From NCBI RefSeq assembly GCF_011045165.1, contig NZ_JAAKZI010000002.1:186001-250000 (forward strand): DNA of 64,000 nt, in the 5' to 3' direction. Shown here in pieces: positions 1 through 64,000 of this stretch. The position numbers and the translations under genes were made by a program. Each line of letters begins with the position of its first letter. The stretch's first letter is position 1. The DNA is from Arthrobacter silviterrae (lineage in GTDB: Bacteria > Actinomycetota > Actinomycetes > Actinomycetales > Micrococcaceae). Under the pieces are notes generated by a model. That model ran no database searches, had not been told where the DNA came from, and worked only from the letters and a program-made list of their open reading frames with translations.

Positions 1-1388
1 CCCCTGCCCACGCTGCGGCACCGGCTTTTGTGGCTGCGCCGGCCTTCTCCGCCTTCACGTCCGTTCCGGCCTCCCCGGCCATTCCGAGCACCGATGACAT
101 TGACCAGGCCAAAAAGTCCGAAGCTGCAACAGCCGCTGAATCCGCCAAGATCGACGCCCTCCTTGGCTCAGCCAATGAGCGCCTGCAGGGCTCCCTGTCG
201 GGAACCATCCGCGCCAACAGCGCCTACACCGATGCCCTGGTGGCCCTGGACCAGCGCCGCACGGAAGCCACGCAGGCCAAGGCGCAGGCCGATGCCGCCG
301 CCAAGCAATACAAGACGGCCAAGGCCCACCTGGGCGCCCTGGCCGGCAACCTTTACAAGACCGGCGGCATGAACCTGGACGTGCAAGCGTTGATTGGCAG
401 CACCAGTGCCGACAACGCCATGTACCAGGCCTCCACCCTCATGGCGCTGTCCACCGACCGCGCAAACACCTTTGACACCGCTGCGGCAGCCTCGGCAAGC
501 TCGACGGCGTTGCAGGCGCAGGCTGCCGCCGCCCAAAAGGCAGCCGACGACGCCGCCCGCTTGGCCGAGCAGTCCAAGCTGGCCGCCCAATCTGCCACCG
601 GCGCCCTGGCCGCCGTCGTGAAGGAAAACCAGGCCCAGCGGGACGTGCTACTCAAGCAACTGGCCAGCCTCCACAACACCACGGTTGCCCTGGAAGGCGC
701 CCGCGTGGACGGCCTGGCCAAAAAAGCCGAGGAAGCGGCGCTGCAGGCACAGATTGCCGCCTCAACCAGGGCACCAGCGCCGGTGGCCCCCGCTGCACCC
801 GCCGCGCCAGCGCAAAACGCCCCCAGCCAGCCCCAGCCGGCACAGCCAGCCCAGCCCAAGCCCGCCGCGCCGCCAGTTGCCCCGCCGGCGCCGCCCGTCG
901 CACCCCCGGCGCCGCCCGTTCTCCCGCCGGCACCCCCGGTGGTTCCGCCAGTGATTCCGCCGGCGCCTCCCGTGGCCCCGCCCGCGCCCACCCAGCCCAC
1001 AGGCTCCTACATCCAGACCATGGTCAACTTCGCACTGTCCAAGTCCGGCACCCCGTACCAGTGGGGCGGCACCGGGCCTGTGGGCTATGACTGTTCGGGA
1101 CTGGTGCAGCAGGCCTTCGCCGCGGCAGGGGTCTCCGTGCCGCGCACCGGAACGGAACAGTTCTGGGCGGCGCCGCAGCGCGTGCCGCTGTCCCAGATGC
1201 GCTACGGCGACCTGCTGGTCTTTGACGAATCTCCCGCCGGTTCAGGAAGTTTCGGCCACATTGCCATCTACCTCGGCAACGACCAGGTGGTGCAGGCCCT
1301 CTCGCCCGGCTTTGCCACGGGCGTCTATTCGATCTCCAGCATGCTCCAGTTCGGCATGACGCTTTACCCCTACGCCGCCAGGTACTAA
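1..1388 (+). CDS. NlpC/P60 family peptidoglycan hydrolase, 5' end outside window
   Basis: Secreted cell-wall hydrolase of the NlpC/P60 (RipA-like) type, expected to cleave peptide stems of peptidoglycan. The frame is open from base 3 with Ala/Pro-rich codons that look like the end of a signal peptide, so the true start lies upstream; GTG at 30 is only an internal candidate. The order is an Ala/Lys/Gln-rich coiled-coil region (about 70–760), a proline-rich linker built of PPAPPV-type repeats (about 780–1000), then the catalytic domain with YDCSGL carrying the nucleophile Cys and GHIAIYLG carrying the His. It ends 23 bases before the convergent stress-protein gene. The family call is firm; the exact bond cleaved is inference. 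Confidence 0.88.
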   Translation, partial: PAHAAAPAFVAAPAFSAFTSVPASPAIPSTDDIDQAKKSEAATAAESAKIDALLGSANERLQGSLSGTIRANSAYTDALVALDQRRTEATQAKAQADAAAKQYKTAKAHLGALAGNLYKTGGMNLDVQALIGSTSADNAMYQASTLMALSTDRANTFDTAAAASASSTALQAQAAAAQKAADDAARLAEQSKLAAQSATGALAAVVKENQAQRDVLLKQLASLHNTTVALEGARVDGLAKKAEEAALQAQIAASTRAPAPVAPAAPAAPAQNAPSQPQPAQPAQPKPAAPPVAPPAPPVAPPAPPVLPPAPPVVPPVIPPAPPVAPPAPTQPTGSYIQTMVNFALSKSGTPYQWGGTGPVGYDCSGLVQQAFAAAGVSVPRTGTEQFWAAPQRVPLSQMRYGDLLVFDESPAGSGSFGHIAIYLGNDQVVQALSPGFATGVYSISSMLQFGMTLYPYAARY

Positions 1389-1411
1389 ACGCCCCGCTCA
1401 AGCCCTGCAGC

Positions 1412-2416
1412 TCAGGCCTGGAGCAGCGGCCCAAACGCGGAGCGGTCGTTCTGGCGCGGATCCTCGCGGTCCCGGACCACCATGACGGGGCCCTTGGCGT
1501 GGTGCCGCACGCCGTCCGTGGTGGAGCCGAGCATCATGCCGGCGAAGCCGCCGCGCCCGCGGGTGCCCATGACCAGCAGCTCGGAGGTCTCGGAGGCCTT
1601 GACCAGGACGTCGACGGCGGAGCCCTCCACGAGCTTGACCTCAATGGGAAGCTGCGGGAAGTGGGCCCGCAGCCACTTTTCGCCGGCGTCGAGCTGGATC
1701 TGGATCTCGGCAAACAGCGCCTCCCGGTCCACGGGCGCCGGCATCCAGGCAAGTGAGCCGGTGTAGGGCTGCACGGCGCAGATGATGCGCAGGGCAAATC
1801 CGGAGCGTTCGGCCTGTTCGGCAGCCACCAGCACGGCGTAGCGGGCCTGGTCGGACCCGTCCACACCCACCGTGACGACCTTTTCTATTACCGGCATCGG
1901 GGACTTGGGCGGCTGGCCTTCGCCCAGTCGCGGGGCACAACTAAGGGGCACCGTGACGGTGGGGCACTTGGAGTGCGCTGGGAGTGCGGAGCTGACACTG
2001 CCCAGCAGGCGGCCGATGAAGCCGCCGCGGCCGCGGGTGCCAAACACCAGAAGCTCGGCTGTTTCGCTCATTTCCAGGAGCACCCCGGCGGCGTCGCCGT
2101 TTTCCACCCTGGCGTCAATGTCCAGCTCGTCATGGGCAATCTTGGCTGCAGCCTCGCGCAGCACTGCCTCGGCACCCTGGCGGATCACGTCGTCGTCAAC
2201 CGTGGCATAGCCGCCGTCCAGGCCGGAGGCGGCGAAGATGGGAACAGTGTAGGCGGTGACCAGATGCAGCGGAAGCTTGCGCAGCTTGGCCTCCCGTGCG
2301 GCCCACACCAAGGCGCAATTGCTTTGCTCGGATCCGTCAATTCCGACCACAATTCCGGTCGGGGCGGGGATGGGGTCGGGCTGGGCAACAGGGAATGACT
2401 CCTGTGGATCGCTCAT
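1412..2416 (-). CDS. Universal stress protein, two tandem UspA domains
   Basis: A 334-residue cytoplasmic nucleotide-binding stress protein. Two UspA domains are seen in tandem: the first begins with GIVVGIDGSEQ and ends with GTRGRGGFIGRLLGS, the second begins with VTVGVDGSDQ and ends with GTRGRGGFAGMMLGS. Both match the ATP-binding pattern G-x2-G-x9-G-S/T, so both domains should bind ATP. The start ATG at 2416 was chosen because AAGGAGG lies about 7 bases upstream; the frame stays open further upstream but has no better site. Proteins of this architecture are common in actinobacteria and often respond to hypoxia or stationary phase. The specific role here is unknown. Confidence 0.9.
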   Translation of the reverse strand: MSDPQESFPVAQPDPIPAPTGIVVGIDGSEQSNCALVWAAREAKLRKLPLHLVTAYTVPIFAASGLDGGYATVDDDVIRQGAEAVLREAAAKIAHDELDIDARVENGDAAGVLLEMSETAELLVFGTRGRGGFIGRLLGSVSSALPAHSKCPTVTVPLSCAPRLGEGQPPKSPMPVIEKVVTVGVDGSDQARYAVLVAAEQAERSGFALRIICAVQPYTGSLAWMPAPVDREALFAEIQIQLDAGEKWLRAHFPQLPIEVKLVEGSAVDVLVKASETSELLVMGTRGRGGFAGMMLGSTTDGVRHHAKGPVMVVRDREDPRQNDRSAFGPLLQA

Positions 2417-2492
2417 GCTGCGCCTCCTTGTTTTCCTGTGCCGCCGGGGTCGCAGACTCCTGTCCGCCTCCCCTTCGCGGCCTGTACCAGTG

Positions 2493-2521
2493 ACTATTGT
2501 CGGTTGCGGAATCCACGTCAA
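2493..2521 (-). promoter_or_regulatory. Predicted promoter of the universal stress protein gene
   Basis: On the minus strand a −35-like TTGACG (2516–2521) is followed 17 bases later by AATAGT (2493–2498), about 77 bases before the ATG at 2416. The assignment is by consensus only. Confidence 0.4.
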
Positions 2522-2631
2522 GTTCCGCCGGCGGCGTGTGGGATTTGGGCTGTTGTGCAGCCCCCTGCAAGGCACTTTCGGCGCCCCCATGCCGTGTGCG
2601 GCTTTGTCCAATCGAGTGATTTTTTGAAATG

Positions 2632-2658
2632 CTACCCAGCCGTCAAAATGTTGGGTAG
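2632..2658. promoter_or_regulatory. Inverted repeat, possible operator
   Basis: CTACCCA (2632–2638) and TGGGTAG (2652–2658) form perfect 7-bp arms around 13 bases. The repeat lies in the 385-base gap (2417–2801) between the divergent stress-protein and oxidoreductase genes. I see no gene in that gap; it otherwise holds only the stress-protein promoter and the AGGAGG site before 2802. Confidence 0.3.
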
Positions 2659-2801
2659 TGTTCGGATTGGCGCCGCTGCCCGGCATGTGCCTGAAATCAC
2701 ATGCGGGGATCCGGCCCGCACCCATTCAGCTCCATGGTTCGCCCCTGCTCCGGGACGGGCCACCACCGAAGTTCTCCTACCGTTCGAGGAGGCATTCTGC
2801 C

Positions 2802-3452
2802 ATGCTGGCCACGCTTGACCCTGCCCTGACCACTCCTGGTCCCGCACTGAGTCCCAACCCCCCGTCCGACGAACTGCGGCCCGCGGAGGCCACCACCACC
2901 CTGGTGATCGGGTCAGGCTTTTCGGGTCTGGCCATGGCGGCCGAACTCAACCGGCAGGGCATCAAGGCCATCGTGGTGGACTGCTTTTGCCCCACCAACC
3001 CCAATTCCCCGGCACCGCCCACGGGCAACATCAGCCTGGACGCCATGGCGGAGCGCTCGGAAATCATGAGGCTGCTGGAGCACTACGCCCGCCGCCATGA
3101 ACTGGATATCCGCCCTTCCACCTGCGCCACGGCGCTCCTGCACACCAACAGTGAAGAGCCGAACGAACGCCAGTGGTCCGTGCAGACGGCCAACGGCACC
3201 GTCACGGCCCACAGCATTGTGTTCACGCGCGGGGCGCTGAACCAGCTGCGCCGCATGTTGCGCGAGCTCGGGGTGAACACGGGCCACGATTTCACTAATG
3301 CCCTGCATTCCGTGGGCCTGTATTTGGTGGGCGTGGGCGACCTGGTGCTGCCGAGCACCCAGGAAATCCTGCACCAGGCCAAGCGGGCGGGTGCGTCCAT
3401 CGCCCACCGCGTGGCCTTGCGCGAAGGCACGCCCGCCGCCGCCACTGCCTAG
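2802..3452 (+). CDS. Short NAD(P)/FAD-binding oxidoreductase-like protein
   Basis: A 216-residue protein with an N-terminal Rossmann motif: TTLVIGSGFSGLAMAAEL contains GxGxxG followed by the expected helix, as in flavin monooxygenases and related FAD/NAD(P)-binding oxidoreductases. Those families are usually 350–500 residues long. Here the middle substrate domain is nearly absent and the chain passes directly to a C-terminal segment ending near LVGVGDLVLPSTQEI. It could be a minimal flavoprotein or the product of a deleted gene that stayed in frame. ATG at 2802 is preceded by CGAGGAGG at a good distance. Neighbours give no functional clue. The Rossmann fold is clear; the reaction is unknown. 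Confidence 0.6.
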   Translation: MLATLDPALTTPGPALSPNPPSDELRPAEATTTLVIGSGFSGLAMAAELNRQGIKAIVVDCFCPTNPNSPAPPTGNISLDAMAERSEIMRLLEHYARRHELDIRPSTCATALLHTNSEEPNERQWSVQTANGTVTAHSIVFTRGALNQLRRMLRELGVNTGHDFTNALHSVGLYLVGVGDLVLPSTQEILHQAKRAGASIAHRVALREGTPAAATA

Positions 3453-3535
3453 AGGCGGCGCCACTCCCCCGGGGCCGGCGCTACCTCCCAGACCGCGGCT
3501 GCAGCCCAGGCAGGCCCCCGGCAGCTATTCGGCAG

Positions 3536-4159
3536 CTAGTCGGAAGCCTTGAGACGCTTGCGGGCCACCCCGACCATGGCAACCACCACAACCACCAGCA
3601 CGCCCATGAGGCCAAACACGCTCCACGGCACGCCTCCCCCATCGGGGGCCGCCTGCGCGGCCGCCGCGGACGGCGCCTGGATCGATTCGGCTGGTCCCGC
3701 CACGGCCCCGGAGCCGGCTGCGGCGGCCTTCGCGGTGAAGGTGAACTGCCCTTCCACGGGGTGCGAGTCGGAGGAGACCAGGCGCCACTGCACCGTGTAC
3801 TTTCCGGCCGGGGCGCCGGGCTTGACGGCCTGCGTGGCCACGTTGTCCAGCACGGACACCGCCCCTTCGGACCAATTGGTGCCCGCGGCATCCAGCACCT
3901 TGACCTCGGCACCAATCGCGGCAGGGGTGTTGCTCATGGTCAGGGTGACAACGTGGGGCGCGGTCGCCACGGAGGAGCCGTCGGCCGGGGAAGTCGCCTC
4001 CAGGGCGTCGTGCGCCTGGGCCGCCCCGGAGCCGCCCAGCAGCGCCAGCAGGACGACGGCGGCACCCGCCAGGGCGCGCCACAAGACCTTGGTGCCGTCC
4101 GGCACCGCCGGAGGTGTCATGTTCGTCTCAAAAACCTGTGGCCGGGAGAGCGGTTTCAC
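3536..4159 (-). CDS. CopC domain-containing copper-binding protein, membrane anchored
   Basis: A 207-residue exported protein of the CopC/YcnJ-N type. After a hydrophobic signal segment ending in AQA, the mature chain starts with HDALEATSPADG, as in CopC proteins where the N-terminal His is a copper ligand. A second typical feature is SSDSHPVEGQFTF. A flexible Ala/Pro linker and a C-terminal membrane helix followed by RKRLK anchor it outside the cytoplasm. GTG at 4159 has AAGGA 10 bases upstream; ATG at 4120 (194 residues) is an alternative with a more typical signal peptide. A −10-like TAGTCT lies at about 4202–4207 on this strand. No CopD or other copper gene is adjacent. Confidence 0.8.
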   Translation of the reverse strand: MKPLSRPQVFETNMTPPAVPDGTKVLWRALAGAAVVLLALLGGSGAAQAHDALEATSPADGSSVATAPHVVTLTMSNTPAAIGAEVKVLDAAGTNWSEGAVSVLDNVATQAVKPGAPAGKYTVQWRLVSSDSHPVEGQFTFTAKAAAAGSGAVAGPAESIQAPSAAAAQAAPDGGGVPWSVFGLMGVLVVVVVAMVGVARKRLKASD

Positions 4160-4255
4160 GTGCTGTGCGTCCTTGCGGTAGGGGAAAGGGCTTCAATCCC
4201 AGACTAACTGAGCCAGGTGGGAACATCCTGCGTAAAGACGCCGCCAAAGCGCCCC

Positions 4256-4286
4256 GGCACCTGCCCTGCCACAGCGAGAAGGTGCC
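4256..4286. repeat. Inverted repeat in the copC–permease intergenic region
   Basis: GGCACCT and AGGTGCC form 7-bp arms around 17 bases. The remainder of 4160–4421 holds the copC promoter on the minus strand and a −10-like TAGTAT (4367–4372) about 50 bases before the permease ATG. I see no riboswitch-like conserved core. Confidence 0.25.
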
Positions 4287-4421
4287 AGGGGCAGGCAGGG
4301 TGGGGACCGGCGTCGTGCCTTGGCATGCGTGCCGGCGCAGCCCCGGTATGACGCGCCGTGACCCGTTAGTATTTCTCCAGGTGGCTTTTTCGTCTCTACA
4401 CTTCGCCCGGGAGGGCATTCA

Positions 4422-5876
4422 ATGGCAATAAAAACGGCAGCCCGCATGTCTGCGGTCGACAAGTACTTCATGATCACCGAGCGCGGTTCCAACTATTCGC
4501 GGGAAATTCGCGGCGGCTTCGCCACGTTCTTTGCCATGAGCTACATTGTGGTGCTCAACCCGCTGATCCTCAACGTGGCCGACTCCTCCGGCGGCATGCT
4601 CGGCATTGAGCGCGTGGCCGCCGCGACAGCATTTGTGGCCGGCATCCTGACCATCCTCATGGGCGCCTGGGCCAAGCACCCCTTCGCCCTGGCCACGGGG
4701 CTCGGCGTCAACGCGTTTGTGGCCGTGACCATTGTGGCCAACCCGGGGCTGACCTGGCCCGACATGATGGGGCTGGTCATGATCTCCGGCATCACCATGT
4801 TCATCCTGGTGCTCACCGGCTTCCGCACCGCCGTGTTCCGTGCCGTGCCGGAAAGCCTGAAGACGGCCATTGTGGTGGGCATCGGCATGTTCATTGCGCT
4901 GATCGGGCTGGTCAATGCCGGCTTTGTGCGCCGCATCCCCGACGTGGCCGGCACCACTGTCCCCGTGGGGCTGGGCTTTGACGGCAAGCTCGCCGGCTGG
5001 CCCACCCTGGTCTTTGTGGTGGGCCTGGTCCTGACCATTGTGCTGGTGGTCCGCAAGGTCCGCGGCGCCATCCTGATTGGCATCATCGCCTCCACCATCC
5101 TGGCCAACATCCTTGAGGCCGTCTTCCACATCGGCCCGTCCTTTGACGGCAAGGTCCACAACCCCGCGGGCTGGTCGCTGGTGTCCCCCGAAATGTCCAA
5201 GTGGAGCCTGCCGGACCTGAGCCTCATCGGCCAGTTCAACCTGTTTGGCGCCTTTGCCCACCTGGGCGGGCTCGCCGCGGCGCTGCTGGCCTTTGTGATC
5301 CTGCTGAGCATCTTCTTTGACGCCATGGGCACCATGGTGGGGCTGGCCGGGGAGGCCGGGACCCTGCGCGCGGACGGCACCATCCCCAACGTGGACCGGG
5401 TGCTGCTGGTGGATGCCTTTGGCGCGATTGCCGGCGGCGGCGCGTCCACGTCCTCCAACCAGATTTTCGTTGAATCCGGCGCCGGCATCGGTGAAGGCGC
5501 CCGCACGGGCCTGGCCTCCATTGTGACGGGGCTGCTGCTCCTCCTGGCCATGTTTGTCACCCCGCTGATCAAGCTGGTTCCCTTTGAGGCCGTGGCCCCC
5601 GCCCTGGTGGTGGTGGGCTTCATGATGGTCTCCCAGGTGGGCAAGATCGACTGGTCCGACTGGGGCCTGGCCATCCCGGCGTTCCTGACCTTCACCCTCA
5701 TGCCGTTCACGTACTCCATTGCCAACGGCCTTGGCGCCGGCTTCATCGCCTACGTGCTGATCCGCCTGTTCCAGGGCCGAGCCCGCGAAATCCACCCGCT
5801 CATGTGGGCCGTGGCGGCGGCGTTCGTGCTGTTCTTCGGCATCGGCACGGTGGAAGCCTGGTTCGGGATCAAGTAG
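4422..5876 (+). CDS. NCS2 family purine permease (AzgA-like)
   Basis: A 484-residue integral membrane protein of the nucleobase:cation symporter-2 superfamily, AzgA/GhxP branch (hypoxanthine, guanine or adenine uptake). The N-terminus YSREIRGGFATFFAMSYIVVLNP is characteristic of the branch. The chain carries about 12–14 hydrophobic segments, the motif GLGVNAFVA in the first repeat, and FFDAMGTMVGLAGEAG plus FVESGAGIGEGARTG in the second. ATG at 4422 follows GGGAGGG at a normal distance. The length is close to the family norm (430–490). It stands alone, with the 53-nt hairpin 5931–5983 after its stop. The exact purine cannot be read from sequence. Confidence 0.88.
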   Translation: MAIKTAARMSAVDKYFMITERGSNYSREIRGGFATFFAMSYIVVLNPLILNVADSSGGMLGIERVAAATAFVAGILTILMGAWAKHPFALATGLGVNAFVAVTIVANPGLTWPDMMGLVMISGITMFILVLTGFRTAVFRAVPESLKTAIVVGIGMFIALIGLVNAGFVRRIPDVAGTTVPVGLGFDGKLAGWPTLVFVVGLVLTIVLVVRKVRGAILIGIIASTILANILEAVFHIGPSFDGKVHNPAGWSLVSPEMSKWSLPDLSLIGQFNLFGAFAHLGGLAAALLAFVILLSIFFDAMGTMVGLAGEAGTLRADGTIPNVDRVLLVDAFGAIAGGGASTSSNQIFVESGAGIGEGARTGLASIVTGLLLLLAMFVTPLIKLVPFEAVAPALVVVGFMMVSQVGKIDWSDWGLAIPAFLTFTLMPFTYSIANGLGAGFIAYVLIRLFQGRAREIHPLMWAVAAAFVLFFGIGTVEAWFGIK

Positions 5877-5930
5877 CTCCCCCGCTTCGCCGTCCCTCCG
5901 CCTCCACGCCCTCTCCCCTCCCCTCCGCCG

Positions 5931-5983
5931 AGCGGGCATTTAACGTGGATGTTTCGCCGCAACATCCACGTTAAGTGCCCGTT
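5931..5983. repeat. Perfect long hairpin, possible terminator or dispersed palindrome
   Basis: The left arm 5931–5953 and right arm 5961–5983 pair over 23 bp (two G–U wobbles) around a 7-base loop. The core is AACGTGGATGTT facing AACATCCACGTT. There is no T-tract on either strand. It lies 55 bases after the purine permease stop and just before the −10-like TAATCT (5991–5996) upstream of hutG. Confidence 0.6.
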
Positions 5984-6062
5984 GGCGCGTTAATCTGTGA
6001 TGTCAGACGGCGGCCTGCCCTTCCGGGTGGCAATCCCGGCGCGGCTGCGGTTGGCTGGAACC

Positions 6063-7028
6063 ATGGACTTCACCTCACTCACCGTTGACACCCCCGCCTC
6101 CGCCTGGACCGGAAGGAACGACGGCGACGGGCCGGCGCACCGGCGCTGGTGGCAGGCAGTGGCCACTCCCCCGTCCGGTACTTCCGATGCCGCCGCTTCC
6201 CCGTCCTCCGCGGCCCCCGCCGCGCTGCTTGGCTTTCGCTCCGATGAGGGTGTGCGCCGCAATGCAGGCCGCGTGGGTGCCGCAGCCGCCCCGGCCGCGA
6301 TCCGCGCCGCGCTGGGCTCGCTGGCCTTCCACGGCTCCCGGGCCGTCACCGACGTGGGGGACGTGGTGGTGGCCGGAGATGCCCTGGAGGAGGGCCAGGC
6401 GCGCGCCGGGCGCGCCCTCACTGCCATGCTCGACGCCGGACAGCTCACCTTTGTCCTGGGCGGCGGGCACGAAACCGCCTTTGCCAGCTACCTGGGCGTT
6501 GCCGGCACGGCGGCAGTGGCCAATGGCGCCCGCCTGGGCGTGCTGAACCTGGACGCCCACTTTGACCTGAGGGACGCCCCGGCACCCACCTCCGGCACGC
6601 CGTTCCTCCAGATGGCCCGAGCGGAAGCCGCCGCGGGACGCGAACTGAACTACGCCGTCGTCGGCATCAGCGAACCCAACAACACGCGCGTGCTCTTTGA
6701 CACCGCCCATGAGCTGGATGTGAAGTACCTCCTCGACGAGGACTGCTCGGCGGAGCGGACGGCCGCCTTTGTGTCCTCCTTCCTGGAAACCGTGGACATT
6801 GTGTACCTGACAATTGACCTGGATGTACTGCCGGCTTCCGTGGCGCCGGGCGTCAGTGCCCCCGCCGCCTACGGCGTGCCGCTGCCGGTCATCGCCGCCG
6901 TATGCCGCCAGGTTGCCGCGAGCGGGAAGCTGTTCCACTTCGACGTGGCCGAGCTGAACCCGGAGTTCGACATCGACAACCGCACGGCCAAGGTTGCCGC
7001 ACGGCTCATCGACACGCTGCTGCGGTAG
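6063..7028 (+). CDS. hutG: Formimidoylglutamase (arginase family)
   Basis: A 321-residue manganese hydrolase of the ureohydrolase fold, predicted to split N-formimidoyl-L-glutamate into glutamate and formamide, the last step of one histidine degradation route. The metal-binding motifs are in order: GGGHE, LNLDAHFDLRD and YLTIDLDVLPASVAPG. Length matches HutG. ATG at 6063 was chosen over GTG 5997/ATG 6000, which sit directly against a −10-like TAATCT (5991–5996). Histidine ammonia-lyase lies 6 kb downstream on the other strand, which supports the hut assignment over agmatinase. No hutU or hutI is in the window. Confidence 0.85.
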   Translation: MDFTSLTVDTPASAWTGRNDGDGPAHRRWWQAVATPPSGTSDAAASPSSAAPAALLGFRSDEGVRRNAGRVGAAAAPAAIRAALGSLAFHGSRAVTDVGDVVVAGDALEEGQARAGRALTAMLDAGQLTFVLGGGHETAFASYLGVAGTAAVANGARLGVLNLDAHFDLRDAPAPTSGTPFLQMARAEAAAGRELNYAVVGISEPNNTRVLFDTAHELDVKYLLDEDCSAERTAAFVSSFLETVDIVYLTIDLDVLPASVAPGVSAPAAYGVPLPVIAAVCRQVAASGKLFHFDVAELNPEFDIDNRTAKVAARLIDTLLR

Positions 7029-7145
7029 CGGATGCGCGGGACAGCTCCCGTCTCCCGCGTTATTTCTGCGCGTGGCCCGGACTTTCGCGGCCGGGACTCG
7101 CTAGGCTCAACCCATGGGCCCCGGCCCGGGCGGAAGGAGCCAACA

Positions 7146-8864
7146 ATGAACCATGCCAGCGCGGAAACTGGTGCCCGCACCCTGGTCGACACGGCCATTG
7201 CCGAGCTGGCCGAAGGCGAAACGCGGTGGGCGGCGCTTCCCCTCGCCGGACGGCGGGCCATGCTCGGCGAGGTCCGGCGCCGGGTGGGGGCCCACGCCCG
7301 GGAATGGGTGGCGGCAGCGGCGCAGATCAAGCGCCTGCCCGCCGATTCCCCACTGATGGGCGAGGAATGGCTGTCCGGGCCCTATGCGCTGGCCGCCGCA
7401 CTCGGGGTCCTGGAGAATTCCCTCGCAGCCCTCGACACCGGCAGGAGCCCGGTTGAATCCGCACACTTTGGCGAAGCGAACGGCCAGGCCACAGTCCAGG
7501 TGGTGCCGCTGTCCGCCATGGATTCCCTGCTGCTCAGCGGTTTCAGTGCTGAAGTCTGGCTGCGGCCAGGGGTCGGCAAGGCGGCCTCCGTCGCCGGCGC
7601 GGGGCTCGCCCAGCGGACCCCGCAGGACACCCGGGGCATCGGCGTGGTCCTGGGCGCGGGCAACATCCTCTCGATCGCACCCCTGGACGTTCTCTACGAA
7701 CTCCTGGCAAACAATCGCGTGGTTGCGCTGAAATTGAACCCCCTGACGGACCCCATGCTGGAGGCTTTAACCAAGATCTTCACACCGTTTATCAACCTGG
7801 GCGCCTTGCGCATCCTCACCGGCGGGGCCGACGTCGGGGGCCTCCTGGTGGAGCACCCCCAGGTGGCGCACGTGCACTTGACCGGCAGCGCCGCAACGCA
7901 CGACGCCATTGTGTGGGGCACCGGCCAGCAGGCCGCGGACCGCAAGGCGGCCGGCACCCCACGCCTGGGCAAGCCCATCACCAGCGAGCTGGGCGGCGTC
8001 TCCCCAACCATCATCATTCCGGGCAAGTGGAGCCGGGCGGACATCACCTTCCAGGCCCAGCATGTCGCCACCCAGCGCCTGCACAACGGCGGCTACAACT
8101 GCATTGCGTCGCAGGCCGTGGTGATTTCGGCCGAGTGGGGGCAAAAGCAGGAATTTCTTGCGGCACTCCGCAACGCCCTGGACACCGCGCCGCCACGGGA
8201 GGCCTACTACCCCGGCAGCGACGACAGGATGGCCGCGGCCGCCGCAGCCCACCCCTCCGCCGAACGGCTCGGGGAGGCGGGCCAGCGCCTGCTTATCACG
8301 GGCCTCTCCCCCAAGGACACGGAAGAGGTGCTGGAGCAGGAGTACCTTGCCCCCGTGCTTGGCGTGGTGGAAATTGAGGGCAGCGGCCGGGAGTTCCTGG
8401 ACCGGGCCGCCGCCGCTGCCAATGAACGCCTCGCCGGGACCCTGGGCGCCAACGTCATTGCCAGCCCCGGCACCATCAAGGGTCTGGGCCCCTCCTTTGA
8501 GCGCTTCATTGCCTCCCTCAGGTACGGGACCATCGGCATCAACGCATGGACCGCCGTCGGATTCCTGAGCCCGGCAGCAACCTGGGGCGGGTTCCCGGGC
8601 CACACCCTTGACGACGTCCAAAGCGGCATCGGCGTGGTCCACAACGCCCTTCTGCTGGCCGACACCGAGCGCACCGTGGTCCGCGGCCCGTTCCGGCCTT
8701 CGCCCCGGTCCCTGCTGCACGGGGAGTTCTCGCTCACGCCCACGCCGCCCTGGTATGTCACAAACAGGACGGCGGCCGTGACGGGAGAACGGCTGACGCA
8801 GTTCGCGGCAGACCCCCGCTGGCGGCGTGTTCCGGCAATCCTCGTATCCGCCCTTCGCGGCTGA
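7146..8864 (+). CDS. Aldehyde dehydrogenase family protein
   Basis: A 572-residue member of the NAD(P)-dependent aldehyde dehydrogenase superfamily. The catalytic Cys is in GGYNCIASQ (about residue 319) and the general-base Glu in SELGGVSP (about residue 280). The cofactor loop HLTGSAATHDAI replaces the usual FTGS motif with HLTGS, and the chain is longer than the ~480–500 residues of classical members, so this is a divergent branch of unknown substrate. The start ATG has GGAAGGAG 6–8 bases upstream. It follows hutG by 117 bases on the same strand and may be co-transcribed. A role in handling a histidine-derived aldehyde is only a guess. Confidence 0.75.
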   Translation: MNHASAETGARTLVDTAIAELAEGETRWAALPLAGRRAMLGEVRRRVGAHAREWVAAAAQIKRLPADSPLMGEEWLSGPYALAAALGVLENSLAALDTGRSPVESAHFGEANGQATVQVVPLSAMDSLLLSGFSAEVWLRPGVGKAASVAGAGLAQRTPQDTRGIGVVLGAGNILSIAPLDVLYELLANNRVVALKLNPLTDPMLEALTKIFTPFINLGALRILTGGADVGGLLVEHPQVAHVHLTGSAATHDAIVWGTGQQAADRKAAGTPRLGKPITSELGGVSPTIIIPGKWSRADITFQAQHVATQRLHNGGYNCIASQAVVISAEWGQKQEFLAALRNALDTAPPREAYYPGSDDRMAAAAAAHPSAERLGEAGQRLLITGLSPKDTEEVLEQEYLAPVLGVVEIEGSGREFLDRAAAAANERLAGTLGANVIASPGTIKGLGPSFERFIASLRYGTIGINAWTAVGFLSPAATWGGFPGHTLDDVQSGIGVVHNALLLADTERTVVRGPFRPSPRSLLHGEFSLTPTPPWYVTNRTAAVTGERLTQFAADPRWRRVPAILVSALRG

Positions 8865-8903
8865 ACGCGCCAGCCGGGGCCGGACGGGCCGCCGCCCAAC
8901 CGC

Positions 8904-10934
8904 TTAGTGGGCTTCTGCTGCGACCTCGCCCTCAAGCTCGCGGCCGCCGCGGAACTGCGTCCTGTAGAGGGTGTAGTAGGCGCCGCGGCGGGCTAGCAGC
9001 TCCTCGTGATTGCCGTGCTCCACAATGTCGCCGTCCTCCATGACCAGGATGGTGTGCGCATCCCGGATCGTGGACAGCCGGTGCGCTATGACAAAGGACG
9101 TCCTGTCGGTGCGCAGGGCTGCCATGGCGTGCTGGACCAGCAGCTCCGTGCGGGTGTCCACACTGGAGGTGGCCTCGTCCAGGATCAGCAGCGACGGGTT
9201 CGCAATGAAGGCGCGGGCAATGGTGATCAGCTGGCGTTCACCCGCGGAGACTGTGCCGCCGTCGGCGTCGATCACGGTGTCGTAGCCCTCGGGGAGCTGG
9301 CGGACAAACCTGTCCACCATGGTGGCCTCCGCGGCGGCAACAATCTCCGCATCACTCGCATCCAGCCGGCCGTAGCGGATGTTTTCGCGGATGGTCCCCT
9401 CAAACAGCCACGCGTCCTGGAGCACCATGCCCACCTGCGAGCGCACCTGTTCGCGGGTGAGGCGGCGGGTGTCGATGCCGTCGAGCAGGATCCGACCACC
9501 GGTGAGCTCGTAAAAGCGCATGACGAGGTTGACCAGGGTGGTCTTGCCTGCGCCGGTGGGGCCCACAATGGCCACGGTCTCCCCAGGCTGCACCGTGAAG
9601 GTCACGTCCTGGATGAGAGGCGTCGTCTCCGAGTAGCTGAAGGCCACATTTTCAAAGCGCACCTGGCCGTCCGATTGCCCTGGCAGGGCCACGGATTCCT
9701 CCTCCGCGAGCTGCTCCTCGGCATCGAGGATTTCAAAGGTCCGCTCAGCCGAAGCCACGCCGGACTGGATCATGTTGGCGATGCCCGCCATCTCCCCGAT
9801 GGGCTGGGAAAACTCCCGCGAGTACTGGATGAACGCCGTGGCGTCTCCCAGTGTCATCTGCCCCGTGGCAACCCGCAGACCGCCCACGACGGCGACAAGC
9901 ACGTAGGAGAGGTAGGAGACGAACTGCATGGCCGGCATGATCATGCCCGAGACAAACTGCGCCCCGAACGACGCCTTGAACAGCTGCTCGTTGCGTTTGT
10001 CGAACTCGGCCAGCATCTCCGCGTCCCGGCCGTAGGCGCGCACCAGCTCAAGGCCCGAAAACGTCTCCTCGACATGGCCGTTGAGCGAGCCGGTGTGTTT
10101 CCACTGCGCCGCAAACAGCTTCTGCGAGCGGGAACCGACCACCCCGGCGATGACGGCGGAAAGGGGCAGCGCAATCAAGGCAATCAGGGCCAGCTGCCAG
10201 GAGACGATGAACATCATGATGCCGATGCCCAGGACCGTCAGCGCGGACTGCACCAGCTGCGAGAAGGCCTGTTGCAGCGCGGCCTGAATGTTGTCGACGT
10301 CGTTTGTGACCCGGGACATCAGGTCCCCGCGCTGGCGGGTGTCAAAGTAGCCCAGCGGCAGCCGGTTGAGCTTGCGCTCAATGTCCTCGCGCAGGCGGAA
10401 CACCACCCGCATGACGAGGGCGTTGAGCAGGAAGCCCTGGAGCCACATGAGCGTGGACGCCACCATGTACAGCGACAGGACAATGGCGATCAGCCGGCTG
10501 AGCTGGACAAAGTCGATGCCCTGCCCCGGAATGATGCTGGTCTTGGCGAGCATGTCGGCGTACTGCCCGTGGCCGGCGGCGCGGGCGGCCGCCACCAGTT
10601 GCTCCAGCGGGACGCCTGCCGGCAGCCCCGCGCCCATGACGCCGTTGAAGATGACGTCCATGGCCGCGCCGAGGATTTTTGGGGCGATGACTGTGAGCAC
10701 CACCGAGAGGGCCACCAGTGCCACCACCAGGGAGAACTGGGCGCGCTCGGGGCGCAGCAGGCCCACCAGGCGCTTGACGGACGGCCAGAAGTGCTGCGCC
10801 TTCTTGGCCGGGGTGCCGCCGAACATGTCGCCGTCGGACCCAGTGGGCTGGTACTCGGGTTCCTGAAGCTCGACGTCGGCCGGGTCCTGGGGTGCGTTTG
10901 TCTCGGCAGCCTGCCGCTTGCTGGTGCGGGCCAT
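8904..10934 (-). CDS. ABC exporter half-transporter, catalytic subunit of a heterodimer
   Basis: A 676-residue fusion of six membrane helices and an ATPase domain. It carries Walker A GPTGAGKTT, Walker B LLILDEATSSVD with the catalytic Glu, and switch His in FVIAHRLSTI. Its signature is VSAGERQ, a departure from LSGGQ. It therefore holds the catalytic machinery of the competent site but contributes a weak signature to the other site, as TM288/BmrD-type subunits do. An N-terminal hydrophilic extension of about 60 residues precedes the first helix. Its ATG overlaps the TGA of the upstream partner gene by one base, so translation is coupled. The substrate is unknown; multidrug or lipid export is typical of the class. 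Confidence 0.88.
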   Translation of the reverse strand: MARTSKRQAAETNAPQDPADVELQEPEYQPTGSDGDMFGGTPAKKAQHFWPSVKRLVGLLRPERAQFSLVVALVALSVVLTVIAPKILGAAMDVIFNGVMGAGLPAGVPLEQLVAAARAAGHGQYADMLAKTSIIPGQGIDFVQLSRLIAIVLSLYMVASTLMWLQGFLLNALVMRVVFRLREDIERKLNRLPLGYFDTRQRGDLMSRVTNDVDNIQAALQQAFSQLVQSALTVLGIGIMMFIVSWQLALIALIALPLSAVIAGVVGSRSQKLFAAQWKHTGSLNGHVEETFSGLELVRAYGRDAEMLAEFDKRNEQLFKASFGAQFVSGMIMPAMQFVSYLSYVLVAVVGGLRVATGQMTLGDATAFIQYSREFSQPIGEMAGIANMIQSGVASAERTFEILDAEEQLAEEESVALPGQSDGQVRFENVAFSYSETTPLIQDVTFTVQPGETVAIVGPTGAGKTTLVNLVMRFYELTGGRILLDGIDTRRLTREQVRSQVGMVLQDAWLFEGTIRENIRYGRLDASDAEIVAAAEATMVDRFVRQLPEGYDTVIDADGGTVSAGERQLITIARAFIANPSLLILDEATSSVDTRTELLVQHAMAALRTDRTSFVIAHRLSTIRDAHTILVMEDGDIVEHGNHEELLARRGAYYTLYRTQFRGGRELEGEVAAEAH

Positions 10935-12664
10935 CAGGCAACCCCCTCGATGCTCAGTTGCGACTCCACAATTTCCCGGTACGTGTCGTTGGTGTCGAGC
11001 AGTTCATCGTGGGTGCCCGCCCCGACCACCTCGCCGTTGTCCAGCACGATGATGTGGTCCGCCTCGCGGATGGTGGAGATGCGCTGGGCCACAATGATCA
11101 CGGTGGCGCCTCCCGTGGCTTCGTGCAGTGATTCGCGCAGACGCTGGTCCGTGCCGACGTCCAGCGCCGAGAACGAATCGTCAAAGAGGAAGATTTGCGG
11201 GCGGGCGGCCAGGGCCCTGGCGATGCAGAGCCGCTGGCGCTGGCCGCCGGAGACGTTGGTGCCGCCCTGCGCGATGGGGGCGTCCAGCTGTTTGGGCTTT
11301 TCCGCCACAAAGTCCTTGGCCTGGGCCACCCGGAGCGCTTCCCACAATTCATCGTTGTCCGCGTCCGGGCGCCCAAACAACAGGTTCGAGGCAATGGTGC
11401 CGGAGAACAGGTACGGTTTCTGCGGCACCAGCCCCACCAGCCCGGCCACCTGGCGCCGGTTCAGTTCGCTGACGTCCACCCCGCCGATGCACACCGTTCC
11501 CTCCTGGGGATCGAAAAGCCGCGGGACCAGGTTCAGCAGCGTGGACTTGCCCGAACCGGTGGAGCCGACGATCGCCGTCGTCGTGCCTGCCCTGGCAGTG
11601 AAGCTCACGTTGTTCAGCACGGGGCGCTCGGCCCCAGGGTAGCCGAAGGTGACACCGGAGAATTCGACGGCGTGGCCCGTGGGAAGCTCCGTGCCCGCCG
11701 GAACCGCCAGGCTAGGCTGGGCGGAGAGGACCTCGTCGAGGCGTTCGGCGGAGATGGCGGCGCGCGGGATCATCATGACCATGAAGACGCCCATCATGAC
11801 GGCCACCAGGATTTGCAGCAGGTACTGCAGGAACGCCGTCAGCGAGCCGACCTGCATCTGGCCGGCATTCACGCGCTCACCGCCAAACCACAGCACGGCG
11901 GCCGTGGCGAGGTGCAGGATCATCATGATGAGCGGGAACATCAGCACGAAAAGGTTGCCCACCCGGACGGAAACGCGGGTCAGCGACAGGTTGGCGGCGC
12001 GGTACCGTTCGGCCTCAAATTTTTCACGGACGAAGGCCCGGATGACGCGGATCCCCGTGATCTGCTCGCGCAGCACGCCGTTGACGTCATCGATGCGGCC
12101 CTGCATGTCACGGAACAGGGGCAGCAGCTTCACCACCAGGAAGCCGACGACGGCGAAAAGCAGCGGCACCGAGACCCACACCAGCCATGACAGGCCCACG
12201 TCCTCGCGCAGGGCCATGACGATGCCGCCAATGCACATAATGGGCGTGGAAACCATGAAGTTCAGGGCCATCAGCACCAGCATCTGCACCTGCTGGACAT
12301 CGTTGGTGTTGCGGGTGATCAGCGTGGCCGTGCCGAAGCGGCTCACATCAAGGGCGCCCAGGGCGTTGACCCGGTGGTAGACCTCGCGGCGCAGGTCCCG
12401 GCCGATCGCCATGGCCGTGCGGGCGCCAAAATAGATGCCGCCAATGGCGGTGGCCAGCTGGACGAAGCACACCGCCACCATGGTGGTGCCGGTGTTCCAG
12501 ATGAAGCCGGTGTCCCCCTTGGAGATGCCCAGGTCGATGATCTGCGCGTTCAGGCTGGGCAGGTAGAGGGCGGCGATGGTGGAGGCCAGTTGGAGCACCA
12601 GCACCGCCGCGATCCACGCCCAGTAGGGACGCGCATGCTGGAATGCCAGTCGGGCGAGTTTCAC
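10934..12664 (-). CDS. ABC exporter half-transporter, degenerate-site subunit
   Basis: A 576-residue six-helix plus ATPase half-transporter. Walker A is GSTGSGKST and the signature VSGGQRQ is canonical, but Walker B reads IFLFDDSFSALD (Asp in place of catalytic Glu) and the switch segment reads VAQRISTI (Gln in place of His). These changes define the degenerate site of heterodimeric exporters such as TM287/288 and BmrCD. The partner is the next gene downstream. GTG at 12664 was chosen because TTGGGGAA lies just upstream; a TTG at 12676 would add four residues. An inverted repeat at 12679–12699 sits right before the start and may be an operator. Confidence 0.88.
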   Translation of the reverse strand: MKLARLAFQHARPYWAWIAAVLVLQLASTIAALYLPSLNAQIIDLGISKGDTGFIWNTGTTMVAVCFVQLATAIGGIYFGARTAMAIGRDLRREVYHRVNALGALDVSRFGTATLITRNTNDVQQVQMLVLMALNFMVSTPIMCIGGIVMALREDVGLSWLVWVSVPLLFAVVGFLVVKLLPLFRDMQGRIDDVNGVLREQITGIRVIRAFVREKFEAERYRAANLSLTRVSVRVGNLFVLMFPLIMMILHLATAAVLWFGGERVNAGQMQVGSLTAFLQYLLQILVAVMMGVFMVMMIPRAAISAERLDEVLSAQPSLAVPAGTELPTGHAVEFSGVTFGYPGAERPVLNNVSFTARAGTTTAIVGSTGSGKSTLLNLVPRLFDPQEGTVCIGGVDVSELNRRQVAGLVGLVPQKPYLFSGTIASNLLFGRPDADNDELWEALRVAQAKDFVAEKPKQLDAPIAQGGTNVSGGQRQRLCIARALAARPQIFLFDDSFSALDVGTDQRLRESLHEATGGATVIIVAQRISTIREADHIIVLDNGEVVGAGTHDELLDTNDTYREIVESQLSIEGVA

Positions 12665-12678
12665 AGAATTCCCCAATT

Positions 12679-12699
12679 CGAATAAATGTTTGGTATTCG
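12679..12699. promoter_or_regulatory. Inverted repeat at the ABC exporter promoter, possible operator
   Basis: CGAATA (12679–12684) and TATTCG (12694–12699) are perfect arms around 9 bases in an AT-rich patch 15 bases before the exporter start. A second nested pair, AATGTT (12685–12690) and AACATT (about 12709–12714), overlaps it. No regulator gene is adjacent. Confidence 0.4.
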
Positions 12700-12721
12700 C
12701 GTGACCCGAACATTAAACACG

Positions 12722-12759
12722 CCCGCCCCCGATGTGGCAACTGTCACATCGGGGGCGGG
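12722..12759 (-). terminator. GC-rich hairpin between hutH and the ABC exporter
   Basis: Perfect 15-bp arms (12722–12736 and 12745–12759) enclose an 8-base loop. There is no clear T-tract. It is 215 bases beyond the hutH stop and could end hutH transcription or insulate the exporter promoter. The 12760–12973 stretch shows no convincing gene; part of it (about 12812–12860) resembles a degenerate GC-rich intergenic repeat. Confidence 0.45.
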
Positions 12760-12973
12760 TTGGATCGTCACGGGCGGCCGGCGCCGGACCGGCATTCCCT
12801 CAGCTGGGCCCACAAGCGCGAGGGACCCGCTGCGAGCTTGCGAGCAGTGGGAGCGCTTGGGGACTATCCGACGCGTCGGCCGCGGGCGGCCTTTGGCGTC
12901 TCCTTTACGTCACCTCCGGGAACACCGGCTCCGTCGCCTATGTGGTTGAATCCCAGCTCGGCCGCGGCCCTGG

Positions 12974-14545
12974 CTAGTTCAACGGGCCCGTCGCTGATTC
13001 GGCCGCCGCGCGGATGGCGCCGGAGCCCACCAGGCGGTCGGCCTCTTCGAGTTCCGGGGAGAGGAAGCGGTCCGATCCGGGACCCTGGACCGTCTCCCGA
13101 AGCAGCCCAATCACAGCGGCGCCGGCCGGGCCGGGGACCAGTTCACCGTCGGACATGGAGGTGCGCATGTCAATGGCGCGGGTGGCCGTGACCAGCTCAA
13201 TGGCGAGGACGCGGCGCAGGTTTTCCACGGAACGGCGCAGCTTGCGGGCGGCGTGCCAGCCCATCGACACGTGGTCCTCCTGCATGGCGGAGCTGGGGAT
13301 GGAGTCTACGGAGGCGGGCACGGCGAGGCGCTTGGAGTCCGAGACCAGGCCGGCCTGGGTGTACTGGGCGATCATAAGGCCGGAGTCCACGCCGGGGTCG
13401 CCGGCCAGGAAGGCGGGCAGGCCGTGGCTGCGGGCGGGGTCCAGCATGCGGTCGGTGCGGCGTTCGGCGATGGAGGCGACGTCCGCGGAAACGATCGCGA
13501 GGAAGTCCAGCACGTAGGCCACGGGCGCGCCATGGAAGTTTCCGTTGGAGGAGACGCGGCCGTCGGGGAGGACCACGGGGTTGTCGATGGCGGCGGCGAG
13601 TTCGCGGGTGGCCACCATGAGGGCGTGGTCCACGGTGTCGCGGGCGGCGCCGGCCACCTGCGGGGCGCAGCGCAGCGAGTAGGCGTCCTGGACGCGGTTG
13701 TCGCCCACGCGGTGCGAGGCCACGATCGGCGAGTTCGCGAGCACGCGCAGCATGTTGTCGGCGCTGGCTGCCTGGCCGGGGTGCGGGCGCAGCTCCATGT
13801 GCAGCTCGGGCAGGAACACCTGGTCGGTGCCCAGCAGGCCCTCGACGCTCAAGGCGGCGGTGATGTCCGCCGTCGTCAGCAGCATTTTCAGGTCGGCAAT
13901 GGCCATGAGCAGCATGCCGAGCATGCCGTCGGTGCCGTTGACCAGCGCCAGGCCTTCCTTTTCGGCCAGCTCAATGGGGGTGATGCCGGCCTCGGCAAGC
14001 AGTTCCGGGACGGGGCGGATTTCGCCGTCGGGCCCGGCAGCTTCGCCCTCGCCCATGAGCACCAGTGCGCAGTGGGAGAGGGGTGCCAGGTCGCCGGAGC
14101 AGCCAAGCGAGCCGAATTCGCGGACCACGGGGGTGATGCCGGCGTTGAGCACGTCCACCATGGTCTGGACGACGACGGGGCGCACGCCGGTCCTTCCGCT
14201 GGCGAGCGTCTTGGCGCGCAGGAACATCAGTGCCCGCACCACCTCGCGCTCCACGGCCGGGCCCATGCCGGCGGAGTGGGAGCGGATCAGGGACTTCTGC
14301 AGCTGCGTGCGCATGTCCTCGGGGATGTGGCGGTTTGCCAGGGCGCCAAAGCCGGTGGAAATGCCGTACGCCGGGGTGTCGGAGTGTGCCAGCTCTTCAA
14401 TGTGCGACCTGACGCGTTCGACGCCGGCCAGCGCCTCCGCGCTCAGCACCACCGTGGCGTTGTGGCGGGCGACGGCAATGACGTCTTCGGGCGTGACCCC
14501 GGAGGATGAGAGGGTGACTTCTTGGGACAGAACGGCGGCGGTCAT
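12974..14545 (-). CDS. hutH: Histidine ammonia-lyase
   Basis: A 523-residue enzyme that removes ammonia from L-histidine to give trans-urocanate, the first step of histidine use. The cofactor segment is GSLGCSGDLAPLSH; the Cys-Ser-Gly at about residues 148–150 should cyclise to the MIO electrophile. Cys in place of Ala is usual in actinobacterial members, so it is not a defect. Other family blocks are YGISTGFGALANR near the N-terminus and QEDHVSMGWHAARK near the C-terminus. ATG at 14545 is preceded by AAAGGAAC. An IclR-type regulator gene lies upstream on the same strand beyond a repeat-rich gap, and a palindrome at 14628–14645 could be its site. Confidence 0.95.
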   Translation of the reverse strand: MTAAVLSQEVTLSSSGVTPEDVIAVARHNATVVLSAEALAGVERVRSHIEELAHSDTPAYGISTGFGALANRHIPEDMRTQLQKSLIRSHSAGMGPAVEREVVRALMFLRAKTLASGRTGVRPVVVQTMVDVLNAGITPVVREFGSLGCSGDLAPLSHCALVLMGEGEAAGPDGEIRPVPELLAEAGITPIELAEKEGLALVNGTDGMLGMLLMAIADLKMLLTTADITAALSVEGLLGTDQVFLPELHMELRPHPGQAASADNMLRVLANSPIVASHRVGDNRVQDAYSLRCAPQVAGAARDTVDHALMVATRELAAAIDNPVVLPDGRVSSNGNFHGAPVAYVLDFLAIVSADVASIAERRTDRMLDPARSHGLPAFLAGDPGVDSGLMIAQYTQAGLVSDSKRLAVPASVDSIPSSAMQEDHVSMGWHAARKLRRSVENLRRVLAIELVTATRAIDMRTSMSDGELVPGPAGAAVIGLLRETVQGPGSDRFLSPELEEADRLVGSGAIRAAAESATGPLN

Positions 14546-14627
14546 GGTGGTTCCTTTGCGTTGCGGCGGGCTTAAGAGCCACTATTCCGCTTAACGGCGC
14601 CAAAGTCTGCCACCCTGCGGCCCCATG

Positions 14628-14645
14628 TGTCCGGGATTCCGGACA
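14628..14645. promoter_or_regulatory. Palindrome upstream of hutH, candidate IclR-type operator
   Basis: TGTCCGG (14628–14634) and CCGGACA (14639–14645) form a perfect 18-bp palindrome with a 4-base centre, 83 bases before the hutH ATG. The size fits IclR-family operators and the IclR gene is the next one upstream. Binding is inference. Confidence 0.45.
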
Positions 14646-14651
14646 GTGCGT

Positions 14652-14672
14652 GGGGGTGAAACTTACACCCCC
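14652..14672. repeat. Short hairpin beside the hutH palindrome
   Basis: GGGGGTG (14652–14658) and CACCCCC (14666–14672) pair around the 7-base loop AAACTTA. It lies between the candidate operator and the 32-bp repeat array. Confidence 0.35.
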
Positions 14673-14699
14673 GGCCCGGCGACGACAAGATCGTGCAAT

Positions 14700-14935
14700 T
14701 CCCCGCCCCCACCCCCTGACGCTCCCTCATCTTTCGCTGTCTTTCCCGCGACGGTCCCTCACGTTTCGCGGGGTTTCCGGCGACGCTCCCTCGCAACTCT
14801 CGCGGCGGCTGTTTGCCCGCCGCTCGCCTCGCAAGCAAGTGATGGAGCGTATCGAAAAAAACCGCGAAAGATGAGGGAGCGTCGGGGAGAAACGGCCATA
14901 AAGTGAGGGAGCGTCGGGTGGGGTAGGGTGGGGGA
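14700..14935. repeat. 236-bp imperfect palindrome made of 32-bp repeats
   Basis: The left arm holds three direct copies of a 32-bp unit starting at 14718, 14750 and 14782; the conserved head is GACGCTCCCTCA followed by a TTTCGC segment. The right arm holds three inverted copies ending at 14851, 14883 and 14915 with the same 32-bp period. The stretches 14718–14737 and 14864–14883 are exact reverse complements over 20 bases. Outer flanks (C-rich left, G-rich right) extend the symmetry, and a small GC-rich inverted repeat sits near the centre. No reading frame is convincing. This fills most of the 448-base gap between the IclR gene and hutH. Confidence 0.8.
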
Positions 14936-14993
14936 TGGAAGGTCCTTTCGCCGCCGGTTCGGACTCGCCGCGCGGGCTCGGCCGGCGGGACGG

Positions 14994-15788
14994 TCAGCTG
15001 CCGGGGCGGCCGTAAATCCGCACCGAAAGCTCTCCCGCCACCTTGGTGACCCGCCTGGCCAGCGCGGGCCACTCCGACGCCGGCACCTTGGCCTCCAGGA
15101 ACGTCACGGCGACGGCCGCCACGGGCCAGCCCAGGTGGTCGGTGACAGCAGCCGCCACGGAGCCGAACCCTTCCGTGACTTCGCCGTTTTCCGTGGAGTA
15201 GCCGCGCTGGCGGACCTGGTCCAGGTGCGCGGAGAGCGTGGAGTACTTGCCGATGGGGTCCGGAACCTCGGTGCGCGAACTAAACGCCGCAGCATTCGGA
15301 TACAACGCGCGGACCTGCGACTTGGGCAGCGCTGCCAAAATGGCGCGCCCGCTGGCGGTGAGGTGGCTGGGAAGCCGCACGCCGACGTCGGTCACCAGGG
15401 ACGGGCGGTGCTTCGCCCGCTCCTCCACAATGTAGAGGACGTCGCGCCCGTGCAGCACCGCCAGGTGCGCGCTTTCGCCAATCCGGTCAACCAGGGCCTC
15501 GAGCAGGGGCCGGCCCAGCCGGGACAGCGGCTCCTGGCGTGAATAGGCGCTGCTGAGTTCAAAGGCTGCAATGCCCAGGCCGTAGCGCTGCTCCTCATGC
15601 AGGTGCATGACAAAGCCGCTGGCCTCCATCACACCGAGCAAGTGGTAAACGCTGGAGCGCGGCAGGTCCAGCGTGGTGGCGATGGTTGACGCCGCCAGCG
15701 GGCCCCTCTTGGAGGAGAGCAGCTTGAGGATGCGCAGCGTATTGTCCGCCGCCGGGACCTTGGATGGGGTCCTGCTTGTGTCTGTCAA
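14994..15788 (-). CDS. IclR family transcriptional regulator, probable hut regulator
   Basis: A 264-residue DNA-binding regulator. The N-terminal winged helix is visible in ADNTLRILKLLSSKRGPLA to RSSVYHLLGVMEASGF, and the C-terminal effector domain contains RPSLVTDVGVRLPSHLTASGRAILA, typical of IclR proteins. The start is a TTG at 15788 preceded by AAAGGCGG; a −10-like TAATCT lies at about 15871–15876 on the same strand. It precedes hutH in the same direction, separated by the repeat array, so control of histidine use by urocanate or a related effector is a reasonable inference, not shown by the sequence. Confidence 0.85.
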   Translation of the reverse strand: MTDTSRTPSKVPAADNTLRILKLLSSKRGPLAASTIATTLDLPRSSVYHLLGVMEASGFVMHLHEEQRYGLGIAAFELSSAYSRQEPLSRLGRPLLEALVDRIGESAHLAVLHGRDVLYIVEERAKHRPSLVTDVGVRLPSHLTASGRAILAALPKSQVRALYPNAAAFSSRTEVPDPIGKYSTLSAHLDQVRQRGYSTENGEVTEGFGSVAAAVTDHLGWPVAAVAVTFLEAKVPASEWPALARRVTKVAGELSVRIYGRPGS

Positions 15789-15886
15789 TTTTCCGCCGCC
15801 TTTCTGTCCACGCTCCGCAGCGCACGGTCATAACGCTGGCCCAGGGCCCGCCGCTGACGTCTCCAATCCCAGATTAGCTGGCTTTC

Positions 15887-16744
15887 TCAGGCACCGGCGT
15901 CGTGGAGCACCAGGGCGCTTTGGCCGAATTGGCGCACCTTGGCGTCGCCCCACAGCTGGGCTGGCATGGCACCCCCCAGCAGCGCACGCGGCAACCCGGG
16001 GCCGTCGCCCAGGGGCAAATCGCTGCCGGCGATGATGATGTTTCCCGACCGCCGGCCCTTGAGCATGGGCGGATCGGCAATGATGGCGGTGTGCCCGAAC
16101 GCCGCGGCGATCGTGGCAGCTTCCCGCCTGGCCGTGGCCAGCGCGGGCGAGTCACCGCAGTTCACGACATATACGCCGCCGGGAATAAGCACCTTGCGGG
16201 CCGCTTCCGTGAACTCGGCCGTGATCAGCGCATGGGGAGTCCTGGCCCCGGCAAACACGTCCCGGATAATGAGCTCCCGGCTGGCCGGGGCCAGGGATTC
16301 CGTGACCTCCCGGGCCTCCCCCACCCGGATTTTCAGCAGCGGTGCGCGGGGAAGGTCGAACCAGTCGCGGACATGGGCGGCGAGCTTTCCGTCAATTTCC
16401 ACCACCACATTGCGGGAATTCGGGTAGGCAGCCACCAGGTAGCGGGGCATGGAGCAGGCAGCCCCTCCAAGGCTCAGCGTCCGGAGGCGCGCGTCCGGCG
16501 CCCAGCGGTCCGCCACCAGCGCCATGATCCAGCGCATGTATTCGAATTCCAGGCGCAGGGGATCGGCCAGGTCCACATGGGAGCTCTGCACGCCGTTGAG
16601 CATGAGCAGCCAGCCATTCGGGTTGTCGCCGTCGGCAATCAACTCCGCCGTGCCGGTGTCGGTGGGGTACAGCCCGGCCACGGGGCCGGACAGGGCGGCG
16701 TCCGGCTCAACCACGGCGTTCCTGGGCGGCCTCTGGCGTCCCAT
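15887..16744 (-). CDS. Spermidine synthase-like SAM-fold protein
   Basis: A 285-residue protein with the Rossmann methyltransferase fold of the spermidine synthase family (PF01564-like). RLRTLSLGGAACSMPRYLVA resembles the nucleotide-binding loop GGG(D/E)G of SpeE but has GGAACS, and VVVEIDGKLAAHVRDW gives the acidic ribose-binding position. The usual polyamine-site residues are not obvious, so it may not make spermidine; many such actinobacterial proteins have no assigned reaction. Its ATG overlaps the stop of the upstream acetyltransferase gene by one base, so the two are translationally coupled. Confidence 0.7.
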   Translation of the reverse strand: MGRQRPPRNAVVEPDAALSGPVAGLYPTDTGTAELIADGDNPNGWLLMLNGVQSSHVDLADPLRLEFEYMRWIMALVADRWAPDARLRTLSLGGAACSMPRYLVAAYPNSRNVVVEIDGKLAAHVRDWFDLPRAPLLKIRVGEAREVTESLAPASRELIIRDVFAGARTPHALITAEFTEAARKVLIPGGVYVVNCGDSPALATARREAATIAAAFGHTAIIADPPMLKGRRSGNIIIAGSDLPLGDGPGLPRALLGGAMPAQLWGDAKVRQFGQSALVLHDAGA

Positions 16745-17244
16745 CAGGGCGCCACCCCGGCGCGGACCATGCGCACCTCGGGCAAGTTGTGCCAGTCGTC
16801 GCCCAAAACATCGCTGGCCCCGTCAAGGGCAAACCCATTCTTTGCGTAGAACGCCTGGGCGCGCGGATTGTCCGCCAGCACCCAAAGGAACGCGGCCTCA
16901 CGCCCAATGGCGGCGTCCAGCAGCAGCTGGCCGGCACCGCTTCCGTAGGCGCGCTGCAGGATGTACAGCATGTACAGTTCCACGGGAACGGGCGCGTCGG
17001 CGTGCTGGGCGGGACCGCCGGCCGCAAGCCCAAGCAGCCCGCCGCCGTCGTATGCCAGCATGGGAATATGCCCGGCCTCGATCCCCCGGCGCAAGTTTTC
17101 CACGCGGCCCGGCAGCGTCTCGCGGCGCATGGCAAAGAACGACGGCGGCAGGTGGCGGCCATACGCCTCCTCATGGCACTGCAGGTGCAGGCGCATCACC
17201 GCTTCGGCGTCGTCAGAGGTGGCGGGTCGCAGCTTGATGGTCAC
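16744..17244 (-). CDS. GNAT family N-acetyltransferase
   Basis: A 166-residue acetyl-CoA-dependent acyltransferase. The acetyl-CoA loop appears in LQRAYGSGAGQLLLDAAI (Q/R-x-x-G-x-G/A) and the C-terminal motif in NPRAQAFYAKNGF. The substrate is unknown. GTG at 17244 has no ribosome site; instead a TACGCT hexamer ends 6 bases before it, so the message is probably leaderless. It is followed with a one-base overlap by the spermidine-synthase-like gene. Confidence 0.85.
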   Translation of the reverse strand: MTIKLRPATSDDAEAVMRLHLQCHEEAYGRHLPPSFFAMRRETLPGRVENLRRGIEAGHIPMLAYDGGGLLGLAAGGPAQHADAPVPVELYMLYILQRAYGSGAGQLLLDAAIGREAAFLWVLADNPRAQAFYAKNGFALDGASDVLGDDWHNLPEVRMVRAGVAP

Positions 17245-17250
17245 CCGACC

Positions 17251-17256
17251 AGCGTA
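17251..17256 (-). promoter_or_regulatory. −10 element of a predicted leaderless promoter (GNAT gene)
   Basis: TACGCT on the minus strand, 6 bases before the GTG at 17244. Confidence 0.5.
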
Positions 17257-17279
17257 GCCGAGCCGGCACAGGCCAAAAA

Positions 17280-17948
17280 CTACTTCACCACCGCAATGGC
17301 GAAACCGTCCCAGCCCTTGGAGCCTGCGGTCTGGATGGCAGTGGCGTCGAGGGAATCGCTGGCCCCCATGAAGTCCAGCGCAGCGCGGATGGCGGCGGCG
17401 TCCAGATCATCCCCCGGGTCCAGGATGGTGCCCTCCCAGATCACGTTGTCCATGACGATCACGCTGCCGGGACGGGTCAGCTTCAGCGCCCACTGCAGAT
17501 AGTTGGTGTCGTTTCCCTTGTCCGCGTCGATGAACACGAAGTCGTAGGGCTCCCCTCCGGCCAAGGTGGGCAGGGTGTCCAGGGCGGGCCCAATGCGGAT
17601 GTCCACCATGGCCCCAAACCCGGCGGCGTCAATGTTGCCGCGGGCGACGGCGGCGTGTTCGGGGAGGAACTCGCACGTGGTGATGTGGCCGTCGCCGGGA
17701 AGCCCGCGGGCCAGCCAAATGGTGCTGAAGCCGGCCAGCGTGCCGATCTCCAGCACGCGCCGTGCGCCCTGGATCCGGGCCAGCAGCATCAGCAGCTTCC
17801 CCGCTGTGGGGGCCACCTCGATCCGGGGCATGCCGGCGCGGTCGATGCTGGAGATGACGGCGTCCATGCCGCCGCCTCCCTGCACGAGCGTTGCGGACAA
17901 GTATTCTTCGACCTCAGCCCAACCGGGCCGGCGCTGATGCTCAACCAT
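17280..17948 (-). CDS. O-methyltransferase, class I SAM-dependent
   Basis: A 222-residue cytosolic methyltransferase of the catechol/caffeoyl-CoA O-methyltransferase family. SAM-binding motif I is RVLEIGTLAGFSTIWLA, the acidic ribose position follows in TTCEF, and the metal/catalytic region is YDFVFIDADKGND with VIVMDNVIW downstream. Length matches the family. The acceptor is unknown. The ATG at 17948 has TAGGCT 6 bases upstream and no ribosome site. The thiamine-binding protein gene ends 9 bases upstream on the same strand, so read-through from it is possible. Confidence 0.87.
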   Translation of the reverse strand: MVEHQRRPGWAEVEEYLSATLVQGGGGMDAVISSIDRAGMPRIEVAPTAGKLLMLLARIQGARRVLEIGTLAGFSTIWLARGLPGDGHITTCEFLPEHAAVARGNIDAAGFGAMVDIRIGPALDTLPTLAGGEPYDFVFIDADKGNDTNYLQWALKLTRPGSVIVMDNVIWEGTILDPGDDLDAAAIRAALDFMGASDSLDATAIQTAGSKGWDGFAIAVVK

Positions 17949-17954
17949 GGCCCC

Positions 17955-17960
17955 AGCCTA
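17955..17960 (-). promoter_or_regulatory. −10 element of a predicted leaderless promoter (O-methyltransferase)
   Basis: TAGGCT on the minus strand, 6 bases before the ATG at 17948. It lies at the 3' end of the upstream gene. Confidence 0.45.
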
Positions 17961-18290
17961 GCGCCCGAGGGTCCCCAGTGCTCCCTCGAGGCGGTCAATC
18001 TTGCCCGTCAGCTCGCCGGTGTGGCCCGGGCGGATGTCTGCCTTCAGGACAAGTGACACACGGGAGCCGTAGCGGCCCGCGGCCTCGGTGGCGCGCTTGA
18101 CGACATCCATGACCTGGTCCCAGTCGCCTTCGATTTCGGTGAACATGGAGCTGGTGCGGTTTGGCAGCCCCGATTCCCTGACCACCTTGACGGCAGCCGC
18201 GACGGCCGTGTGCACGGAGGCGTCGTCGCCCGTTCCCGCAGGCGCACCGGACGGGGTACCGCTGGGTGCAACTGAAAATGCCACGATCAT
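17958..18290 (-). CDS. Thiamine-binding protein, UPF0045/MTH1187 family
   Basis: A 110-residue ferredoxin-like-fold protein of the MTH1187/YkoF group. The core reads MIVAFSVAPSG at the start, then RTSSMFTEIEGDWDQVMDVV and SRVSLVLKADIRPGH, which are family hallmarks; the segment ahead of the helix is slightly longer than usual. Members bind thiamine or its phosphates and are often multimeric. AGGAGA lies 8 bases upstream of the ATG. No thi genes adjoin it, so the role is taken from the family only. Confidence 0.8.
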   Translation of the reverse strand: MIVAFSVAPSGTPSGAPAGTGDDASVHTAVAAAVKVVRESGLPNRTSSMFTEIEGDWDQVMDVVKRATEAAGRYGSRVSLVLKADIRPGHTGELTGKIDRLEGALGTLGR

Positions 18291-18418
18291 GGAAATCTCC
18301 TCTTAATTGGTGCTTTCCCTCCCATTATTGCCCCGGGAGTCTTTGCTTCTTCCACTATTCACCAGAAGGGGACTCCTCCCCATTGGTTGCCGGGTGCGCC
18401 CCACTATAAGGTTCAACT

Positions 18419-19057
18419 ATGCTTGCCACTTCCCTCGCCGCCGTGCTTGGCGCCACAGACCCCGCCCCCTACGGCAGTTCCAGCGTCGATCCGGCCGCAG
18501 CCATGGGCCTGATAGCGGCCTTGATGTTCTTTTACCTGTTCATCATTGTGCTGGCCTTGGTGGTGGCCGGCATCATGTGGGCCGGGGTGTTCAGCAAGGC
18601 CGGGTACGCGAAGTGGAAGGCCTATGTGCCGTTCTACAACCAGTGGATCCTGGTCAAAATTGCGGGTCGGCCGGAATCCCATTTCTGGTTCCTGTTCATC
18701 CCGTACTTCAACATTTACATGCAGGTTGTCATCCTCAACGACATTGCGAAGGCGTTTGGCAAGGATGCCGCCTTTACCGTGGGGCTGGTGTTCATTCCGG
18801 TGGTCTTCGCCAGCATACTTTCCTACGGCGAGGCCCCATACCGGGGGCCGCAGTATGTTTCCGCCGCCCAAAAGCAGTACGCCCAGCAGTTCGCGCCGCC
18901 ATACGGCCAGCCCTACCAGGGGCAGCCGCAGCCGTACCCCCAGCAGCCGTACCCCGGCCAGGCCTACCCGGGCCAGGCCTATCCCGATCAGCAGCCCGGC
19001 CAGCAGGACCCCAACGCGCAGGGCCAGAACCCCTACGGCTCAGGGCCAGCCCAGTAG
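18419..19057 (+). CDS. DUF5684-type small membrane protein with Pro/Tyr/Gln-rich tail
   Basis: A 212-residue integral membrane protein. The first helix (about residues 29–55) is followed by the conserved block KAGYAKWKAYVPFYNQWIL and then two or three more helices, as in the DUF5684 family, whose function is unknown. From about residue 145 the chain becomes a hydrophilic tail of repeated P-Y-P-G-Q-type units ending in GSGPAQ, probably cytoplasmic or surface exposed. A TATAAG hexamer 8 bases before the ATG suggests a very short or absent leader. Its last 18 bases overlap the end of the convergent azlD-like gene. Confidence 0.7.
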   Translation: MLATSLAAVLGATDPAPYGSSSVDPAAAMGLIAALMFFYLFIIVLALVVAGIMWAGVFSKAGYAKWKAYVPFYNQWILVKIAGRPESHFWFLFIPYFNIYMQVVILNDIAKAFGKDAAFTVGLVFIPVVFASILSYGEAPYRGPQYVSAAQKQYAQQFAPPYGQPYQGQPQPYPQQPYPGQAYPGQAYPDQQPGQQDPNAQGQNPYGSGPAQ

Positions 19058-19351
19058 CCTCAGCCCGGCCGCGGCCAGCGCCCCCACCAGCACCACCAGC
19101 AAAAACGGCGCCTTGAACCAGAGCGCCACTGCGGCCGCGGCCAGGGCCCCGGCCCGGGCATCAAGCACGACGGCGGTCCCCGTGGCTGCCGCGTTCACCA
19201 CCGTCAGCGACGCCAACAGCCCGATGGTCAGGGTGCCGGCCACGCGCGACATTCGCGGATTCGCCAGGACCTTGGCCGGCACCAGGTAGCCCAGCAGCTT
19301 TGTCAGGTAGGCCAGCAGGGCCGCCACCAGCACCCAGATCCACATGCTCAT
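19040..19351 (-). CDS. azlD: AzlD family branched-chain amino acid exporter small subunit
   Basis: A 103-residue protein with three to four hydrophobic helices. MSMWIWVLVAALLAYLTKLLGYLVP and SRVAGTLTIGLLASLTVV are typical of AzlD, the small partner of AzlC in BrnFE-like exporters of isoleucine, leucine, valine or methionine. It overlaps the azlC-like gene by 4 bases (ATGA), so the two subunits are coupled, and its 3' end overlaps the opposite gene by 18 bases. Confidence 0.85.
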   Translation of the reverse strand: MSMWIWVLVAALLAYLTKLLGYLVPAKVLANPRMSRVAGTLTIGLLASLTVVNAAATGTAVVLDARAGALAAAAVALWFKAPFLLVVLVGALAAAGLRLLGWP

Positions 19352-20133
19352 GCGTCTTCCCCCTGCCCCAGGCGGGCCGGGCGCGGCGGACGGGCGCCGG
19401 CGTCGTGCCTGTATGGCTCAATGTCCGGCTCCAGGCCGTCATCCACGTGGCCGGGGGCATGGTCAGGGGTGCGCCCGTGCCGGAACCAGCCGATGAGCCC
19501 GGCCACCAGCGCAGCCACCAAAATGGGCACGCCCGGCGGGACAAACGGCACGGCAAGCAGCGTCACCACGGCACACACCACCGCAATGGCGGCCGGCTGA
19601 AACGCCTTGATGCGCGGCCAGAGCAGGCCCAGGAATGCTGCCACGGCGGCGCCGTCAAGGCCCCATTGCTTGGGGTCGCCCAAGGCATTGCCAATCACCG
19701 CGCCAACGGCCGTCATGACGTTCCAAAAGATGAAAATGCCAAGGCCCGCCACCCAGAAACCGCGCCGCTGCTCTGCCGGATCGGCCTGGCCCGTGGCGGT
19801 GGCCGTTGATTCATCAATGGTGAGATGGGCGGAGGCAAAGCGCCGCCAGCCGGTGGGCCTCAGGAGGGCGTTGAGCTGCATCCCGTACACGCCGTTGCGG
19901 ATGCCCAGCAGCGCGGAGGCGCTCATGGCCGCGACGCCGGAGCCGCCGCCGGCAACCACGCCGATGAAGGCAAACTGGGAACCGCCGCTGAAGAGCAGAA
20001 AACTCAGGGCCATGGTCTGCCAAAACGACAGGCCCGACGCCACGGAAAGCGCCCCAAAGGACACCCCGTAAAGGCCCGTGGCAACGGCGATCGACGCACC
20101 GATCTTCGCTGCCGGCGACTCACGTAACTTCAT
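19348..20133 (-). CDS. azlC: AzlC family branched-chain amino acid exporter large subunit
   Basis: A 261-residue membrane protein with about seven helices. The blocks SVASGLSFWQTMALSFLLFSGGSQFAFIGV and ALLGIRNGVYGMQLNALLRPTGWRRFASAHLTIDESTA are characteristic of AzlC. A short Arg/Pro-rich tail follows the last helix. With the coupled azlD gene it should form a two-component exporter. No Lrp-type regulator is beside it. The stop of the GH15 gene is only 21 bases upstream, so the pair may share that transcript. Confidence 0.87.
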   Translation of the reverse strand: MKLRESPAAKIGASIAVATGLYGVSFGALSVASGLSFWQTMALSFLLFSGGSQFAFIGVVAGGGSGVAAMSASALLGIRNGVYGMQLNALLRPTGWRRFASAHLTIDESTATATGQADPAEQRRGFWVAGLGIFIFWNVMTAVGAVIGNALGDPKQWGLDGAAVAAFLGLLWPRIKAFQPAAIAVVCAVVTLLAVPFVPPGVPILVAALVAGLIGWFRHGRTPDHAPGHVDDGLEPDIEPYRHDAGARPPRPARLGQGEDA

Positions 20134-20153
20134 GCACCCATGGTTTCACGTTC

Positions 20154-21962
20154 TCAGGCGTCCCCGGCGCCTGCAGTGCTGCCACTGTCTGTCTCGTGCA
20201 GGGCGTCCGCCGCCCGCACCAGCGCCAGGTGGGAGAAGGCCTGCGGGAAATTTCCGGCCATGCGCGCGCTGTCGGCGTCGTACTCCTCGCTGAGCAGCCC
20301 CAACTCGTTGGCATAGCCCACCAGCCGGTCCATGAGGGCCACCGCTTCGGCCCGGCGCCCCGTGTGTGCATACTGCTCCACGAGCCAGAAGGAGCAGGCC
20401 AGGAACGGATGTTCGCCGGGGGCCAGGCCGTCCACGCCGCTGTCCGTGCGGTACCGCATCAGCAGGCCGTGGTGGTCCACGAGCTCGGCCTCCAGCGCGG
20501 CAACCGTGCCCAGCATTTCCGGCGAACCATGGTCCACAAAGCCCACCATCGGAATCACCAGCAGTGAGGCGTCCGTGGTGGTGCCGCCATACGTTTGGGT
20601 GAAGGTGTTCAATTCCTTGTTGAAGCCCTGCTCCATGACTTCCGTCCGCAGCTGTTCGCGTAGCATTTCCCAGTGCTCCACGGGCCCCTTCAGCCCGTGG
20701 TCGCGGACGGCCCGGACGCCGGCGTCGAACGCGGCCCACATCATGACCCGCGAGTGCGTGAAGTGCTTCAGGTCCCCGCGCATTTCCCAGATCCCGTGGT
20801 CCGGTTCCGCCAGGTGCCGCTCCACGAACTTCAACAGGGCCTGCTGCAGCGGCCAGGAGAAGTGGTCCTCCTTGCCGCCGGCCAGGCGCAGTTTTTCCAT
20901 GGCCACCAGCACCTCGCCCACCACGTCAGCCTGGTACTGGCCCACGGCACCGTTGCCGATCCGCACCGGCACAGATCCTTCATAGCCCGGCAGGTGCTCA
21001 AGCACGCCCTCGGCCAGCTGCCGTTCCCCGGAGAGCCCGTACATGATCTGCAGGTCCTCGGGGTCACCGGCCACGGCCCGCAGCAGCCAGTCGCGCCACC
21101 GCAGGGCCTCGTTTTCATAGCCGTGGGTCAGCATGGCCTCCAGCGTGAGCGCAGCGTCCCGCAGCCAGCAAAACCTGTAGTCCCAGTTCCGTGCCCCGCC
21201 AAAGTCCTCCGGCAGCGAGGTGGTGGCCGCCGCCACGATGCCGCCTGTGTCCTCATGGGTCAGGGCGCGCAGCACCAGCAGGGAACGCTCCACAAACGGT
21301 GCATACTTCCCGTCCTCGCTGCACATTTCAGCCCAGCTGCCCCAATACGCCAGAGTGTCCCGCAGCGCCGCGTCCAGGTCGATGTCGGCAGGGAGGGGCC
21401 GGTGAGACGGGTACCAGATGAGTTCCTGCTCAACCTTGTCCCCCGCCGCCACCGTGAACCGGCCGCCGTGTTTATGGTCGACGGCGTGGGGCAGCTCAGC
21501 GCCGCGCAGCACCAGGGCGTCCGGCCCGGCAACGGCCAGGATGGCCGGGTGGCCAGAGTCCTGGCGGACGCGCCGGACCCACGGCAGCACCGCACCGTAG
21601 CCGGGGCGCATGGTGATTTCCTGCCGGAATTCCATGCTGCCGGACAGCCCTTCAATGCGCCGCACCACGGAGGCCCGCCTGTCCTCGGTGGGCATGAACT
21701 CGGTGACGCGTGCTGTTCCCGTGGCGGATTCCCACTCCGTTTCCAGCACAAAGCTGTGCCCCACGTAGGACCGGCGCACCACCTTTCCGTCCACTGGCGC
21801 CATGAGCCAGCGCCCGTGGTGTTCGGTGCCCAGCAGGGCGGCAAAAACCGACGGCGAGTCGAAGCGGGGGAAGCACAGCCAGTCAAGGCTGCCGTCCCGG
21901 CCAATCAACGCGGCGGTGTGCAAATCGGAGAGCAGCGCATAATCTTCAATCCGTGAGGCCAT
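20154..21962 (-). CDS. Glycoside hydrolase family 15 protein (glucoamylase/trehalase-like)
   Basis: A 602-residue (α/α)6-barrel enzyme of family GH15. The N-terminal SRIEDYALLSDLHTAALIG and DGSLDWLCFPRFDSPSVFAALLG form the β-sandwich start common to actinobacterial GH15 proteins; the barrel has RNWDYRFCWLRDAALTLEA and QYQADVVGEVLVAM, the conserved catalytic Glu regions. There is no signal peptide, so it acts inside the cell. Related proteins are glucoamylases or, in mycobacteria, trehalases. ATG at 21962 was preferred to the TTG at 21974, which touches the stop of the upstream gene. Confidence 0.87.
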   Translation of the reverse strand: MASRIEDYALLSDLHTAALIGRDGSLDWLCFPRFDSPSVFAALLGTEHHGRWLMAPVDGKVVRRSYVGHSFVLETEWESATGTARVTEFMPTEDRRASVVRRIEGLSGSMEFRQEITMRPGYGAVLPWVRRVRQDSGHPAILAVAGPDALVLRGAELPHAVDHKHGGRFTVAAGDKVEQELIWYPSHRPLPADIDLDAALRDTLAYWGSWAEMCSEDGKYAPFVERSLLVLRALTHEDTGGIVAAATTSLPEDFGGARNWDYRFCWLRDAALTLEAMLTHGYENEALRWRDWLLRAVAGDPEDLQIMYGLSGERQLAEGVLEHLPGYEGSVPVRIGNGAVGQYQADVVGEVLVAMEKLRLAGGKEDHFSWPLQQALLKFVERHLAEPDHGIWEMRGDLKHFTHSRVMMWAAFDAGVRAVRDHGLKGPVEHWEMLREQLRTEVMEQGFNKELNTFTQTYGGTTTDASLLVIPMVGFVDHGSPEMLGTVAALEAELVDHHGLLMRYRTDSGVDGLAPGEHPFLACSFWLVEQYAHTGRRAEAVALMDRLVGYANELGLLSEEYDADSARMAGNFPQAFSHLALVRAADALHETDSGSTAGAGDA

Positions 21963-21974
21963 GACCCCATGCAA

Positions 21975-22847
21975 TCACATGCCGGACAGCAGCGCCTTGA
22001 TTTCTGCCGGACGGTTGGTGGTCACCTCGGCCACGCCCGCCTCCAGGCAGAGCCGCAGTTCCTCCTCAGTGTCCACCGTCCAGACCCGAAAACGCCGCCC
22101 TGCAGCCAGCCAGCCCGCAGTCTTTTCGGGGTTTGCGCGCAGGTAGTCGACGCCGGGCCCGGCGAGGTGGGCGACGCCGCGGTCCAGCAGGGATTCGCCC
22201 TCTGCCACGGCGCGGCGCATGAAGAAGGCCACGGTGTGCCCGGCGATGGGGCCGACGTCGAGCTCCTCGCGCACCTCCCCCACTTCCACTTCCTCCAGCA
22301 GCTGGCAGACCAGCTCCGCCGGCACGCGCTCCGCTAGGTACTTCACGGCATCCGGGTGGAAACTCATGAAGGAAACCCCGACATTTCCGGCCCCCAGTGC
22401 CGAGGGCCCCGCGTCCGCGGACCAGCCGCGCCCGGCCAACAGTGACAGTGCGGCGTCCACCAGCGCGGCATCAAAAAGCGCACCGTACTTGAATTCAATC
22501 GCCAGGCCGACTGGCCGCCCGGCCCCCGCCAGAATGTCCAGCAGTTCCCCCAAAGTCAGCAGCTGCTCCGCGGTGCCGCCGAATTCCTCCGGAATGGCCG
22601 TGCCCTTCCAGGAGCTGAAATCCAGGCCCCTCAGCTCCGCGAGGGTCTTCTCCGCCACGGGGCCAGTGCCGTCGGAGGTCCTGTCGACGTCGTCGTCGTG
22701 GAGCAGCACCAGGTGGCCGTCAGCGGTGAGGTGGAGGTCGCACTCAACTCCGTCGGCGCCGTCGGCCAGGGCCTGCAGATAGGCTGCGCGGGTGTGCTCG
22801 GCAAAGAGGCCGGAGGAACCCCGGTGGGCATAAACCTGAACTGTCAT
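21975..22847 (-). CDS. Glycerophosphodiester phosphodiesterase
   Basis: A 290-residue GDPD-family TIM barrel that hydrolyses glycerophosphodiesters to glycerol-3-phosphate and an alcohol. Catalytic motifs are clear: YAHRG at the N-terminus, VECDLHLTADGHLVLLHDDDVDRT with the metal-binding acids and second His, and IEFKYG in the next strand. There is no signal peptide, which suggests a cytosolic enzyme. The ATG has no ribosome site but a TAGCGT hexamer 6 bases upstream. It diverges from the DUF445 gene across only 22 bases, and the GH15 gene follows it within 12 bases. Confidence 0.9.
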   Translation of the reverse strand: MTVQVYAHRGSSGLFAEHTRAAYLQALADGADGVECDLHLTADGHLVLLHDDDVDRTSDGTGPVAEKTLAELRGLDFSSWKGTAIPEEFGGTAEQLLTLGELLDILAGAGRPVGLAIEFKYGALFDAALVDAALSLLAGRGWSADAGPSALGAGNVGVSFMSFHPDAVKYLAERVPAELVCQLLEEVEVGEVREELDVGPIAGHTVAFFMRRAVAEGESLLDRGVAHLAGPGVDYLRANPEKTAGWLAAGRRFRVWTVDTEEELRLCLEAGVAEVTTNRPAEIKALLSGM

Positions 22848-22853
22848 GGCACC

Positions 22854-22863
22854 ACGCTACGCT
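22854..22863. promoter_or_regulatory. Overlapping divergent −10 elements
   Basis: TAGCGT for the minus-strand phosphodiesterase (22854–22859) and TACGCT for the plus-strand DUF445 gene (22858–22863) share two bases. Each ends 6 bases before its own start codon, so both messages should be leaderless. Confidence 0.55.
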
Positions 22864-22869
22864 TGCATT

Positions 22870-24165
22870 ATGGCGCATCCCGAACAACGCACGGCACCGA
22901 AGGCAGGCACTTCCGGCGCGCCCCATCCGGACGCGGAAAAGGCAGCTGCCCTGCGCCGCATGAAAAACATTGCCCTGGCGCTGCTGGTGGCAATGGCCGT
23001 GATTTTTTGTGTTGCGTTCGCGTTCGCCCGGCAGTACCCGTGGCTGGAGTATGTCCGGTCGGCGGCGGAGGGCGGCATGGTGGGCGCCCTGGCCGACTGG
23101 TTCGCCGTGACCGCGTTGTTCAAGTACCCCATGGGGATCAAGATCCCGCACACGGCCATCATCCCCAACCGCAAGGACCAAATCGGGGCGTCGCTGGGCG
23201 AATTTGTGGAAACCAACTTCCTCTCTGAAAACGTGGTGGCGGAGAAGCTGGCCGGGACGCAGATTGCGGAAAAGGTGGGTGCCTGGCTGTCCAAGCCCGC
23301 CAGCGCACAGCGCGTGGCCACGGAGGGCGCGGCCGCGATGCGCGGCGCCATGGCGGTTTTGAAGGACGACGACGTCCGGGACGTCATCGAGTCCATGGTC
23401 CGCAAGCACCTCGTTGACCCGCCCTGGGGCCCGCCCATCGGCAAGGTGGCGGAGCGGATCTTTGCCGACGGCCACCACCACGCCCTGGTGGACCTGCTGG
23501 TCGACCGGTCCACCCTGTGGATCCAGGCCAACCATGACACCATTTCCGGGCTGGTCTCCGACCGCTCGCCGGCCTGGGTACCGCAATTTATGGATGGGCT
23601 GGTGGGGGACAAGATTTACACCGAGATTTACAAGTTTGCCCGCGCCGTGCAGAACGATCCCCACCATAAGCTCCGCCAGCAGCTGGACAGCTACCTCGCG
23701 GACCTGGCCCAGGAGCTCCAGCACGATCCAGCCATGATTGCCCGCGCCGAAAACATCAAGGCGCAGGTTCTGGGCGACCCCGAGGTCCGCAACCTGGCGG
23801 GGCGCACCTGGGAAACCATCAAGAAGGCCTTGTTTGACGCCGTAGACGATCCGCAGTCGGAATTGCGCCTGAAGTTCACGGGGGCCGTGCAGGAATTTGG
23901 CACGCGCCTGGCCACCGATCCCGAACTGGCCGGCAAGGCCAACGCCTGGATCTCCGACGCCGCGTCCTACCTGGTGCGCACGTACAAGCACGAGATCGCG
24001 TCCATCATCACGGACACGGTGGAGCGATGGGACGCCGTGGAGACCAGCCAAAAGATCGAGCTCCAGGTGGGCAAGGACCTGCAGTTCATCCGCATCAACG
24101 GCACCGTGGTGGGTTCCCTGGCCGGCCTGGCCATCTTTACCCTCGCAACGCTGGTCTTCCACTGA
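22870..24165 (+). CDS. DUF445 family membrane protein
   Basis: A 431-residue protein of the DUF445 (COG2733) family. One helix lies near residues 35–55, followed by YVRSAAEGGMVGALADWFAVTALFKYPMGI and IPHTAIIPNRKDQIGASLGEFV, the family signature. A long helical domain comes next, and a final membrane helix ends the chain, giving a hairpin anchored at both ends. The function is unknown. ATG at 22870 is taken as a leaderless start; an upstream in-frame ATG at 22846 would lie before the predicted promoter. Confidence 0.82.
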   Translation: MAHPEQRTAPKAGTSGAPHPDAEKAAALRRMKNIALALLVAMAVIFCVAFAFARQYPWLEYVRSAAEGGMVGALADWFAVTALFKYPMGIKIPHTAIIPNRKDQIGASLGEFVETNFLSENVVAEKLAGTQIAEKVGAWLSKPASAQRVATEGAAAMRGAMAVLKDDDVRDVIESMVRKHLVDPPWGPPIGKVAERIFADGHHHALVDLLVDRSTLWIQANHDTISGLVSDRSPAWVPQFMDGLVGDKIYTEIYKFARAVQNDPHHKLRQQLDSYLADLAQELQHDPAMIARAENIKAQVLGDPEVRNLAGRTWETIKKALFDAVDDPQSELRLKFTGAVQEFGTRLATDPELAGKANAWISDAASYLVRTYKHEIASIITDTVERWDAVETSQKIELQVGKDLQFIRINGTVVGSLAGLAIFTLATLVFH

Positions 24166-24185
24166 CAAATGGTTGAAGCAGGCGC

Positions 24186-24995
24186 CTAGTTCCGCACGGC
24201 GCGGGGCTTTTTCTCCTTGGGAGCATCGAGCTCAGCCAGAAGCTCCGCCGGGATCTCCAGCGGGGCGGGGCCGAATGCGCGGAGCGTGGAGGCCACCACC
24301 GCACGGCCCATCATGTAGTTGCCCACGCCGCCCACCGCTGCGCCGATGCCGAATGGCAGGGCCTTGCCCACCACCGAGGCACCGCCCCGGACAGCAATCC
24401 GCTTGACGAACTTCTTTTGCAGCGATCCGACCATGGCCTTCACCGCCGAGATGGGCATGCTCTTGCCCACCGTCTTGCCCCAGGCCTGCATGGGAGTCTT
24501 GCCGTTGCCGATGGCGTGCCCCGTGAGTCCGGCAAGCATGGCCGTGCCCTCGTCGCCGAGCATGATGGCCATGACGGTGAGCCGTGCCCGCTCCGGGTCC
24601 GCCAGCCGGACGCCGTGCAGCTCCGCCACTGACTGGGCGTAAAGCGCCGTGGCCTCCAGGAAGACCACCGTGGCGGCGGCCGAGATGGAGAGCGCCGCAA
24701 CTGTCCCCACGCCGGGAATGATGGCCGTGGCGCCAATGGCCGCGCCGCCGGTGCCGACCCCGTTCAGAAAGTCGCGTTCCAGCCGCTGGCTGAGCTCGAA
24801 GGCGGTGGCGTTGGGGTATTTCTTGCGCAGCCGGCGCAGGTTGGCCAGGACCAGGGGCCGCTGCACCTCCACGGCCTTGAGCAGCATGCCGTGCACTGCG
24901 GGCTTGGGCCTGCCCTTGTCGTCAAAGGCGGCCGCGGCAGCCAGCCCGACGGCGGGATTTGGCTTCCCCGCCTTTTCCACATCCTTGCGCGCCAT
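24186..24995 (-). CDS. Conserved hypothetical protein, possibly EcsC-like
   Basis: A 269-residue protein not recognised with certainty. The N-terminal third is charged (KKYPNATAFELSQRLERDFL); the middle is a glycine/alanine-rich hydrophobic stretch (GTGGAAIGATAIIPGVGTVAAL) that could insert in a membrane; a second such stretch near GKALPFGIGAAVGGVGNYMMGR resembles the end of EcsC-family proteins. The C-terminal tail is Lys/Arg-rich. ATG at 24995 has GGAAGG 6–11 bases upstream and a −10-like TTAGGCT further out. It converges on the DUF445 gene with a 20-base gap. Confidence 0.55.
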   Translation of the reverse strand: MARKDVEKAGKPNPAVGLAAAAAFDDKGRPKPAVHGMLLKAVEVQRPLVLANLRRLRKKYPNATAFELSQRLERDFLNGVGTGGAAIGATAIIPGVGTVAALSISAAATVVFLEATALYAQSVAELHGVRLADPERARLTVMAIMLGDEGTAMLAGLTGHAIGNGKTPMQAWGKTVGKSMPISAVKAMVGSLQKKFVKRIAVRGGASVVGKALPFGIGAAVGGVGNYMMGRAVVASTLRAFGPAPLEIPAELLAELDAPKEKKPRAVRN

Positions 24996-25058
24996 GCGAA
25001 ACCTTCCCGTAGACCTGGCTCCAAGCCTAACCGCCAGCAGGCCCGGCCGGCGCCCGGC

Positions 25059-25511
25059 TCAACCCTTCAGCGCCACCTTGGCGCCGCCGTCGACCCTTTC
25101 CTTGCCGGCGCCGAACAGGCGGGTCCGCAGCGCCAGGAACAGCAGCACCATGGCAACGGAGAGCAGGATGTGGCCCAGGCCTGCAATGCCGGGGATGGCG
25201 GCGGAGACGTCCGTGGCGCCCTGGACCTGCAGCATGCCGTGGACCACCATCATGGCGGCGGTGAGGATGAGGCCGGCGTTGTACGTCCAGAAGAACCAGC
25301 TGAACAGGCGCGACTTCGACAGCGTGAACAGCTTCTCGAGGATCAGCACAATCAGCAGGACGATGAAGCCGAGGGTCAGCAGGTGCGTGTGGACCACGGA
25401 AAGCTGTGTGAAGCCTTCGAATGACTTTCCCTTGGTGTATTCGCGGTAAAACAGGCCGGAAAGCACGCCGACCACCATGTAGGCGAATGACGAATAGAAG
25501 AGCTTTTTCAT
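25059..25511 (-). CDS. DUF2871 family membrane protein
   Basis: A 150-residue membrane protein with four helices. FYREYTKGKSFEGFTQLSVVHTHLLTLGF and LEKLFTLSKSRLFSWFFWTYNAGL are the DUF2871 hallmarks; the HTH and later VVHGML histidines recall haem- or metal-binding four-helix proteins, but this is unproven. ATG at 25511 is preceded by AAGGAA. The frame is open for a further 95 codons upstream, but those residues are Arg/Pro-rich and look like non-coding translation. It appears to be a single-gene unit. Confidence 0.8.
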   Translation of the reverse strand: MKKLFYSSFAYMVVGVLSGLFYREYTKGKSFEGFTQLSVVHTHLLTLGFIVLLIVLILEKLFTLSKSRLFSWFFWTYNAGLILTAAMMVVHGMLQVQGATDVSAAIPGIAGLGHILLSVAMVLLFLALRTRLFGAGKERVDGGAKVALKG

Positions 25512-25660
25512 GGGGTTCCTTCGCTGGTTGGGCTTTGCTTCCAGCCTATTGACGCGCACGACGGCGGCCATCAACCTTTTGGTTGAACCGGCGTGCGCCT
25601 TTGGGCTGCTTTTGGGACGGCGCTCCCGCGGGACGGCGCTTCCGCGGGGCTGAGCGGCGC

Positions 25661-26302
25661 CTACCCGCGCGGCACGAAGGAGCCGGGCACGTTGGCCGTC
25701 AGGAAAGAGGCCACGTCGGAGAGCTCGTCGGCCCGGAGGTTGTGGCCCAGGCCTTCGTAGCGGGCCTGCTGCAGATCCGTGTTGGCGGCCAGCCATTCGG
25801 CCGTGAATGCCGTGGCGTCGGGGTTGATGACCAGGTCTTCCGTATCACGGGCCCACAAGAAGGGGACTTGGCGGGCCAGCGGCTCCATGGCGGCCAGCAA
25901 ATCGTTGTTGAGGGCAAAGCCGGAGAGTCCCACTGCTGCCGTGAACATCCCGGGGCGCAGGCGGATGAGCGTGGTGCCCATTGCCATCCCCTGCGAGAAC
26001 CCCAGGACGGAGACGGAGCTGAACTTGTACGTGGCCGTCACGGTGTCCAGCCAGGCCAGCACCTTCGTGGCGGCGGCGACCACTTCGGCAAAGTCGTTGT
26101 CCAGAAAGTAGTCCAGCAGGAACCAGCCCCAGTCGCCGCCCACATCCAGCGGACCACGCGGCGCGGCGCAGGTAAATCCCCGGGGCATGGCACCAAACGC
26201 CTCAGCCATGCGCTTTTCGCAGGAGCCGTAGCCGTGGAGCATCAGCAGCAACGGCGTGTCTGCGCGTTCGTTCTCCGGGCGGGACCACGCAACCGTTTCC
26301 AT
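25661..26302 (-). CDS. Phospholipase/carboxylesterase family α/β-hydrolase
   Basis: A 213-residue serine hydrolase of the YpfH/carboxylesterase type. The oxyanion region LLLMLHGYGSCEKRM, nucleophile elbow LGFSQGMAMG (Ser), Asp in ARDTEDLVI and His in EGLGHNLRA give a complete triad. There is no signal peptide. Natural esters are unknown. The ATG lacks a ribosome site; TAGGCT ends 6 bases upstream. It diverges from the fructose operon across about 160–215 bases. Confidence 0.87.
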   Translation of the reverse strand: METVAWSRPENERADTPLLLMLHGYGSCEKRMAEAFGAMPRGFTCAAPRGPLDVGGDWGWFLLDYFLDNDFAEVVAAATKVLAWLDTVTATYKFSSVSVLGFSQGMAMGTTLIRLRPGMFTAAVGLSGFALNNDLLAAMEPLARQVPFLWARDTEDLVINPDATAFTAEWLAANTDLQQARYEGLGHNLRADELSDVASFLTANVPGSFVPRG

Positions 26303-26308
26303 CAGGCC

Positions 26309-26314
26309 AGCCTA
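26309..26314 (-). promoter_or_regulatory. −10 element of a predicted leaderless promoter (carboxylesterase)
   Basis: TAGGCT on the minus strand, 6 bases before the ATG at 26302. Confidence 0.5.
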
Positions 26315-26420
26315 CGCACCGCGGTGCGCCGCCGGCACCCCCGAACCGGCGCACCCGACGCATCAATTCACCCCCGAACGGCGCACCCGAACCCGGCACA
26401 CTCACCCGAATCTGCGTTTA

Positions 26421-26476
26421 TGTTGTTTTCCCTTGACAAGCGAAGACAAACACAGATAAAGTCATGTGAAACAACA
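26421..26476 (+). promoter_or_regulatory. Fructose operon promoter with flanking inverted repeat
   Basis: TTGACA (26433–26438) and TAAAGT (26457–26462), 18 bases apart, form a good σ70-type promoter. It is bracketed by TGTTGTTTTC (26421–26430) and GAAACAACA (26468–26476), near-perfect inverse copies, with CATGTGA repeated just downstream. The arrangement fits a DeoR-type regulator binding both sides and repressing its own operon. Confidence 0.6.
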
Positions 26477-26519
26477 TCATGTGATGCCCGTCACGCGATG
26501 GACCGGAGGAAGGAACGCC

Positions 26520-27308
26520 ATGTTTGCGGAAGAACGGCACCAGCGCATTGCCGAACTGGTGGGCGCACAGGGCCGGGTCGGCGTCAACGAGCTGGCCGAC
26601 CTCTTCGCCATCACCCAGGAAACAGTCCGCCGCGACCTGGCGGCCCTGGAGGACGGCCGCGTGCTGCGGCGTGTCCACGGCGGCGCCGTCGCCCTGGACA
26701 AGCTGAGCCGTTCCGAACCGAGCCTGGTTGAACGGCAGGGCCAGCGGCTGGACGAAAAACAGCGGATTGCCGCGGCCGCCCTGACCCTGATCCCCCAAGC
26801 CCAGACCGTTTCGATCCTGCTGGACTCCGGCACCACCACTGCGGCCCTTGCCGACAAACTGGCGGCCTGGACCCCCGCCAATGAAGGTGACGAACTCCTC
26901 GCCATCACCAATTCCCTCCCCATCGCCGCCACGCTCTCCAACAACACCCACCTGCTGCTGGACATCCTGGGCGGCCGGGTCCGCGGGCTGACCAGCGCCG
27001 TGGTGGGGGCCCGCGCCACCGAACAGCTCGGCGCCCTCCGCCCCGACATCGCGTTCCTCGGGGCCAACGGCGTCCACGCGGACTTTGGCCTGAGCACCCC
27101 GGACCCCGTTGAGGCCGCCACCAAGACCGCCATGGTCCGTGCGGCCCGCCAAATTGTCATCCTTGCCGATGCCTCCAAGCTCGGCGCCGAAACCCTTGTC
27201 CGCTTTGCCAACCTTGAGGAGGTCGACACCCTGATCACCACCACCGCCCCCGCACCCGATCTTGCCGCCGCACTGGCAGCCGCCGGCGTCGAGGTGGTGC
27301 TGGCATGA
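26520..27308 (+). CDS. fruR: DeoR family regulator of the fructose operon
   Basis: A 262-residue repressor. The DeoR helix-turn-helix is clear in RVGVNELADLFAITQETVRRDLAALEDGRVLRRVHGGAV, followed by the sugar-phosphate sensor domain with VSILLDSGTTTAALA and LADASKLG. Family members in this position sense fructose-1-phosphate or a related ester. ATG at 26520 has GGAGGAAGG close upstream; the earlier in-frame start has none. It overlaps fruK by 4 bases, so the three genes form one operon behind the promoter at 26433–26462. Confidence 0.9.
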   Translation: MFAEERHQRIAELVGAQGRVGVNELADLFAITQETVRRDLAALEDGRVLRRVHGGAVALDKLSRSEPSLVERQGQRLDEKQRIAAAALTLIPQAQTVSILLDSGTTTAALADKLAAWTPANEGDELLAITNSLPIAATLSNNTHLLLDILGGRVRGLTSAVVGARATEQLGALRPDIAFLGANGVHADFGLSTPDPVEAATKTAMVRAARQIVILADASKLGAETLVRFANLEEVDTLITTTAPAPDLAAALAAAGVEVVLA

Positions 27309-28267
27309 TTCTCACCCTGACCCCCAATCCCAGCCTGGACCGCACCATCGAACTGCCCGGCCGGCTGGAACGCGGCGAGGTCCAGCGGGCCGCCGCCGCC
27401 TCCGCCCATCCCGGCGGAAAGGGCGTGAACATCGTCCGCGCCCTCACCGCTTCCGGCACTGCCGCCCTGGCGCTGCTGCCCGGAGATCCGGGAGACGACG
27501 TCGTGCTGGCGCTGGGCCGCGAGGAAATCCCGCACCTTTCCCTCCCCATAGGCGCCCCCCTGCGCAGCAATGTGGCCATCACCGAGCCGGACGGCACCAC
27601 CACCAAGGTCAACGAACCCGGCCCCGCACTCTCCGCCGCCCAGCTCGCCTCGCTGCTGAAGCTGGCCGTGGAGAAGTCCGACGGCGCTGCCTGGCTGGTG
27701 CTGGCCGGTTCCCTGCCGCCGGGGGCGCCCGACGATTTTTACGCCCGCGTGATTGCCGCAGTCCGGGCCACGTACGGCCCGGACTCCCCGCGCATCGCCG
27801 TCGACTCCTCCGGAGCCCCGCTGGCAGCCAGCGTGGCCGCGTCGCCCGATCTGCTCAAGCCCAATGCGGAGGAACTCGCCGAGCTGACCGGCATTGGCGA
27901 CGGACCATCCCTGGAGGCCGATCCCTTCATGGCCGCGAGCGCCGCGGCGTCCCTGGTGGAGCGGGGCGTCGGGGCCGTGCTGGCAACGCTGGGCTCCCGT
28001 GGCGCCGTGCTGGTCACGGCAGACGGCAGCTGGCTCGCCAAGGGTCCCGTCATCGCCGCCAAAAGCACCGTTGGCGCGGGCGACTCCGCCCTCGCCGGAT
28101 ATCTGCTGGCCAGCCAGCGCGGGGACACCCCCGCCGAATGCCTGCAGCAAGCCGTGGCCCATGGAGCGGCCGCCGCTTCCCTCCCCGGAACACTGGTTCC
28201 CTCCCTCAAGCAAACCCACCCCGCCGACGTCGCCGTGACGGCACTGACCCCTGTCAAGGAAAAATGA
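27305..28267 (+). CDS. fruK: 1-phosphofructokinase
   Basis: A 320-residue PfkB-family sugar kinase that phosphorylates fructose-1-phosphate to fructose-1,6-bisphosphate. The N-terminal MILTLTPNPSLDRTIELPG and AHPGGKGVNIVRAL, the middle KPNAEELAELTG, and the C-terminal anion-hole motif STVGAGDSALAGYL (catalytic Asp) are all present. The start overlaps the fruR stop as ATGA; the PTS gene follows one base after the stop. Position between the regulator and fructose PTS fixes the substrate better than the fold alone. Confidence 0.92.
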   Translation: MILTLTPNPSLDRTIELPGRLERGEVQRAAAASAHPGGKGVNIVRALTASGTAALALLPGDPGDDVVLALGREEIPHLSLPIGAPLRSNVAITEPDGTTTKVNEPGPALSAAQLASLLKLAVEKSDGAAWLVLAGSLPPGAPDDFYARVIAAVRATYGPDSPRIAVDSSGAPLAASVAASPDLLKPNAEELAELTGIGDGPSLEADPFMAASAAASLVERGVGAVLATLGSRGAVLVTADGSWLAKGPVIAAKSTVGAGDSALAGYLLASQRGDTPAECLQQAVAHGAAAASLPGTLVPSLKQTHPADVAVTALTPVKEK

Positions 28268-28268
28268 C

Positions 28269-30317
28269 ATGACAACCCTCATCAACACCGCCCTGGTGGC
28301 CCTGGATGCCAACCTGGGCACCGACACCCCATCCGTGATCCGCAGGCTGGCCGAGCTGGTTGCCGGCACAGGCCGCTCCACGGACGTCGAAAGCCTGTAC
28401 GCGGATGCCCTGGCCCGCGAGCAGAAAACCGCCACGGGCGTGCCCGGCGGGATCGCCATCCCGCACTGCCGCTCATCGGCCGTCCGCGAGGCCACGCTTG
28501 CCATGGCCCGTCTGTCCCCGGCCGTGGACTTCGGTGCGAAGGACGGCCCCGCGGACATTGTTTTCTTCATTGCCGCCCCGGCCGGCGCCGACAACGAGCA
28601 CCTCAAGCTGCTTTCCAAGCTGGCCCGTTCCCTCATCAAGAAGGACTTCACGGCGGCCCTGCGCGCAGCGGCAACGCCGGAGGAGATCGTGGCCCTGGTC
28701 GACGGCGCACTGGCTGAGGCGCCAAAGCCAAGCACCGCGGCGGACGGCCCGGCTGCCGCTACAGCCCCGGCTTCGGCCCCGGTCACCTCCGCCGCCCCGA
28801 AGCGCCTGGTCGCTGTGACGGCGTGCCCCACCGGCATCGCCCACACCTACATGGCCGCCGATTCGCTTGTGGAGGCTGCCAAGGAGGCCGGGATAGACCT
28901 CCAGGTGGAAACGCAGGGTTCGGGCGCCGTGACGCCGCTGGACCCCGCCGTCATCGCCGCGGCCGACGCCGTGATCTTCGCCGTCGACGTTGATGTGCGC
29001 GGCAAGGAGCGCTTTGCCGGCAAGCCAGTCATCAACGCCCCCGTCAAGCGCGGCATTGACGAACCGGCCAAGATGATCCAGGAGGCCCTTGCGGCTGCCA
29101 CGGACCCCCACGCACACCGGGTGCCGCACTTTGGCGCCGAGGAGGCTGCCGAGCACAACGCAGAGGCGGCCGGGGAGCACCTGGGCACCAAAGTCAAGAA
29201 GGTGCTGCTGACCGGTGTCAGCTACATGATCCCGTTTGTGGCCGGCGGCGGACTGCTCATCGCGCTCGGCTTCCTGCTGGGCGGATACGGGCTGGGACTG
29301 AACGGCCAGGCCGACCACATCCTGGCGGACAACACGCTGCTGAACCTGCCCGACGGCGGCAACCTCCTGTTGTACTTGGGCGCTGTCGCGTTCAAGATCG
29401 GCGGGCTGTCCATGGGCTTCCTGGTCCCGGCATTGGCCGGCTACATCGCCTTCGGCATCGCCGACCGGCCCGGCATTGCACCCGGCTTCACGGCCGGAGC
29501 GGTGGCCGTGTTCATGGGCGCCGGCTTCCTGGGCGGCCTGGTGGGCGGCCTGCTGGCCGGCCTTGCCGCCTACTGGATCGGCACCTGGCAGGTGCCGCGC
29601 TGGCTGCGCGGGCTCATGCCCGTGGTCATCATCCCGCTGCTGGGCTCCATCATCGCCTCCGGCGCCATGCTCCTGTTCCTTGGCGGCCCCATCGCGGCAC
29701 TGTCCAACGGCCTGAACCACTGGCTCACGGGCATGTCCGGGGCGTCCGCCGTGGTGCTGGGCATTGTCCTGGGCCTGATGATGTGCTTCGACCTGGGCGG
29801 CCCCGTCAACAAGGTGGCGTACGCCTTCGCAGTTGCCGGCCTGGGCACAGGATCAGCGCTGAACCACGCACCGTGGGAAATCATGGCCACCGTCATGGCC
29901 GCGGGCATGGTCCCGCCGCTGGCCATGGCACTGGCCACCGTGATCGACAAGAAGCGCTTCTCCCTGGCCGAGCGTGAAAACGGCAAGGCCGCCTGGCTCC
30001 TTGGTGCCTCCTTCATTTCCGAAGGCGCCATCCCCTTCGCCGCGGCCGACCCGCTGCGGGTCATCCCGTCCACCATGCTGGGCGGTGCCGTCACCGGCGC
30101 CATTACGATGGGCTTCCACGTCACCTCGCAGGCACCCCACGGCGGCATCTTCGTCTTCTTCGCCATCGGCAACATCGGCATGTTCATCACGGCCATCTTG
30201 GTGGGAACCGTTGTCGCTGCGCTGGCCGTGGTTGCCCTGAAGCGCTGGGCAGTGCGCGCTCCGGCGGCAGCCGCCGAAACACCCGCCACCGGCCAGCTGG
30301 TCAGCCAAAACAGCTAG
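28269..30317 (+). CDS. fruA: Fructose-specific PTS IIABC component
   Basis: A 682-residue fusion that imports fructose as fructose-1-phosphate. Domains in order: IIA (about residues 1–150) with the phosphorylated His in GGIAIPHCRSSAV; a short Ala/Pro linker; IIB (about 175–275) with Cys in AVTACPTGIAHTYMAAD; IIC (about 310–665) with roughly ten membrane helices, including SYMIPFVAGGGLLIALGF and DLGGPVNKVAYAFA. AAGGAAAAATGAC precedes the ATG. The phosphate donor pair HPr/EI must come from elsewhere; no ptsI is in the window. A strong terminator follows at 30322. Confidence 0.94.
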   Translation: MTTLINTALVALDANLGTDTPSVIRRLAELVAGTGRSTDVESLYADALAREQKTATGVPGGIAIPHCRSSAVREATLAMARLSPAVDFGAKDGPADIVFFIAAPAGADNEHLKLLSKLARSLIKKDFTAALRAAATPEEIVALVDGALAEAPKPSTAADGPAAATAPASAPVTSAAPKRLVAVTACPTGIAHTYMAADSLVEAAKEAGIDLQVETQGSGAVTPLDPAVIAAADAVIFAVDVDVRGKERFAGKPVINAPVKRGIDEPAKMIQEALAAATDPHAHRVPHFGAEEAAEHNAEAAGEHLGTKVKKVLLTGVSYMIPFVAGGGLLIALGFLLGGYGLGLNGQADHILADNTLLNLPDGGNLLLYLGAVAFKIGGLSMGFLVPALAGYIAFGIADRPGIAPGFTAGAVAVFMGAGFLGGLVGGLLAGLAAYWIGTWQVPRWLRGLMPVVIIPLLGSIIASGAMLLFLGGPIAALSNGLNHWLTGMSGASAVVLGIVLGLMMCFDLGGPVNKVAYAFAVAGLGTGSALNHAPWEIMATVMAAGMVPPLAMALATVIDKKRFSLAERENGKAAWLLGASFISEGAIPFAAADPLRVIPSTMLGGAVTGAITMGFHVTSQAPHGGIFVFFAIGNIGMFITAILVGTVVAALAVVALKRWAVRAPAAAAETPATGQLVSQNS

Positions 30318-30321
30318 CAAT

Positions 30322-30367
30322 AAAGCCCTTGAAGGTCCCCAAAATGGCGGACTTTCAAGGGCTTTTT
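30322..30367 (+). terminator. Intrinsic terminator of the fructose operon
   Basis: Arms of 17 bp (30322–30338 and 30349–30365, one G–U) enclose a 10-base loop and run into TTTTT. It begins 4 bases after the fruA stop. Confidence 0.9.
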
Positions 30368-30486
30368 GCCTGTGTGACGGACCTCTCCCCAGGGCTTGAA
30401 TTAGTCCATCTGCTAGAATTTATGGTCTGCCCGTAGCGAGAAAGCTAAAAACCGCAAGCAAATGACCTCCGTAAGGGGATGTGCAA

Positions 30487-32079
30487 ATGCCCATGGACCG
30501 AAGCACGATTCAACCGGAAACAGGTGTCGGGGACACCGCAGAACCATCGCAGGCAAGGCCAAAAAAGCCGCTCCTGCCAAAACTCAAGAGACGCCGCCTG
30601 GACGTCGACCACGTCAATGTCGTGGATACGCCCATGCTGAGAAAAGCCCTTGGCGGCACCGTTGTCGGAAACACCATGGAGTGGTACGACGTGGGCGTTT
30701 TTGGCTACCTGATCGCCACCATGGGGCCCGTGTTCCTGCCGGAGGCCGACGCCGCCGTGCAGACGCTGTTCCTGCTGGGCACGTTCGCCGCGACGTTCCT
30801 GGCCCGCCCCCTTGGCGGGGTCGTGTTTGGCTGGCTCGGGGACAAGGTGGGCCGGCAAAAGGTGCTGGCCGCAACACTGCTGGTCATGGCCGCCTCCACG
30901 TTCGCCGTCGGCCTGCTGCCCGGTTACGCACAGATCGGCATCTGGGCCGCCGTGCTGCTGGTGTTGCTCAAGCTTGTCCAGGGATTCTCCACGGGCGGCG
31001 AGTACGCCGGCGCCACCACCTTTGTCAGCGAATACGCTCCGGACGCGCGCCGCGGCTACTTCGCCAGCATCCTTGACCTGGGCAGCTACCTTGGCTTCGC
31101 AATCGGCGCCGCACTGGTGTCGGTGCTGCAGCTGACGCTGGGCCAGGACTCCATGGAACAGTGGGGCTGGCGTCTGCCGTTCCTGGCTGCTGGCCCGCTC
31201 GGCGCCGTCGCCGTTTATTTCCGCCTGAAAATTGAGGAATCGCCCCAGTTCCAGGCCACACTGGACGCCGCGGAGGAAACGTCCAAGGCCGCCGCAGCCA
31301 GCGACGAGGCCACCGCCAACGGCCCCGTCCGGCTGGTCAGGGTGTTCTGGCGCCAGATCCTGCTGGCCATGGTGCTGGTGGCCGCGGCCAACACCGTGGG
31401 CTACGCCCTGACCTCCTACATGCCCACGTACCTGACCGATTCCAAGGGCTACGACCCCGTCCACGGCACCTTGCTCACCATCCCCATCCTGGTGGCCATG
31501 GCCCTGTGCATCCCGCTGACGGGGCGCCTCTCCGACAAGGTGGGCCGCCGCCCCGTGCTATGGGTCGGCGCCCTGAGCACCGTGGTCCTGGCCGTGCCTG
31601 CGTTCATGCTCATTGGTGTGGGGGCCATCTGGTCCACGCTGCTGGGCCTGGCCCTGATCGCTTTCCCGGTGACCTTTTATGTGGCCAACCTGGCGTCATC
31701 GCTGCCGGCGCTGTTTCCGACGTCGAGCCGTTACGGCGGCATGGGCATTGCCTACAACTTCGCCGTCGCCCTTTTTGGCGGCACGGCGCCGTTCATCATT
31801 CAGGGGCTGATCACGCTCACGGGCAACGACATGATGCCGGCCTACTACCTCATGGCGACGTCCGCCGTTGGCGCGGTGGCCATCTATTTCCTGCGCGAGT
31901 CCGCCCAAAAGCCGCTGCCCGGCTCCATGCCCAGCGTGGCCACGCTGGAAGAGGCGCAGGAACTGGTGGCCACGCAGGATGAGAACCCGCTGCTGGACAT
32001 GGACTACCTGCCCTTTGACGACTCCTACGAGCCGCCCACCCCGGGCACCGGCATCCCGGTCACGGTGGGCCTGCCCTGA
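30487..32079 (+). CDS. MHS-type MFS transporter (ProP-like)
   Basis: A 530-residue member of the metabolite:H+ symporter branch of the major facilitator superfamily. After a charged N-terminal region of about 50 residues, GGTVVGNTMEWYDVGVFGYL starts helix 1; LARPLGGVVFGWLGDKVGRQKVL is the MHS signature loop, and QGFSTGGEYAGATTFVSEYAP marks helix 4–5. Twelve helices are expected. Substrates in the branch include proline/betaine, citrate, shikimate and α-ketoglutarate; none can be chosen from sequence. ATG at 30487 has AAGGGG 8 bases upstream. A −10-like TAGAAT lies at about 30413–30418. Confidence 0.87.
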   Translation: MPMDRSTIQPETGVGDTAEPSQARPKKPLLPKLKRRRLDVDHVNVVDTPMLRKALGGTVVGNTMEWYDVGVFGYLIATMGPVFLPEADAAVQTLFLLGTFAATFLARPLGGVVFGWLGDKVGRQKVLAATLLVMAASTFAVGLLPGYAQIGIWAAVLLVLLKLVQGFSTGGEYAGATTFVSEYAPDARRGYFASILDLGSYLGFAIGAALVSVLQLTLGQDSMEQWGWRLPFLAAGPLGAVAVYFRLKIEESPQFQATLDAAEETSKAAAASDEATANGPVRLVRVFWRQILLAMVLVAAANTVGYALTSYMPTYLTDSKGYDPVHGTLLTIPILVAMALCIPLTGRLSDKVGRRPVLWVGALSTVVLAVPAFMLIGVGAIWSTLLGLALIAFPVTFYVANLASSLPALFPTSSRYGGMGIAYNFAVALFGGTAPFIIQGLITLTGNDMMPAYYLMATSAVGAVAIYFLRESAQKPLPGSMPSVATLEEAQELVATQDENPLLDMDYLPFDDSYEPPTPGTGIPVTVGLP

Positions 32080-32107
32080 CGGACCGCGGCGGCGGGCCGG
32101 GGAAGGG

Positions 32108-33925
32108 CTAGATCGACTGGCTGTAGCCGAAGAACTCGTGGTCGTTGTTGTAGCCGCCCTGTCCGCCGCCCACTTCGTCAAAATGGGCCACAAATTCCAC
32201 TCCCTTGATCCACTTGACCATCTTGAAGCCCAGCTGGACTTCATTGCGCAGCCGCAGCGGCGCCCCGTGGCCGTACGGCAGCTCCTCCCCGTTCATGTCG
32301 TAGGCCAGCATGGTCAGGTGGTACCCCATCTGCTCGATCGGCTGGGCGTCGTAGTAGATGCCGGAGTCGGGGCCCTCCGCGAAGGAGTAGAACACCACCC
32401 ACTTGGCTTCCGGGCTGGGCTTGACCAGGTCCACGATGGTCTGCATCGACACACCGCCCCACTTGGCCACCCCGGACCAGCCCTGGATGCAAAAGTGCTG
32501 GGTAATTTGTTCGTGGTACGGCAGGGCCCTGATTTGCTCAAGGGTAAGTTCCACGGGGTTTTCCACCAGGCCGTTGACGCGCAAGGTGTAGTTGCTGAAG
32601 TTGCCGGCGCGGAGTTCCTTGTATTCATCCGTGGCCGGGTAGTAGCCGTTGTGCCAGAAATAGGGCGAGATGTCCTTTTCCGTGTACTGCCCCGGCTTGG
32701 AGTCAACGTGCTCAAAGAGCCGCTGGACCGGGCCGATCAGTGCATAGCTGATCCTTTGCACCTTGCGCGGATACTTGTAGGTGACGGGGGTGGCGGCCAC
32801 CCAGGCGGCGATGAGCACCACCATGGAGCCGGCAAAGATCCAAAAGCCAAGCCAGGATGCACTGCTGTCCTGCGAGGCGTACATGTGGTTGAGGTTGGCC
32901 AGGGCGCCTGTGGTCAGGACCAGCGTCACGTGGACCACAATGAAAAGCACGAACCAGCAAAACACCAAAAAGTGCAGGGAACGCGCCAGCTGGATGCTGA
33001 AGACCGAGCTGATGCGCCGGAACTTCGTGGACAGTGCCGGGGACATCCCCAGGCCGGTGACCAGGGCGGCCGGGGCGGCAATGAAAACGGTGATGAAGTA
33101 GGCAACCACCTGCAGGGAGTTGTAGTTGACCCAGCCGTTGTCCACCGGCCAGTCCAGGGAGAGGTACTGGATGCCCACCGAGACGGAATTCGGGAACACG
33201 TCCCAGCCTGTCGGCACCAGGCGCATCCACTGGCCCGTGGCGAAAAGCAGGACAAAGAAAACAGCACCGTTGAGCAGCCACAGGGAATCCACGCCCAGGT
33301 GCCACCAGCGGGCCAGCCCGATCGAGTGCCGCTGGCCCGGCAGCCCCACGCCGTTGGGAAGGGTGATGGAGTCTGCCTTTGCCGTGTACAGCGGATCATG
33401 CGGGATGGGCTTTTGGACCCGGAACCAGTCCTTGCCGGGCGTGGAGTGGCGGGTCCAGTAAAACCTGGGGTGGTCGGCAATGATGGTCAGTCCGGACCGC
33501 ATGATGAAGACCATCAGGAACATGTTCAGGAAATGCTGCCAGCCAATCCAGGCGGGAAGGCCCACGGGCGCGGTGGCGGGCAGCGGCGAGGTGCCCGGGT
33601 ATTTCGCGATGAATTCCTGCACGCCCGGCAGTTCGCGCAGGCCCTTGGCCACGGCGATTCCCACGATGAGCAGCAGCAGGCCGATCGGGACCAGCCACAG
33701 CAGGTTGAACCACTTGTTCCGCCCCACCCGGATCCTGGGGGCCACGCCGTATTGGGCGGGGATGCCGCCGGCCCAGCCGGCATCCACCACGTCTTCTTCC
33801 TTCTTCACCAGTTCCGAGCGGAAACTTTCCCGCAGCCGGGAGGCCGGATCACCGCGTGCCGCACCGACTACTACCGCGGAAACCACCGGCGAATTCTCCC
33901 TGGCCTGCTCAATTTCGTGTCCCAT
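32108..33925 (-). CDS. Cytochrome b561-like and molybdopterin oxidoreductase fusion
   Basis: A 605-residue membrane enzyme. After about 75 soluble residues, the N-terminal half has four to six helices with several His (WQHFLNMFLMVF, LHFLVFCWFV) resembling a cytochrome b561/formate-dehydrogenase-γ-type haem protein. The C-terminal third is a sulfite-oxidase-type molybdopterin domain (PF00174-like) with LPYHEQITQHFCIQGWSGVAKWGG; that Cys is the probable molybdenum ligand. Fusion of the quinol-side haem protein and the molybdoenzyme in one chain is like MsrP–MsrQ joined. No Tat signal is visible. The ATG has TATGCT 6 bases upstream. The substrate is unknown. Confidence 0.8.
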   Translation of the reverse strand: MGHEIEQARENSPVVSAVVVGAARGDPASRLRESFRSELVKKEEDVVDAGWAGGIPAQYGVAPRIRVGRNKWFNLLWLVPIGLLLLIVGIAVAKGLRELPGVQEFIAKYPGTSPLPATAPVGLPAWIGWQHFLNMFLMVFIMRSGLTIIADHPRFYWTRHSTPGKDWFRVQKPIPHDPLYTAKADSITLPNGVGLPGQRHSIGLARWWHLGVDSLWLLNGAVFFVLLFATGQWMRLVPTGWDVFPNSVSVGIQYLSLDWPVDNGWVNYNSLQVVAYFITVFIAAPAALVTGLGMSPALSTKFRRISSVFSIQLARSLHFLVFCWFVLFIVVHVTLVLTTGALANLNHMYASQDSSASWLGFWIFAGSMVVLIAAWVAATPVTYKYPRKVQRISYALIGPVQRLFEHVDSKPGQYTEKDISPYFWHNGYYPATDEYKELRAGNFSNYTLRVNGLVENPVELTLEQIRALPYHEQITQHFCIQGWSGVAKWGGVSMQTIVDLVKPSPEAKWVVFYSFAEGPDSGIYYDAQPIEQMGYHLTMLAYDMNGEELPYGHGAPLRLRNEVQLGFKMVKWIKGVEFVAHFDEVGGGQGGYNNDHEFFGYSQSI

Positions 33926-33931
33926 ACTCGG

Positions 33932-33937
33932 AGCATA
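33932..33937 (-). promoter_or_regulatory. −10 element of a predicted leaderless promoter (molybdoenzyme)
   Basis: TATGCT on the minus strand, 6 bases before the ATG at 33925. Confidence 0.5.
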
Positions 33938-33955
33938 GCCCCGAAACACAACAAT

Positions 33956-34050
33956 TTCTACTGTCCGTAGAAAACATCCCTCCTCTCACAACTGTGAGTC
34001 AGAAACTGCAGGAATTTCGACGAAAATCGCATTTTTAATGGAGTTTCTGA
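33956..34050. promoter_or_regulatory. Three successive inverted repeats upstream of the molybdoenzyme gene
   Basis: TTCTAC-N5-GTAGAA (33956–33972) sits where the −35 box should be. CTCACA-AC-TGTGAG (33985–33998) and TCAGAAACT with AGTTTCTGA (33999–34007 and 34042–34050) follow. The stretch is much more AT-rich than its surroundings and overlaps the end of the next gene. Confidence 0.45.
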
Positions 34051-34555
34051 TACATAGTTGGGTCAGGGAAGGGAGTTTCGCCGCCTTGTAGCGGTGCCCG
34101 AAGGGGTCCGCCAGGATGCGCCCGGCTGCCACGTCCGACGGCGGCGGCCACGGTTCCGCCGTCCATCGCAGGTAGAGGCATTCAAACACTGCCGCCAGGA
34201 GCGTCTCCCTGCTGTCGGGATAAAACCGGCGGAGCGGGTAGCGGCGGGGGTGGCGGCGCTGGGCTTCCAGCCAGGCCTTCCGCAACCAGGAATAATCGAC
34301 GGCGGCGGCTGCTGGGACCAACTTCACCCGCGATGATCCGGCCGCTGCCAGTTGGAATGCACCGCCCCGCCGGTCCAGCACGCACACCAAGTCCCCCGGG
34401 TATTCATAGTCCGCCTCAAGGGCGCCCGCCGTGGCGTAGTACGAGAAGTCGCCGCCGTCGTCCACGGCCACCAGGCCACTGTCCACCAAGCGCTTGTCCA
34501 CCGGGCCGCCATCCACCGGGGCCCCCTCCGGGGCCCGCCCTGCCGTTCCGTCCAT
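33986..34555 (-). CDS. Hypothetical protein
   Basis: A 189-residue protein not recognised. The central part is plausible coding sequence: DGGDFSYYATAGALEADYEYPGDLVCVLDR, then YSWLRKAWLEAQRRHPRRYPLRRFYPDSRETLLAAVFECLYLRW. There are no signal peptide or membrane segments. The last 23 or so codons run through the AT-rich inverted repeats at 33986–34050, unlike the rest of the gene, so the 3' end may have been altered. ATG at 34555 has no clear ribosome site; the frame is open upstream as well. The 124-base gap to the SDR gene start region on the far side shows nothing else. Confidence 0.5.
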   Translation of the reverse strand: MDGTAGRAPEGAPVDGGPVDKRLVDSGLVAVDDGGDFSYYATAGALEADYEYPGDLVCVLDRRGGAFQLAAAGSSRVKLVPAAAAVDYSWLRKAWLEAQRRHPRRYPLRRFYPDSRETLLAAVFECLYLRWTAEPWPPPSDVAAGRILADPFGHRYKAAKLPSLTQLCIRNSIKNAIFVEIPAVSDSQL

Positions 34556-34679
34556 GCTTTTATGGGACCATGCCCAGGGCCCGCCGCCAGCGATTTTTAC
34601 GCGATCGATACGGCCGGCGGGCCATTCCTGACGCGGCGCTGACGCCACCCGAGCAGCCGGGCCCCGCCGGTAACCCTTG

Positions 34680-35441
34680 CTACCGCCCGCGGTTGCCGGC
34701 GGCCGCGGCGACCTTGTCCGGAACCAGCCGGGAGAGGGCAATGAGCGTGGCGTACCGCCGGGTGGGAATGGACACCGACTTGCCGGCGGCGGAGTCGGCC
34801 AGCCCCTGGCGCACCACAACGTCCGGTTCCAGCCACATCCACTTCGGGATGCGGCCCATGCTGGCACCCATGCGCTGGTGGAATTCGGTGTGGACAAAGC
34901 CGGGGCACACGGCCGTGACGGTGACACCGCGCGGGCGGTAGCGCAGGTTGGCGAAGCGGCTGAAGCTGATCCCCCAGGCCTTGGCCGCACCGTAGGAGCC
35001 GCGCGGGATGAAACCGGCCACGCTGGCGACATTGATGATGCGCCCGTCCTTCCGGGCCAGCATGGGCCCCAGTGCGGCATGCATGAGCTTCATGGGTGCC
35101 GTCACCAGGATCTGGAGGTGGTCCGCCTCCTGCTCCACCGTATTTCCCTCGAAGGCGTGCACCAGGCCGAAGCCGGCATTGTTCACCAGCACGGCAACCG
35201 GCCGCGCAGGGTCCGCAAGCCGGGCACCAACGGAGGCAACGCCGTCGTCCGTCAGCAGGTCAGCCGGCAGCACCTCAACCTGCACGCCGAAGTCGGCGCG
35301 CAGCCGGACTGCCTTGGCCTCCAGCCGGGGAACGGTGCGCGCCACCAGGATGAGGTCATGCCCAGATCGGGCCAGCTGCTGGGCGAACTCCGCGCCCAGT
35401 CCGGAGGTGGCGCCGGTGACCAGCGCGGCCGGACGCGACAC
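34680..35441 (-). CDS. Short-chain dehydrogenase/reductase
   Basis: A 253-residue classical SDR using NAD(P)H. The cofactor motif is ALVTGATSGLGAEFA, the structural motif VLVNNAGFG, and the catalytic Ser–Tyr–Lys are in INVASVAGF and SYGAAKAWG. PGFVHTEFH follows, as in the DltE/KR-like branch that acts on lipophilic carbonyls. The substrate is unknown. The start is GTG at 35441, directly after the stop of the upstream acetyltransferase gene, so the two are probably co-translated. Confidence 0.88.
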   Translation of the reverse strand: MSRPAALVTGATSGLGAEFAQQLARSGHDLILVARTVPRLEAKAVRLRADFGVQVEVLPADLLTDDGVASVGARLADPARPVAVLVNNAGFGLVHAFEGNTVEQEADHLQILVTAPMKLMHAALGPMLARKDGRIINVASVAGFIPRGSYGAAKAWGISFSRFANLRYRPRGVTVTAVCPGFVHTEFHQRMGASMGRIPKWMWLEPDVVVRQGLADSAAGKSVSIPTRRYATLIALSRLVPDKVAAAAGNRGR

Positions 35442-35780
35442 CTAGAACTCGTCCTCCGGAACGTCCGTGTACTGCCTGTAAAGATCGGGGTTCCGCGCCA
35501 CGATCTTGGCCACATAGGGGCAGTGCGGAATGATGCGCTTGCCCGAGGCCACCACGTCATCGAGGGCGTACCGCACCAGCACCCGGGCCAGCCCGCGCCC
35601 TTCGAAGCCCTCCTGGGTCTCCGTGTGGATCAGGTCGATGTGGCCGGGCAGCTCGCGAAAGACGATGATGACCGCCAAATCCGTGCCAACGTGGAGCTCG
35701 TAGCGGTGCGCTGCATCGTTGCGGGACGTAGTTACGCCGGCGTCAAACGCTTCGGCCTGGTCAACAATGTCGTCACTCAT
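35442..35780 (-). CDS. Small GNAT-type N-acetyltransferase (YjdJ-like)
   Basis: A 112-residue protein of the short GNAT branch (COG2388, YjdJ/GTL3B-like). ELPGHIDLIHTETQEGFEGRGLARVLVRYAL carries the acetyl-CoA loop, and RIIPHCPYVAKIVARNPDLYRQY the C-terminal signature. The substrate is unknown. The ATG at 35780 has no ribosome site, but CAAGCT ends 6 bases upstream. It runs without a gap into the SDR gene. Confidence 0.85.
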   Translation of the reverse strand: MSDDIVDQAEAFDAGVTTSRNDAAHRYELHVGTDLAVIIVFRELPGHIDLIHTETQEGFEGRGLARVLVRYALDDVVASGKRIIPHCPYVAKIVARNPDLYRQYTDVPEDEF

Positions 35781-35786
35781 AAAGCG

Positions 35787-35792
35787 AGCTTG
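35787..35792 (-). promoter_or_regulatory. −10 element of a predicted leaderless promoter (small GNAT)
   Basis: CAAGCT on the minus strand, 6 bases before the ATG at 35780; a weaker match to TAnnnT than most others here. Confidence 0.35.
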
Positions 35793-35822
35793 GCACAATG
35801 GCGCGTGGCTGGCAACAGAGCG

Positions 35823-36656
35823 CTAACGCCCGGCGCCGCCCTGCCACAGGGCCGTGAACGGGGCGCCCGAGGACACCCTGTTCCTGATGCCTTCTGTGAC
35901 AAAAGCCTTGGCCGTGCGTGCTGCCTCCAGCGCCGTGGCACCCTTGGCCAGTTCCGCCGTCACGGCCGCGGCCAGCGAGCAGCCGGCCCCGGAAACGGCC
36001 ACCTCGCCCTCCTTGGGGGCGGAGAGGACCTCCAGGGTGTCCCCGTCAAAGAAAACGTCGACGGCGTCCGGGCCTTCCAGCCGAACCCCGCCCTTGGCGA
36101 GCACGGCGGCGCCGCTGATCTCGTGGATCTTGCGGGCGGCCGCCTTGAGGTCCTCAACAGTGTTGATTTTCAGGCCGGAGAGCGACTCTGCCTCAAAGTG
36201 GTTGGGTGTGACAAAGGTGGCCAACGGAAGGATCTGGGCCTTGAGGGCCTGGTCGGTGTCCAGGGCATGGCCGGGTTCCTGGCCCTTGCAGATCAGGACA
36301 GGATCCAGCACCACGTGCTTGAAGGCGGCATTTTTCAGTGCCGTTTCCACTGTGCCAATGGTGTCGGGGCTGCCCAGCATGCCAATTTTGACGGTCTCCA
36401 GAATGCTCGGCGCGCCGGACTGTGGGCCGTACACCGCCACTGTCGCCTCCAGCTGGTCGGCGATGACCTGCTGGTCCACGGGGACGAAGCGGTGGTTCCA
36501 GCTGTCCTTCGGGTCAAAGGAGACAATGCAGGTGAGGTTGACGATGCCGAAGACGCCCAGTTCCTGGAACGTCTTCAGGTCCGCCTGGGCGCCGGCCCCG
36601 CCCGTCGCTTCGGATCCGGCGATGGTCAGGACAAGTGCGGGTGCGTTTGGGCTCAT
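35823..36656 (-). CDS. Pyridoxal/hydroxymethylpyrimidine kinase (PdxK/ThiD type)
   Basis: A 277-residue ribokinase-fold kinase. ALVLTIAGSEATGGAGAQADLKTF and DPVLICKG match the ThiD family, and VSGAGCSLAAAVTAEL is the anion-hole motif with a Cys, typical of the ThiD-like pyridoxal kinases (PdxK) of Gram-positive bacteria. It should phosphorylate pyridoxal/pyridoxine or HMP; the sequence resembles the PdxK branch more, but I cannot settle this. ATG at 36656 has CAAGAT 6 bases before it and no ribosome site. It lies just downstream of tRNA-Lys on the same strand. Confidence 0.82.
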   Translation of the reverse strand: MSPNAPALVLTIAGSEATGGAGAQADLKTFQELGVFGIVNLTCIVSFDPKDSWNHRFVPVDQQVIADQLEATVAVYGPQSGAPSILETVKIGMLGSPDTIGTVETALKNAAFKHVVLDPVLICKGQEPGHALDTDQALKAQILPLATFVTPNHFEAESLSGLKINTVEDLKAAARKIHEISGAAVLAKGGVRLEGPDAVDVFFDGDTLEVLSAPKEGEVAVSGAGCSLAAAVTAELAKGATALEAARTAKAFVTEGIRNRVSSGAPFTALWQGGAGR

Positions 36657-36662
36657 GAAACC

Positions 36663-36668
36663 ATCTTG
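36663..36668 (-). promoter_or_regulatory. −10 element of a predicted leaderless promoter (PdxK/ThiD-type gene)
   Basis: CAAGAT on the minus strand, 6 bases before the ATG at 36656. Confidence 0.4.
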
Positions 36669-36739
36669 CCATCCGCGGCGGCGGCGCGAAAAAGCCCCCG
36701 GACGCCACGCGGTGTCCGGGGGCTTTTCGGTGTGAAGGG

Positions 36740-36812
36740 TGGGCCCTGCGGGGCTCGAACCCGCGACCCACGGATTAAAAGTCCGATGCTCTACCAACTG
36801 AGCTAAAGGCCC
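36740..36812 (-). tRNA. tRNA-Lys (anticodon UUU)
   Basis: The 73-nt cloverleaf reads GGGCCTTTAGCTCAG at the 5' end. It has a D-arm with GTTGGTAGAGC, an anticodon loop CTTTTAA (anticodon UUU, decoding AAA/AAG), a T-arm GGGTTCGAGCCC and discriminator A. The genome continues CCC rather than CCA, so the 3' CCA must be added after transcription. Confidence 0.95.
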
Positions 36813-36927
36813 ATACCTCTTGACAGCCGATCCGTAAGGAAAAGTTGTCGAAATTTAGACTACCGCACGGCATGCACTGCAACGCAATTGCGGCCCCGCC
36901 ACCCTCGACCCTGCCCTGCGGCAGCGG

Positions 36928-36933
36928 TAGTGT
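36928..36933 (+). promoter_or_regulatory. −10 element of a predicted leaderless promoter (hypothetical gene 36940)
   Basis: TAGTGT, 6 bases before the ATG at 36940. Confidence 0.5.
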
Positions 36934-36939
36934 CGTGTC

Positions 36940-37587
36940 ATGAACCAAGGACCAGCCCCGCACGCTCCCCGACCGCACAAGCCGCTGCCGTTTGCCCCGG
37001 CCGACTTTGAGCCGTTCACCGGTGGCACGGATCCCGCGAGGGTGTCCGAGGCTGCGCACCTTGCTGCCCGCGCCCTGGTGCGCGGCGGCCGCGAAAGCAA
37101 TGACCCCGCCATCACCAAGCGGCTGGTGAAGCTGGCCGACAGGCAGGGCCTGGAAGCCATCGCCGAGATGTGGGCCGCCAGCCCGGCCCGCTCCCTGCCC
37201 GGTGCGCTGTGGCGGCTGTACGCCCTGCGGGCGGCCACCCTCCAGGACCCGGAGGGCATCAGCATCTTCTTCCGTGCCGGGCAGCACCAGGCCCAGGTGG
37301 CCAACGCCGTGGCGGGCGTTGCGGAGCCCCCTGGCGCTGATGAAATCACCACCATGGCGGACGCCATCCTTTCCGGGGCGTTCGACGGCGACTTTGACGT
37401 TGCGCTGGAGCGTTCCGCCGCATTTTGCCGGGTGGTGGCACTGGGGCAGGCCACCGTGGCCGTTGACAGGAAGGCCGCACACCCGGAGCACGCCCAGGCC
37501 CTGAACAAAAAGGCCCACCAGCTGGTGCGGACGGCCGAGGACCTTGAAGGCGCCGCGGCATCGTGGCGCAAGGGCGAACTGGACTAA
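36940..37587 (+). CDS. Conserved hypothetical protein, actinobacterial type
   Basis: A 215-residue soluble, mostly helical protein with no signal peptide. Notable blocks are AAHLAARALVRGGRESNDPAI, LPGALWRLYALRAATLQDP and LSGAFDGDFDVALERSAAFCRVVALG, which have the look of a conserved family, but I cannot name a domain. The spacing of Ala/Leu and repeated helices suggests a right-handed helical repeat fold. TAGTGT 6 bases before the ATG suggests a leaderless message. It stands between tRNA-Lys (opposite strand) and the phosphate genes. Confidence 0.7.
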   Translation: MNQGPAPHAPRPHKPLPFAPADFEPFTGGTDPARVSEAAHLAARALVRGGRESNDPAITKRLVKLADRQGLEAIAEMWAASPARSLPGALWRLYALRAATLQDPEGISIFFRAGQHQAQVANAVAGVAEPPGADEITTMADAILSGAFDGDFDVALERSAAFCRVVALGQATVAVDRKAAHPEHAQALNKKAHQLVRTAEDLEGAAASWRKGELD

Positions 37588-37675
37588 ATTCCACGGCGGA
37601 AATTGTGCGCCCCGCCACCTGTTGAATCGGCCGCCAAGGGGCTTCGGTTGACAGGGGGCGCCGGACGTAGAACAC

Positions 37676-37773
37676 TAAAAGTGGTGTCGAACTGCGGAAC
37701 CCCCGGGCTCCATTTTTTAGCCGCTTCGAGCGGCCCTGTGCCGAGAGGCGCTCCCGGTTCGACACCACTTTTA
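37676..37773. mobile_element. MITE-like element with 17-bp terminal inverted repeats
   Basis: The left end TAAAAGTGGTGTCGAAC (37676–37692) and its exact reverse complement (37757–37773) enclose 64 bases containing a smaller hairpin (GCCGC-TTCGA-GCGGC). Both ends begin with TA, as expected for IS630/mariner-type insertions that duplicate TA. It encodes no protein. It lies 88 bases after the hypothetical gene and 45 bases before the DUF47 gene. Confidence 0.55.
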
Positions 37774-37817
37774 TGCCCGGATAGGCCCCCTACCACCCAG
37801 AAACCACAGGTCCTGCC

Positions 37818-38435
37818 GTGAAGCTGCGATTCTTCCCCCAAGAGACTGCCGGACTGGATTCCCTGGCCCGCATGGCCGGGCAAATCACAGCCGGCACGCA
37901 GACCCTCGCCGAGCTCCTGGGCGCCGGACGTGCCGACTTCCCCGCCCTGGCCGAAACCATGCGCCAGCATGAGGGCGCCTCAACGGCCGAATTCGCCACC
38001 CTGCTCACCGCCATGCGCACCAGCTTCATCAACCCGCTTCCCCGCGAAGACCTCTTCGCCCTGGGCCGCCTCCTCAATGAGACCAGCGAAATCCTCACCG
38101 GGGCCGCCGAACTGGTGACCCTTTACCGGCTGGACCGCGTTTCCGCCCGCGCCAGCGACCAGCTGGAGATCATTTCCCGGCAGGCGGAGCTCACGGCGTC
38201 GGCCATGAAATCGCTCAACGACCTTGACTCGCTGGAGGACTACTGGCTTGAGGTGCTGCGCCTGGCCAAGCGGGCCGACCACACCCACCGCACCCTGGTG
38301 GCCGAGCTCATGGACAACCACAGCCCCACCAGTTTCGTAAAGTACCGCACCCTCGCGGACCAGTTTGCCTCCGCCAGCCGCCAGCTGCGCGCCGTCGCAA
38401 CGCAGGTGGGCAGCATCATCGTCAAGGAATCCTGA
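37818..38435 (+). CDS. DUF47 (PhoU-like) accessory protein of the PiT transporter
   Basis: A 205-residue all-helical cytoplasmic protein of the DUF47/YkaA family. MKLRFFPQETAGLDSLARMA is the typical start, and the internal Glu/Asp-rich helices (SLNDLDSLEDYWLEVLRLAKRAD) correspond to the metal-binding PhoU-like repeats. Family members are encoded next to PiT phosphate transporters and modulate them. The start is GTG at 37818 with a weak AGG upstream. The PiT gene begins 2 bases after its stop, so the pair is co-translated. Confidence 0.85.
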   Translation: MKLRFFPQETAGLDSLARMAGQITAGTQTLAELLGAGRADFPALAETMRQHEGASTAEFATLLTAMRTSFINPLPREDLFALGRLLNETSEILTGAAELVTLYRLDRVSARASDQLEIISRQAELTASAMKSLNDLDSLEDYWLEVLRLAKRADHTHRTLVAELMDNHSPTSFVKYRTLADQFASASRQLRAVATQVGSIIVKES

Positions 38436-38437
38436 CG

Positions 38438-39448
38438 TTGGTGGGGCTCCTGCTCGGCGCCGTCATCGCCGGGGCAGCCGTGTTCGCCTTCCTGAACGGC
38501 TTCCGCGACGTCTCCTCCGCCGTCGCACTCTCCGTCCGCACCCGGGCACTCACGCCCACCATTTCCGTGCTCCTGGCGGGCCTGTTCAACTGCCTCGGCG
38601 CCCTGGTCAGCGTGACCCTCACCGCCGCCTTTGCCGGCCGCATCATTATGCTCCCGCCCGGCCGCGGCGGGTTGATCCTGCTGCTGGCGGCCCTGGTCAG
38701 CGCCTGCCTGTGGGGCATCCACCAGTGGCGGGGCGGCTATCCGTCCTCCTCCACCCATGCGCTGATTGGCGGGCTCCTTGGCGCCTCGCTTGGTTCGGCG
38801 CTGCTGGGCCATGCGCCGCTGCAGGGCATCGACACCATGCTCCTGAGCCTGGTGGTGCTGCCGCTCCTCCTCTCCCCCGTGGTGGCCTATATACTCGGCT
38901 TCGCCGCGGTCTACCCCAGTGCCTGGGCGGCCCGGAATTCCGCGCCGAACAGGGTCAACCGCCGCACCCGGCAGCTGCAATCAGTGGCGGGAGCAGCGGT
39001 GGCCTTTGGCCACGGACTGCAGGACGGGCAGCGCACGACGGCGGTCCTCACGCTTGCGCTGTTGGCTGCCGGTGTGGGGGCGGCCGGGGACATGCCGTTG
39101 TGGGTGCCCATTTTCACGGCAACCCTGCTCACGGTGGGGACGTTGTTTGGTGGCTGGCGAATTTCCTACACCATGGGAAACAGGCTGGTGCGGATTGACC
39201 CGCTGCGCGGCAACGCGGCCCAGCTGGTGGGGGCCGGGCTGCTGTTTGTGGGCGCCATTGGCCTGGCGCTGCCGCTGTCCACCACCCACACCGTCACCTC
39301 GGCCATCGCGGGGGCCGGCCGGAACCAGAAGTTCCCGGGCACCAACGGGCCCGTCATGGCGCGCATTGTTGGCATGTGGCTCGCCACGCCCGTGGCCTGC
39401 GCCCTGTTGGGTGCCGTGTTCTACCTGGCCCTGTCGCCCCTGGGCTGA
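38438..39448 (+). CDS. Inorganic phosphate transporter, PiT family
   Basis: A 336-residue secondary transporter importing metal–phosphate with protons. The two inverted PiT repeats are seen in NGFRDVSSAVALSVRTRALTP near the N-terminus and FGHGLQDGQRTTAVLTL in the second half; the first has NGFRDVS in place of the usual NGxxDxA. LSTTHTVTSAIAGAG near the end is also conserved. About nine to ten helices are expected. The start is TTG at 38438 (GTG at 38441 is equal in frame), with AAGGAA upstream. This is the low-affinity partner to the Pst system that follows. Confidence 0.88.
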   Translation: MVGLLLGAVIAGAAVFAFLNGFRDVSSAVALSVRTRALTPTISVLLAGLFNCLGALVSVTLTAAFAGRIIMLPPGRGGLILLLAALVSACLWGIHQWRGGYPSSSTHALIGGLLGASLGSALLGHAPLQGIDTMLLSLVVLPLLLSPVVAYILGFAAVYPSAWAARNSAPNRVNRRTRQLQSVAGAAVAFGHGLQDGQRTTAVLTLALLAAGVGAAGDMPLWVPIFTATLLTVGTLFGGWRISYTMGNRLVRIDPLRGNAAQLVGAGLLFVGAIGLALPLSTTHTVTSAIAGAGRNQKFPGTNGPVMARIVGMWLATPVACALLGAVFYLALSPLG

Positions 39449-39464
39449 ATGCGGCCCGGTGACG

Positions 39465-39502
39465 GGCGCCGCGCCGTCAAGGCGCCGCGCCGTGAAGGCG
39501 CC
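39465..39502. repeat. 16-bp tandem repeat between convergent phosphate genes
   Basis: GGCGCCGCGCCGTCAA (39465–39480) is followed by a copy with one change (39481–39496) and a third partial GGCGCC (39497–39502). It lies between the convergent PiT and pstB stops. GGCGCC is self-complementary, so the array can fold. Confidence 0.6.
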
Positions 39503-39507
39503 GGAGG

Positions 39508-40287
39508 TTATCCGAAGCGGCCGGAAACGTAGTCCTCGGTGGACTTTTGGCCCGGGTTGTTGAAGATGGTGGCGGTCTCGGCAAATTCGATCAGCTTGCC
39601 GGGCTTGCCGGTGCCGGCGATGTTGAAGAACGCGGTCTTGTCGGACACGCGGGCCGCCTGCTGCATGTTGTGCGTGACGATCACCACGGTGTATTCGTCC
39701 TTGAGCTCATTGATGAGGTCCTCAATGGCCAGGGTGGAGATGGGGTCCAGTGCGGAGCAGGGCTCGTCCATCAGGATCACGTCTGGGGCGACGGCAATGG
39801 CGCGGGCAATGCAGAGGCGCTGCTGCTGGCCGCCGGAAAGGCCGGAGCCGGGCTTTTCGAGGCGGTCCTTGACCTCGTTCCACAGGTTGGCGCCCTGCAG
39901 TGACTTTTCCACGAGGGCGTCGGCGTCGGACTTGGCCATGCGGCGGCTGTTCAGCTTCACGCCGGCCAGCACGTTGTCGCGGATGCTCATGGTGGGGAAC
40001 GGGTTGGGGCGCTGGAAGACCATCCCGATCTGGCTGCGCACCGTGACGGGGTCCACGCCGTCGGCGTAGAGGTTGTCACCGTCCAGCAGCACCTTGCCCT
40101 CGACACGGGCGCCGGGGATGACCTCGTGCATGCGGTTCAGGGTGCGCAGGAAGGTGGACTTGCCGCAGCCGGAGGGGCCGATGAAGGCGGTGACGCTCTT
40201 GGCGTCGAGGGTGATGTTGACATCTTCCACGGCGAGGAAGTCGCCGTAGTAGACGTTGAGGTCGCTGACGTCGATGCGTTTGGACAT
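39508..40287 (-). CDS. pstB: Phosphate ABC transporter ATP-binding protein
   Basis: A 259-residue ATPase of the high-affinity phosphate importer. It has Walker [10 protein letters not shown], signature LSGGQQQRL, Walker [14 protein letters not shown] and switch His in [20 protein letters not shown], the latter being PstB-specific. Length is standard. It is the last gene of pstSCAB, 24 bases after pstA. No phoU follows; the PhoU-like role near this locus is filled by the DUF47 gene on the other strand. Confidence 0.96.
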
Positions 40288-40311
40288 TGTGGGTGTTTCC
40301 GTTCTGGAGTT

Positions 40312-41418
40312 CTAGCGGCCGGTCTTGGGCGCGAAGATGCGGGCCACGAGGCGGGCGCCGAGGTTCAGGAGCATGACCAGCAGGATCAGCAGCAGGGCCG
40401 CGGCCCAGGCGCGCTGGTTGGACGGGTCGGGGTTCGACGGCGAGGTCGGCGTCATGATTTGCGTGTAGATGAACGTGGGCAGGGACGCCATCCATCCGGC
40501 AAACACATTCGAGTTGATCTGCGTGGCAAAGCCGGCCGTGACCAGCAGCGGCGCCGTCTCGCCAATGACGCGGGCAATGGCCAAGGTGACGCCGGACGCA
40601 ATTCCGGAGATCGCCGTCGGAATGACCACCTTGAGGATGGTGCGCCACTTGCGCACGCCCAGCGCGTACGCGGCCTCGCGCAGCTCATTCGGGACAATCT
40701 TGAGCATTTCCTCGCTGGAGCGGACCACCACCGGGATCATGAGCACTGAAAGGGCGACGGCGGCAACGAAGCCGGTTTTCGTCCCGGGGCCCATGACCAG
40801 GCCGAAGAACGCGGCGGCAAACAGGCCCGCCACGATGGAGGGGATGCCCGTCATGACGTCCACCAGGAAGGTGATGACCTTGGAGAACTTGTTGCCGTCG
40901 CTGTATTCCACCAGGTAGATGGAGGTCAGCAGGCCCACGGGGACGGAGATGAGCGTGGCCCACAGCGTGATGAGCACGGAGCCCAGGAACGCGTGGTAGA
41001 CGCCGCCCAGCACCGGGGTGTGGTTGGCGACGGAGGCGTTGTCAATGGCACCCGTGACGCCCTTCATGGACGTGCCGAGGAAGCCGGGGGCCAGCAGGCC
41101 GGGGACGCCGTTGACCAGCACTGTCCAGATCACCGAGACAAGCGGCAGCAGCGCCACGAGGAAGGCGCCGAGCACCAGCGAGGTGGCCAGCTTGTCGGTG
41201 GCCTTGCGGCGTCCTTCGACGACGGCGGAACTCACCACGTTGCCCGCGGCAAACAGCACGGCGGAGAGCACTGCCCAGCCAAAGACGTTGAAGCCGATGA
41301 GGGACATCAGTGCGGCAGCGACCACGATGGAAGAGGCGGCCACCACCCAGGGGGTGGACTTGGGCAGGCGCCCGCGGGTCAGGGCGGAGCGCTTCCGTTC
41401 GGTCATGAGCGTGGCCAT
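40312..41418 (-). CDS. pstA: Phosphate ABC transporter permease PstA
   Basis: A 368-residue inner-membrane permease. The first 65 or so residues contain extra hydrophobic segments before the core six-helix domain; the core has GIYLVEYSDGNKFSKVITFLVDVMTGIPSIVAGLF and the EAA-type loop EAAYALGVRKWRTILKVVIP that docks with PstB. The ATG overlaps the pstC stop by one base. Confidence 0.95.
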   Translation of the reverse strand: MATLMTERKRSALTRGRLPKSTPWVVAASSIVVAAALMSLIGFNVFGWAVLSAVLFAAGNVVSSAVVEGRRKATDKLATSLVLGAFLVALLPLVSVIWTVLVNGVPGLLAPGFLGTSMKGVTGAIDNASVANHTPVLGGVYHAFLGSVLITLWATLISVPVGLLTSIYLVEYSDGNKFSKVITFLVDVMTGIPSIVAGLFAAAFFGLVMGPGTKTGFVAAVALSVLMIPVVVRSSEEMLKIVPNELREAAYALGVRKWRTILKVVIPTAISGIASGVTLAIARVIGETAPLLVTAGFATQINSNVFAGWMASLPTFIYTQIMTPTSPSNPDPSNQRAWAAALLLILLVMLLNLGARLVARIFAPKTGR

Positions 41419-42350
41419 CAGTTGGCTCCCGAGAATTCTTTGTGGCGGCTGATGATCCAGCGGGCCACCATGTTCACCAGCAAGGTGATGAGGAACAGGA
41501 CCAGGCCGGCGGCGATGAGTTCATTGAGGCGCAGGCCGAAGGCCTCGGGGAAGTTCAGTGCGATCTCGGCAGCGATGGTCTGGTTGCCGGAGCGGATCAG
41601 CGAGGCGATCATCGGTCCGGAGGAGAGCACCAGGGCCACGGCCATGGTTTCACCCAGGGCACGCCCCAGGCCCAGCATGACGGCGCTGATGATGCCGCCG
41701 CGGGCAAAGGGGAGCACTGCCATGCGGATCATTTCCCAGCGCGTGGCACCCAGGGCCAGTGCGGCCTCCTGGTGCAGCATGGGCGTCTGCAGGAAAATTT
41801 CGCGGGTCAGGGAGGCGATGATAGGCAGCACCATGACCGCCAGCACGATGCCGGCCGTCAGGATGGTCTTCCCGGTCCCAGATGCCGGACCGCCAAAAAT
41901 GGGGATCCACCCGGCGTTGTCCGCCAGCCACTGGTAGGGCACCTTCAGCTGGGAAGCCAGGAAGGTGGCCCCCCAGGCGCCGTAAATGACGGAGGGAATG
42001 GCGGCAAGAAGGTCCACCACGTAGCCAAGCCCGCGCGCCATGTTGCGAGGCGCGTAATGGGAGATGTACAAGGCCACCGCCACCCCGATGGGTGTGGCAA
42101 TGACCAGCGCAATGGCTGCTGCAATCAGCGTTCCGACGACAATGGGGAAGATGTAGGAGACGAACCCCTTGCCCCCCGTAATGTCGGCCGGGGCGGCACT
42201 GAATGTCGGCAGGGCCTGGATGACCAGGAACATGGCGACAGCAAACAGCACTGCGACAATGAGCACGCCGGCGCCCAGGGCCGCACCGGAGAACACTTTG
42301 TCTCCGGTGCGCCCCGTTCCGGCCCGGCGCGCGGACTTGGTGGTGGACAA
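41418..42350 (-). CDS. pstC: Phosphate ABC transporter permease PstC
   Basis: A 310-residue permease. The six-helix core includes GVAVALYISHYAPRNMARGLGYVVDLLAAIPSVIYGAWG and the docking loop EAALALGATRWEMIRMAVLP. The start is TTG at 42350 with AAAGG 8 bases upstream. It follows pstS by 28 bases and couples to pstA by a one-base overlap. Confidence 0.95.
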   Translation of the reverse strand: MSTTKSARRAGTGRTGDKVFSGAALGAGVLIVAVLFAVAMFLVIQALPTFSAAPADITGGKGFVSYIFPIVVGTLIAAAIALVIATPIGVAVALYISHYAPRNMARGLGYVVDLLAAIPSVIYGAWGATFLASQLKVPYQWLADNAGWIPIFGGPASGTGKTILTAGIVLAVMVLPIIASLTREIFLQTPMLHQEAALALGATRWEMIRMAVLPFARGGIISAVMLGLGRALGETMAVALVLSSGPMIASLIRSGNQTIAAEIALNFPEAFGLRLNELIAAGLVLFLITLLVNMVARWIISRHKEFSGAN

Positions 42351-42378
42351 TCTATTGCCTTTTATGTTGCTTCGCCGC

Positions 42379-43503
42379 TTACTTTGCCGCGACGGTGATG
42401 GAGTCGATCGCGGCCTTGGCCTTCGCGGCGAGCGCTGCGGAGAGCGGGGCGCTCTTTGCGGCGGAGACTGCGGCCTGCTGGCCGGCGTCGCTCACTGCAT
42501 AGTGGCCGAATGCCTTGACCAGGTCAACGGTCTTGGCATCGGGGTAGCTCCCGCAGAAGACTGCGTAGGAGACCAGGACTGCCGGGTAGGCGCCGGCAAC
42601 CGTGGTGGTGCGGTCCAGCTTCAGGGAGAGGTCGTTGGCGGAGCGGCCGGCAACGGGCTTGGCCTGGTCCACGGCCTTGGCTGCGGCTTCGGCGGTGACG
42701 GGCACGTAGCTGTCGCCAACCTTCAGCTCAACCTTGCCCAGGGCGTCGGTGACGGCGGAATCGTCGGCGTAGGTGATGGCGCCGGCGGTCTGGGTCACGG
42801 TCTTGACCACGCCGGAGGTGCCCTTGGCGTTTTCACCGGGGAGGGCTGCGGGCCAGTCGCCGGACTTCGCGTCGGTCCAGACCGACTTGGCGGCCTGGGC
42901 CAGGTAGTCGGTGAAGTTGTCCGTGGTGCCCGAGTTGTCGGAGCGGTGCACGGGCGTGATGGCCAGGTTCGGCAGCGTCACGGACGGGTTGGATGCCTTG
43001 ATGGCGGCGTCGTTCCAGTTCTTGATGTCGCCGCGGAAGATCTTGGCGATGGTGTCGGCGTCGAGCTTGAGGTCCTTGACACCGGGGACATTGAACGCCA
43101 CGGCAATCGGGGAGATGTACCACGGGACGTCGATGGCGCCGGCGGCGCCGCACTTGGCTTTCGCGGAGGCAAGCTCGGCGTCTTTCATGTAGGCGTCCGA
43201 GCCGGCGAACTGCACGGCGCCGGCGATGAGTGCCTTGCGGCCTGCGCCGGAACCTTCGGGCGAGTACTGCACGGTGGCGCCGGAGTTGGCGGATTCGAAT
43301 CCGGCCTTCCAGGCGTCCATGGCGGCGGAGATGGAGGTGGCGCCCGTGCCGGTCAGGGTGCCGGTGACGGATGCGCCGGCTGCGGCGCTGGTGGAGGAGC
43401 CGCCGTTGCCAGGGGTCACGGCGTTGTCCGTGCCGCAGGCAGTCAGGGCGAGAGCGCCGACGGTGAGAACTGCTGCCACGCGGCCAATGTGAAGTGCCTT
43501 CAC
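42379..43503 (-). CDS. pstS: Phosphate-binding lipoprotein PstS
   Basis: A 374-residue lipoprotein that captures phosphate outside the membrane. The signal peptide ends in the lipobox LTAC (cleavage before Cys), followed by a Ser/Gly/Ala-rich tether and the binding domain with GSGAGRKALIAG and VHRSDNSGTTDNFTDYL, which contact phosphate. GTG at 43503 was chosen because AGAGG lies about 9 bases upstream; a start at 43545 would put 14 extra residues before the signal peptide. The PHO box at 43571–43603 lies upstream. Confidence 0.95.
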   Translation of the reverse strand: MKALHIGRVAAVLTVGALALTACGTDNAVTPGNGGSSTSAAAGASVTGTLTGTGATSISAAMDAWKAGFESANSGATVQYSPEGSGAGRKALIAGAVQFAGSDAYMKDAELASAKAKCGAAGAIDVPWYISPIAVAFNVPGVKDLKLDADTIAKIFRGDIKNWNDAAIKASNPSVTLPNLAITPVHRSDNSGTTDNFTDYLAQAAKSVWTDAKSGDWPAALPGENAKGTSGVVKTVTQTAGAITYADDSAVTDALGKVELKVGDSYVPVTAEAAAKAVDQAKPVAGRSANDLSLKLDRTTTVAGAYPAVLVSYAVFCGSYPDAKTVDLVKAFGHYAVSDAGQQAAVSAAKSAPLSAALAAKAKAAIDSITVAAK

Positions 43504-43548
43504 GCGATTTACCTCTTCGATGGGTGTCTGGGGATTCCTTACCATTTG

Positions 43549-43554
43549 AAGCTA
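43549..43554 (-). promoter_or_regulatory. −10 element of the pst promoter
   Basis: TAGCTT on the minus strand, 16 bases after the PHO box and 45 bases before the pstS GTG. Confidence 0.45.
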
Positions 43555-43570
43555 CGGGCGGCAGGTGACG

Positions 43571-43603
43571 CGACGGTCCACCCAAAGTGAACAGAAGGTT
43601 AAC
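43571..43603 (-). promoter_or_regulatory. PHO box of pstSCAB
   Basis: Three contiguous 11-nt direct repeats on the minus strand: GTTAACCTTCT, GTTCACTTTGG and GTGGACCGTCG. They match the actinobacterial PhoP box built of GTTCACC-like units. The best unit is the middle one. Phosphate starvation through PhoP would thus activate the operon. Confidence 0.75.
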
Positions 43604-43666
43604 GCTAATGGGATTCTTGGTTTTCACAGTGCGACATAGCTCACGTCCCTATTTGTTGTCCTCAGG

Positions 43667-43698
43667 CAACTAATTGCATATAGTTGACATCAATCAAC
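43667..43698 (+). promoter_or_regulatory. Operator-like palindromes at the DHA2 exporter promoter
   Basis: CAACTA-N8-TAGTTG (43667–43686) and GTTGA-N6-TCAAC (43683–43698) overlap. A −10-like TATAGT lies inside the first. Sites of this size and symmetry are typical for MarR-family repressors; a MarR gene follows the exporter. Confidence 0.55.
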
Positions 43699-43725
43699 CT
43701 TTCTCCCCCATTTTTTGGAGCCGTT

Positions 43726-45468
43726 TTGTCGCAAACTTCCACCGCCACCAAGGCCGGGCCCGGCCTGTCCGACTCGGGCATGTCCCACCGCCAGGTGATC
43801 CAGTCCCTGACCGGACTGCTCATGGGCATGTTCGTCTCCATCCTGGCCGGCACCGTGGTCTCAACCTCACTTCCCGTGATCCTCTCCGACCTGCACGGCG
43901 ACCAGACCGCGTACACCTGGGTGGTCACGGCGACCCTGCTGGCCACCACCATTTCCACCCCGATCTGGGGCAAGCTGGCGGACCTTTCCAACCGCAAGGT
44001 GCTCCTGCAGCTGTCCCTGCTGGTCTTCGTGGTCGCCTCCGCCATCGCCGGCTTTTCGCAGGACACCTCAATGCTCATCACCATGCGCGTCTTCCAGGGC
44101 CTGGGCGCCGGCGGACTGACGGCACTGAGCCAGATCGTCATGGCGGACATCATCTCCCCGCGTGAACGCGGCAAGTACATGGGCCTGTTCGGCGCCGTCA
44201 TGGCGCTAGGCACCGTGGGAGGGCCGCTGATTGGCGGCTTCATCACCGACGCCATCAACTGGCGCTGGAACTTCTTCGTGGCCCTTCCCTTCGCGGCCAT
44301 CGCCATCATCCTCATCCAGAAGACCCTCCACCTGCCGGTCCAGGCCAAGCGCAAGGTCTCCATCGACTACGCCGGCATCGCACTGCTGTCCGCCGGCGTC
44401 TCACTCCTGCTCATCTGGGTGTCCCTGGCCGGAAACCAGTTCGACTGGGCCAGTTCCACCACTGCCTTGATGGTTGGCGGAGCCGTAGCAGCCCTCATTG
44501 CCTTCGTGATCGTCGAGGTCAAGGCCGCCGAGCCCATCATCCCGCTGTCCATGTTCAAGAACGCCACCTTCACACTGTCAGTGGTTGCCTCGATCTCCGT
44601 TGGCGTGTCGATGTTCGGCACCTCCGTCTTCCTGGCCCAGTACATGCAGCTGGCCCGCGGCGCAAACGCCACGCAGTCCGGGCTGATGACCATCCCCATG
44701 ATGGCCGGGCTGCTGATCATCTCCACGATCGCCGGCGCCATGATTTCCAAGTTCGGCAAATGGAAGGCCATCATGGTGACGGGCTCCGTGCTCCAGCTGG
44801 CCGGCCTCTACCTGCTGGGGACCATCCACTACGACACCAACTTCGTCCTGGTCTCCGTGTACATGTTCGTCCTCGGCGCAGGCCTGGGCATGGTCATGCA
44901 GAACCTTGTCCTCATCGTCCAGAACGCCGTCACCCCGGCGGAAATCGGTGTTGCCAGCTCCGGCATCGCCTTCTTCCGCTCCCTCGGCGGCACCATCGGC
45001 GTCTCCGTCCTGGGCGCCCTGATGGCCACCAAGGTGGTGGACACCCTGGGCGGCAGGGCGGCTGAACTTCACGCCGCGATCGCCGGGCTTGGCACCCAGG
45101 GCAAGGCCCTTGCCGCCAGCCTGGCCAGCGGCAACATCCCCGCCGTGAACGGGCTGCCCGATTCCGTCCGGTCCATCATCGAGTCCAGCTACGGCGACTC
45201 CGTGGCCTTCGTCTTCATGGTGGCCGCGCCGCTGAGCATCCTGACCATCCTGGCTGTCGTCTTCCTGCCGAACCTCGAGTTGAGCAACCAGACGCGCGAC
45301 CAGCGCGAAAAGGCCGACGCCGGCGAAGCCCGCCACGGGCTCGACGGGCTCGATGACGCCGAGCAGATCCTGGTTGACGCCAGCGAAGCCCTGGTCGCGG
45401 CAACGCCGGCCCCCGCCGGCAACCTAGACGAAGTCCGCGATGCCGACAAGTCCCCGGCGCGCAGCTGA
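43726..45468 (+). CDS. MFS drug exporter, DHA2 (EmrB/QacA) family
   Basis: A 580-residue 14-helix proton-driven exporter. Motif A is GKLADLSNRKVLLQ, motif C-like VMALGTVGGPLIGGF marks an antiporter, and VVSTSLPVILSDL opens helix 1 as in EmrB/QacA. A hydrophilic C-terminal tail of about 60 acidic residues follows the last helix. The start is TTG at 43726 with GGAG 6 bases upstream; an upstream TTG at 43684 lies in the operator. A MarR gene follows immediately and probably controls it. Confidence 0.88.
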   Translation: MSQTSTATKAGPGLSDSGMSHRQVIQSLTGLLMGMFVSILAGTVVSTSLPVILSDLHGDQTAYTWVVTATLLATTISTPIWGKLADLSNRKVLLQLSLLVFVVASAIAGFSQDTSMLITMRVFQGLGAGGLTALSQIVMADIISPRERGKYMGLFGAVMALGTVGGPLIGGFITDAINWRWNFFVALPFAAIAIILIQKTLHLPVQAKRKVSIDYAGIALLSAGVSLLLIWVSLAGNQFDWASSTTALMVGGAVAALIAFVIVEVKAAEPIIPLSMFKNATFTLSVVASISVGVSMFGTSVFLAQYMQLARGANATQSGLMTIPMMAGLLIISTIAGAMISKFGKWKAIMVTGSVLQLAGLYLLGTIHYDTNFVLVSVYMFVLGAGLGMVMQNLVLIVQNAVTPAEIGVASSGIAFFRSLGGTIGVSVLGALMATKVVDTLGGRAAELHAAIAGLGTQGKALAASLASGNIPAVNGLPDSVRSIIESSYGDSVAFVFMVAAPLSILTILAVVFLPNLELSNQTRDQREKADAGEARHGLDGLDDAEQILVDASEALVAATPAPAGNLDEVRDADKSPARS

Positions 45469-45469
45469 C

Positions 45470-45979
45470 ATGGACTGCACACGCACGCCGTTCGCCGTGC
45501 CGCCGTCGAACGCGTCAACCAGTTCGGGAACTGCGGGTGCCGGCACCGGCATGGCCCAAGCCATCCGGGCTGCCGAGATCGAGCTCGGGACCATGCTGGT
45601 CAAGACCCGCAAGTCCCTGAAGACCCGGGCGGCCGCCATCCACCCGGAGCTGCAGCCGATGGGTTTCAAGGTGCTCATGCTGCTGGCGCTGTCCGGGGCC
45701 GTGCAGCAGGTGGCCCTGACGCACGAGGTCGGCACGGACAAGGCAGTCATGAGCCGCACCATCAAGCAGCTCGAGGCCCTTGGACTGGTCACCCGCACCG
45801 CGGATCCCTCTGACGGCCGCGGCCAGCTGGTGGTCATGACCCCGGAAGCCCAGGCACGCTATGCGGCAACCCAGTCGCACGCCAGGCAGCTGCTCTTTGA
45901 CCGGCTTTCAACATGGGACGTCGACGAAGTCCGGCGCCTGGCCGACCTCCTCGCCCGATTGAACGAAAGCGGCGACTAA
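45470..45979 (+). CDS. MarR family transcriptional regulator
   Basis: A 169-residue winged-helix regulator. The DNA-binding region is VALTHEVGTDKAVMSRTIKQLEALGLVTRTADPSDGRGQLVVMTPEA, with the wing signature DPSDGRG. The dimerisation helices flank it. ATG at 45470, one base after the exporter stop, is used here; ATG at 45440 would overlap the exporter by 29 bases, and neither has a strong ribosome site, so translational coupling is likely. It is expected to bind 43667–43698 and to release on ligand binding. Confidence 0.88.
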   Translation: MDCTRTPFAVPPSNASTSSGTAGAGTGMAQAIRAAEIELGTMLVKTRKSLKTRAAAIHPELQPMGFKVLMLLALSGAVQQVALTHEVGTDKAVMSRTIKQLEALGLVTRTADPSDGRGQLVVMTPEAQARYAATQSHARQLLFDRLSTWDVDEVRRLADLLARLNESGD

Positions 45980-45998
45980 ACCCGGCCCGCCGCGCGCA

Positions 45999-46004
45999 TA
46001 GACT
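45999..46004 (+). promoter_or_regulatory. −10 element of a predicted leaderless promoter (FUSC gene)
   Basis: TAGACT, 7 bases before the ATG at 46012. Confidence 0.5.
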
Positions 46005-46011
46005 GGTGTCC

Positions 46012-47139
46012 ATGCCAGCGCCCGACAGGCCCGTCCAAGCCGTCAGTTTTCTCAAGCGCCGCGCCCGCCTGGGGCTGCGCCGGAGCTGGAATTCGGTGGT
46101 CCCGGCGCTGCTGATCACCGTCTGCGCCGTGGGCGCCTACTACTTTTCCGAACGCGTGTTGGGCCACACGGGCCCCCTGTTCGCGGCCACCAGTGCCATC
46201 ATTGCCCTCGGCTTTTCGAGGGACCCGCGCCTGCGCAGGGTGCTGGAGGTCGGTCTCGGCTGCACCATCGGCATCGCACTCGGCGATTTCCTCCTCCACT
46301 GGCTGGGATCGGGCATCTGGCAGGCCGCCCTGGTGGTTTTCGCGTCCATTCTGCTGGCCCGCCTCCTGGATTCCGGCGCCATCTTCACCACGCAGCTGGC
46401 CCTTCAGTCGCTCCTGGTGGTGCTGCTGCCGGCATCCCCTGGAGGCCCGTTCACCCGCAGCATTGACGCCGTCGTGGGTGGTTGTTTTGCCCTCGCCGCC
46501 ACCGTCCTGGTGCCCCGCGACCCCCGCCGCGCACCCAAGGACGATCTGAAGGTCATGCTCGGCGAGCTGTCGCTGGTGCTGCGTGAATGCGCGTCGGCGC
46601 TGGCCTACGATGATGCCACCGCCGCCTGGCACGCCCTGGTGCGCGCCCGCAGCCAGCAGCCCCGCATCGATGCCATGCGCCAGGGACTGCGCGGCGCCGT
46701 CGAGATTGCCCGCCTCTCCCCCCTGTACCGGCGCCACCTGGAGGAGGTCGACGGTCTCGCGAAGGTCATGGAACGGGTCGATTACGCCATGCGGTCCAGC
46801 CGGGTGCTGTCGCGGCGCCTGACCAGCGTCATCAACAATTCCGCCCTGTCCGGCTCCGGCGCCGCGCACCTGGCCGACGTCATGAGTGAATCGGCGGCGG
46901 CTGTCGACGAACTCGCCGCAGCCCTGGCCCACGACCGGTCCGGCACCGCCCGCGCCTCCCTCAGCCATGCCCGGGACGCCCTGGCCGACATCGCAACCCG
47001 GCTCCACCCGGCCAGGCTGGAGGTCACCCGGCTCGAGGGCGAGGCAGTGGTGCTGCTGTTCCGCACTCTCATGGTGGACCTGCTCGAAACGGCCAACATG
47101 GATCCTGCCGAGGCCCGGGAACTTCTGCCACGGCTGTAG
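46012..47139 (+). CDS. FUSC family (aromatic acid exporter-like) membrane protein
   Basis: A 375-residue protein of the FUSC/DUF939 group. The N-terminal half has about five to six helices, with GPLFAATSAIIALGFSRDPRLRRVLEVGLG typical of the family and VVGGCFALAATVLVPRDPR at the end of the membrane part. The C-terminal half is a soluble helical bundle. Relatives export aromatic carboxylic acids or have no known function. The MarR gene ends 32 bases upstream, but TAGACT 7 bases before the ATG suggests its own leaderless start. Confidence 0.8.
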   Translation: MPAPDRPVQAVSFLKRRARLGLRRSWNSVVPALLITVCAVGAYYFSERVLGHTGPLFAATSAIIALGFSRDPRLRRVLEVGLGCTIGIALGDFLLHWLGSGIWQAALVVFASILLARLLDSGAIFTTQLALQSLLVVLLPASPGGPFTRSIDAVVGGCFALAATVLVPRDPRRAPKDDLKVMLGELSLVLRECASALAYDDATAAWHALVRARSQQPRIDAMRQGLRGAVEIARLSPLYRRHLEEVDGLAKVMERVDYAMRSSRVLSRRLTSVINNSALSGSGAAHLADVMSESAAAVDELAAALAHDRSGTARASLSHARDALADIATRLHPARLEVTRLEGEAVVLLFRTLMVDLLETANMDPAEARELLPRL

Positions 47140-47188
47140 TTTTCCACACTTGATGCCCGGCTGCGGCGGGCGTGTCAGTGCCCGGCAT

Positions 47189-47194
47189 TAGGGT
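47189..47194 (+). promoter_or_regulatory. −10 element of a predicted leaderless promoter (radA)
   Basis: TAGGGT, 6 bases before the ATG at 47201. Confidence 0.55.
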
Positions 47195-47200
47195 TGAACC

Positions 47201-48598
47201 ATGGCAACAAAGACAAGCAAGGCCACCAAGTCCACGGGCCAGAACTTCCGCTGCACCGAATGCGGCTGGACGGCGGTCAAGTGGGTGGGCCGCTGTGGCG
47301 AGTGCCAGGAGTGGGGCACCCTGGAGGAAATTGGAACCGTCACGGTGCGGACGACGGCGGCCACCACTGTGGTGCGCCCGGCCCAGTTGATTTCTGAGGT
47401 GGACGCGTCCAAGGCTGCCCACAACCTGACTGGCGTGCCGGAACTTGACCGCGTGCTGGGGGGCGGCATGGTGCCCGGCGCCGTGATCCTGCTGGCGGGG
47501 GAACCCGGCGTCGGAAAATCCACGCTGTTGCTCGATGTTGCCGCGAAGTTTGCCCGCAATGAGCACGGCCGGGCGCCCCACAAGGTGCTGTACCTGACGG
47601 GCGAGGAATCCGCCGCCCAGGTAAAGCTGCGCGCCGAACGCATCGGCGCCGTCGCGGACACCCTTTACCTTGGCGCCGAAACCGACCTTGGCACGGCCCT
47701 GGGCCAGGTGGAAGCCATCCAGCCTGTGCTGCTGGTTGTCGACTCCGTCCAGACCTTTAGCAGCACCCTGGTGGACGGGAGCGCCGGCGGGGTTTCACAG
47801 GTGCGTGAGGTGGCTGCGTCGCTCATTGCGGCGGCCAAGCGGCTGAACATGACCACCCTGCTGGTGGGGCACGTGACCAAGGACGGCTCCATTGCCGGGC
47901 CCCGCCTGCTTGAACACCTGGTGGACGTTGTCTGCCAGTTCGACGGCGAACGCCACTCGCGCCTGCGCCTGCTGCGGGCGGTGAAAAACCGCTACGGGCA
48001 AACGGACGAGGTTGGCTGCTTTGACCTGACCGACGACGGCATTGAGGGCCTGGCCGATCCCAGCGGGCTGTTTACCTCCCGCATCTCCCACCCCGTCTCC
48101 GGCACGTGCATTTCGGTGACCATGGAGGGGCGCCGCCCCTTGCTCGCCGAGGTCCAGTCCCTGCTGACGCCTTCCGCGGGATCCCAGCCCCGCCGCACCG
48201 TCAGCGGCCTCGACTCCACCAGGGTTGGGATGCTCCTGGCCGTGCTGCAGCAGCGCGCGGGCGTCCGGCTCGATGCAGACGACAGTTACGTGGCTACCGT
48301 GGGCGGTGCCCGCCTGACCGAACCGGCCATGGACCTGGCCATTGCGCTTTCCATCGCCTCCGCCAAGATCAACAAGCCCGTCCACTCCAAAATGGTGGCC
48401 TTTGGCGAGGTGGGACTGGCAGGGGAGGTCCGTCCGGTACCGGGGATCAACCAGCGCATCCAGGAAGCCAGCCGGCTGGGCTACACGCATGCCCTGGTGC
48501 CGCTGAGCCCGAACGGCCCGGGGACCATCCCGCCGAATTTCACGGTCAAGCAAATCGAGCACATTGCTGAAGCCACCGAGCTGCTGCTGCACAGCTAG
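47201..48598 (+). CDS. radA: DNA repair protein RadA
   Basis: A 465-residue RecA-like helicase that assists branch migration in homologous recombination. Domains in order: a C4 zinc finger (Cys 18, 21, 32, 35), the ATPase core with Walker A GEPGVGKST near residue 105 and the RadA-specific KNRYG near residue 263 (the family usually has KNRFG), and a Lon-like C-terminal domain with GGARLTEPAMDLAIALSIAS. A complete, normal-length gene. disA, its usual actinobacterial neighbour, follows after a pseudogene-bearing gap. Confidence 0.96.
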   Translation: MATKTSKATKSTGQNFRCTECGWTAVKWVGRCGECQEWGTLEEIGTVTVRTTAATTVVRPAQLISEVDASKAAHNLTGVPELDRVLGGGMVPGAVILLAGEPGVGKSTLLLDVAAKFARNEHGRAPHKVLYLTGEESAAQVKLRAERIGAVADTLYLGAETDLGTALGQVEAIQPVLLVVDSVQTFSSTLVDGSAGGVSQVREVAASLIAAAKRLNMTTLLVGHVTKDGSIAGPRLLEHLVDVVCQFDGERHSRLRLLRAVKNRYGQTDEVGCFDLTDDGIEGLADPSGLFTSRISHPVSGTCISVTMEGRRPLLAEVQSLLTPSAGSQPRRTVSGLDSTRVGMLLAVLQQRAGVRLDADDSYVATVGGARLTEPAMDLAIALSIASAKINKPVHSKMVAFGEVGLAGEVRPVPGINQRIQEASRLGYTHALVPLSPNGPGTIPPNFTVKQIEHIAEATELLLHS

Positions 48599-48616
48599 GA
48601 ATCCGTGGCGCGGTCC

Positions 48617-48654
48617 GGTGGTCGAGCAGTGAGCTCTGCAAACGCGTCGAGACC
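48617..48654. repeat. GC-rich direct repeat, copy 1
   Basis: A 38-base unit starting GGTGGTCGAGCAGTGAG and ending GTCGAGACC; a second copy lies 51 bases further on. It lies just after the radA stop. Confidence 0.7.
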
Positions 48655-48667
48655 CAAGCAGCACCCC

Positions 48668-48705
48668 GGTGGTCGAGCAGTGAGCCCTGCGAACGCGCCG
48701 AGACC
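48668..48705. repeat. GC-rich direct repeat, copy 2
   Basis: This copy matches the 48617 unit at 35 of 38 positions (GCCGAGACC at the end in place of GTCGAGACC). It abuts the HNH/DUF222 remnant. Confidence 0.7.
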
Positions 48706-48707
48706 GG

Positions 48708-49337
48708 GACGGCGGCCCCGCCAAAACACTCTACGACGCCCTCGACGCCTGGGCCCGCCACGCCCAACACGAAGGCACCCAACCCGGGCGGACACCCAGC
48801 ACCGCCACCACCCCCACCGGGAAGCCTTCCCGCTCCCTGGACAACTACCGCGCCGACACCTTCACCGACCTCCTCCACCAAGCCTTCCTCCACCCCACCA
48901 CCACGACCGGCGGCCCCAGCAATGCGGGCGTCGGGGGCGCGGGGGACGGGGCGGCCCACCCCGTCCCGGAAGCCTGGTCCCGGCCCCGCACACCAGCGAA
49001 AATCAGCGTCACCGTCCCGGCCCTGACCCTCCTCGGCACCAGCGAGGAACCCGGCCACCTCGAAAGCTACGGACCCATCCCACCCGCACAAGCCCGCGAA
49101 CTCGACCACACCATCCCCTACTGGATGAACCGGTATGGGCCCGACGGCACACCCCTGCCCCACGGCGAAACCAGCATCGACAACCTCCGACCCCGCGACA
49201 GCTACTGCCACCACCTCAAAGACAACCCCGCCACCGGCTGGACCATCGAACCCCACACACCCGGCCAAACCAAAACCACCACCCCCACCGGCCGCACCTA
49301 CATCCACACCCAAAACACCGACCCCTGCCCCTTCTAA
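48708..49337 (+). pseudogene. Remnant of a DUF222/HNH endonuclease gene
   Basis: An open frame of about 209 codons without a start or ribosome site. It reads ...KTLYDALDAWARHAQ, SLDNYRADTFTDLLHQAF, TPAKISVTVPALTLLGTSEEPGH, then ESYGPIPPAQAREL joined directly to DHTIPYWMNRYGPDG and on to ATGWTIEPHTPGQ and PCPF-stop. In intact members a stretch including the CxxC zinc-binding HNH core lies between QAREL and DHT, so this copy has lost its N-terminal half and an internal block. The region is strikingly C-rich. The remainder of 48599–49482 holds two direct repeats and the disA promoter. Confidence 0.7.
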
Positions 49338-49390
49338 AACCAATGCACCAGCACACCTCTGCTCCCACAGGTTCTACTTCGACCTCCGGG

Positions 49391-49432
49391 TGACGCGCCT
49401 GCAACCTCAACGCAGGCGCGTCACACTAATAT
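49391..49432 (+). promoter_or_regulatory. disA promoter region with a 12-bp hairpin
   Basis: TGACGCGCCTGC (49391–49402) and its exact inverse (49412–49423) enclose 9 bases. The −10-like TAATAT (49427–49432) begins 3 bases later, so the hairpin overlaps the expected −35 box. It may end upstream transcripts or be an operator. Confidence 0.45.
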
Positions 49433-49482
49433 GGGGTATGTGACTTGTGCGGGTTCCCGTGCTTGAAAAGAAGGAATCGTCA

Positions 49483-50550
49483 ATGCTTCGCAGCCCCGAA
49501 GAGGCCCTGAAGGCTACCCTTGCCCTAGTCGCCCCGGGAACCCCGCTACGTGATGGGCTGGAACGAATCCTTCGAGGGCGCACGGGTGCGCTGATTGTGC
49601 TCGGTTCCGACAAGACAATTGAAAGCCTCTGTTCGGGCGGGTTTGAGATCGGCATTGACTTTGCCCCGACCCGACTCCGGGAACTCGCAAAGATGGACGG
49701 CGCCATTGTTTGCGACAAGGACGTTACCCGGATCTTGCGCGCAGCCGTGCAATTGGTGCCGGATCCCAGCATTGAAACCCAAGAGTCCGGAACCCGCCAC
49801 CGCACTGCGGAACGCGTGGCAATTCAAACGGGCGTGCCCGTGGTGTCCGTCAGCCAGTCGATGCAGATCATCGCCCTCTATGTGGATGGCCTCCGCCACG
49901 TGCTGGAAGGCTCCGAAAAGGTGTTGGCCCGCGCCAACCAGGCCCTGGCCACGCTCGAAAGATACCGTGCAAGGCTGGACCAGGTAACAAGTTCGCTCTC
50001 AGCCCTGGAAATCGAGGCGATGGTCACCGTCCGCGATGTTGCAGTGACGCTGCAACGCCACGAGATGGTACGGCGCATCTCCGAGGAAATCTCCCAGTAT
50101 GTTTTGGAGCTTGGCGCCGACGGCCGGCTGCTGTCGCTCCAGCTTGACGAACTTTCGGCGTCCCGGGGATCCGGCGCGGACATGGTAATCCGCGACTACA
50201 CCGATCCGGAGCTCACCAACACCGACACCGCCGTCGCGGCCCTGCAGGAAATCGACCAGGCAAACCTGATCGACCTGAACCTGATAGCCGGGATCGTGGG
50301 GCTCCCCACAGCCGACTCGCTGGAAAAGATCATCCAGCCCCGGGGCTACCGCCTCGTGTCGGAACTCAAGGCAGTGCCGCGCGCGGTTGCCGGGCGCCTG
50401 GTTGACCACTTTGGCGGCCTGCAAAACCTCATGGCCGCCACGATCGACGAGCTCATGGTGGTCGATGGCATTGGCGAATTGCGTGCGAGGACCGTCAGGG
50501 AGGGCCTTTCCCGCATTGCCGAGGCCAGCCTGCTGGACCGGTTCCTGTAA
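49483..50550 (+). CDS. disA: DNA integrity scanning protein, diadenylate cyclase
   Basis: A 355-residue enzyme making cyclic di-AMP from two ATP. The DAC domain carries DGA (about residues 72–74) and RHRTAE (about 105–110). A helical linker follows, and a C-terminal helix-hairpin-helix DNA-binding domain contains HFGGLQNLMAATIDELMVVDGIGELRARTV. DisA slows c-di-AMP synthesis on branched DNA, which fits radA nearby. AAGAAGGAA precedes the ATG. Normal length. Confidence 0.96.
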   Translation: MLRSPEEALKATLALVAPGTPLRDGLERILRGRTGALIVLGSDKTIESLCSGGFEIGIDFAPTRLRELAKMDGAIVCDKDVTRILRAAVQLVPDPSIETQESGTRHRTAERVAIQTGVPVVSVSQSMQIIALYVDGLRHVLEGSEKVLARANQALATLERYRARLDQVTSSLSALEIEAMVTVRDVAVTLQRHEMVRRISEEISQYVLELGADGRLLSLQLDELSASRGSGADMVIRDYTDPELTNTDTAVAALQEIDQANLIDLNLIAGIVGLPTADSLEKIIQPRGYRLVSELKAVPRAVAGRLVDHFGGLQNLMAATIDELMVVDGIGELRARTVREGLSRIAEASLLDRFL

Positions 50551-50580
50551 GCCGCCAAACGGCTTGCGTCCCTTTCCGCC

Positions 50581-51258
50581 CTACTTAAGGGTGAAAACAA
50601 CCTTCTCGCTTGACCACTTCCCGAGCGTTGTGACAAACACGTAGGTCCCGGCCCCCGGCGTTGCCGCGACCTTGGTGCAGCCGGGCGTGCTGCGGTTGCG
50701 CAGCCAGGTAAAGTTTGCGGTTTCAGATGCCCCGGGCTTGAGGTTCTTGACCAGGTCGGTGGAGCCGGACTGGCAGTCCCGGGAATTGAAGATGACATCG
50801 TTGCCGCTGGTGATCTTGAATTCCATCTGGCTGGTGCCGACGTTGATGTCGCACGGCGCCTGGCCCGTGTTGGTCACCCGCAGCGTCAGCTTTGGGTCTG
50901 CGCCGGCATCGTATGAAGGTTTGTCGACGGAACCACTAACCTTGATCCCGGATTCATCGCACACTGACGATGCCAACGGGGTGGGCTTGTCGGCAGGCTG
51001 GGTGGCTGAAGGGGTGGACGCAGTTGCCGACGACGTCTGTACTGCTGCGCCTGCATCCTGCGCTGCCGGGCCCGCCTTGCCCGCCCCGCCCAAAGCATTC
51101 GCCAACGCCATGGCGCCAGCCACCATCGCGGCCACCACGAGCAACACCAAAACCGCAGCGACCTGTCGCCTGCGCCGGTAAACTTTCGCGGAAACCCTGG
51201 TCCGAGGGGCAGGCTGGCGCGCCGTTCCGCCCTGCCTGTTCTGTCCCGATGCCGCCAC
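50581..51258 (-). CDS. Membrane-anchored hypothetical protein with Ig-like outer domain
   Basis: A 225-residue protein: a basic N-terminus (about residues 1–35), one membrane helix (AAVLVLLVVAAMVAGAMALA), an Ala/Thr/Pro linker, then a β-rich domain (about 115–225) with four Cys (SVCDES, APCDIN, RDCQSG, PGCTK) likely forming two disulfides outside the cell. KLTLRVTNTGQAPCDI recalls bacterial Ig-like/BsuPI-type folds. The function is unknown. GTG at 51258 has TACTCT 6 bases upstream; the GGAGGG between them is too close to act as a ribosome site. It faces mutY across 91 bases. Confidence 0.65.
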   Translation of the reverse strand: MAASGQNRQGGTARQPAPRTRVSAKVYRRRRQVAAVLVLLVVAAMVAGAMALANALGGAGKAGPAAQDAGAAVQTSSATASTPSATQPADKPTPLASSVCDESGIKVSGSVDKPSYDAGADPKLTLRVTNTGQAPCDINVGTSQMEFKITSGNDVIFNSRDCQSGSTDLVKNLKPGASETANFTWLRNRSTPGCTKVAATPGAGTYVFVTTLGKWSSEKVVFTLK

Positions 51259-51264
51259 CCCTCC

Positions 51265-51270
51265 AGAGTA
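51265..51270 (-). promoter_or_regulatory. −10 element of a predicted leaderless promoter (Ig-like protein)
   Basis: TACTCT on the minus strand, 6 bases before the GTG at 51258. Confidence 0.45.
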
Positions 51271-51349
51271 TCCAACGCACGGCCGGTGCCACGCCAACCA
51301 CGCCGCCCGGATACAGTGGAACTGCCCCAGCGAACCCCAAGGAGAATCG

Positions 51350-52282
51350 GTGCACCAGCAAGTCCTGCAATGGTTCCGCGAGTCTGCCCGGGACCTCCCG
51401 TGGCGCGGCGGCTGCTCCCCGTGGGGCATCCTGGTGAGCGAAATCATGCTGCAGCAGACGCCCGTGGTGCGGGTGCGGCCCGTCTGGGAAGAATGGATGG
51501 CACGCTGGCCGGATCCGGCGGCATTCGCCGCGGCGCCGCAGGCGGAAGTGCTCCGTGCCTGGGGCCGGCTGGGCTACCCCCGGCGTGCCCTTCGCCTGCA
51601 TGCCGCCGCCGGGGTGATTGTGGAGAAGCACGACGGCGCTGTGCCGGACACTTTCGAGGAACTTTTGGCGCTTCCCGGCATAGGCACCTACACGGCAGCA
51701 GCAGTGGCGGCTTTTGCGTTTGGCAGGCGCGAGACCGTGGTGGACACAAATATCCGCAGGGTATTCGCACGCCTGGTGATAGGCCAAGCTTTGCCGGCAC
51801 CCTCCCTGACGGCCGCTGAGATGGCATTGGCAAAGGAATTGCTGCCGGAAGATGCCGCCGCATCCGTGGAATGGAATGCCGGCGTCATGGAGCTGGGTGC
51901 ACTGGTGTGCACAGCCCGCAGCCCCCAGTGCGGGATTTGCCCGGTCCGCCGTGAGTGCGCCTGGATTGCGGCCGGTCAACCTGAACCGAGCTATGTTCCC
52001 AAGGGGCAGCCCTGGGCCGGCACGGACAGGCAGGTGCGCGGCGCCGTCATGGCGGTGCTGCGGGCCGCCGAGTCGCCGGTCCATGCAGAGCTGTTCTGGG
52101 GGCCCGCATCAGAACTGGCTGCCCTCAAGGAACACCTCAGCCACCCGGGGGAAGTGGCGGACGCGCTGAAAAGCCTGCACAACCTCAACGTCCACGCACC
52201 CCAGCTCCAGCGCTCCCTGGCCAGCCTGGTCGCCGACGGCCTGGCCCAGCTGTCCGACGGCGGCTACCACCTGCCGCACTGA
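51350..52282 (+). CDS. mutY: A/G-specific adenine DNA glycosylase
   Basis: A 310-residue base-excision enzyme removing A opposite 8-oxoG. SEIMLQQTPV carries the catalytic Glu, PGIGTYTAAAVAAFAFG is the helix-hairpin-helix, VDTNIRRV the catalytic Asp region, and Cys-x6-Cys-x2-Cys-x5-Cys in VCTARSPQCGICPVRREC binds the 4Fe–4S cluster. The C-terminal recognition domain is short, as in other actinobacterial MutY proteins. The start is GTG at 51350 with AAGGAGAA upstream. It converges on dhaM with a 12-base gap. Confidence 0.95.
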   Translation: MHQQVLQWFRESARDLPWRGGCSPWGILVSEIMLQQTPVVRVRPVWEEWMARWPDPAAFAAAPQAEVLRAWGRLGYPRRALRLHAAAGVIVEKHDGAVPDTFEELLALPGIGTYTAAAVAAFAFGRRETVVDTNIRRVFARLVIGQALPAPSLTAAEMALAKELLPEDAAASVEWNAGVMELGALVCTARSPQCGICPVRRECAWIAAGQPEPSYVPKGQPWAGTDRQVRGAVMAVLRAAESPVHAELFWGPASELAALKEHLSHPGEVADALKSLHNLNVHAPQLQRSLASLVADGLAQLSDGGYHLPH

Positions 52283-52294
52283 CGGGCCGGATTC

Positions 52295-52969
52295 TCAGAG
52301 CTCGCCGAAGCCGCTCTCCACCTCGGTCCGCACCAGGTCCACGGCCCGTTGCGCATCCGGCCCGCTGGCCCTGACGCGCAATTCGGTGCCCTGTCCGGCG
52401 CCGAGGGCCATCAGCAAGAAGACTGACTGGCCGTCCGCACCATTGATGTCAATGTCGACATCCATGGCTCCCAGCGCACCGGCAAGGGCCGCCGCGGGCC
52501 GGGCATGCAGCCCGATCGGGTTGATCAGCGTCAGCACGGCCGTCACTTCGGCTGCACTCCCGCCATCCGGTACCGGAAGGGCTGGCTCGACGCCGGCATG
52601 CAAGGCAGTTTCTGCGGCCTTGCGCACCACTGCCAGGTCAGCGCCGGACTGGGCGGACACCGCAGCGGCGACGGCTCCCTCCACGAGGGGCGCATCGGCA
52701 AGCACAATGGTGTCCGGGTTGCCCATGAATTCGAGTGCTGTTTCGGCCGTCATGACGGCTGAACCGAGATCCGTCAGCACCACCACCCCGCTGCCGGTCT
52801 CGGCCTGGCCCAGCGCCGCTGTGACCTTGTCCAGCGAAGTCCCAATGCCGCCGTCGTCCGTGCCGCCGGCGGCTACCAGCACCACGTCGCGGGCCATCTG
52901 GGCCGCCAGTTCCACCACGCCGGCGGCCAGCTGCGCACTGTGCGAAACCACCACCAGTCCAACGCTCAT
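52295..52969 (-). CDS. dhaM: Dihydroxyacetone kinase phosphotransferase subunit DhaM with HPr domain
   Basis: A 224-residue phosphocarrier that rephosphorylates ADP on DhaL. An EIIA-mannose-type domain (residues 1–130, active His in VVSHSAQLAAG) is joined to an HPr domain (about 140–224, active His in GLHARPAAALAG). Unlike E. coli DhaM there is no EI-like domain, so phosphate must come from the cell's EI. It overlaps dhaL by 4 bases. Confidence 0.92.
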   Translation of the reverse strand: MSVGLVVVSHSAQLAAGVVELAAQMARDVVLVAAGGTDDGGIGTSLDKVTAALGQAETGSGVVVLTDLGSAVMTAETALEFMGNPDTIVLADAPLVEGAVAAAVSAQSGADLAVVRKAAETALHAGVEPALPVPDGGSAAEVTAVLTLINPIGLHARPAAALAGALGAMDVDIDINGADGQSVFLLMALGAGQGTELRVRASGPDAQRAVDLVRTEVESGFGEL

Positions 52970-53622
52970 TCGGCGGCCCCCGGGGCGCCGGCGGCTTCAG
53001 CGGCGGCCCGCAAAATCAGCGCCGACGAAGCGGCGCCCGGATCGCGGTGGCCAATGGCTCGCTCGCCGAGGTAGCTGGCCCGGCCCTTGTGCGCGATGAG
53101 GGGATCGGTGGACTCGGCACCGGCCTCGGCGGCAGCCGCGGCCGCCGCCAATACCGACCCGGCCGAGGCAGACGGACCGGCTGCCGCCGCGGTGGCAGCT
53201 TCCACGGCGGGCGTCCACGCATCGATCATGGTCTTGTCGCCAACTTCGGCCTTTCCGCGGGCCACCACCCCGTCGCGGGCGGCGGCCAGGGCCCCGGCGA
53301 GCGCGGCGGCGTCGAGCGTGGCAGCCTCGCCGGTCGCGGTGGCCATGCGCAGAAACGCCGTGCCGTAGAGCGGCCCGGCCGCGCCGCCCACCTTGGACAT
53401 GAGCGTCATGGCGGCCAGCTTGAAGGCGGCAGCCGGCGTGGCGGGAGTTTCGGCGTCGAGCTTTTCAACAATCGCCTGGTAGCCGCGGTCAAGGTTCTCC
53501 CCGTGGTCGCCGTCGCCGATGGCCCTGTCCAATTCGCTCAGGGCAACCCGGTTCGCCGCCACAACGTCAGCACTCCGGCGCAACCAGTCGACGGCCCACG
53601 CCGCCCCCAATGAATCCGCCAT
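52966..53622 (-). CDS. dhaL: Dihydroxyacetone kinase subunit DhaL
   Basis: A 218-residue nucleotide-binding subunit. ELDRAIGDGDHGENLDRGYQA contains the Mg–ADP-coordinating Asp residues, and MSKVGGAAGPLYGTAFLRM and RASYLGERAIGHRDPGA are DhaL signatures. It passes phosphate from DhaM to dihydroxyacetone held by DhaK. ATG at 53622, two bases after the dhaK stop, was chosen; an ATG at 53637 overlaps dhaK. Confidence 0.93.
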   Translation of the reverse strand: MADSLGAAWAVDWLRRSADVVAANRVALSELDRAIGDGDHGENLDRGYQAIVEKLDAETPATPAAAFKLAAMTLMSKVGGAAGPLYGTAFLRMATATGEAATLDAAALAGALAAARDGVVARGKAEVGDKTMIDAWTPAVEAATAAAAGPSASAGSVLAAAAAAAEAGAESTDPLIAHKGRASYLGERAIGHRDPGAASSALILRAAAEAAGAPGAAE

Positions 53623-53624
53623 TG

Positions 53625-54623
53625 CTACATCCCCCATCGCAGTGCCGGCGTATTGACGGGGGCGTCCCACAGGCTGGTCATTTCATCGTCCAGGCGCAGC
53701 ACGGAAATGGAGCAGCCCTGCATTTCCAAGGCCGTGATGTAGTTCCCCACCAGGGACCGCTCCACGCTCAGTCCGGCGTCGGCCAGGACCTTTGCCGCAC
53801 GGCGGTACACGATGTACAGCTCGCTGGCGGGGGTGCCGCCCATGCCGTTGACGAACAGGAGGACCTTGTCCCCCGCGGCAGGCTTGAGGTCCGTCAGGAT
53901 CGGCTCCAGCAGCCGGTCGGTGATGCCGTCGGCGTTTTCCATCGGGATGCGGTGGCGGCCCGGCTCGCCGTGGATGCCAATGCCGATTTCAATCTCGTCC
54001 TCACCCAACTCAAAACTTGGCACGCCGGCGTGGGGCACCGTGCAGGCAGAGAGGGCCACGCCCATGGTGCGCACATTGTCCACCACGCGCTGGCCGATGG
54101 CGGCGACGGCGTCGAGCCCGTCCCCGCGCTCAGCAGCCGCGCCGGCGATCTTCTCCACCAGGACGGTGCCGCCAACGCCGCGCCGCCCGGCCGTGTACAG
54201 GGAATCCTCGACGGCGACGTCGTCGTTCACCAGGACGGTGCGCACCTCGATGCCTTCCGCCTGCGCCATCTCCGCCGCCGTCTCAAAGTTCAGGACGTCC
54301 CCGGTGTAGTTCTTCACGATATGCACCACGCCGGCACCTGAATTGGCCGCGACGGTCGCCGGGATTATCTGGTCGGGTGTGGGTGAGGTGAAGACCGCGC
54401 CGGGAACGGCCGCGTCCAGCATGCCAAAGCCTACGTAGCCGGCGTGCAGGGGCTCGTGGCCGCTGCCGCCGCCGGAGAGCAGGCCAACCTTGCCGGACTT
54501 CGCCTCCTTGCGCGAGACAAAGAGCGGGTCGGGGTGAACGGTGACCAGCCCGGCGTGGGCCAGGCCGAAGCCCTCCACCGATTCATCCACCACGGCCTTG
54601 GGATCGTTAATGAGCTTCTTCAT
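53625..54623 (-). CDS. dhaK: Dihydroxyacetone kinase subunit DhaK
   Basis: A 332-residue subunit that binds dihydroxyacetone covalently through a His, probably that of TVPHAGVPSFELGEDE. Other blocks are LSGGGSGHEPLHAGYVGFGMLDAAVPG and HIVKNYTGDVLNFETA. First gene of dhaKLM. A purine-rich GGAGGG lies about 6 bases before the ATG. Dihydroxyacetone phosphate enters glycolysis; the substrate could arise from glycerol oxidation, but no glycerol dehydrogenase is in the window. No DhaS/DhaR regulator is beside it. Confidence 0.95.
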   Translation of the reverse strand: MKKLINDPKAVVDESVEGFGLAHAGLVTVHPDPLFVSRKEAKSGKVGLLSGGGSGHEPLHAGYVGFGMLDAAVPGAVFTSPTPDQIIPATVAANSGAGVVHIVKNYTGDVLNFETAAEMAQAEGIEVRTVLVNDDVAVEDSLYTAGRRGVGGTVLVEKIAGAAAERGDGLDAVAAIGQRVVDNVRTMGVALSACTVPHAGVPSFELGEDEIEIGIGIHGEPGRHRIPMENADGITDRLLEPILTDLKPAAGDKVLLFVNGMGGTPASELYIVYRRAAKVLADAGLSVERSLVGNYITALEMQGCSISVLRLDDEMTSLWDAPVNTPALRWGM

Positions 54624-54712
54624 GACGGCACCCTCCGAATTAAACAGTGAGCATAAACGGTGGCGGCCGCAGCTATTGTGAAACCGCCCCTCTCTTGAAC
54701 ACTACCCGGACG

Positions 54713-54744
54713 GGTTGCCGCTTGGTAGGGGCCAAGCGGCAACC
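54713..54744 (-). terminator. Hairpin terminator of the glycosyltransferase operon
   Basis: Perfect 13-bp arms (54713–54725, 54732–54744) around a 6-base loop, starting 16 bases after the GT39 gene stop. There is no T-tract, as is common in actinobacteria. Confidence 0.75.
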
Positions 54745-54759
54745 GGTCCACCGCTGGGC

Positions 54760-56967
54760 TCAGCCCACCAGCTTGTACACCGTGGAGTTGCCCACGGTAG
54801 TGGCGGTGTAGTGCTGCTGCACCCAGGTGGCGATGCTGGAGCTGCCGTCCTGCGTGGCGCCGGGGCCACTGCTTGCGCTGCCCGTACTGCTCGCACTGCC
54901 CGCGCTGCCTGAACTGCTCGCACTGTTCGCGCTGCGCCCAGCTCCACCGCCCATGCCGCCACCCATGCCGCCGCCTGCGATGTAGTAGCTAATCTCTCCC
55001 TTGGCCACCATCGCCTGGAACTGCGCCAACGTGGGGTACGGATCGGAACCGCTCCAGCCGCCCAGGTCGATGACGGAAGTGCCGGTAGCCAGTTCCAGGT
55101 CGGCGGCACTGCTTGCACCGGAGATGATGGCGGACCATTTGGTGGTGGTTCGTTCCAGCAGCGAGTTCAGCGCCGTGGACGAAGCGCCGGCATTCCCCGC
55201 CCCTGCCCCGGAAGCCCCGCCGGGCGCTGTTGCGCTGCCTCCTTGACCGGTTGCGCCGCCGGCCGCGCTACCGCTCGCACCGCCGGGTCCGCCAGCCATC
55301 CCGCCGCCCTGTCGCCGAGCCAGGCCGCGGCCGCCAGTTCCGCCGGTTCCGCCGAAACCGCCGCCCATCGCCGACGCGGTGGGGCCCGACGTGGGAATTG
55401 ATCCTGTGTGCCCCTGCGACGCCGTTGCAAGCGTCCAGGCCGTGGTGCCCAGGCCGCCGGCCAGCACCGACAAGACAATAACGGCAGCCGTCCCGGCCTC
55501 GAAGGCCCCCATCCGCCAGCGGTCCAGCCGCGCCACGATGGCGGCACCGGCGAGGACGCCGCAGGCAATGACCACGAACTTCAGCCACGGCAGCCAGGAC
55601 GGGTCACGGGCCAGCAACACCGCGGACCAGGCCGCAGTCCCGGCCACGAGCACGGCCAGCACCACCCGGAAGGCGGCGTGCGCCCGCCTGCGCCACAGTT
55701 CGACGGCGCCGATCCCCACCAGTGCGGCGACGGCCGGGGCCAGCGCCACCACGTAGTAGGGGTGGATGGTCCCTGCCATAAAGCTGAACGTCAGGGCAGT
55801 GACCAGCAGCCAGCCGCCCCAGAGAATGAGGGATGCCCGCGGCTGGCTGGTCCGTGCCGCCCGCCGCGTGATCCACAACCCGGCCACCAGTGCAATCAGG
55901 GCGGCAGGCAGCAGCCAGGACACCTCGGCGCCAAAGGATGTGCCAAACATCCGCAGGATGCCGGTGGCCCCGCCAAAGCCCACGTTCCCACCACCTCCCA
56001 TGCCGCCACCGGCCCCGGTTCCGCCAGCCCCAAATCCACCGGCGCCTCCGCCTCCCATGCCTCCGCCCCCGCCATTGCCGGACCCTCCGAAGATGCGGCC
56101 CAGCCCGTTGTAGCCCAGGGCCAGGTCCCAGAAGCTGTTGTTTGAGGACCCTGCCATGTAGGGCCGGATCGACACGGGAGTGAGCTCAAAGGCCAGCAGG
56201 TAGGCACCGGCGACAACAACAATTCCCCCGACGGCCGCCAAAAGGTGCAGCAGGCGCCGGCCCAGGCTGGTGTTGGCTGCCCACAGGTAGGCCAGTCCCA
56301 TGGCCGGGATGGTGAGGAAACCCTGCATCATCTTGCTGAGGAAGGCCAGACCGACCAGCGCGCCGGCCAGTGCAAGCCAACGCCAGCCGGGCTTGCCAAT
56401 GGCCCGGACCACGGCATAGGCGGCGGCCACCAGGCACAGTGTCAGGAGGGCATCCGGATTGTTGAATCGGAACATGAGTGCCGCCACGGGGGTCGCGGCA
56501 AGCGCCCCACCGGCGATCAGCCCGGCCGCCGGCCCGCTGACGCGTTTCACCGCTGCGTACAAAAGCGCGACGGCGGCCACTCCCATCAGTGCCTCCGGCA
56601 GCAAGACCGTCCAGGACGAGAATCCAAACACCCGTCCCAGCAGGGCTGGGATCCACAGTGACGCGGGCGGCTTGTCCACCGTAATGGCATTGCCGGCGTC
56701 GAGGGAGCCGAAGAGCAGGGCCGTCCAATTCTTGGTGCCCGCCTGGACTGCAGCGGCGTAGAAGCTGTTGCCGTAGCCCGAATTGTTGAGGTTCCACAGG
56801 TAAAGGAAGCCTGTGGCCACGATGAGTGCCAACGCACCGGGGCGCTGCCACCGCGGCCTGGCGGCGGATGAATTGATTTCGGGTTCAGTTGCCGCCGGCA
56901 GGCCGGACCCAGGGTGTCCCTGGGCCGGTGCCGCCGTGAGGCCTGTCGGTCTTGTCATGGCGCTCAT
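54760..56967 (-). CDS. GT39-family membrane glycosyltransferase with glycine-rich inserts
   Basis: A 735-residue ArnT/PMT-like transferase using polyprenyl-phosphate sugars on the outer membrane face. NNSGYGNSFYAAAVQAGTKNWTALLFGSLDAGNAITVDKPP is the first outer loop with the conserved acidic/DKPP motif. About eleven to thirteen helices follow. Glycine-rich inserts occur at about residues 290–330 (GGGGMGGGG type), 530–600 and 660–710, the last two in an outer C-terminal domain that otherwise looks folded (ATGTSVIDLGGWSGSDPYPTL). ATG at 56967 overlaps the GT2 gene stop by 4 bases. Confidence 0.85.
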   Translation of the reverse strand: MSAMTRPTGLTAAPAQGHPGSGLPAATEPEINSSAARPRWQRPGALALIVATGFLYLWNLNNSGYGNSFYAAAVQAGTKNWTALLFGSLDAGNAITVDKPPASLWIPALLGRVFGFSSWTVLLPEALMGVAAVALLYAAVKRVSGPAAGLIAGGALAATPVAALMFRFNNPDALLTLCLVAAAYAVVRAIGKPGWRWLALAGALVGLAFLSKMMQGFLTIPAMGLAYLWAANTSLGRRLLHLLAAVGGIVVVAGAYLLAFELTPVSIRPYMAGSSNNSFWDLALGYNGLGRIFGGSGNGGGGGMGGGGAGGFGAGGTGAGGGMGGGGNVGFGGATGILRMFGTSFGAEVSWLLPAALIALVAGLWITRRAARTSQPRASLILWGGWLLVTALTFSFMAGTIHPYYVVALAPAVAALVGIGAVELWRRRAHAAFRVVLAVLVAGTAAWSAVLLARDPSWLPWLKFVVIACGVLAGAAIVARLDRWRMGAFEAGTAAVIVLSVLAGGLGTTAWTLATASQGHTGSIPTSGPTASAMGGGFGGTGGTGGRGLARRQGGGMAGGPGGASGSAAGGATGQGGSATAPGGASGAGAGNAGASSTALNSLLERTTTKWSAIISGASSAADLELATGTSVIDLGGWSGSDPYPTLAQFQAMVAKGEISYYIAGGGMGGGMGGGAGRSANSASSSGSAGSASSTGSASSGPGATQDGSSSIATWVQQHYTATTVGNSTVYKLVG

Positions 56968-58271
56968 TTGTCTGCCTCTGCCGTGGTTGAGATGTGGTGT
57001 GCGGGGGTGCGGAAGATCCAGAGCCGGAAAGCCAGGAACTTCACCAGCGTCGCCACCAGGTTTGCCAGCACCACGGCCACCACTTCGATGGTCCGGTTGG
57101 GGCTGCCCAGCCCGTGGATGCCCCACAGCGCGCCCGCCGTCAGGACCCAGCCGATGCCGAAGACAAGCAGGCCCAGGAATTGGTGGCGGAGCACTCCCTC
57201 CGGGCCGGTCCGGCCAAAGGTGAAGCTGCGGTTGACGGTGGTGTTGGCCACGGCGGACACCAGGAGGGCCGCAAAGTTGGACCACTGGGGGTCGGCCACC
57301 AGCCGGAAGCCGAGAAACAGCAGCACATAGAAGAGTGTGGATGCCACGCCCACGGCGCCAAAGCGCATGAGCTGGCCGAACAGCCTGTGCCGCGCCGCAC
57401 CGCCGTCGTCCTCGAGGGGTTTTCGGGCCAGGGCCGCCCGAAGTTCGGCCACGGGTATGCGGCCGTTGACCAGGTCCCGGCTGATCCTGGCAATGCCGCG
57501 CAGATCGGCCACCGCCGTCGCGACAATGTCCACCTTGGAGTCGGGGTCATCGGTCCAGTCCACCGGCACTTCGTGCACCCGCAGCCCGCACCGCTCAGCC
57601 AGCACCAGCAGTTCGGTGTCGAAGAACCAGGCATCGTCAGTGGTGTGCGGCAGGAGCTGGCGGGCCACGTCGGTGCGGATGGCCTTGAAGCCGCACTGGG
57701 CGTCACTGAAATGCGCTGCCAGCACCCCGCGCAGGAGGAGGTTGTAGCTCCGCGAGATGAACTCCCGCTTCGGGCCGCGGACCACCCTGGAGGTGCGCGA
57801 CAGCCGCGTTCCCACGGCCAGGTCTGAATGCCCTGACACCAGCGGCGCCACAAGGGTGCCCAACGCGTTCAGGTCCGTGGACAGGTCCACGTCCATGTAG
57901 GCCACAATGGGCGACGGCGACGTCAGCCACGCCGTCCGCAAGGCGTGCCCGCGGCCCTTCATGTCCAGGTGCAGCACGCGGATGCCGCTGATCTCGCCCG
58001 CCAGGGCCCGTGCGATGGCCAGCGTGGAATCGGTGCTGGCATTGTCCGCCAGCGTGATGGAGCAGGTGTACGGAAAGTTCCCTTCGAGGTGGCTGTGCAG
58101 CCGCCGGACACAAAGTTCCAGGCTCCGTTCCTCGTTGTACACCGGGATGGTGATGTCCACCAGGGCTGGAGCCGTGGGGGTTGGGCTGCTGCCGGAAAGG
58201 ACGCCCTGCGGCCCGTGCCCGGGGCGCGGCCGGGCCTCCAGCATGGTTGGGGGGTTCGATGTTGTTGTCAT
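56964..58271 (-). CDS. Bifunctional GT2 glycosyltransferase–GtrA protein
   Basis: A 435-residue fusion. Residues about 35–270 are a GT2 (dolichol-phosphate mannose synthase-like) domain with VDITIPVYNEERSLE and YMDVDLSTDLNAL, expected to make a polyprenyl-phosphate hexose in the cytoplasm. Residues about 295–425 are a four-helix GtrA domain (LMRFGAVGVASTLFYVLLFLGF, SAVANTTVNRSFTFGR), a type thought to flip that lipid. It is coupled to the GT39 gene by ATGA, so synthesis, flipping and transfer are encoded together. Confidence 0.9.
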   Translation of the reverse strand: MTTTSNPPTMLEARPRPGHGPQGVLSGSSPTPTAPALVDITIPVYNEERSLELCVRRLHSHLEGNFPYTCSITLADNASTDSTLAIARALAGEISGIRVLHLDMKGRGHALRTAWLTSPSPIVAYMDVDLSTDLNALGTLVAPLVSGHSDLAVGTRLSRTSRVVRGPKREFISRSYNLLLRGVLAAHFSDAQCGFKAIRTDVARQLLPHTTDDAWFFDTELLVLAERCGLRVHEVPVDWTDDPDSKVDIVATAVADLRGIARISRDLVNGRIPVAELRAALARKPLEDDGGAARHRLFGQLMRFGAVGVASTLFYVLLFLGFRLVADPQWSNFAALLVSAVANTTVNRSFTFGRTGPEGVLRHQFLGLLVFGIGWVLTAGALWGIHGLGSPNRTIEVVAVVLANLVATLVKFLAFRLWIFRTPAHHISTTAEADK

Positions 58272-58344
58272 GGTTCAACCATCGCGGGGCAAAATCAGCC
58301 CAGTTTAAACCGAAGTTAAGTGCTGGCTGTGCATATTTTCCCGG

Positions 58345-58407
58345 CCCGGTCCTGAGATGGCCCGGTCCTGAGATGGCCCGGGCCGTGGATGGCCCGGGCC
58401 GTGTGCG
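58345..58407. repeat. Four-copy 16-bp tandem repeat
   Basis: Two identical units CCCGGTCCTGAGATGG (58345–58376), then CCCGGGCCGTGGATGG (58377–58392) and a partial fourth (58393–58407). The array ends exactly at the histidine kinase stop codon. The CCCGGG-containing units can pair with each other. Confidence 0.8.
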
Positions 58408-59922
58408 TCAGGGACGGGCCGCAGGCAGGGCGATGGTGAATTCGGTGCCGGAGGGACCGCTGGCGACGGCGATGGTCCCGCCATGGGCCTCGACGATCGC
58501 CTTGACGATGGGCAGCCCTAGCCCCGTGGTCCCGTCCGTGCCGGAGCGGGCGGTGTCCGCGCGGGCGAACCTGTCGAAGATGCGTGGCAGGAATGCCGCG
58601 TCCATCCCCTTGCCGCAGTCGCGGACAGTGACGGCGGCGGTGCCCTCCGGGCGCGTTTCCAGGACCACCGTGACGGAAGTGCCCGGGTCCGTGTGCTTTT
58701 TGGCGTTGCTAAGCAGGTTGGCCACCGCCCGGTGCAGCTGGGACTCGTCGCCGCGCACCATGACGGCTTCCGCGGGGACGTCGATGTTCCAGCGGTGCGG
58801 CACCGTTCCCGTGCGTGCGGAGGCAGCGGCGTCGGCTATTTCGGCATCGGTTGCCGCCTCGACCACCAGCTCGGTGAGGTCGAGGTCGGCCAGGGCCGGT
58901 GGCCGGCCTTCGTCATACCTGGCCAGCAGCAGCAGGTCGTCCACGAGGTTTTGCATGCGCAGGGCCTGGGACCGCACCCTGTCCATCGAGTCCCGGCCGC
59001 CGTCGTCCAGCTTTTGCGTGCGCACCACCAGGTCCGAATAGCCCCGGATCGATGCCAGCGGGGTACGCAGTTCATGGCTGGCGTCCGCCACAAAGCGGCG
59101 CACCTTGCTTTCACTTTCCTGCCGTGCCGACAGGGCGCCGGAAAGATTGTCCAGCATGCGGTTCAGGGCATTGCCCACGCGGCCCACTTCGGTGTCATTG
59201 TCGCTTGGCTCAATGCGTTCCACGAGTTCCACCTCGCCCGAATCCAGGTGCAGCTCGGCAATCCTGTTGGCCACGGTGGATACCTCTTCCAGCGGCTTGA
59301 GGTTGTGGCGGATCAGCACGGTGCCGGCCACTCCGGCCGCGAGCAGGCCCGCCGCGGCCACCAGCGCCATGGTCAGGCCCAGGGAAGACAGCGTCCCGTC
59401 GAGCGTCCCGAGGGGCAGGCCCACCGTCACGATGCTGCCGTCGGAGGCCTCGAGCGACTCGACGCGGTAGGCGCCAATCCCCAGGTCCACGTTCGACGGC
59501 GACGCGCCGGGGGTCAGTGCCCGCAGCGCTGCAACGTCCGCGGAGCCAATCACATGCTGCTGGTATTGCAGGTCGATCCAGCCGGAGCGGGCGGTGTCCA
59601 CGACGCCGTCGGTCACCCGCATCATGAGGATCCCCTCGCCCTGGCCGGGGGCCTGAAGCGGGTTGGGCGGAACAGCCCCGGAACCGCCCGGCTGCCCGGG
59701 GTCCGGCACGTGGTCGGTGGCGGCATGGGCGGAGCGGCGCAACTGCAGGTCGAGCTGGCCCGTCAGGTACGTTTCCATGGACAGATAGCTCACCACGGCG
59801 ATTCCGGCGCCGACGAACGCCAACAGCAGCAGCGAAACAGCTATCAACTTGGTGCGCAGCCTCATGCGGCGCCGGACCGGCCAGGGGCCGCGGCGGCTCA
59901 CTTCTGGAGTCCTTCCCGCCAC
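58408..59922 (-). CDS. Sensor histidine kinase
   Basis: A 504-residue two-helix membrane kinase. TM1 is near residues 22–46 and TM2 near 180–205, with an outer sensor region between. HAMP follows, then the HisKA domain with the phosphorylated His in DASHELRTPLASIRGYSDL (about residue 283), N-box HRAVANLLSNAKKH and G-boxes DCGKGMD and TTGLGLPIVKAIVEAHGG. GTG start at 59922 with GGGAG upstream. It follows the response regulator by 21 bases. The layout resembles mycobacterial TcrY and PrrB kinases; the signal is unknown. Confidence 0.9.
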   Translation of the reverse strand: MAGRTPEVSRRGPWPVRRRMRLRTKLIAVSLLLLAFVGAGIAVVSYLSMETYLTGQLDLQLRRSAHAATDHVPDPGQPGGSGAVPPNPLQAPGQGEGILMMRVTDGVVDTARSGWIDLQYQQHVIGSADVAALRALTPGASPSNVDLGIGAYRVESLEASDGSIVTVGLPLGTLDGTLSSLGLTMALVAAAGLLAAGVAGTVLIRHNLKPLEEVSTVANRIAELHLDSGEVELVERIEPSDNDTEVGRVGNALNRMLDNLSGALSARQESESKVRRFVADASHELRTPLASIRGYSDLVVRTQKLDDGGRDSMDRVRSQALRMQNLVDDLLLLARYDEGRPPALADLDLTELVVEAATDAEIADAAASARTGTVPHRWNIDVPAEAVMVRGDESQLHRAVANLLSNAKKHTDPGTSVTVVLETRPEGTAAVTVRDCGKGMDAAFLPRIFDRFARADTARSGTDGTTGLGLPIVKAIVEAHGGTIAVASGPSGTEFTIALPAARP

Positions 59923-59943
59923 AAGGCAACTCCCAGGCAGGGA

Positions 59944-60693
59944 CTATCTTGCCGGCTTGAGCACATAGCCCGCCCCGCGAACCGTGTGGATGAGCGGGTC
60001 CCGCCCGGCGTCCACCTTCTTGCGGAGGTAGGAGATGTACAGTTCCACAATGTTTCCGTGGTCCCCTCCCGTTGACTGCCAGACATTGTCGAGAATTTGT
60101 CCCTTGCTTACCACCGTCCGGGCATTGCCCATCAGGTAGCGGAGCAGTTCAAACTGCGTGGCGGTCAGCGCGATTTCCTCACCGCCCCGGCGAACTTCGC
60201 GGGTTTCTTCGTTGAGGACCAGGTCCCCGACCACCAGTTCATTGCCGCCAAGGTCGGCCAGCCCTGACCTGCTGATGAGCCGGTACAGGCGCAGGAGCAC
60301 CTCTTCCATGCTGAACGGCTTGGTGACATAGTCGTCGCCTCCGGCCGCCAGCCCGCCCACCCGGTCCTCGGCAGAGTCCTTGGCCGTCAGGAAGAGGGCC
60401 AGGACGCCGGGCTGGAAACTGCGGATGCGCTGCAGGGCTTCCAGCCCGTCAAAGGTGGGCATCATGACGTCCAGGACCAGGATGTCGGGCCGGAATTCCT
60501 TGGCCAGGCTGACGGCCTCCGGCCCGTCCGAGGCCAGCTCCACGCTCCAGCCGGCCATCCTCAGGCCGATGCCGATCAGCTCCGCAAGGTGGGGGTCGTC
60601 GTCGGCCACCAGTGCCCTGATGGGGGATCCGTCGGGATGGGAAAGGGTGCGCAGCTTGCCCAGAAACGCATCTGTGCCTTGTGGTTGTGCCAT
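59944..60693 (-). CDS. OmpR-family response regulator
   Basis: A 249-residue transcription factor. Receiver domain with acidic pocket VADDDPH, phospho-acceptor Asp75 in LVLDVMMP, Thr in LFLTAKD and Lys in YVTKPF; then a winged-helix domain with TATQFELLRYLMGNARTVVSKGQIL and NIVELYISYLRKKVD. About 20 extra residues precede the receiver. AAGGAGG lies upstream of the ATG and a −10-like TAAGAT at 60724–60729. Its targets may include the adjacent glycosyltransferase genes. Confidence 0.92.
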   Translation of the reverse strand: MAQPQGTDAFLGKLRTLSHPDGSPIRALVADDDPHLAELIGIGLRMAGWSVELASDGPEAVSLAKEFRPDILVLDVMMPTFDGLEALQRIRSFQPGVLALFLTAKDSAEDRVGGLAAGGDDYVTKPFSMEEVLLRLYRLISRSGLADLGGNELVVGDLVLNEETREVRRGGEEIALTATQFELLRYLMGNARTVVSKGQILDNVWQSTGGDHGNIVELYISYLRKKVDAGRDPLIHTVRGAGYVLKPAR

Positions 60694-60773
60694 GGTCCCA
60701 TCCTCCTTGGCGTTCGTACCGCCATCTTAAGCGCAGGATGTGTGGAAGCTGTGGGAAAGCGAAACGGGCCGGC

Positions 60774-61295
60774 TCAGAGGTTGCGGATCATGCGGGTGTT
60801 GCCCAGGGTGTTGGGCTTGACCCGGGCCAGGTCAAGGAATTCGGCAATGCCTTCGTCGGCGGAGCGCAGCAGTTCCGAGTACACCGCGGGATCCACGGCG
60901 CTTTGGTCCGCCATGACCTCAAAGCCGTGGCGGACAAAAAAGTCCACCTCAAACGTCAGGCAAAACACGCGGCGGACGCCAAGGTCCACCGCCTTTTCAA
61001 GGAGCCGTTCCACCAGCGCATGGCCCACGCCCTTGCCCCGCCAGGCGTCGGCACTGGCCAGCGTGCGGATTTCGGCCAGGTCTTCCCACATGACGTGCAG
61101 CGCGCCGCAGCCTACGACTTCCCCGTCCAGTTCTGCCACCAGGAACTCCTGGATGGACTCGAAGTAGGTGACTGACTCCTTGGAAATCAGGATTCGCTTC
61201 TCGGCCAGCGGCGCCACCAGTTCCTTGATGGCCTGCACGTCGGAGGTGCGGGCGGGGCGGAGTGCAATGTCAAGGGCGGTAGCTTCAGCGGTCAC
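60774..61295 (-). CDS. Amino-acid N-acetyltransferase, ArgA-like GNAT
   Basis: A 173-residue GNAT enzyme similar to the stand-alone glutamate acetyltransferase of mycobacteria (Rv2747 type), which makes N-acetylglutamate for arginine synthesis. SVTYFESIQEFLVAELDGEVVGCGALHVMW and AEIRTLASADAWRGKGVGHALVERLL (acetyl-CoA loop) and VFCLTFEVDFFVRHGF are characteristic. GTG at 61295 has TAGACT 6 bases upstream and no ribosome site. No other arg gene is near. Confidence 0.82.
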   Translation of the reverse strand: MTAEATALDIALRPARTSDVQAIKELVAPLAEKRILISKESVTYFESIQEFLVAELDGEVVGCGALHVMWEDLAEIRTLASADAWRGKGVGHALVERLLEKAVDLGVRRVFCLTFEVDFFVRHGFEVMADQSAVDPAVYSELLRSADEGIAEFLDLARVKPNTLGNTRMIRNL

Positions 61296-61301
61296 GTGTT
61301 T

Positions 61302-61307
61302 AGTCTA
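61302..61307 (-). promoter_or_regulatory. −10 element of a predicted leaderless promoter (ArgA-like gene)
   Basis: TAGACT on the minus strand, 6 bases before the GTG at 61295. Confidence 0.5.
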
Positions 61308-61341
61308 TGACGGAGCCGGCCCTGCACCTTGAAGCGCCCCT

Positions 61342-61398
61342 TAAAGCACGACGCCGGTGACCCGCCTTGGGAAGGCGGGTCACCGGCGTCGTGCTTTA
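61342..61398 (-). terminator. Terminator of clpC
   Basis: A perfect 27-bp stem (61342–61368 with 61372–61398) and 3-base loop, ending 1 base before the clpC stop codon region. It separates clpC from the leaderless promoter of the next gene. Confidence 0.88.
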
Positions 61399-61399
61399 T

Positions 61400-63889
<2,490 letters not shown>

Positions 63890-63908
63890 TTCGCCACACT
63901 CCTAGCTA

Positions 63909-63931
63909 CTGCGTACCTTGATGCTACGCAG
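63909..63931. promoter_or_regulatory. Palindrome over the clpC −10 region
   Basis: CTGCGTA (63909–63915) and TACGCAG (63925–63931) are perfect arms around 9 bases. The minus-strand −10 TAGCAT overlaps it, so a bound protein would block the promoter. It does not fit the CGC-N5-GCG pattern I know for ClgR. The rest of 63932–64000 shows no gene. Confidence 0.45.
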
Positions 63932-64000
63932 TGCCGGCCCGCCGTGGGGGCATGTTCGCCACAGGGGAAATAAGGGCGCCCTGCGCCCGCGCAGTTTAAA

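Follow-up and report, generated by a model that had tools for sequence, protein, structure and literature searches.

The stretch of Arthrobacter silviterrae DNA analysed here (64,000 nucleotides, hereafter the window) carries a large palindrome of short repeats between two genes, and the question is what such an array is and how it came to lie there. The left arm (14718..14793, + strand) holds three units with cores at 14718 (GACGCTCCCTCA), 14750 (GACGGTCCCTCA) and 14782 (GACGCTCCCTCG). The right arm (14840..14915, - strand) holds three inverted units with core ends at 14851 (TACGCTCCATCA, the weakest of the set), 14883 and 14915 (each GACGCTCCCTCA), and a centre of 46 bp (14794..14839) separates the inner cores. 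A sequence-only reading of this locus had described 3 + 3 inverted units at an exact 32-bp period, mirrored around about 14817, with one pair of arms identical over 20 bases. Sequence and repeat search bear this out: the period is exact in both arms, the symmetry centre read from the sequence is ~14816.5, and the 20-base identity joins 14718-14737 to the reverse complement of 14864-14883. The inverted-repeat search paired 14714-14762 with 14839-14887 (82% complementary) and 14749-14792 with 14873-14916 (73% complementary).

The unit in this genome consists of a 12-bp core, GACGCTCCCTCA with the frequent variants GACCCTCCCTCA and GACGCTCCATCA, and a 20-bp spacer in which position seven is almost always G and part of the sequence is rich in T. 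The length of 32 bp, that is, three DNA turns, is maintained within arms in nearly all cases. A five-unit array at L015 (2305-2448) has a period of uniformly 33 bp and not 32.

The window palindrome is one of ~50 related arrays across the chromosome. In the own genome the 12-mer core (<=1 mismatch) gave 73+78 matches against 13+10 for the reversed control, and core dimers at 32-bp spacing (<=3 mismatches) gave 43+51 (94) against 0+0. A blast search with the window array returned 70 matches, and three further near-whole copies, located on contigs C41, C21 and C11, are 78-82% identical to it, with the centre conserved too. Core dimers are present in 16 of the 23 genomes of the genus, the own genome counted, and window-type dimers are absent from the other seven. 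Within the Micrococcaceae they occur in 73 of 395 genomes, belonging to 2 of 32 genera. In G251, a genome of the other of these two genera, the core GACGCTCTCTCA forms 97 dimers against 3 control matches; the other nonzero reversed controls, both in the family dimer scan, were those of G369 (1) and G021 (6, with 0 matches to the real pattern). The sequence-only reading had proposed a search of the rest of the genome and of other Micrococcaceae, and similar arrays were found in both. Its option of a dispersed element is thereby confirmed, and its alternative of a local duplication artefact is excluded by the genome-wide and family-wide arrays. Phage and plasmid collections contained no match to the window array at the DNA level.

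The arrangement of the arms follows the DNA helix. The gaps from inner + to inner - core (53 pairs) measure 4-6, 14-16, 25, 36-39, 45-46, 57, 64, 69 bp and beyond. For the 50 gaps of <=70 bp the Rayleigh R is 0.85 near 10.6 bp, which 0 of 2000 jittered sets equal, with the reservation that the gap-15 class has a common conserved centre (CTTTC..GAAAG) and the gaps of that class are thus not independent. The gaps of 64 and 104 bp are out of phase, and larger gaps may represent 5, 15 or 25 bp plus a decayed 32-bp unit. These steps of ~10.5 bp suggest a protein located on one face of the DNA. In a free-gap search (1 to 31) of the 395 genomes, counted by hand among the 66 of 67 plus-strand matches listed, gap 15 was found in 41, gaps 4-7 in 17, 25 in 4, 27 in 1 and 11-13 in 3.

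Nothing keeps the opposite arms able to pair. Spacers from opposite arms agree with each other only as well as spacers taken from unrelated arrays do (own genome 0.51 vs 0.52; G251 0.50 vs 0.50). Inside a single arm the spacers resemble each other at 78-80%, and arms therefore seem to grow by tandem duplication; a CRISPR array, which has unique spacers, was rejected on the same figure. When units of the own genome were folded, the first window unit reached -2.4 kcal/mol (z -1.8) and four stretches of three to four units gave z -0.5 to +1.3, like shuffles. An intrinsic terminator, with a stable hairpin and U-run, was rejected, since the window arms fold no better than shuffled sequence. A structured RNA or cruciform, in which the two arms pair as a giant hairpin, could draw on the short perfect palindromes that the inner cores often make, but it is contradicted by the background level of the spacer match, by the five folded stretches, by gaps that follow the DNA helix and by the 32 of 64 own-genome arms that stand more than 300 bp from any opposite arm. 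The giant RNA hairpin was rejected on the spacer comparison and the folding, and its probability is negligible. The structured RNA considered in the sequence-only reading is thus left unsupported, also by Rfam, where no family matches the window array. The multi-site protein-binding platform considered beside it gains support from the helical phasing and from a co-varying protein with a domain predicted to be of DNA-binding type, described below.

The right arm follows the end of an IclR-family regulator gene (14994..15788, - strand) and runs in sense with it, the outer core being 78 bp from the IclR stop. Downstream, and given as context only, is an aromatic amino acid lyase gene (12974..14545, - strand; histidine ammonia-lyase-like by eye), so that the sequence-only reading was right to see a regulator on one side of the array and its likely target gene on the other. 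Judging from the homologous loci, it does not look like part of the IclR-lyase circuit, because the junctions of relatives lack core dimers. Among 80 relatives, 65 of which have a measurable IclR-lyase junction, the core-dimer scan found pairs in three loci only, all outside the junction. Of the 13 nearest relatives (L059-L072), ten have a gap of 84-228 bp, against 448 bp in the window; in the remaining three it is 1375-2018 bp, with other genes inside. The core-dimer scan detected no array in these gaps. Upstream of the lyase gene lies a palindrome, TGTCCGGGATTCCGGACA (14628-14645), with slightly altered copies in the IclR-lyase gaps of relatives, and this is the likely IclR operator. Other long near-perfect hairpins, unlike the 32-bp arrays in sequence, are found between IclR and lyase in related species (L063, L066 and L068). 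In Arthrobacter sp. H35-MC1 (L067), two copies of a long hairpin in this gap flank an insert (6786-8162) whose product, judged by eye, is DUF559-like; it looks as though a further family of hairpins were travelling with a gene of this kind.

No functional gene lies ahead of the left arm. Positions 14678..14719 (+ strand) are a relic of 13 codons (GDDKIVQFPAPTP) and the stop, which match the 3′ end of a glucose/sorbosone dehydrogenase gene. Outside the left outer core, ~50 bp are common to the window array and the C41 array, with homology beginning at ~14668, and in C41 these ~50 bp are the end of a longer glucose/sorbosone dehydrogenase gene abutting the array. Copying that ran on past the end of the array would produce such a relic; alternatively, a former neighbour gene was lost at the window site.

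For the placement of the arrays, arms were called in stretches around dimers only (47 arrays in the own genome, 39 in G251), and genes were taken from a purpose-built codon-usage predictor, whose DUF559 genes are often partial. The flanking genes of the 64 own-genome arms of at least two units, given in core sense, were +- in 34, ++ in 19, -- in 9, -+ in 1 and a contig edge in 1; for the 63 arms of G251 the same classes counted 26, 18, 10, 4 and 5. In 54 of 64 and 45 of 63 cases, respectively, the arm comes after a gene and shares its sense; the median distance from stop codon to outer core is then ~15.5 and 14 bp, with a few outliers of hundreds of bp. Adjacent arms always face inward (16/16 and 23/23, together 39/39), and single arms between co-directional genes lie in sense in 21 of 24 cases (p=0.0003). 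The sense strand of the arrays is C-rich, which raised Rho/rut termination as a possible reading. Orthologous gene ends in different species hold arrays, with cores that vary from species to species. For instance, according to our reading of the sequences, the gene ends beside a heme-synthase-like gene carry GACGCTCTCTCA in G251 and GACGCTCGCTCA in G340, and those beside an aldehyde-dehydrogenase-like gene carry GACGCTCCTTCA in G006, GACGCTCGCTCA in G001 and GACCCTYCCTCA in G000.

This sense bias is the best hint of a possible host role for the arrays, as a roadblock at gene ends. They would then be host regulatory DNA, that is, polar roadblocks or insulators which stop RNA polymerase and are doubled between convergent genes, with the DUF559 protein described below as the roadblock protein. 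The sense arms close behind the stop, the orientation of single arms, the inward adjacent arms and the retention of arrays at orthologous gene ends while the core varies by species all agree with such a role. It is nevertheless unlikely, given the sporadic presence of the arrays and the window junction, which is without an array in the relatives compared. Placement alone proves no function, because published REPs, too, are found <20 bp downstream of 3′ ends, both where genes converge and where they run in one direction, according to the excerpted text of PMC3733652.

The apparent partner of the arrays, on sequence grounds, is a DUF559 nuclease-like gene that is itself enclosed by the same repeats. 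The copy in the own genome (contig C1:111472-112419; protein of 316 aa) is bracketed by inward-facing arms that carry the core of the window array. The N-terminus is an AbiEi-like domain of DNA-binding type, and the C-terminus is EDxHD/Vsr-like, with the predicted catalytic-domain fold of the EDxHD homing endonucleases. Foldseek gave no PDB match to the protein at E<=0.001; I-Bth0305I ranked third, after two mitoribosomal chains, and in a search with sequence profiles it came up no better than at E 0.21. Nuclease activity of the protein is uncertain. Q247 of the C1 protein occupies what we take to be the position of a glutamate in other DUF559 proteins.

Certain inward arm pairs 1.1-1.3 kb apart contain a DUF559 gene, and other wide arm pairs contain other genes. 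A repeat of at least 15 nt common to both flanks was found for 10 of the 26 scorable Pfam-DUF559 genes of the genus vs 4 of 522 control genes. Rows of 32 bp were present at 12 of 13 DUF559 loci inspected, several with other cores. When one homologue of the C1 gene per genome was considered, 21 of 30 were located between two inward rows of similar core and nine were without two detectable arms. In G390 the two flanking arms are clearly unlike each other. Four homologues of g10 at a second common locus (L261, L267, L269 and L270) show no clear arm pair by the rule used. The 21 elements are 1172-1307 bp long (median 1262) and resemble insertion sequences and MITEs in being single-gene units bounded on either side by inverted repeats; in their flanks, inspected by eye and not systematically, no common target-site duplication was recognised. 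The gene seems to move itself only rarely, because in 23 of 30 cases it stands beside the inositol-phosphate-synthase gene ino1; the same amylase-type gene is opposite in 19.

In the own genome, one of the six Pfam-detected DUF559 genes touches a window-type array (positions compared by eye), and across the genus the counts of DUF559 genes do not track dimer counts (by eye). The view of DUF559 as a mere neighbour of arrays was dropped, as the flanks of other DUF559 genes carry other cores. The cores around DUF559 homologues include CTCCCTCA, CTTCCTCA, CTATCGCA, CTCGCTCA and C(G/C)GTATCA, and further CTCCTGCA, CTCGGTT(G/A), CTATCTCA, CCGCATCA and CTCTCTCA. Two DUF559 genes of the own genome have two cores, CTCCCTCA in C1 and CTCGGTTG in C36. 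Rows of the CTCGGTTG type are also found at a distance from C36 (L027, L040, L045 and L046), some beside CTCCCTCA-type units. At L027, L040 and L045, gene ends hold CTCGGTT-type and window-type units together, possibly caught in the middle of a switch of specificity.

If the gene and the arrays belong together, the core around a DUF559 gene is predicted to be the core of the dispersed rows of that genome. G011 and G012, which have zero window-type dimers, contain 70 and 45 dimers of GACGCGGTATCAC, as predicted from their DUF559 flanks. Of the 21 remaining genomes, 15 lack such dimers and six contain between 1 and 6 (control 0), and two stray dimers, in G003 and G016, adjoin the second DUF559 genes of those genomes. 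The dispersed core of G006, CTCCTTCA, was not found at its best DUF559 locus. In 77 genomes of g10, a clade match at E<=1e-119 and at least 5 dimers co-occur (41/4/8/24, Fisher 3.5e-9; at 1e-105, 43/10/6/18, 4.8e-6; Spearman 0.59), figures that are inflated by shared ancestry and come from a post hoc cut-off with ~five candidates scored per genome. As exceptions at E<=1e-119, eight genomes have at least 5 dimers without a match and four the reverse.

At the ino1 locus the cores differ between species at one place, which allows the proteins to be compared at a fixed position. The set comprised 19 genes at the ino1 locus in genus g1 (the own C36 gene and 18 from the 30 homologues), with CTATCGCA and CCATCGCA merged and the cores of G002, G021, G006 and G022 taken from one arm or from inspection of the DUF559 flanks; alignment A1 contained 28 of the 30 proteins, the near-duplicate L252 and L257, with an in-frame stop, being left out. 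Mean protein identity is 0.805 for same-core pairs (17) and 0.672 for different-core pairs (154), and 0 of 5000 label shuffles reach the same-core excess after correction for ino1 nucleotide identity. Protein sequence thus tracks core specificity at one fixed locus. A telling pair is G010/G001 (protein 0.88, ino1 0.865). As a counter-case, G018/G019 share the core CTCGCTCA with G010/G001 at a protein identity of only 0.68-0.69.

If the arms around DUF559 are merely two more arrays, the match between array and arm cores would equally be expected, but the paralogue-specific cores and the protein covariation make this less likely. The arrays may also be ordinary REP/REPIN-like or MITE repeats with an unrelated mover, DUF559 being a passenger that favours the same 3′-end niches. 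The 3′-end placement common to REPs and the wide arm pairs with other genes agree with this, yet it is quite improbable in view of the covariation, of the uniform element length and of the similar rows around 21 of 30 DUF559 genes. Among transposases the search was limited to RAYT (PF01797), which has matches in 2 of 23 genomes of the genus and 0 in the own genome, where it was therefore ruled out as mobiliser. In G003 and G251 the arrays avoid the region opposite dnaA: all 29 dimers of G003, and all array sites of G251 except two, lie within ~1.46 Mb of this gene. Dispersed, phased and so distributed, they recall chromosome-organising sites of the nucleoid occlusion or segregation type with another binding protein. 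This is very improbable, as the core varies between related species, 7/23 genomes of the genus are without the window type and the DUF559 link accounts better for the cores.

By analogy, this repeat population with its co-varying nuclease-like gene works like REPIN-RAYT, with a unit and an enzyme of another kind. Likewise, REPs are described in the excerpted text of PMC3733652 as many short intergenic repeats, mostly behind gene 3′ ends and often in inward pairs, and the arrays are high-copy, intergenic and mainly behind 3′ ends. Unlike them, the own-genome units, when folded, form no stable hairpin and stand in fixed 32-bp tandem rows, and the candidate enzyme is AbiEi-EDxHD/Vsr-like instead of a Y1 tyrosine transposase. 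RAYT genes are flanked by their own repeat, according to the same excerpts (PMC3733652); here a gene of another enzyme class, a putative mobiliser at most, lies between rows in 21 of 30 cases. The array units begin with RACG (complement ending in CGTY), similarly to CGTC-tagged REPs, which in the passages available from PMC3733652 seem to be without a dedicated transposase, per its authors, but are hairpins with 8-9-bp stems from five other phyla. The main text consulted mentions neither Arthrobacter nor Micrococc- or Actinobacter- (PMC3733652). No description or name of the repeats, or of their pairing with an enzyme, was found in the literature, mostly outside subscription journals.

In its modelled C-terminal fold the DUF559 protein resembles the EDxHD homing endonuclease I-Bth0305I, for which the part of PMC3943268 consulted describes an apparent dimer on a target just short of 60 bp, about the length of two array units. 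The differences are the bacterial chromosome instead of a phage intron, the many arrays per genome and the AbiEi-type N-terminus. The N-terminal part resembles the AbiEi antitoxin of type IV toxin-antitoxin systems, whose own promoter contains inverted repeats to which it binds (PMC7319586, in part). Here, in contrast, it is fused to a nuclease-like domain, and the nearest neighbours, where an AbiE system would have its DUF1814/AbiEii toxin gene, are ino1 (23/30) and the amylase-type gene (19/30). Plasmid iterons are direct repeats in helical phase, as the arrays are, but the arrays are dispersed at gene ends and not located at a replication origin.

The window palindrome is best explained, with a probability of roughly 0.6, as a non-autonomous copy of a dispersed repeat whose cognate DUF559 protein would bind, cut and spread the arrays by repair. 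Each arm is a row of 32-bp units opening with a specificity core, three helical turns apart, and C1 protein molecules would occupy adjacent cores along a single face of the DNA and nick or cut it there. Through repair copying, arrays may then reach further places, mostly the 3′ ends of genes as the least harmful ones, and their units may be homogenised; the specificity of a genome's nuclease would thereby be preserved in its arrays. An array beside a glucose/sorbosone-dehydrogenase gene would be the source of the window copy, which would have taken the last codons of that gene with it.

A separate idea, for which the odds are slightly under even, is that of a distinct type of genomic parasite or domesticated system in which an AbiEi-EDxHD nuclease “writes” its recognition rows genome-wide at gene ends, and in which the rows follow a change of specificity by cut-and-repair conversion. 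If true, the rows would be a genome-wide record of the specificity of a nuclease inherited at one locus in most species of a genus. REP and RAYT are the main known case of dispersed palindromic repeats that have a resident enzyme; in actinobacteria an unrelated protein appears to reach the same arrangement, with ~ten core specificities at one orthologous locus. For AbiEi/Vsr-type recognition this would supply naturally occurring pairs of protein and DNA; it would also suggest what one DUF559 branch may do and open a direct route to testing the concerted sequence change of dispersed repeats.
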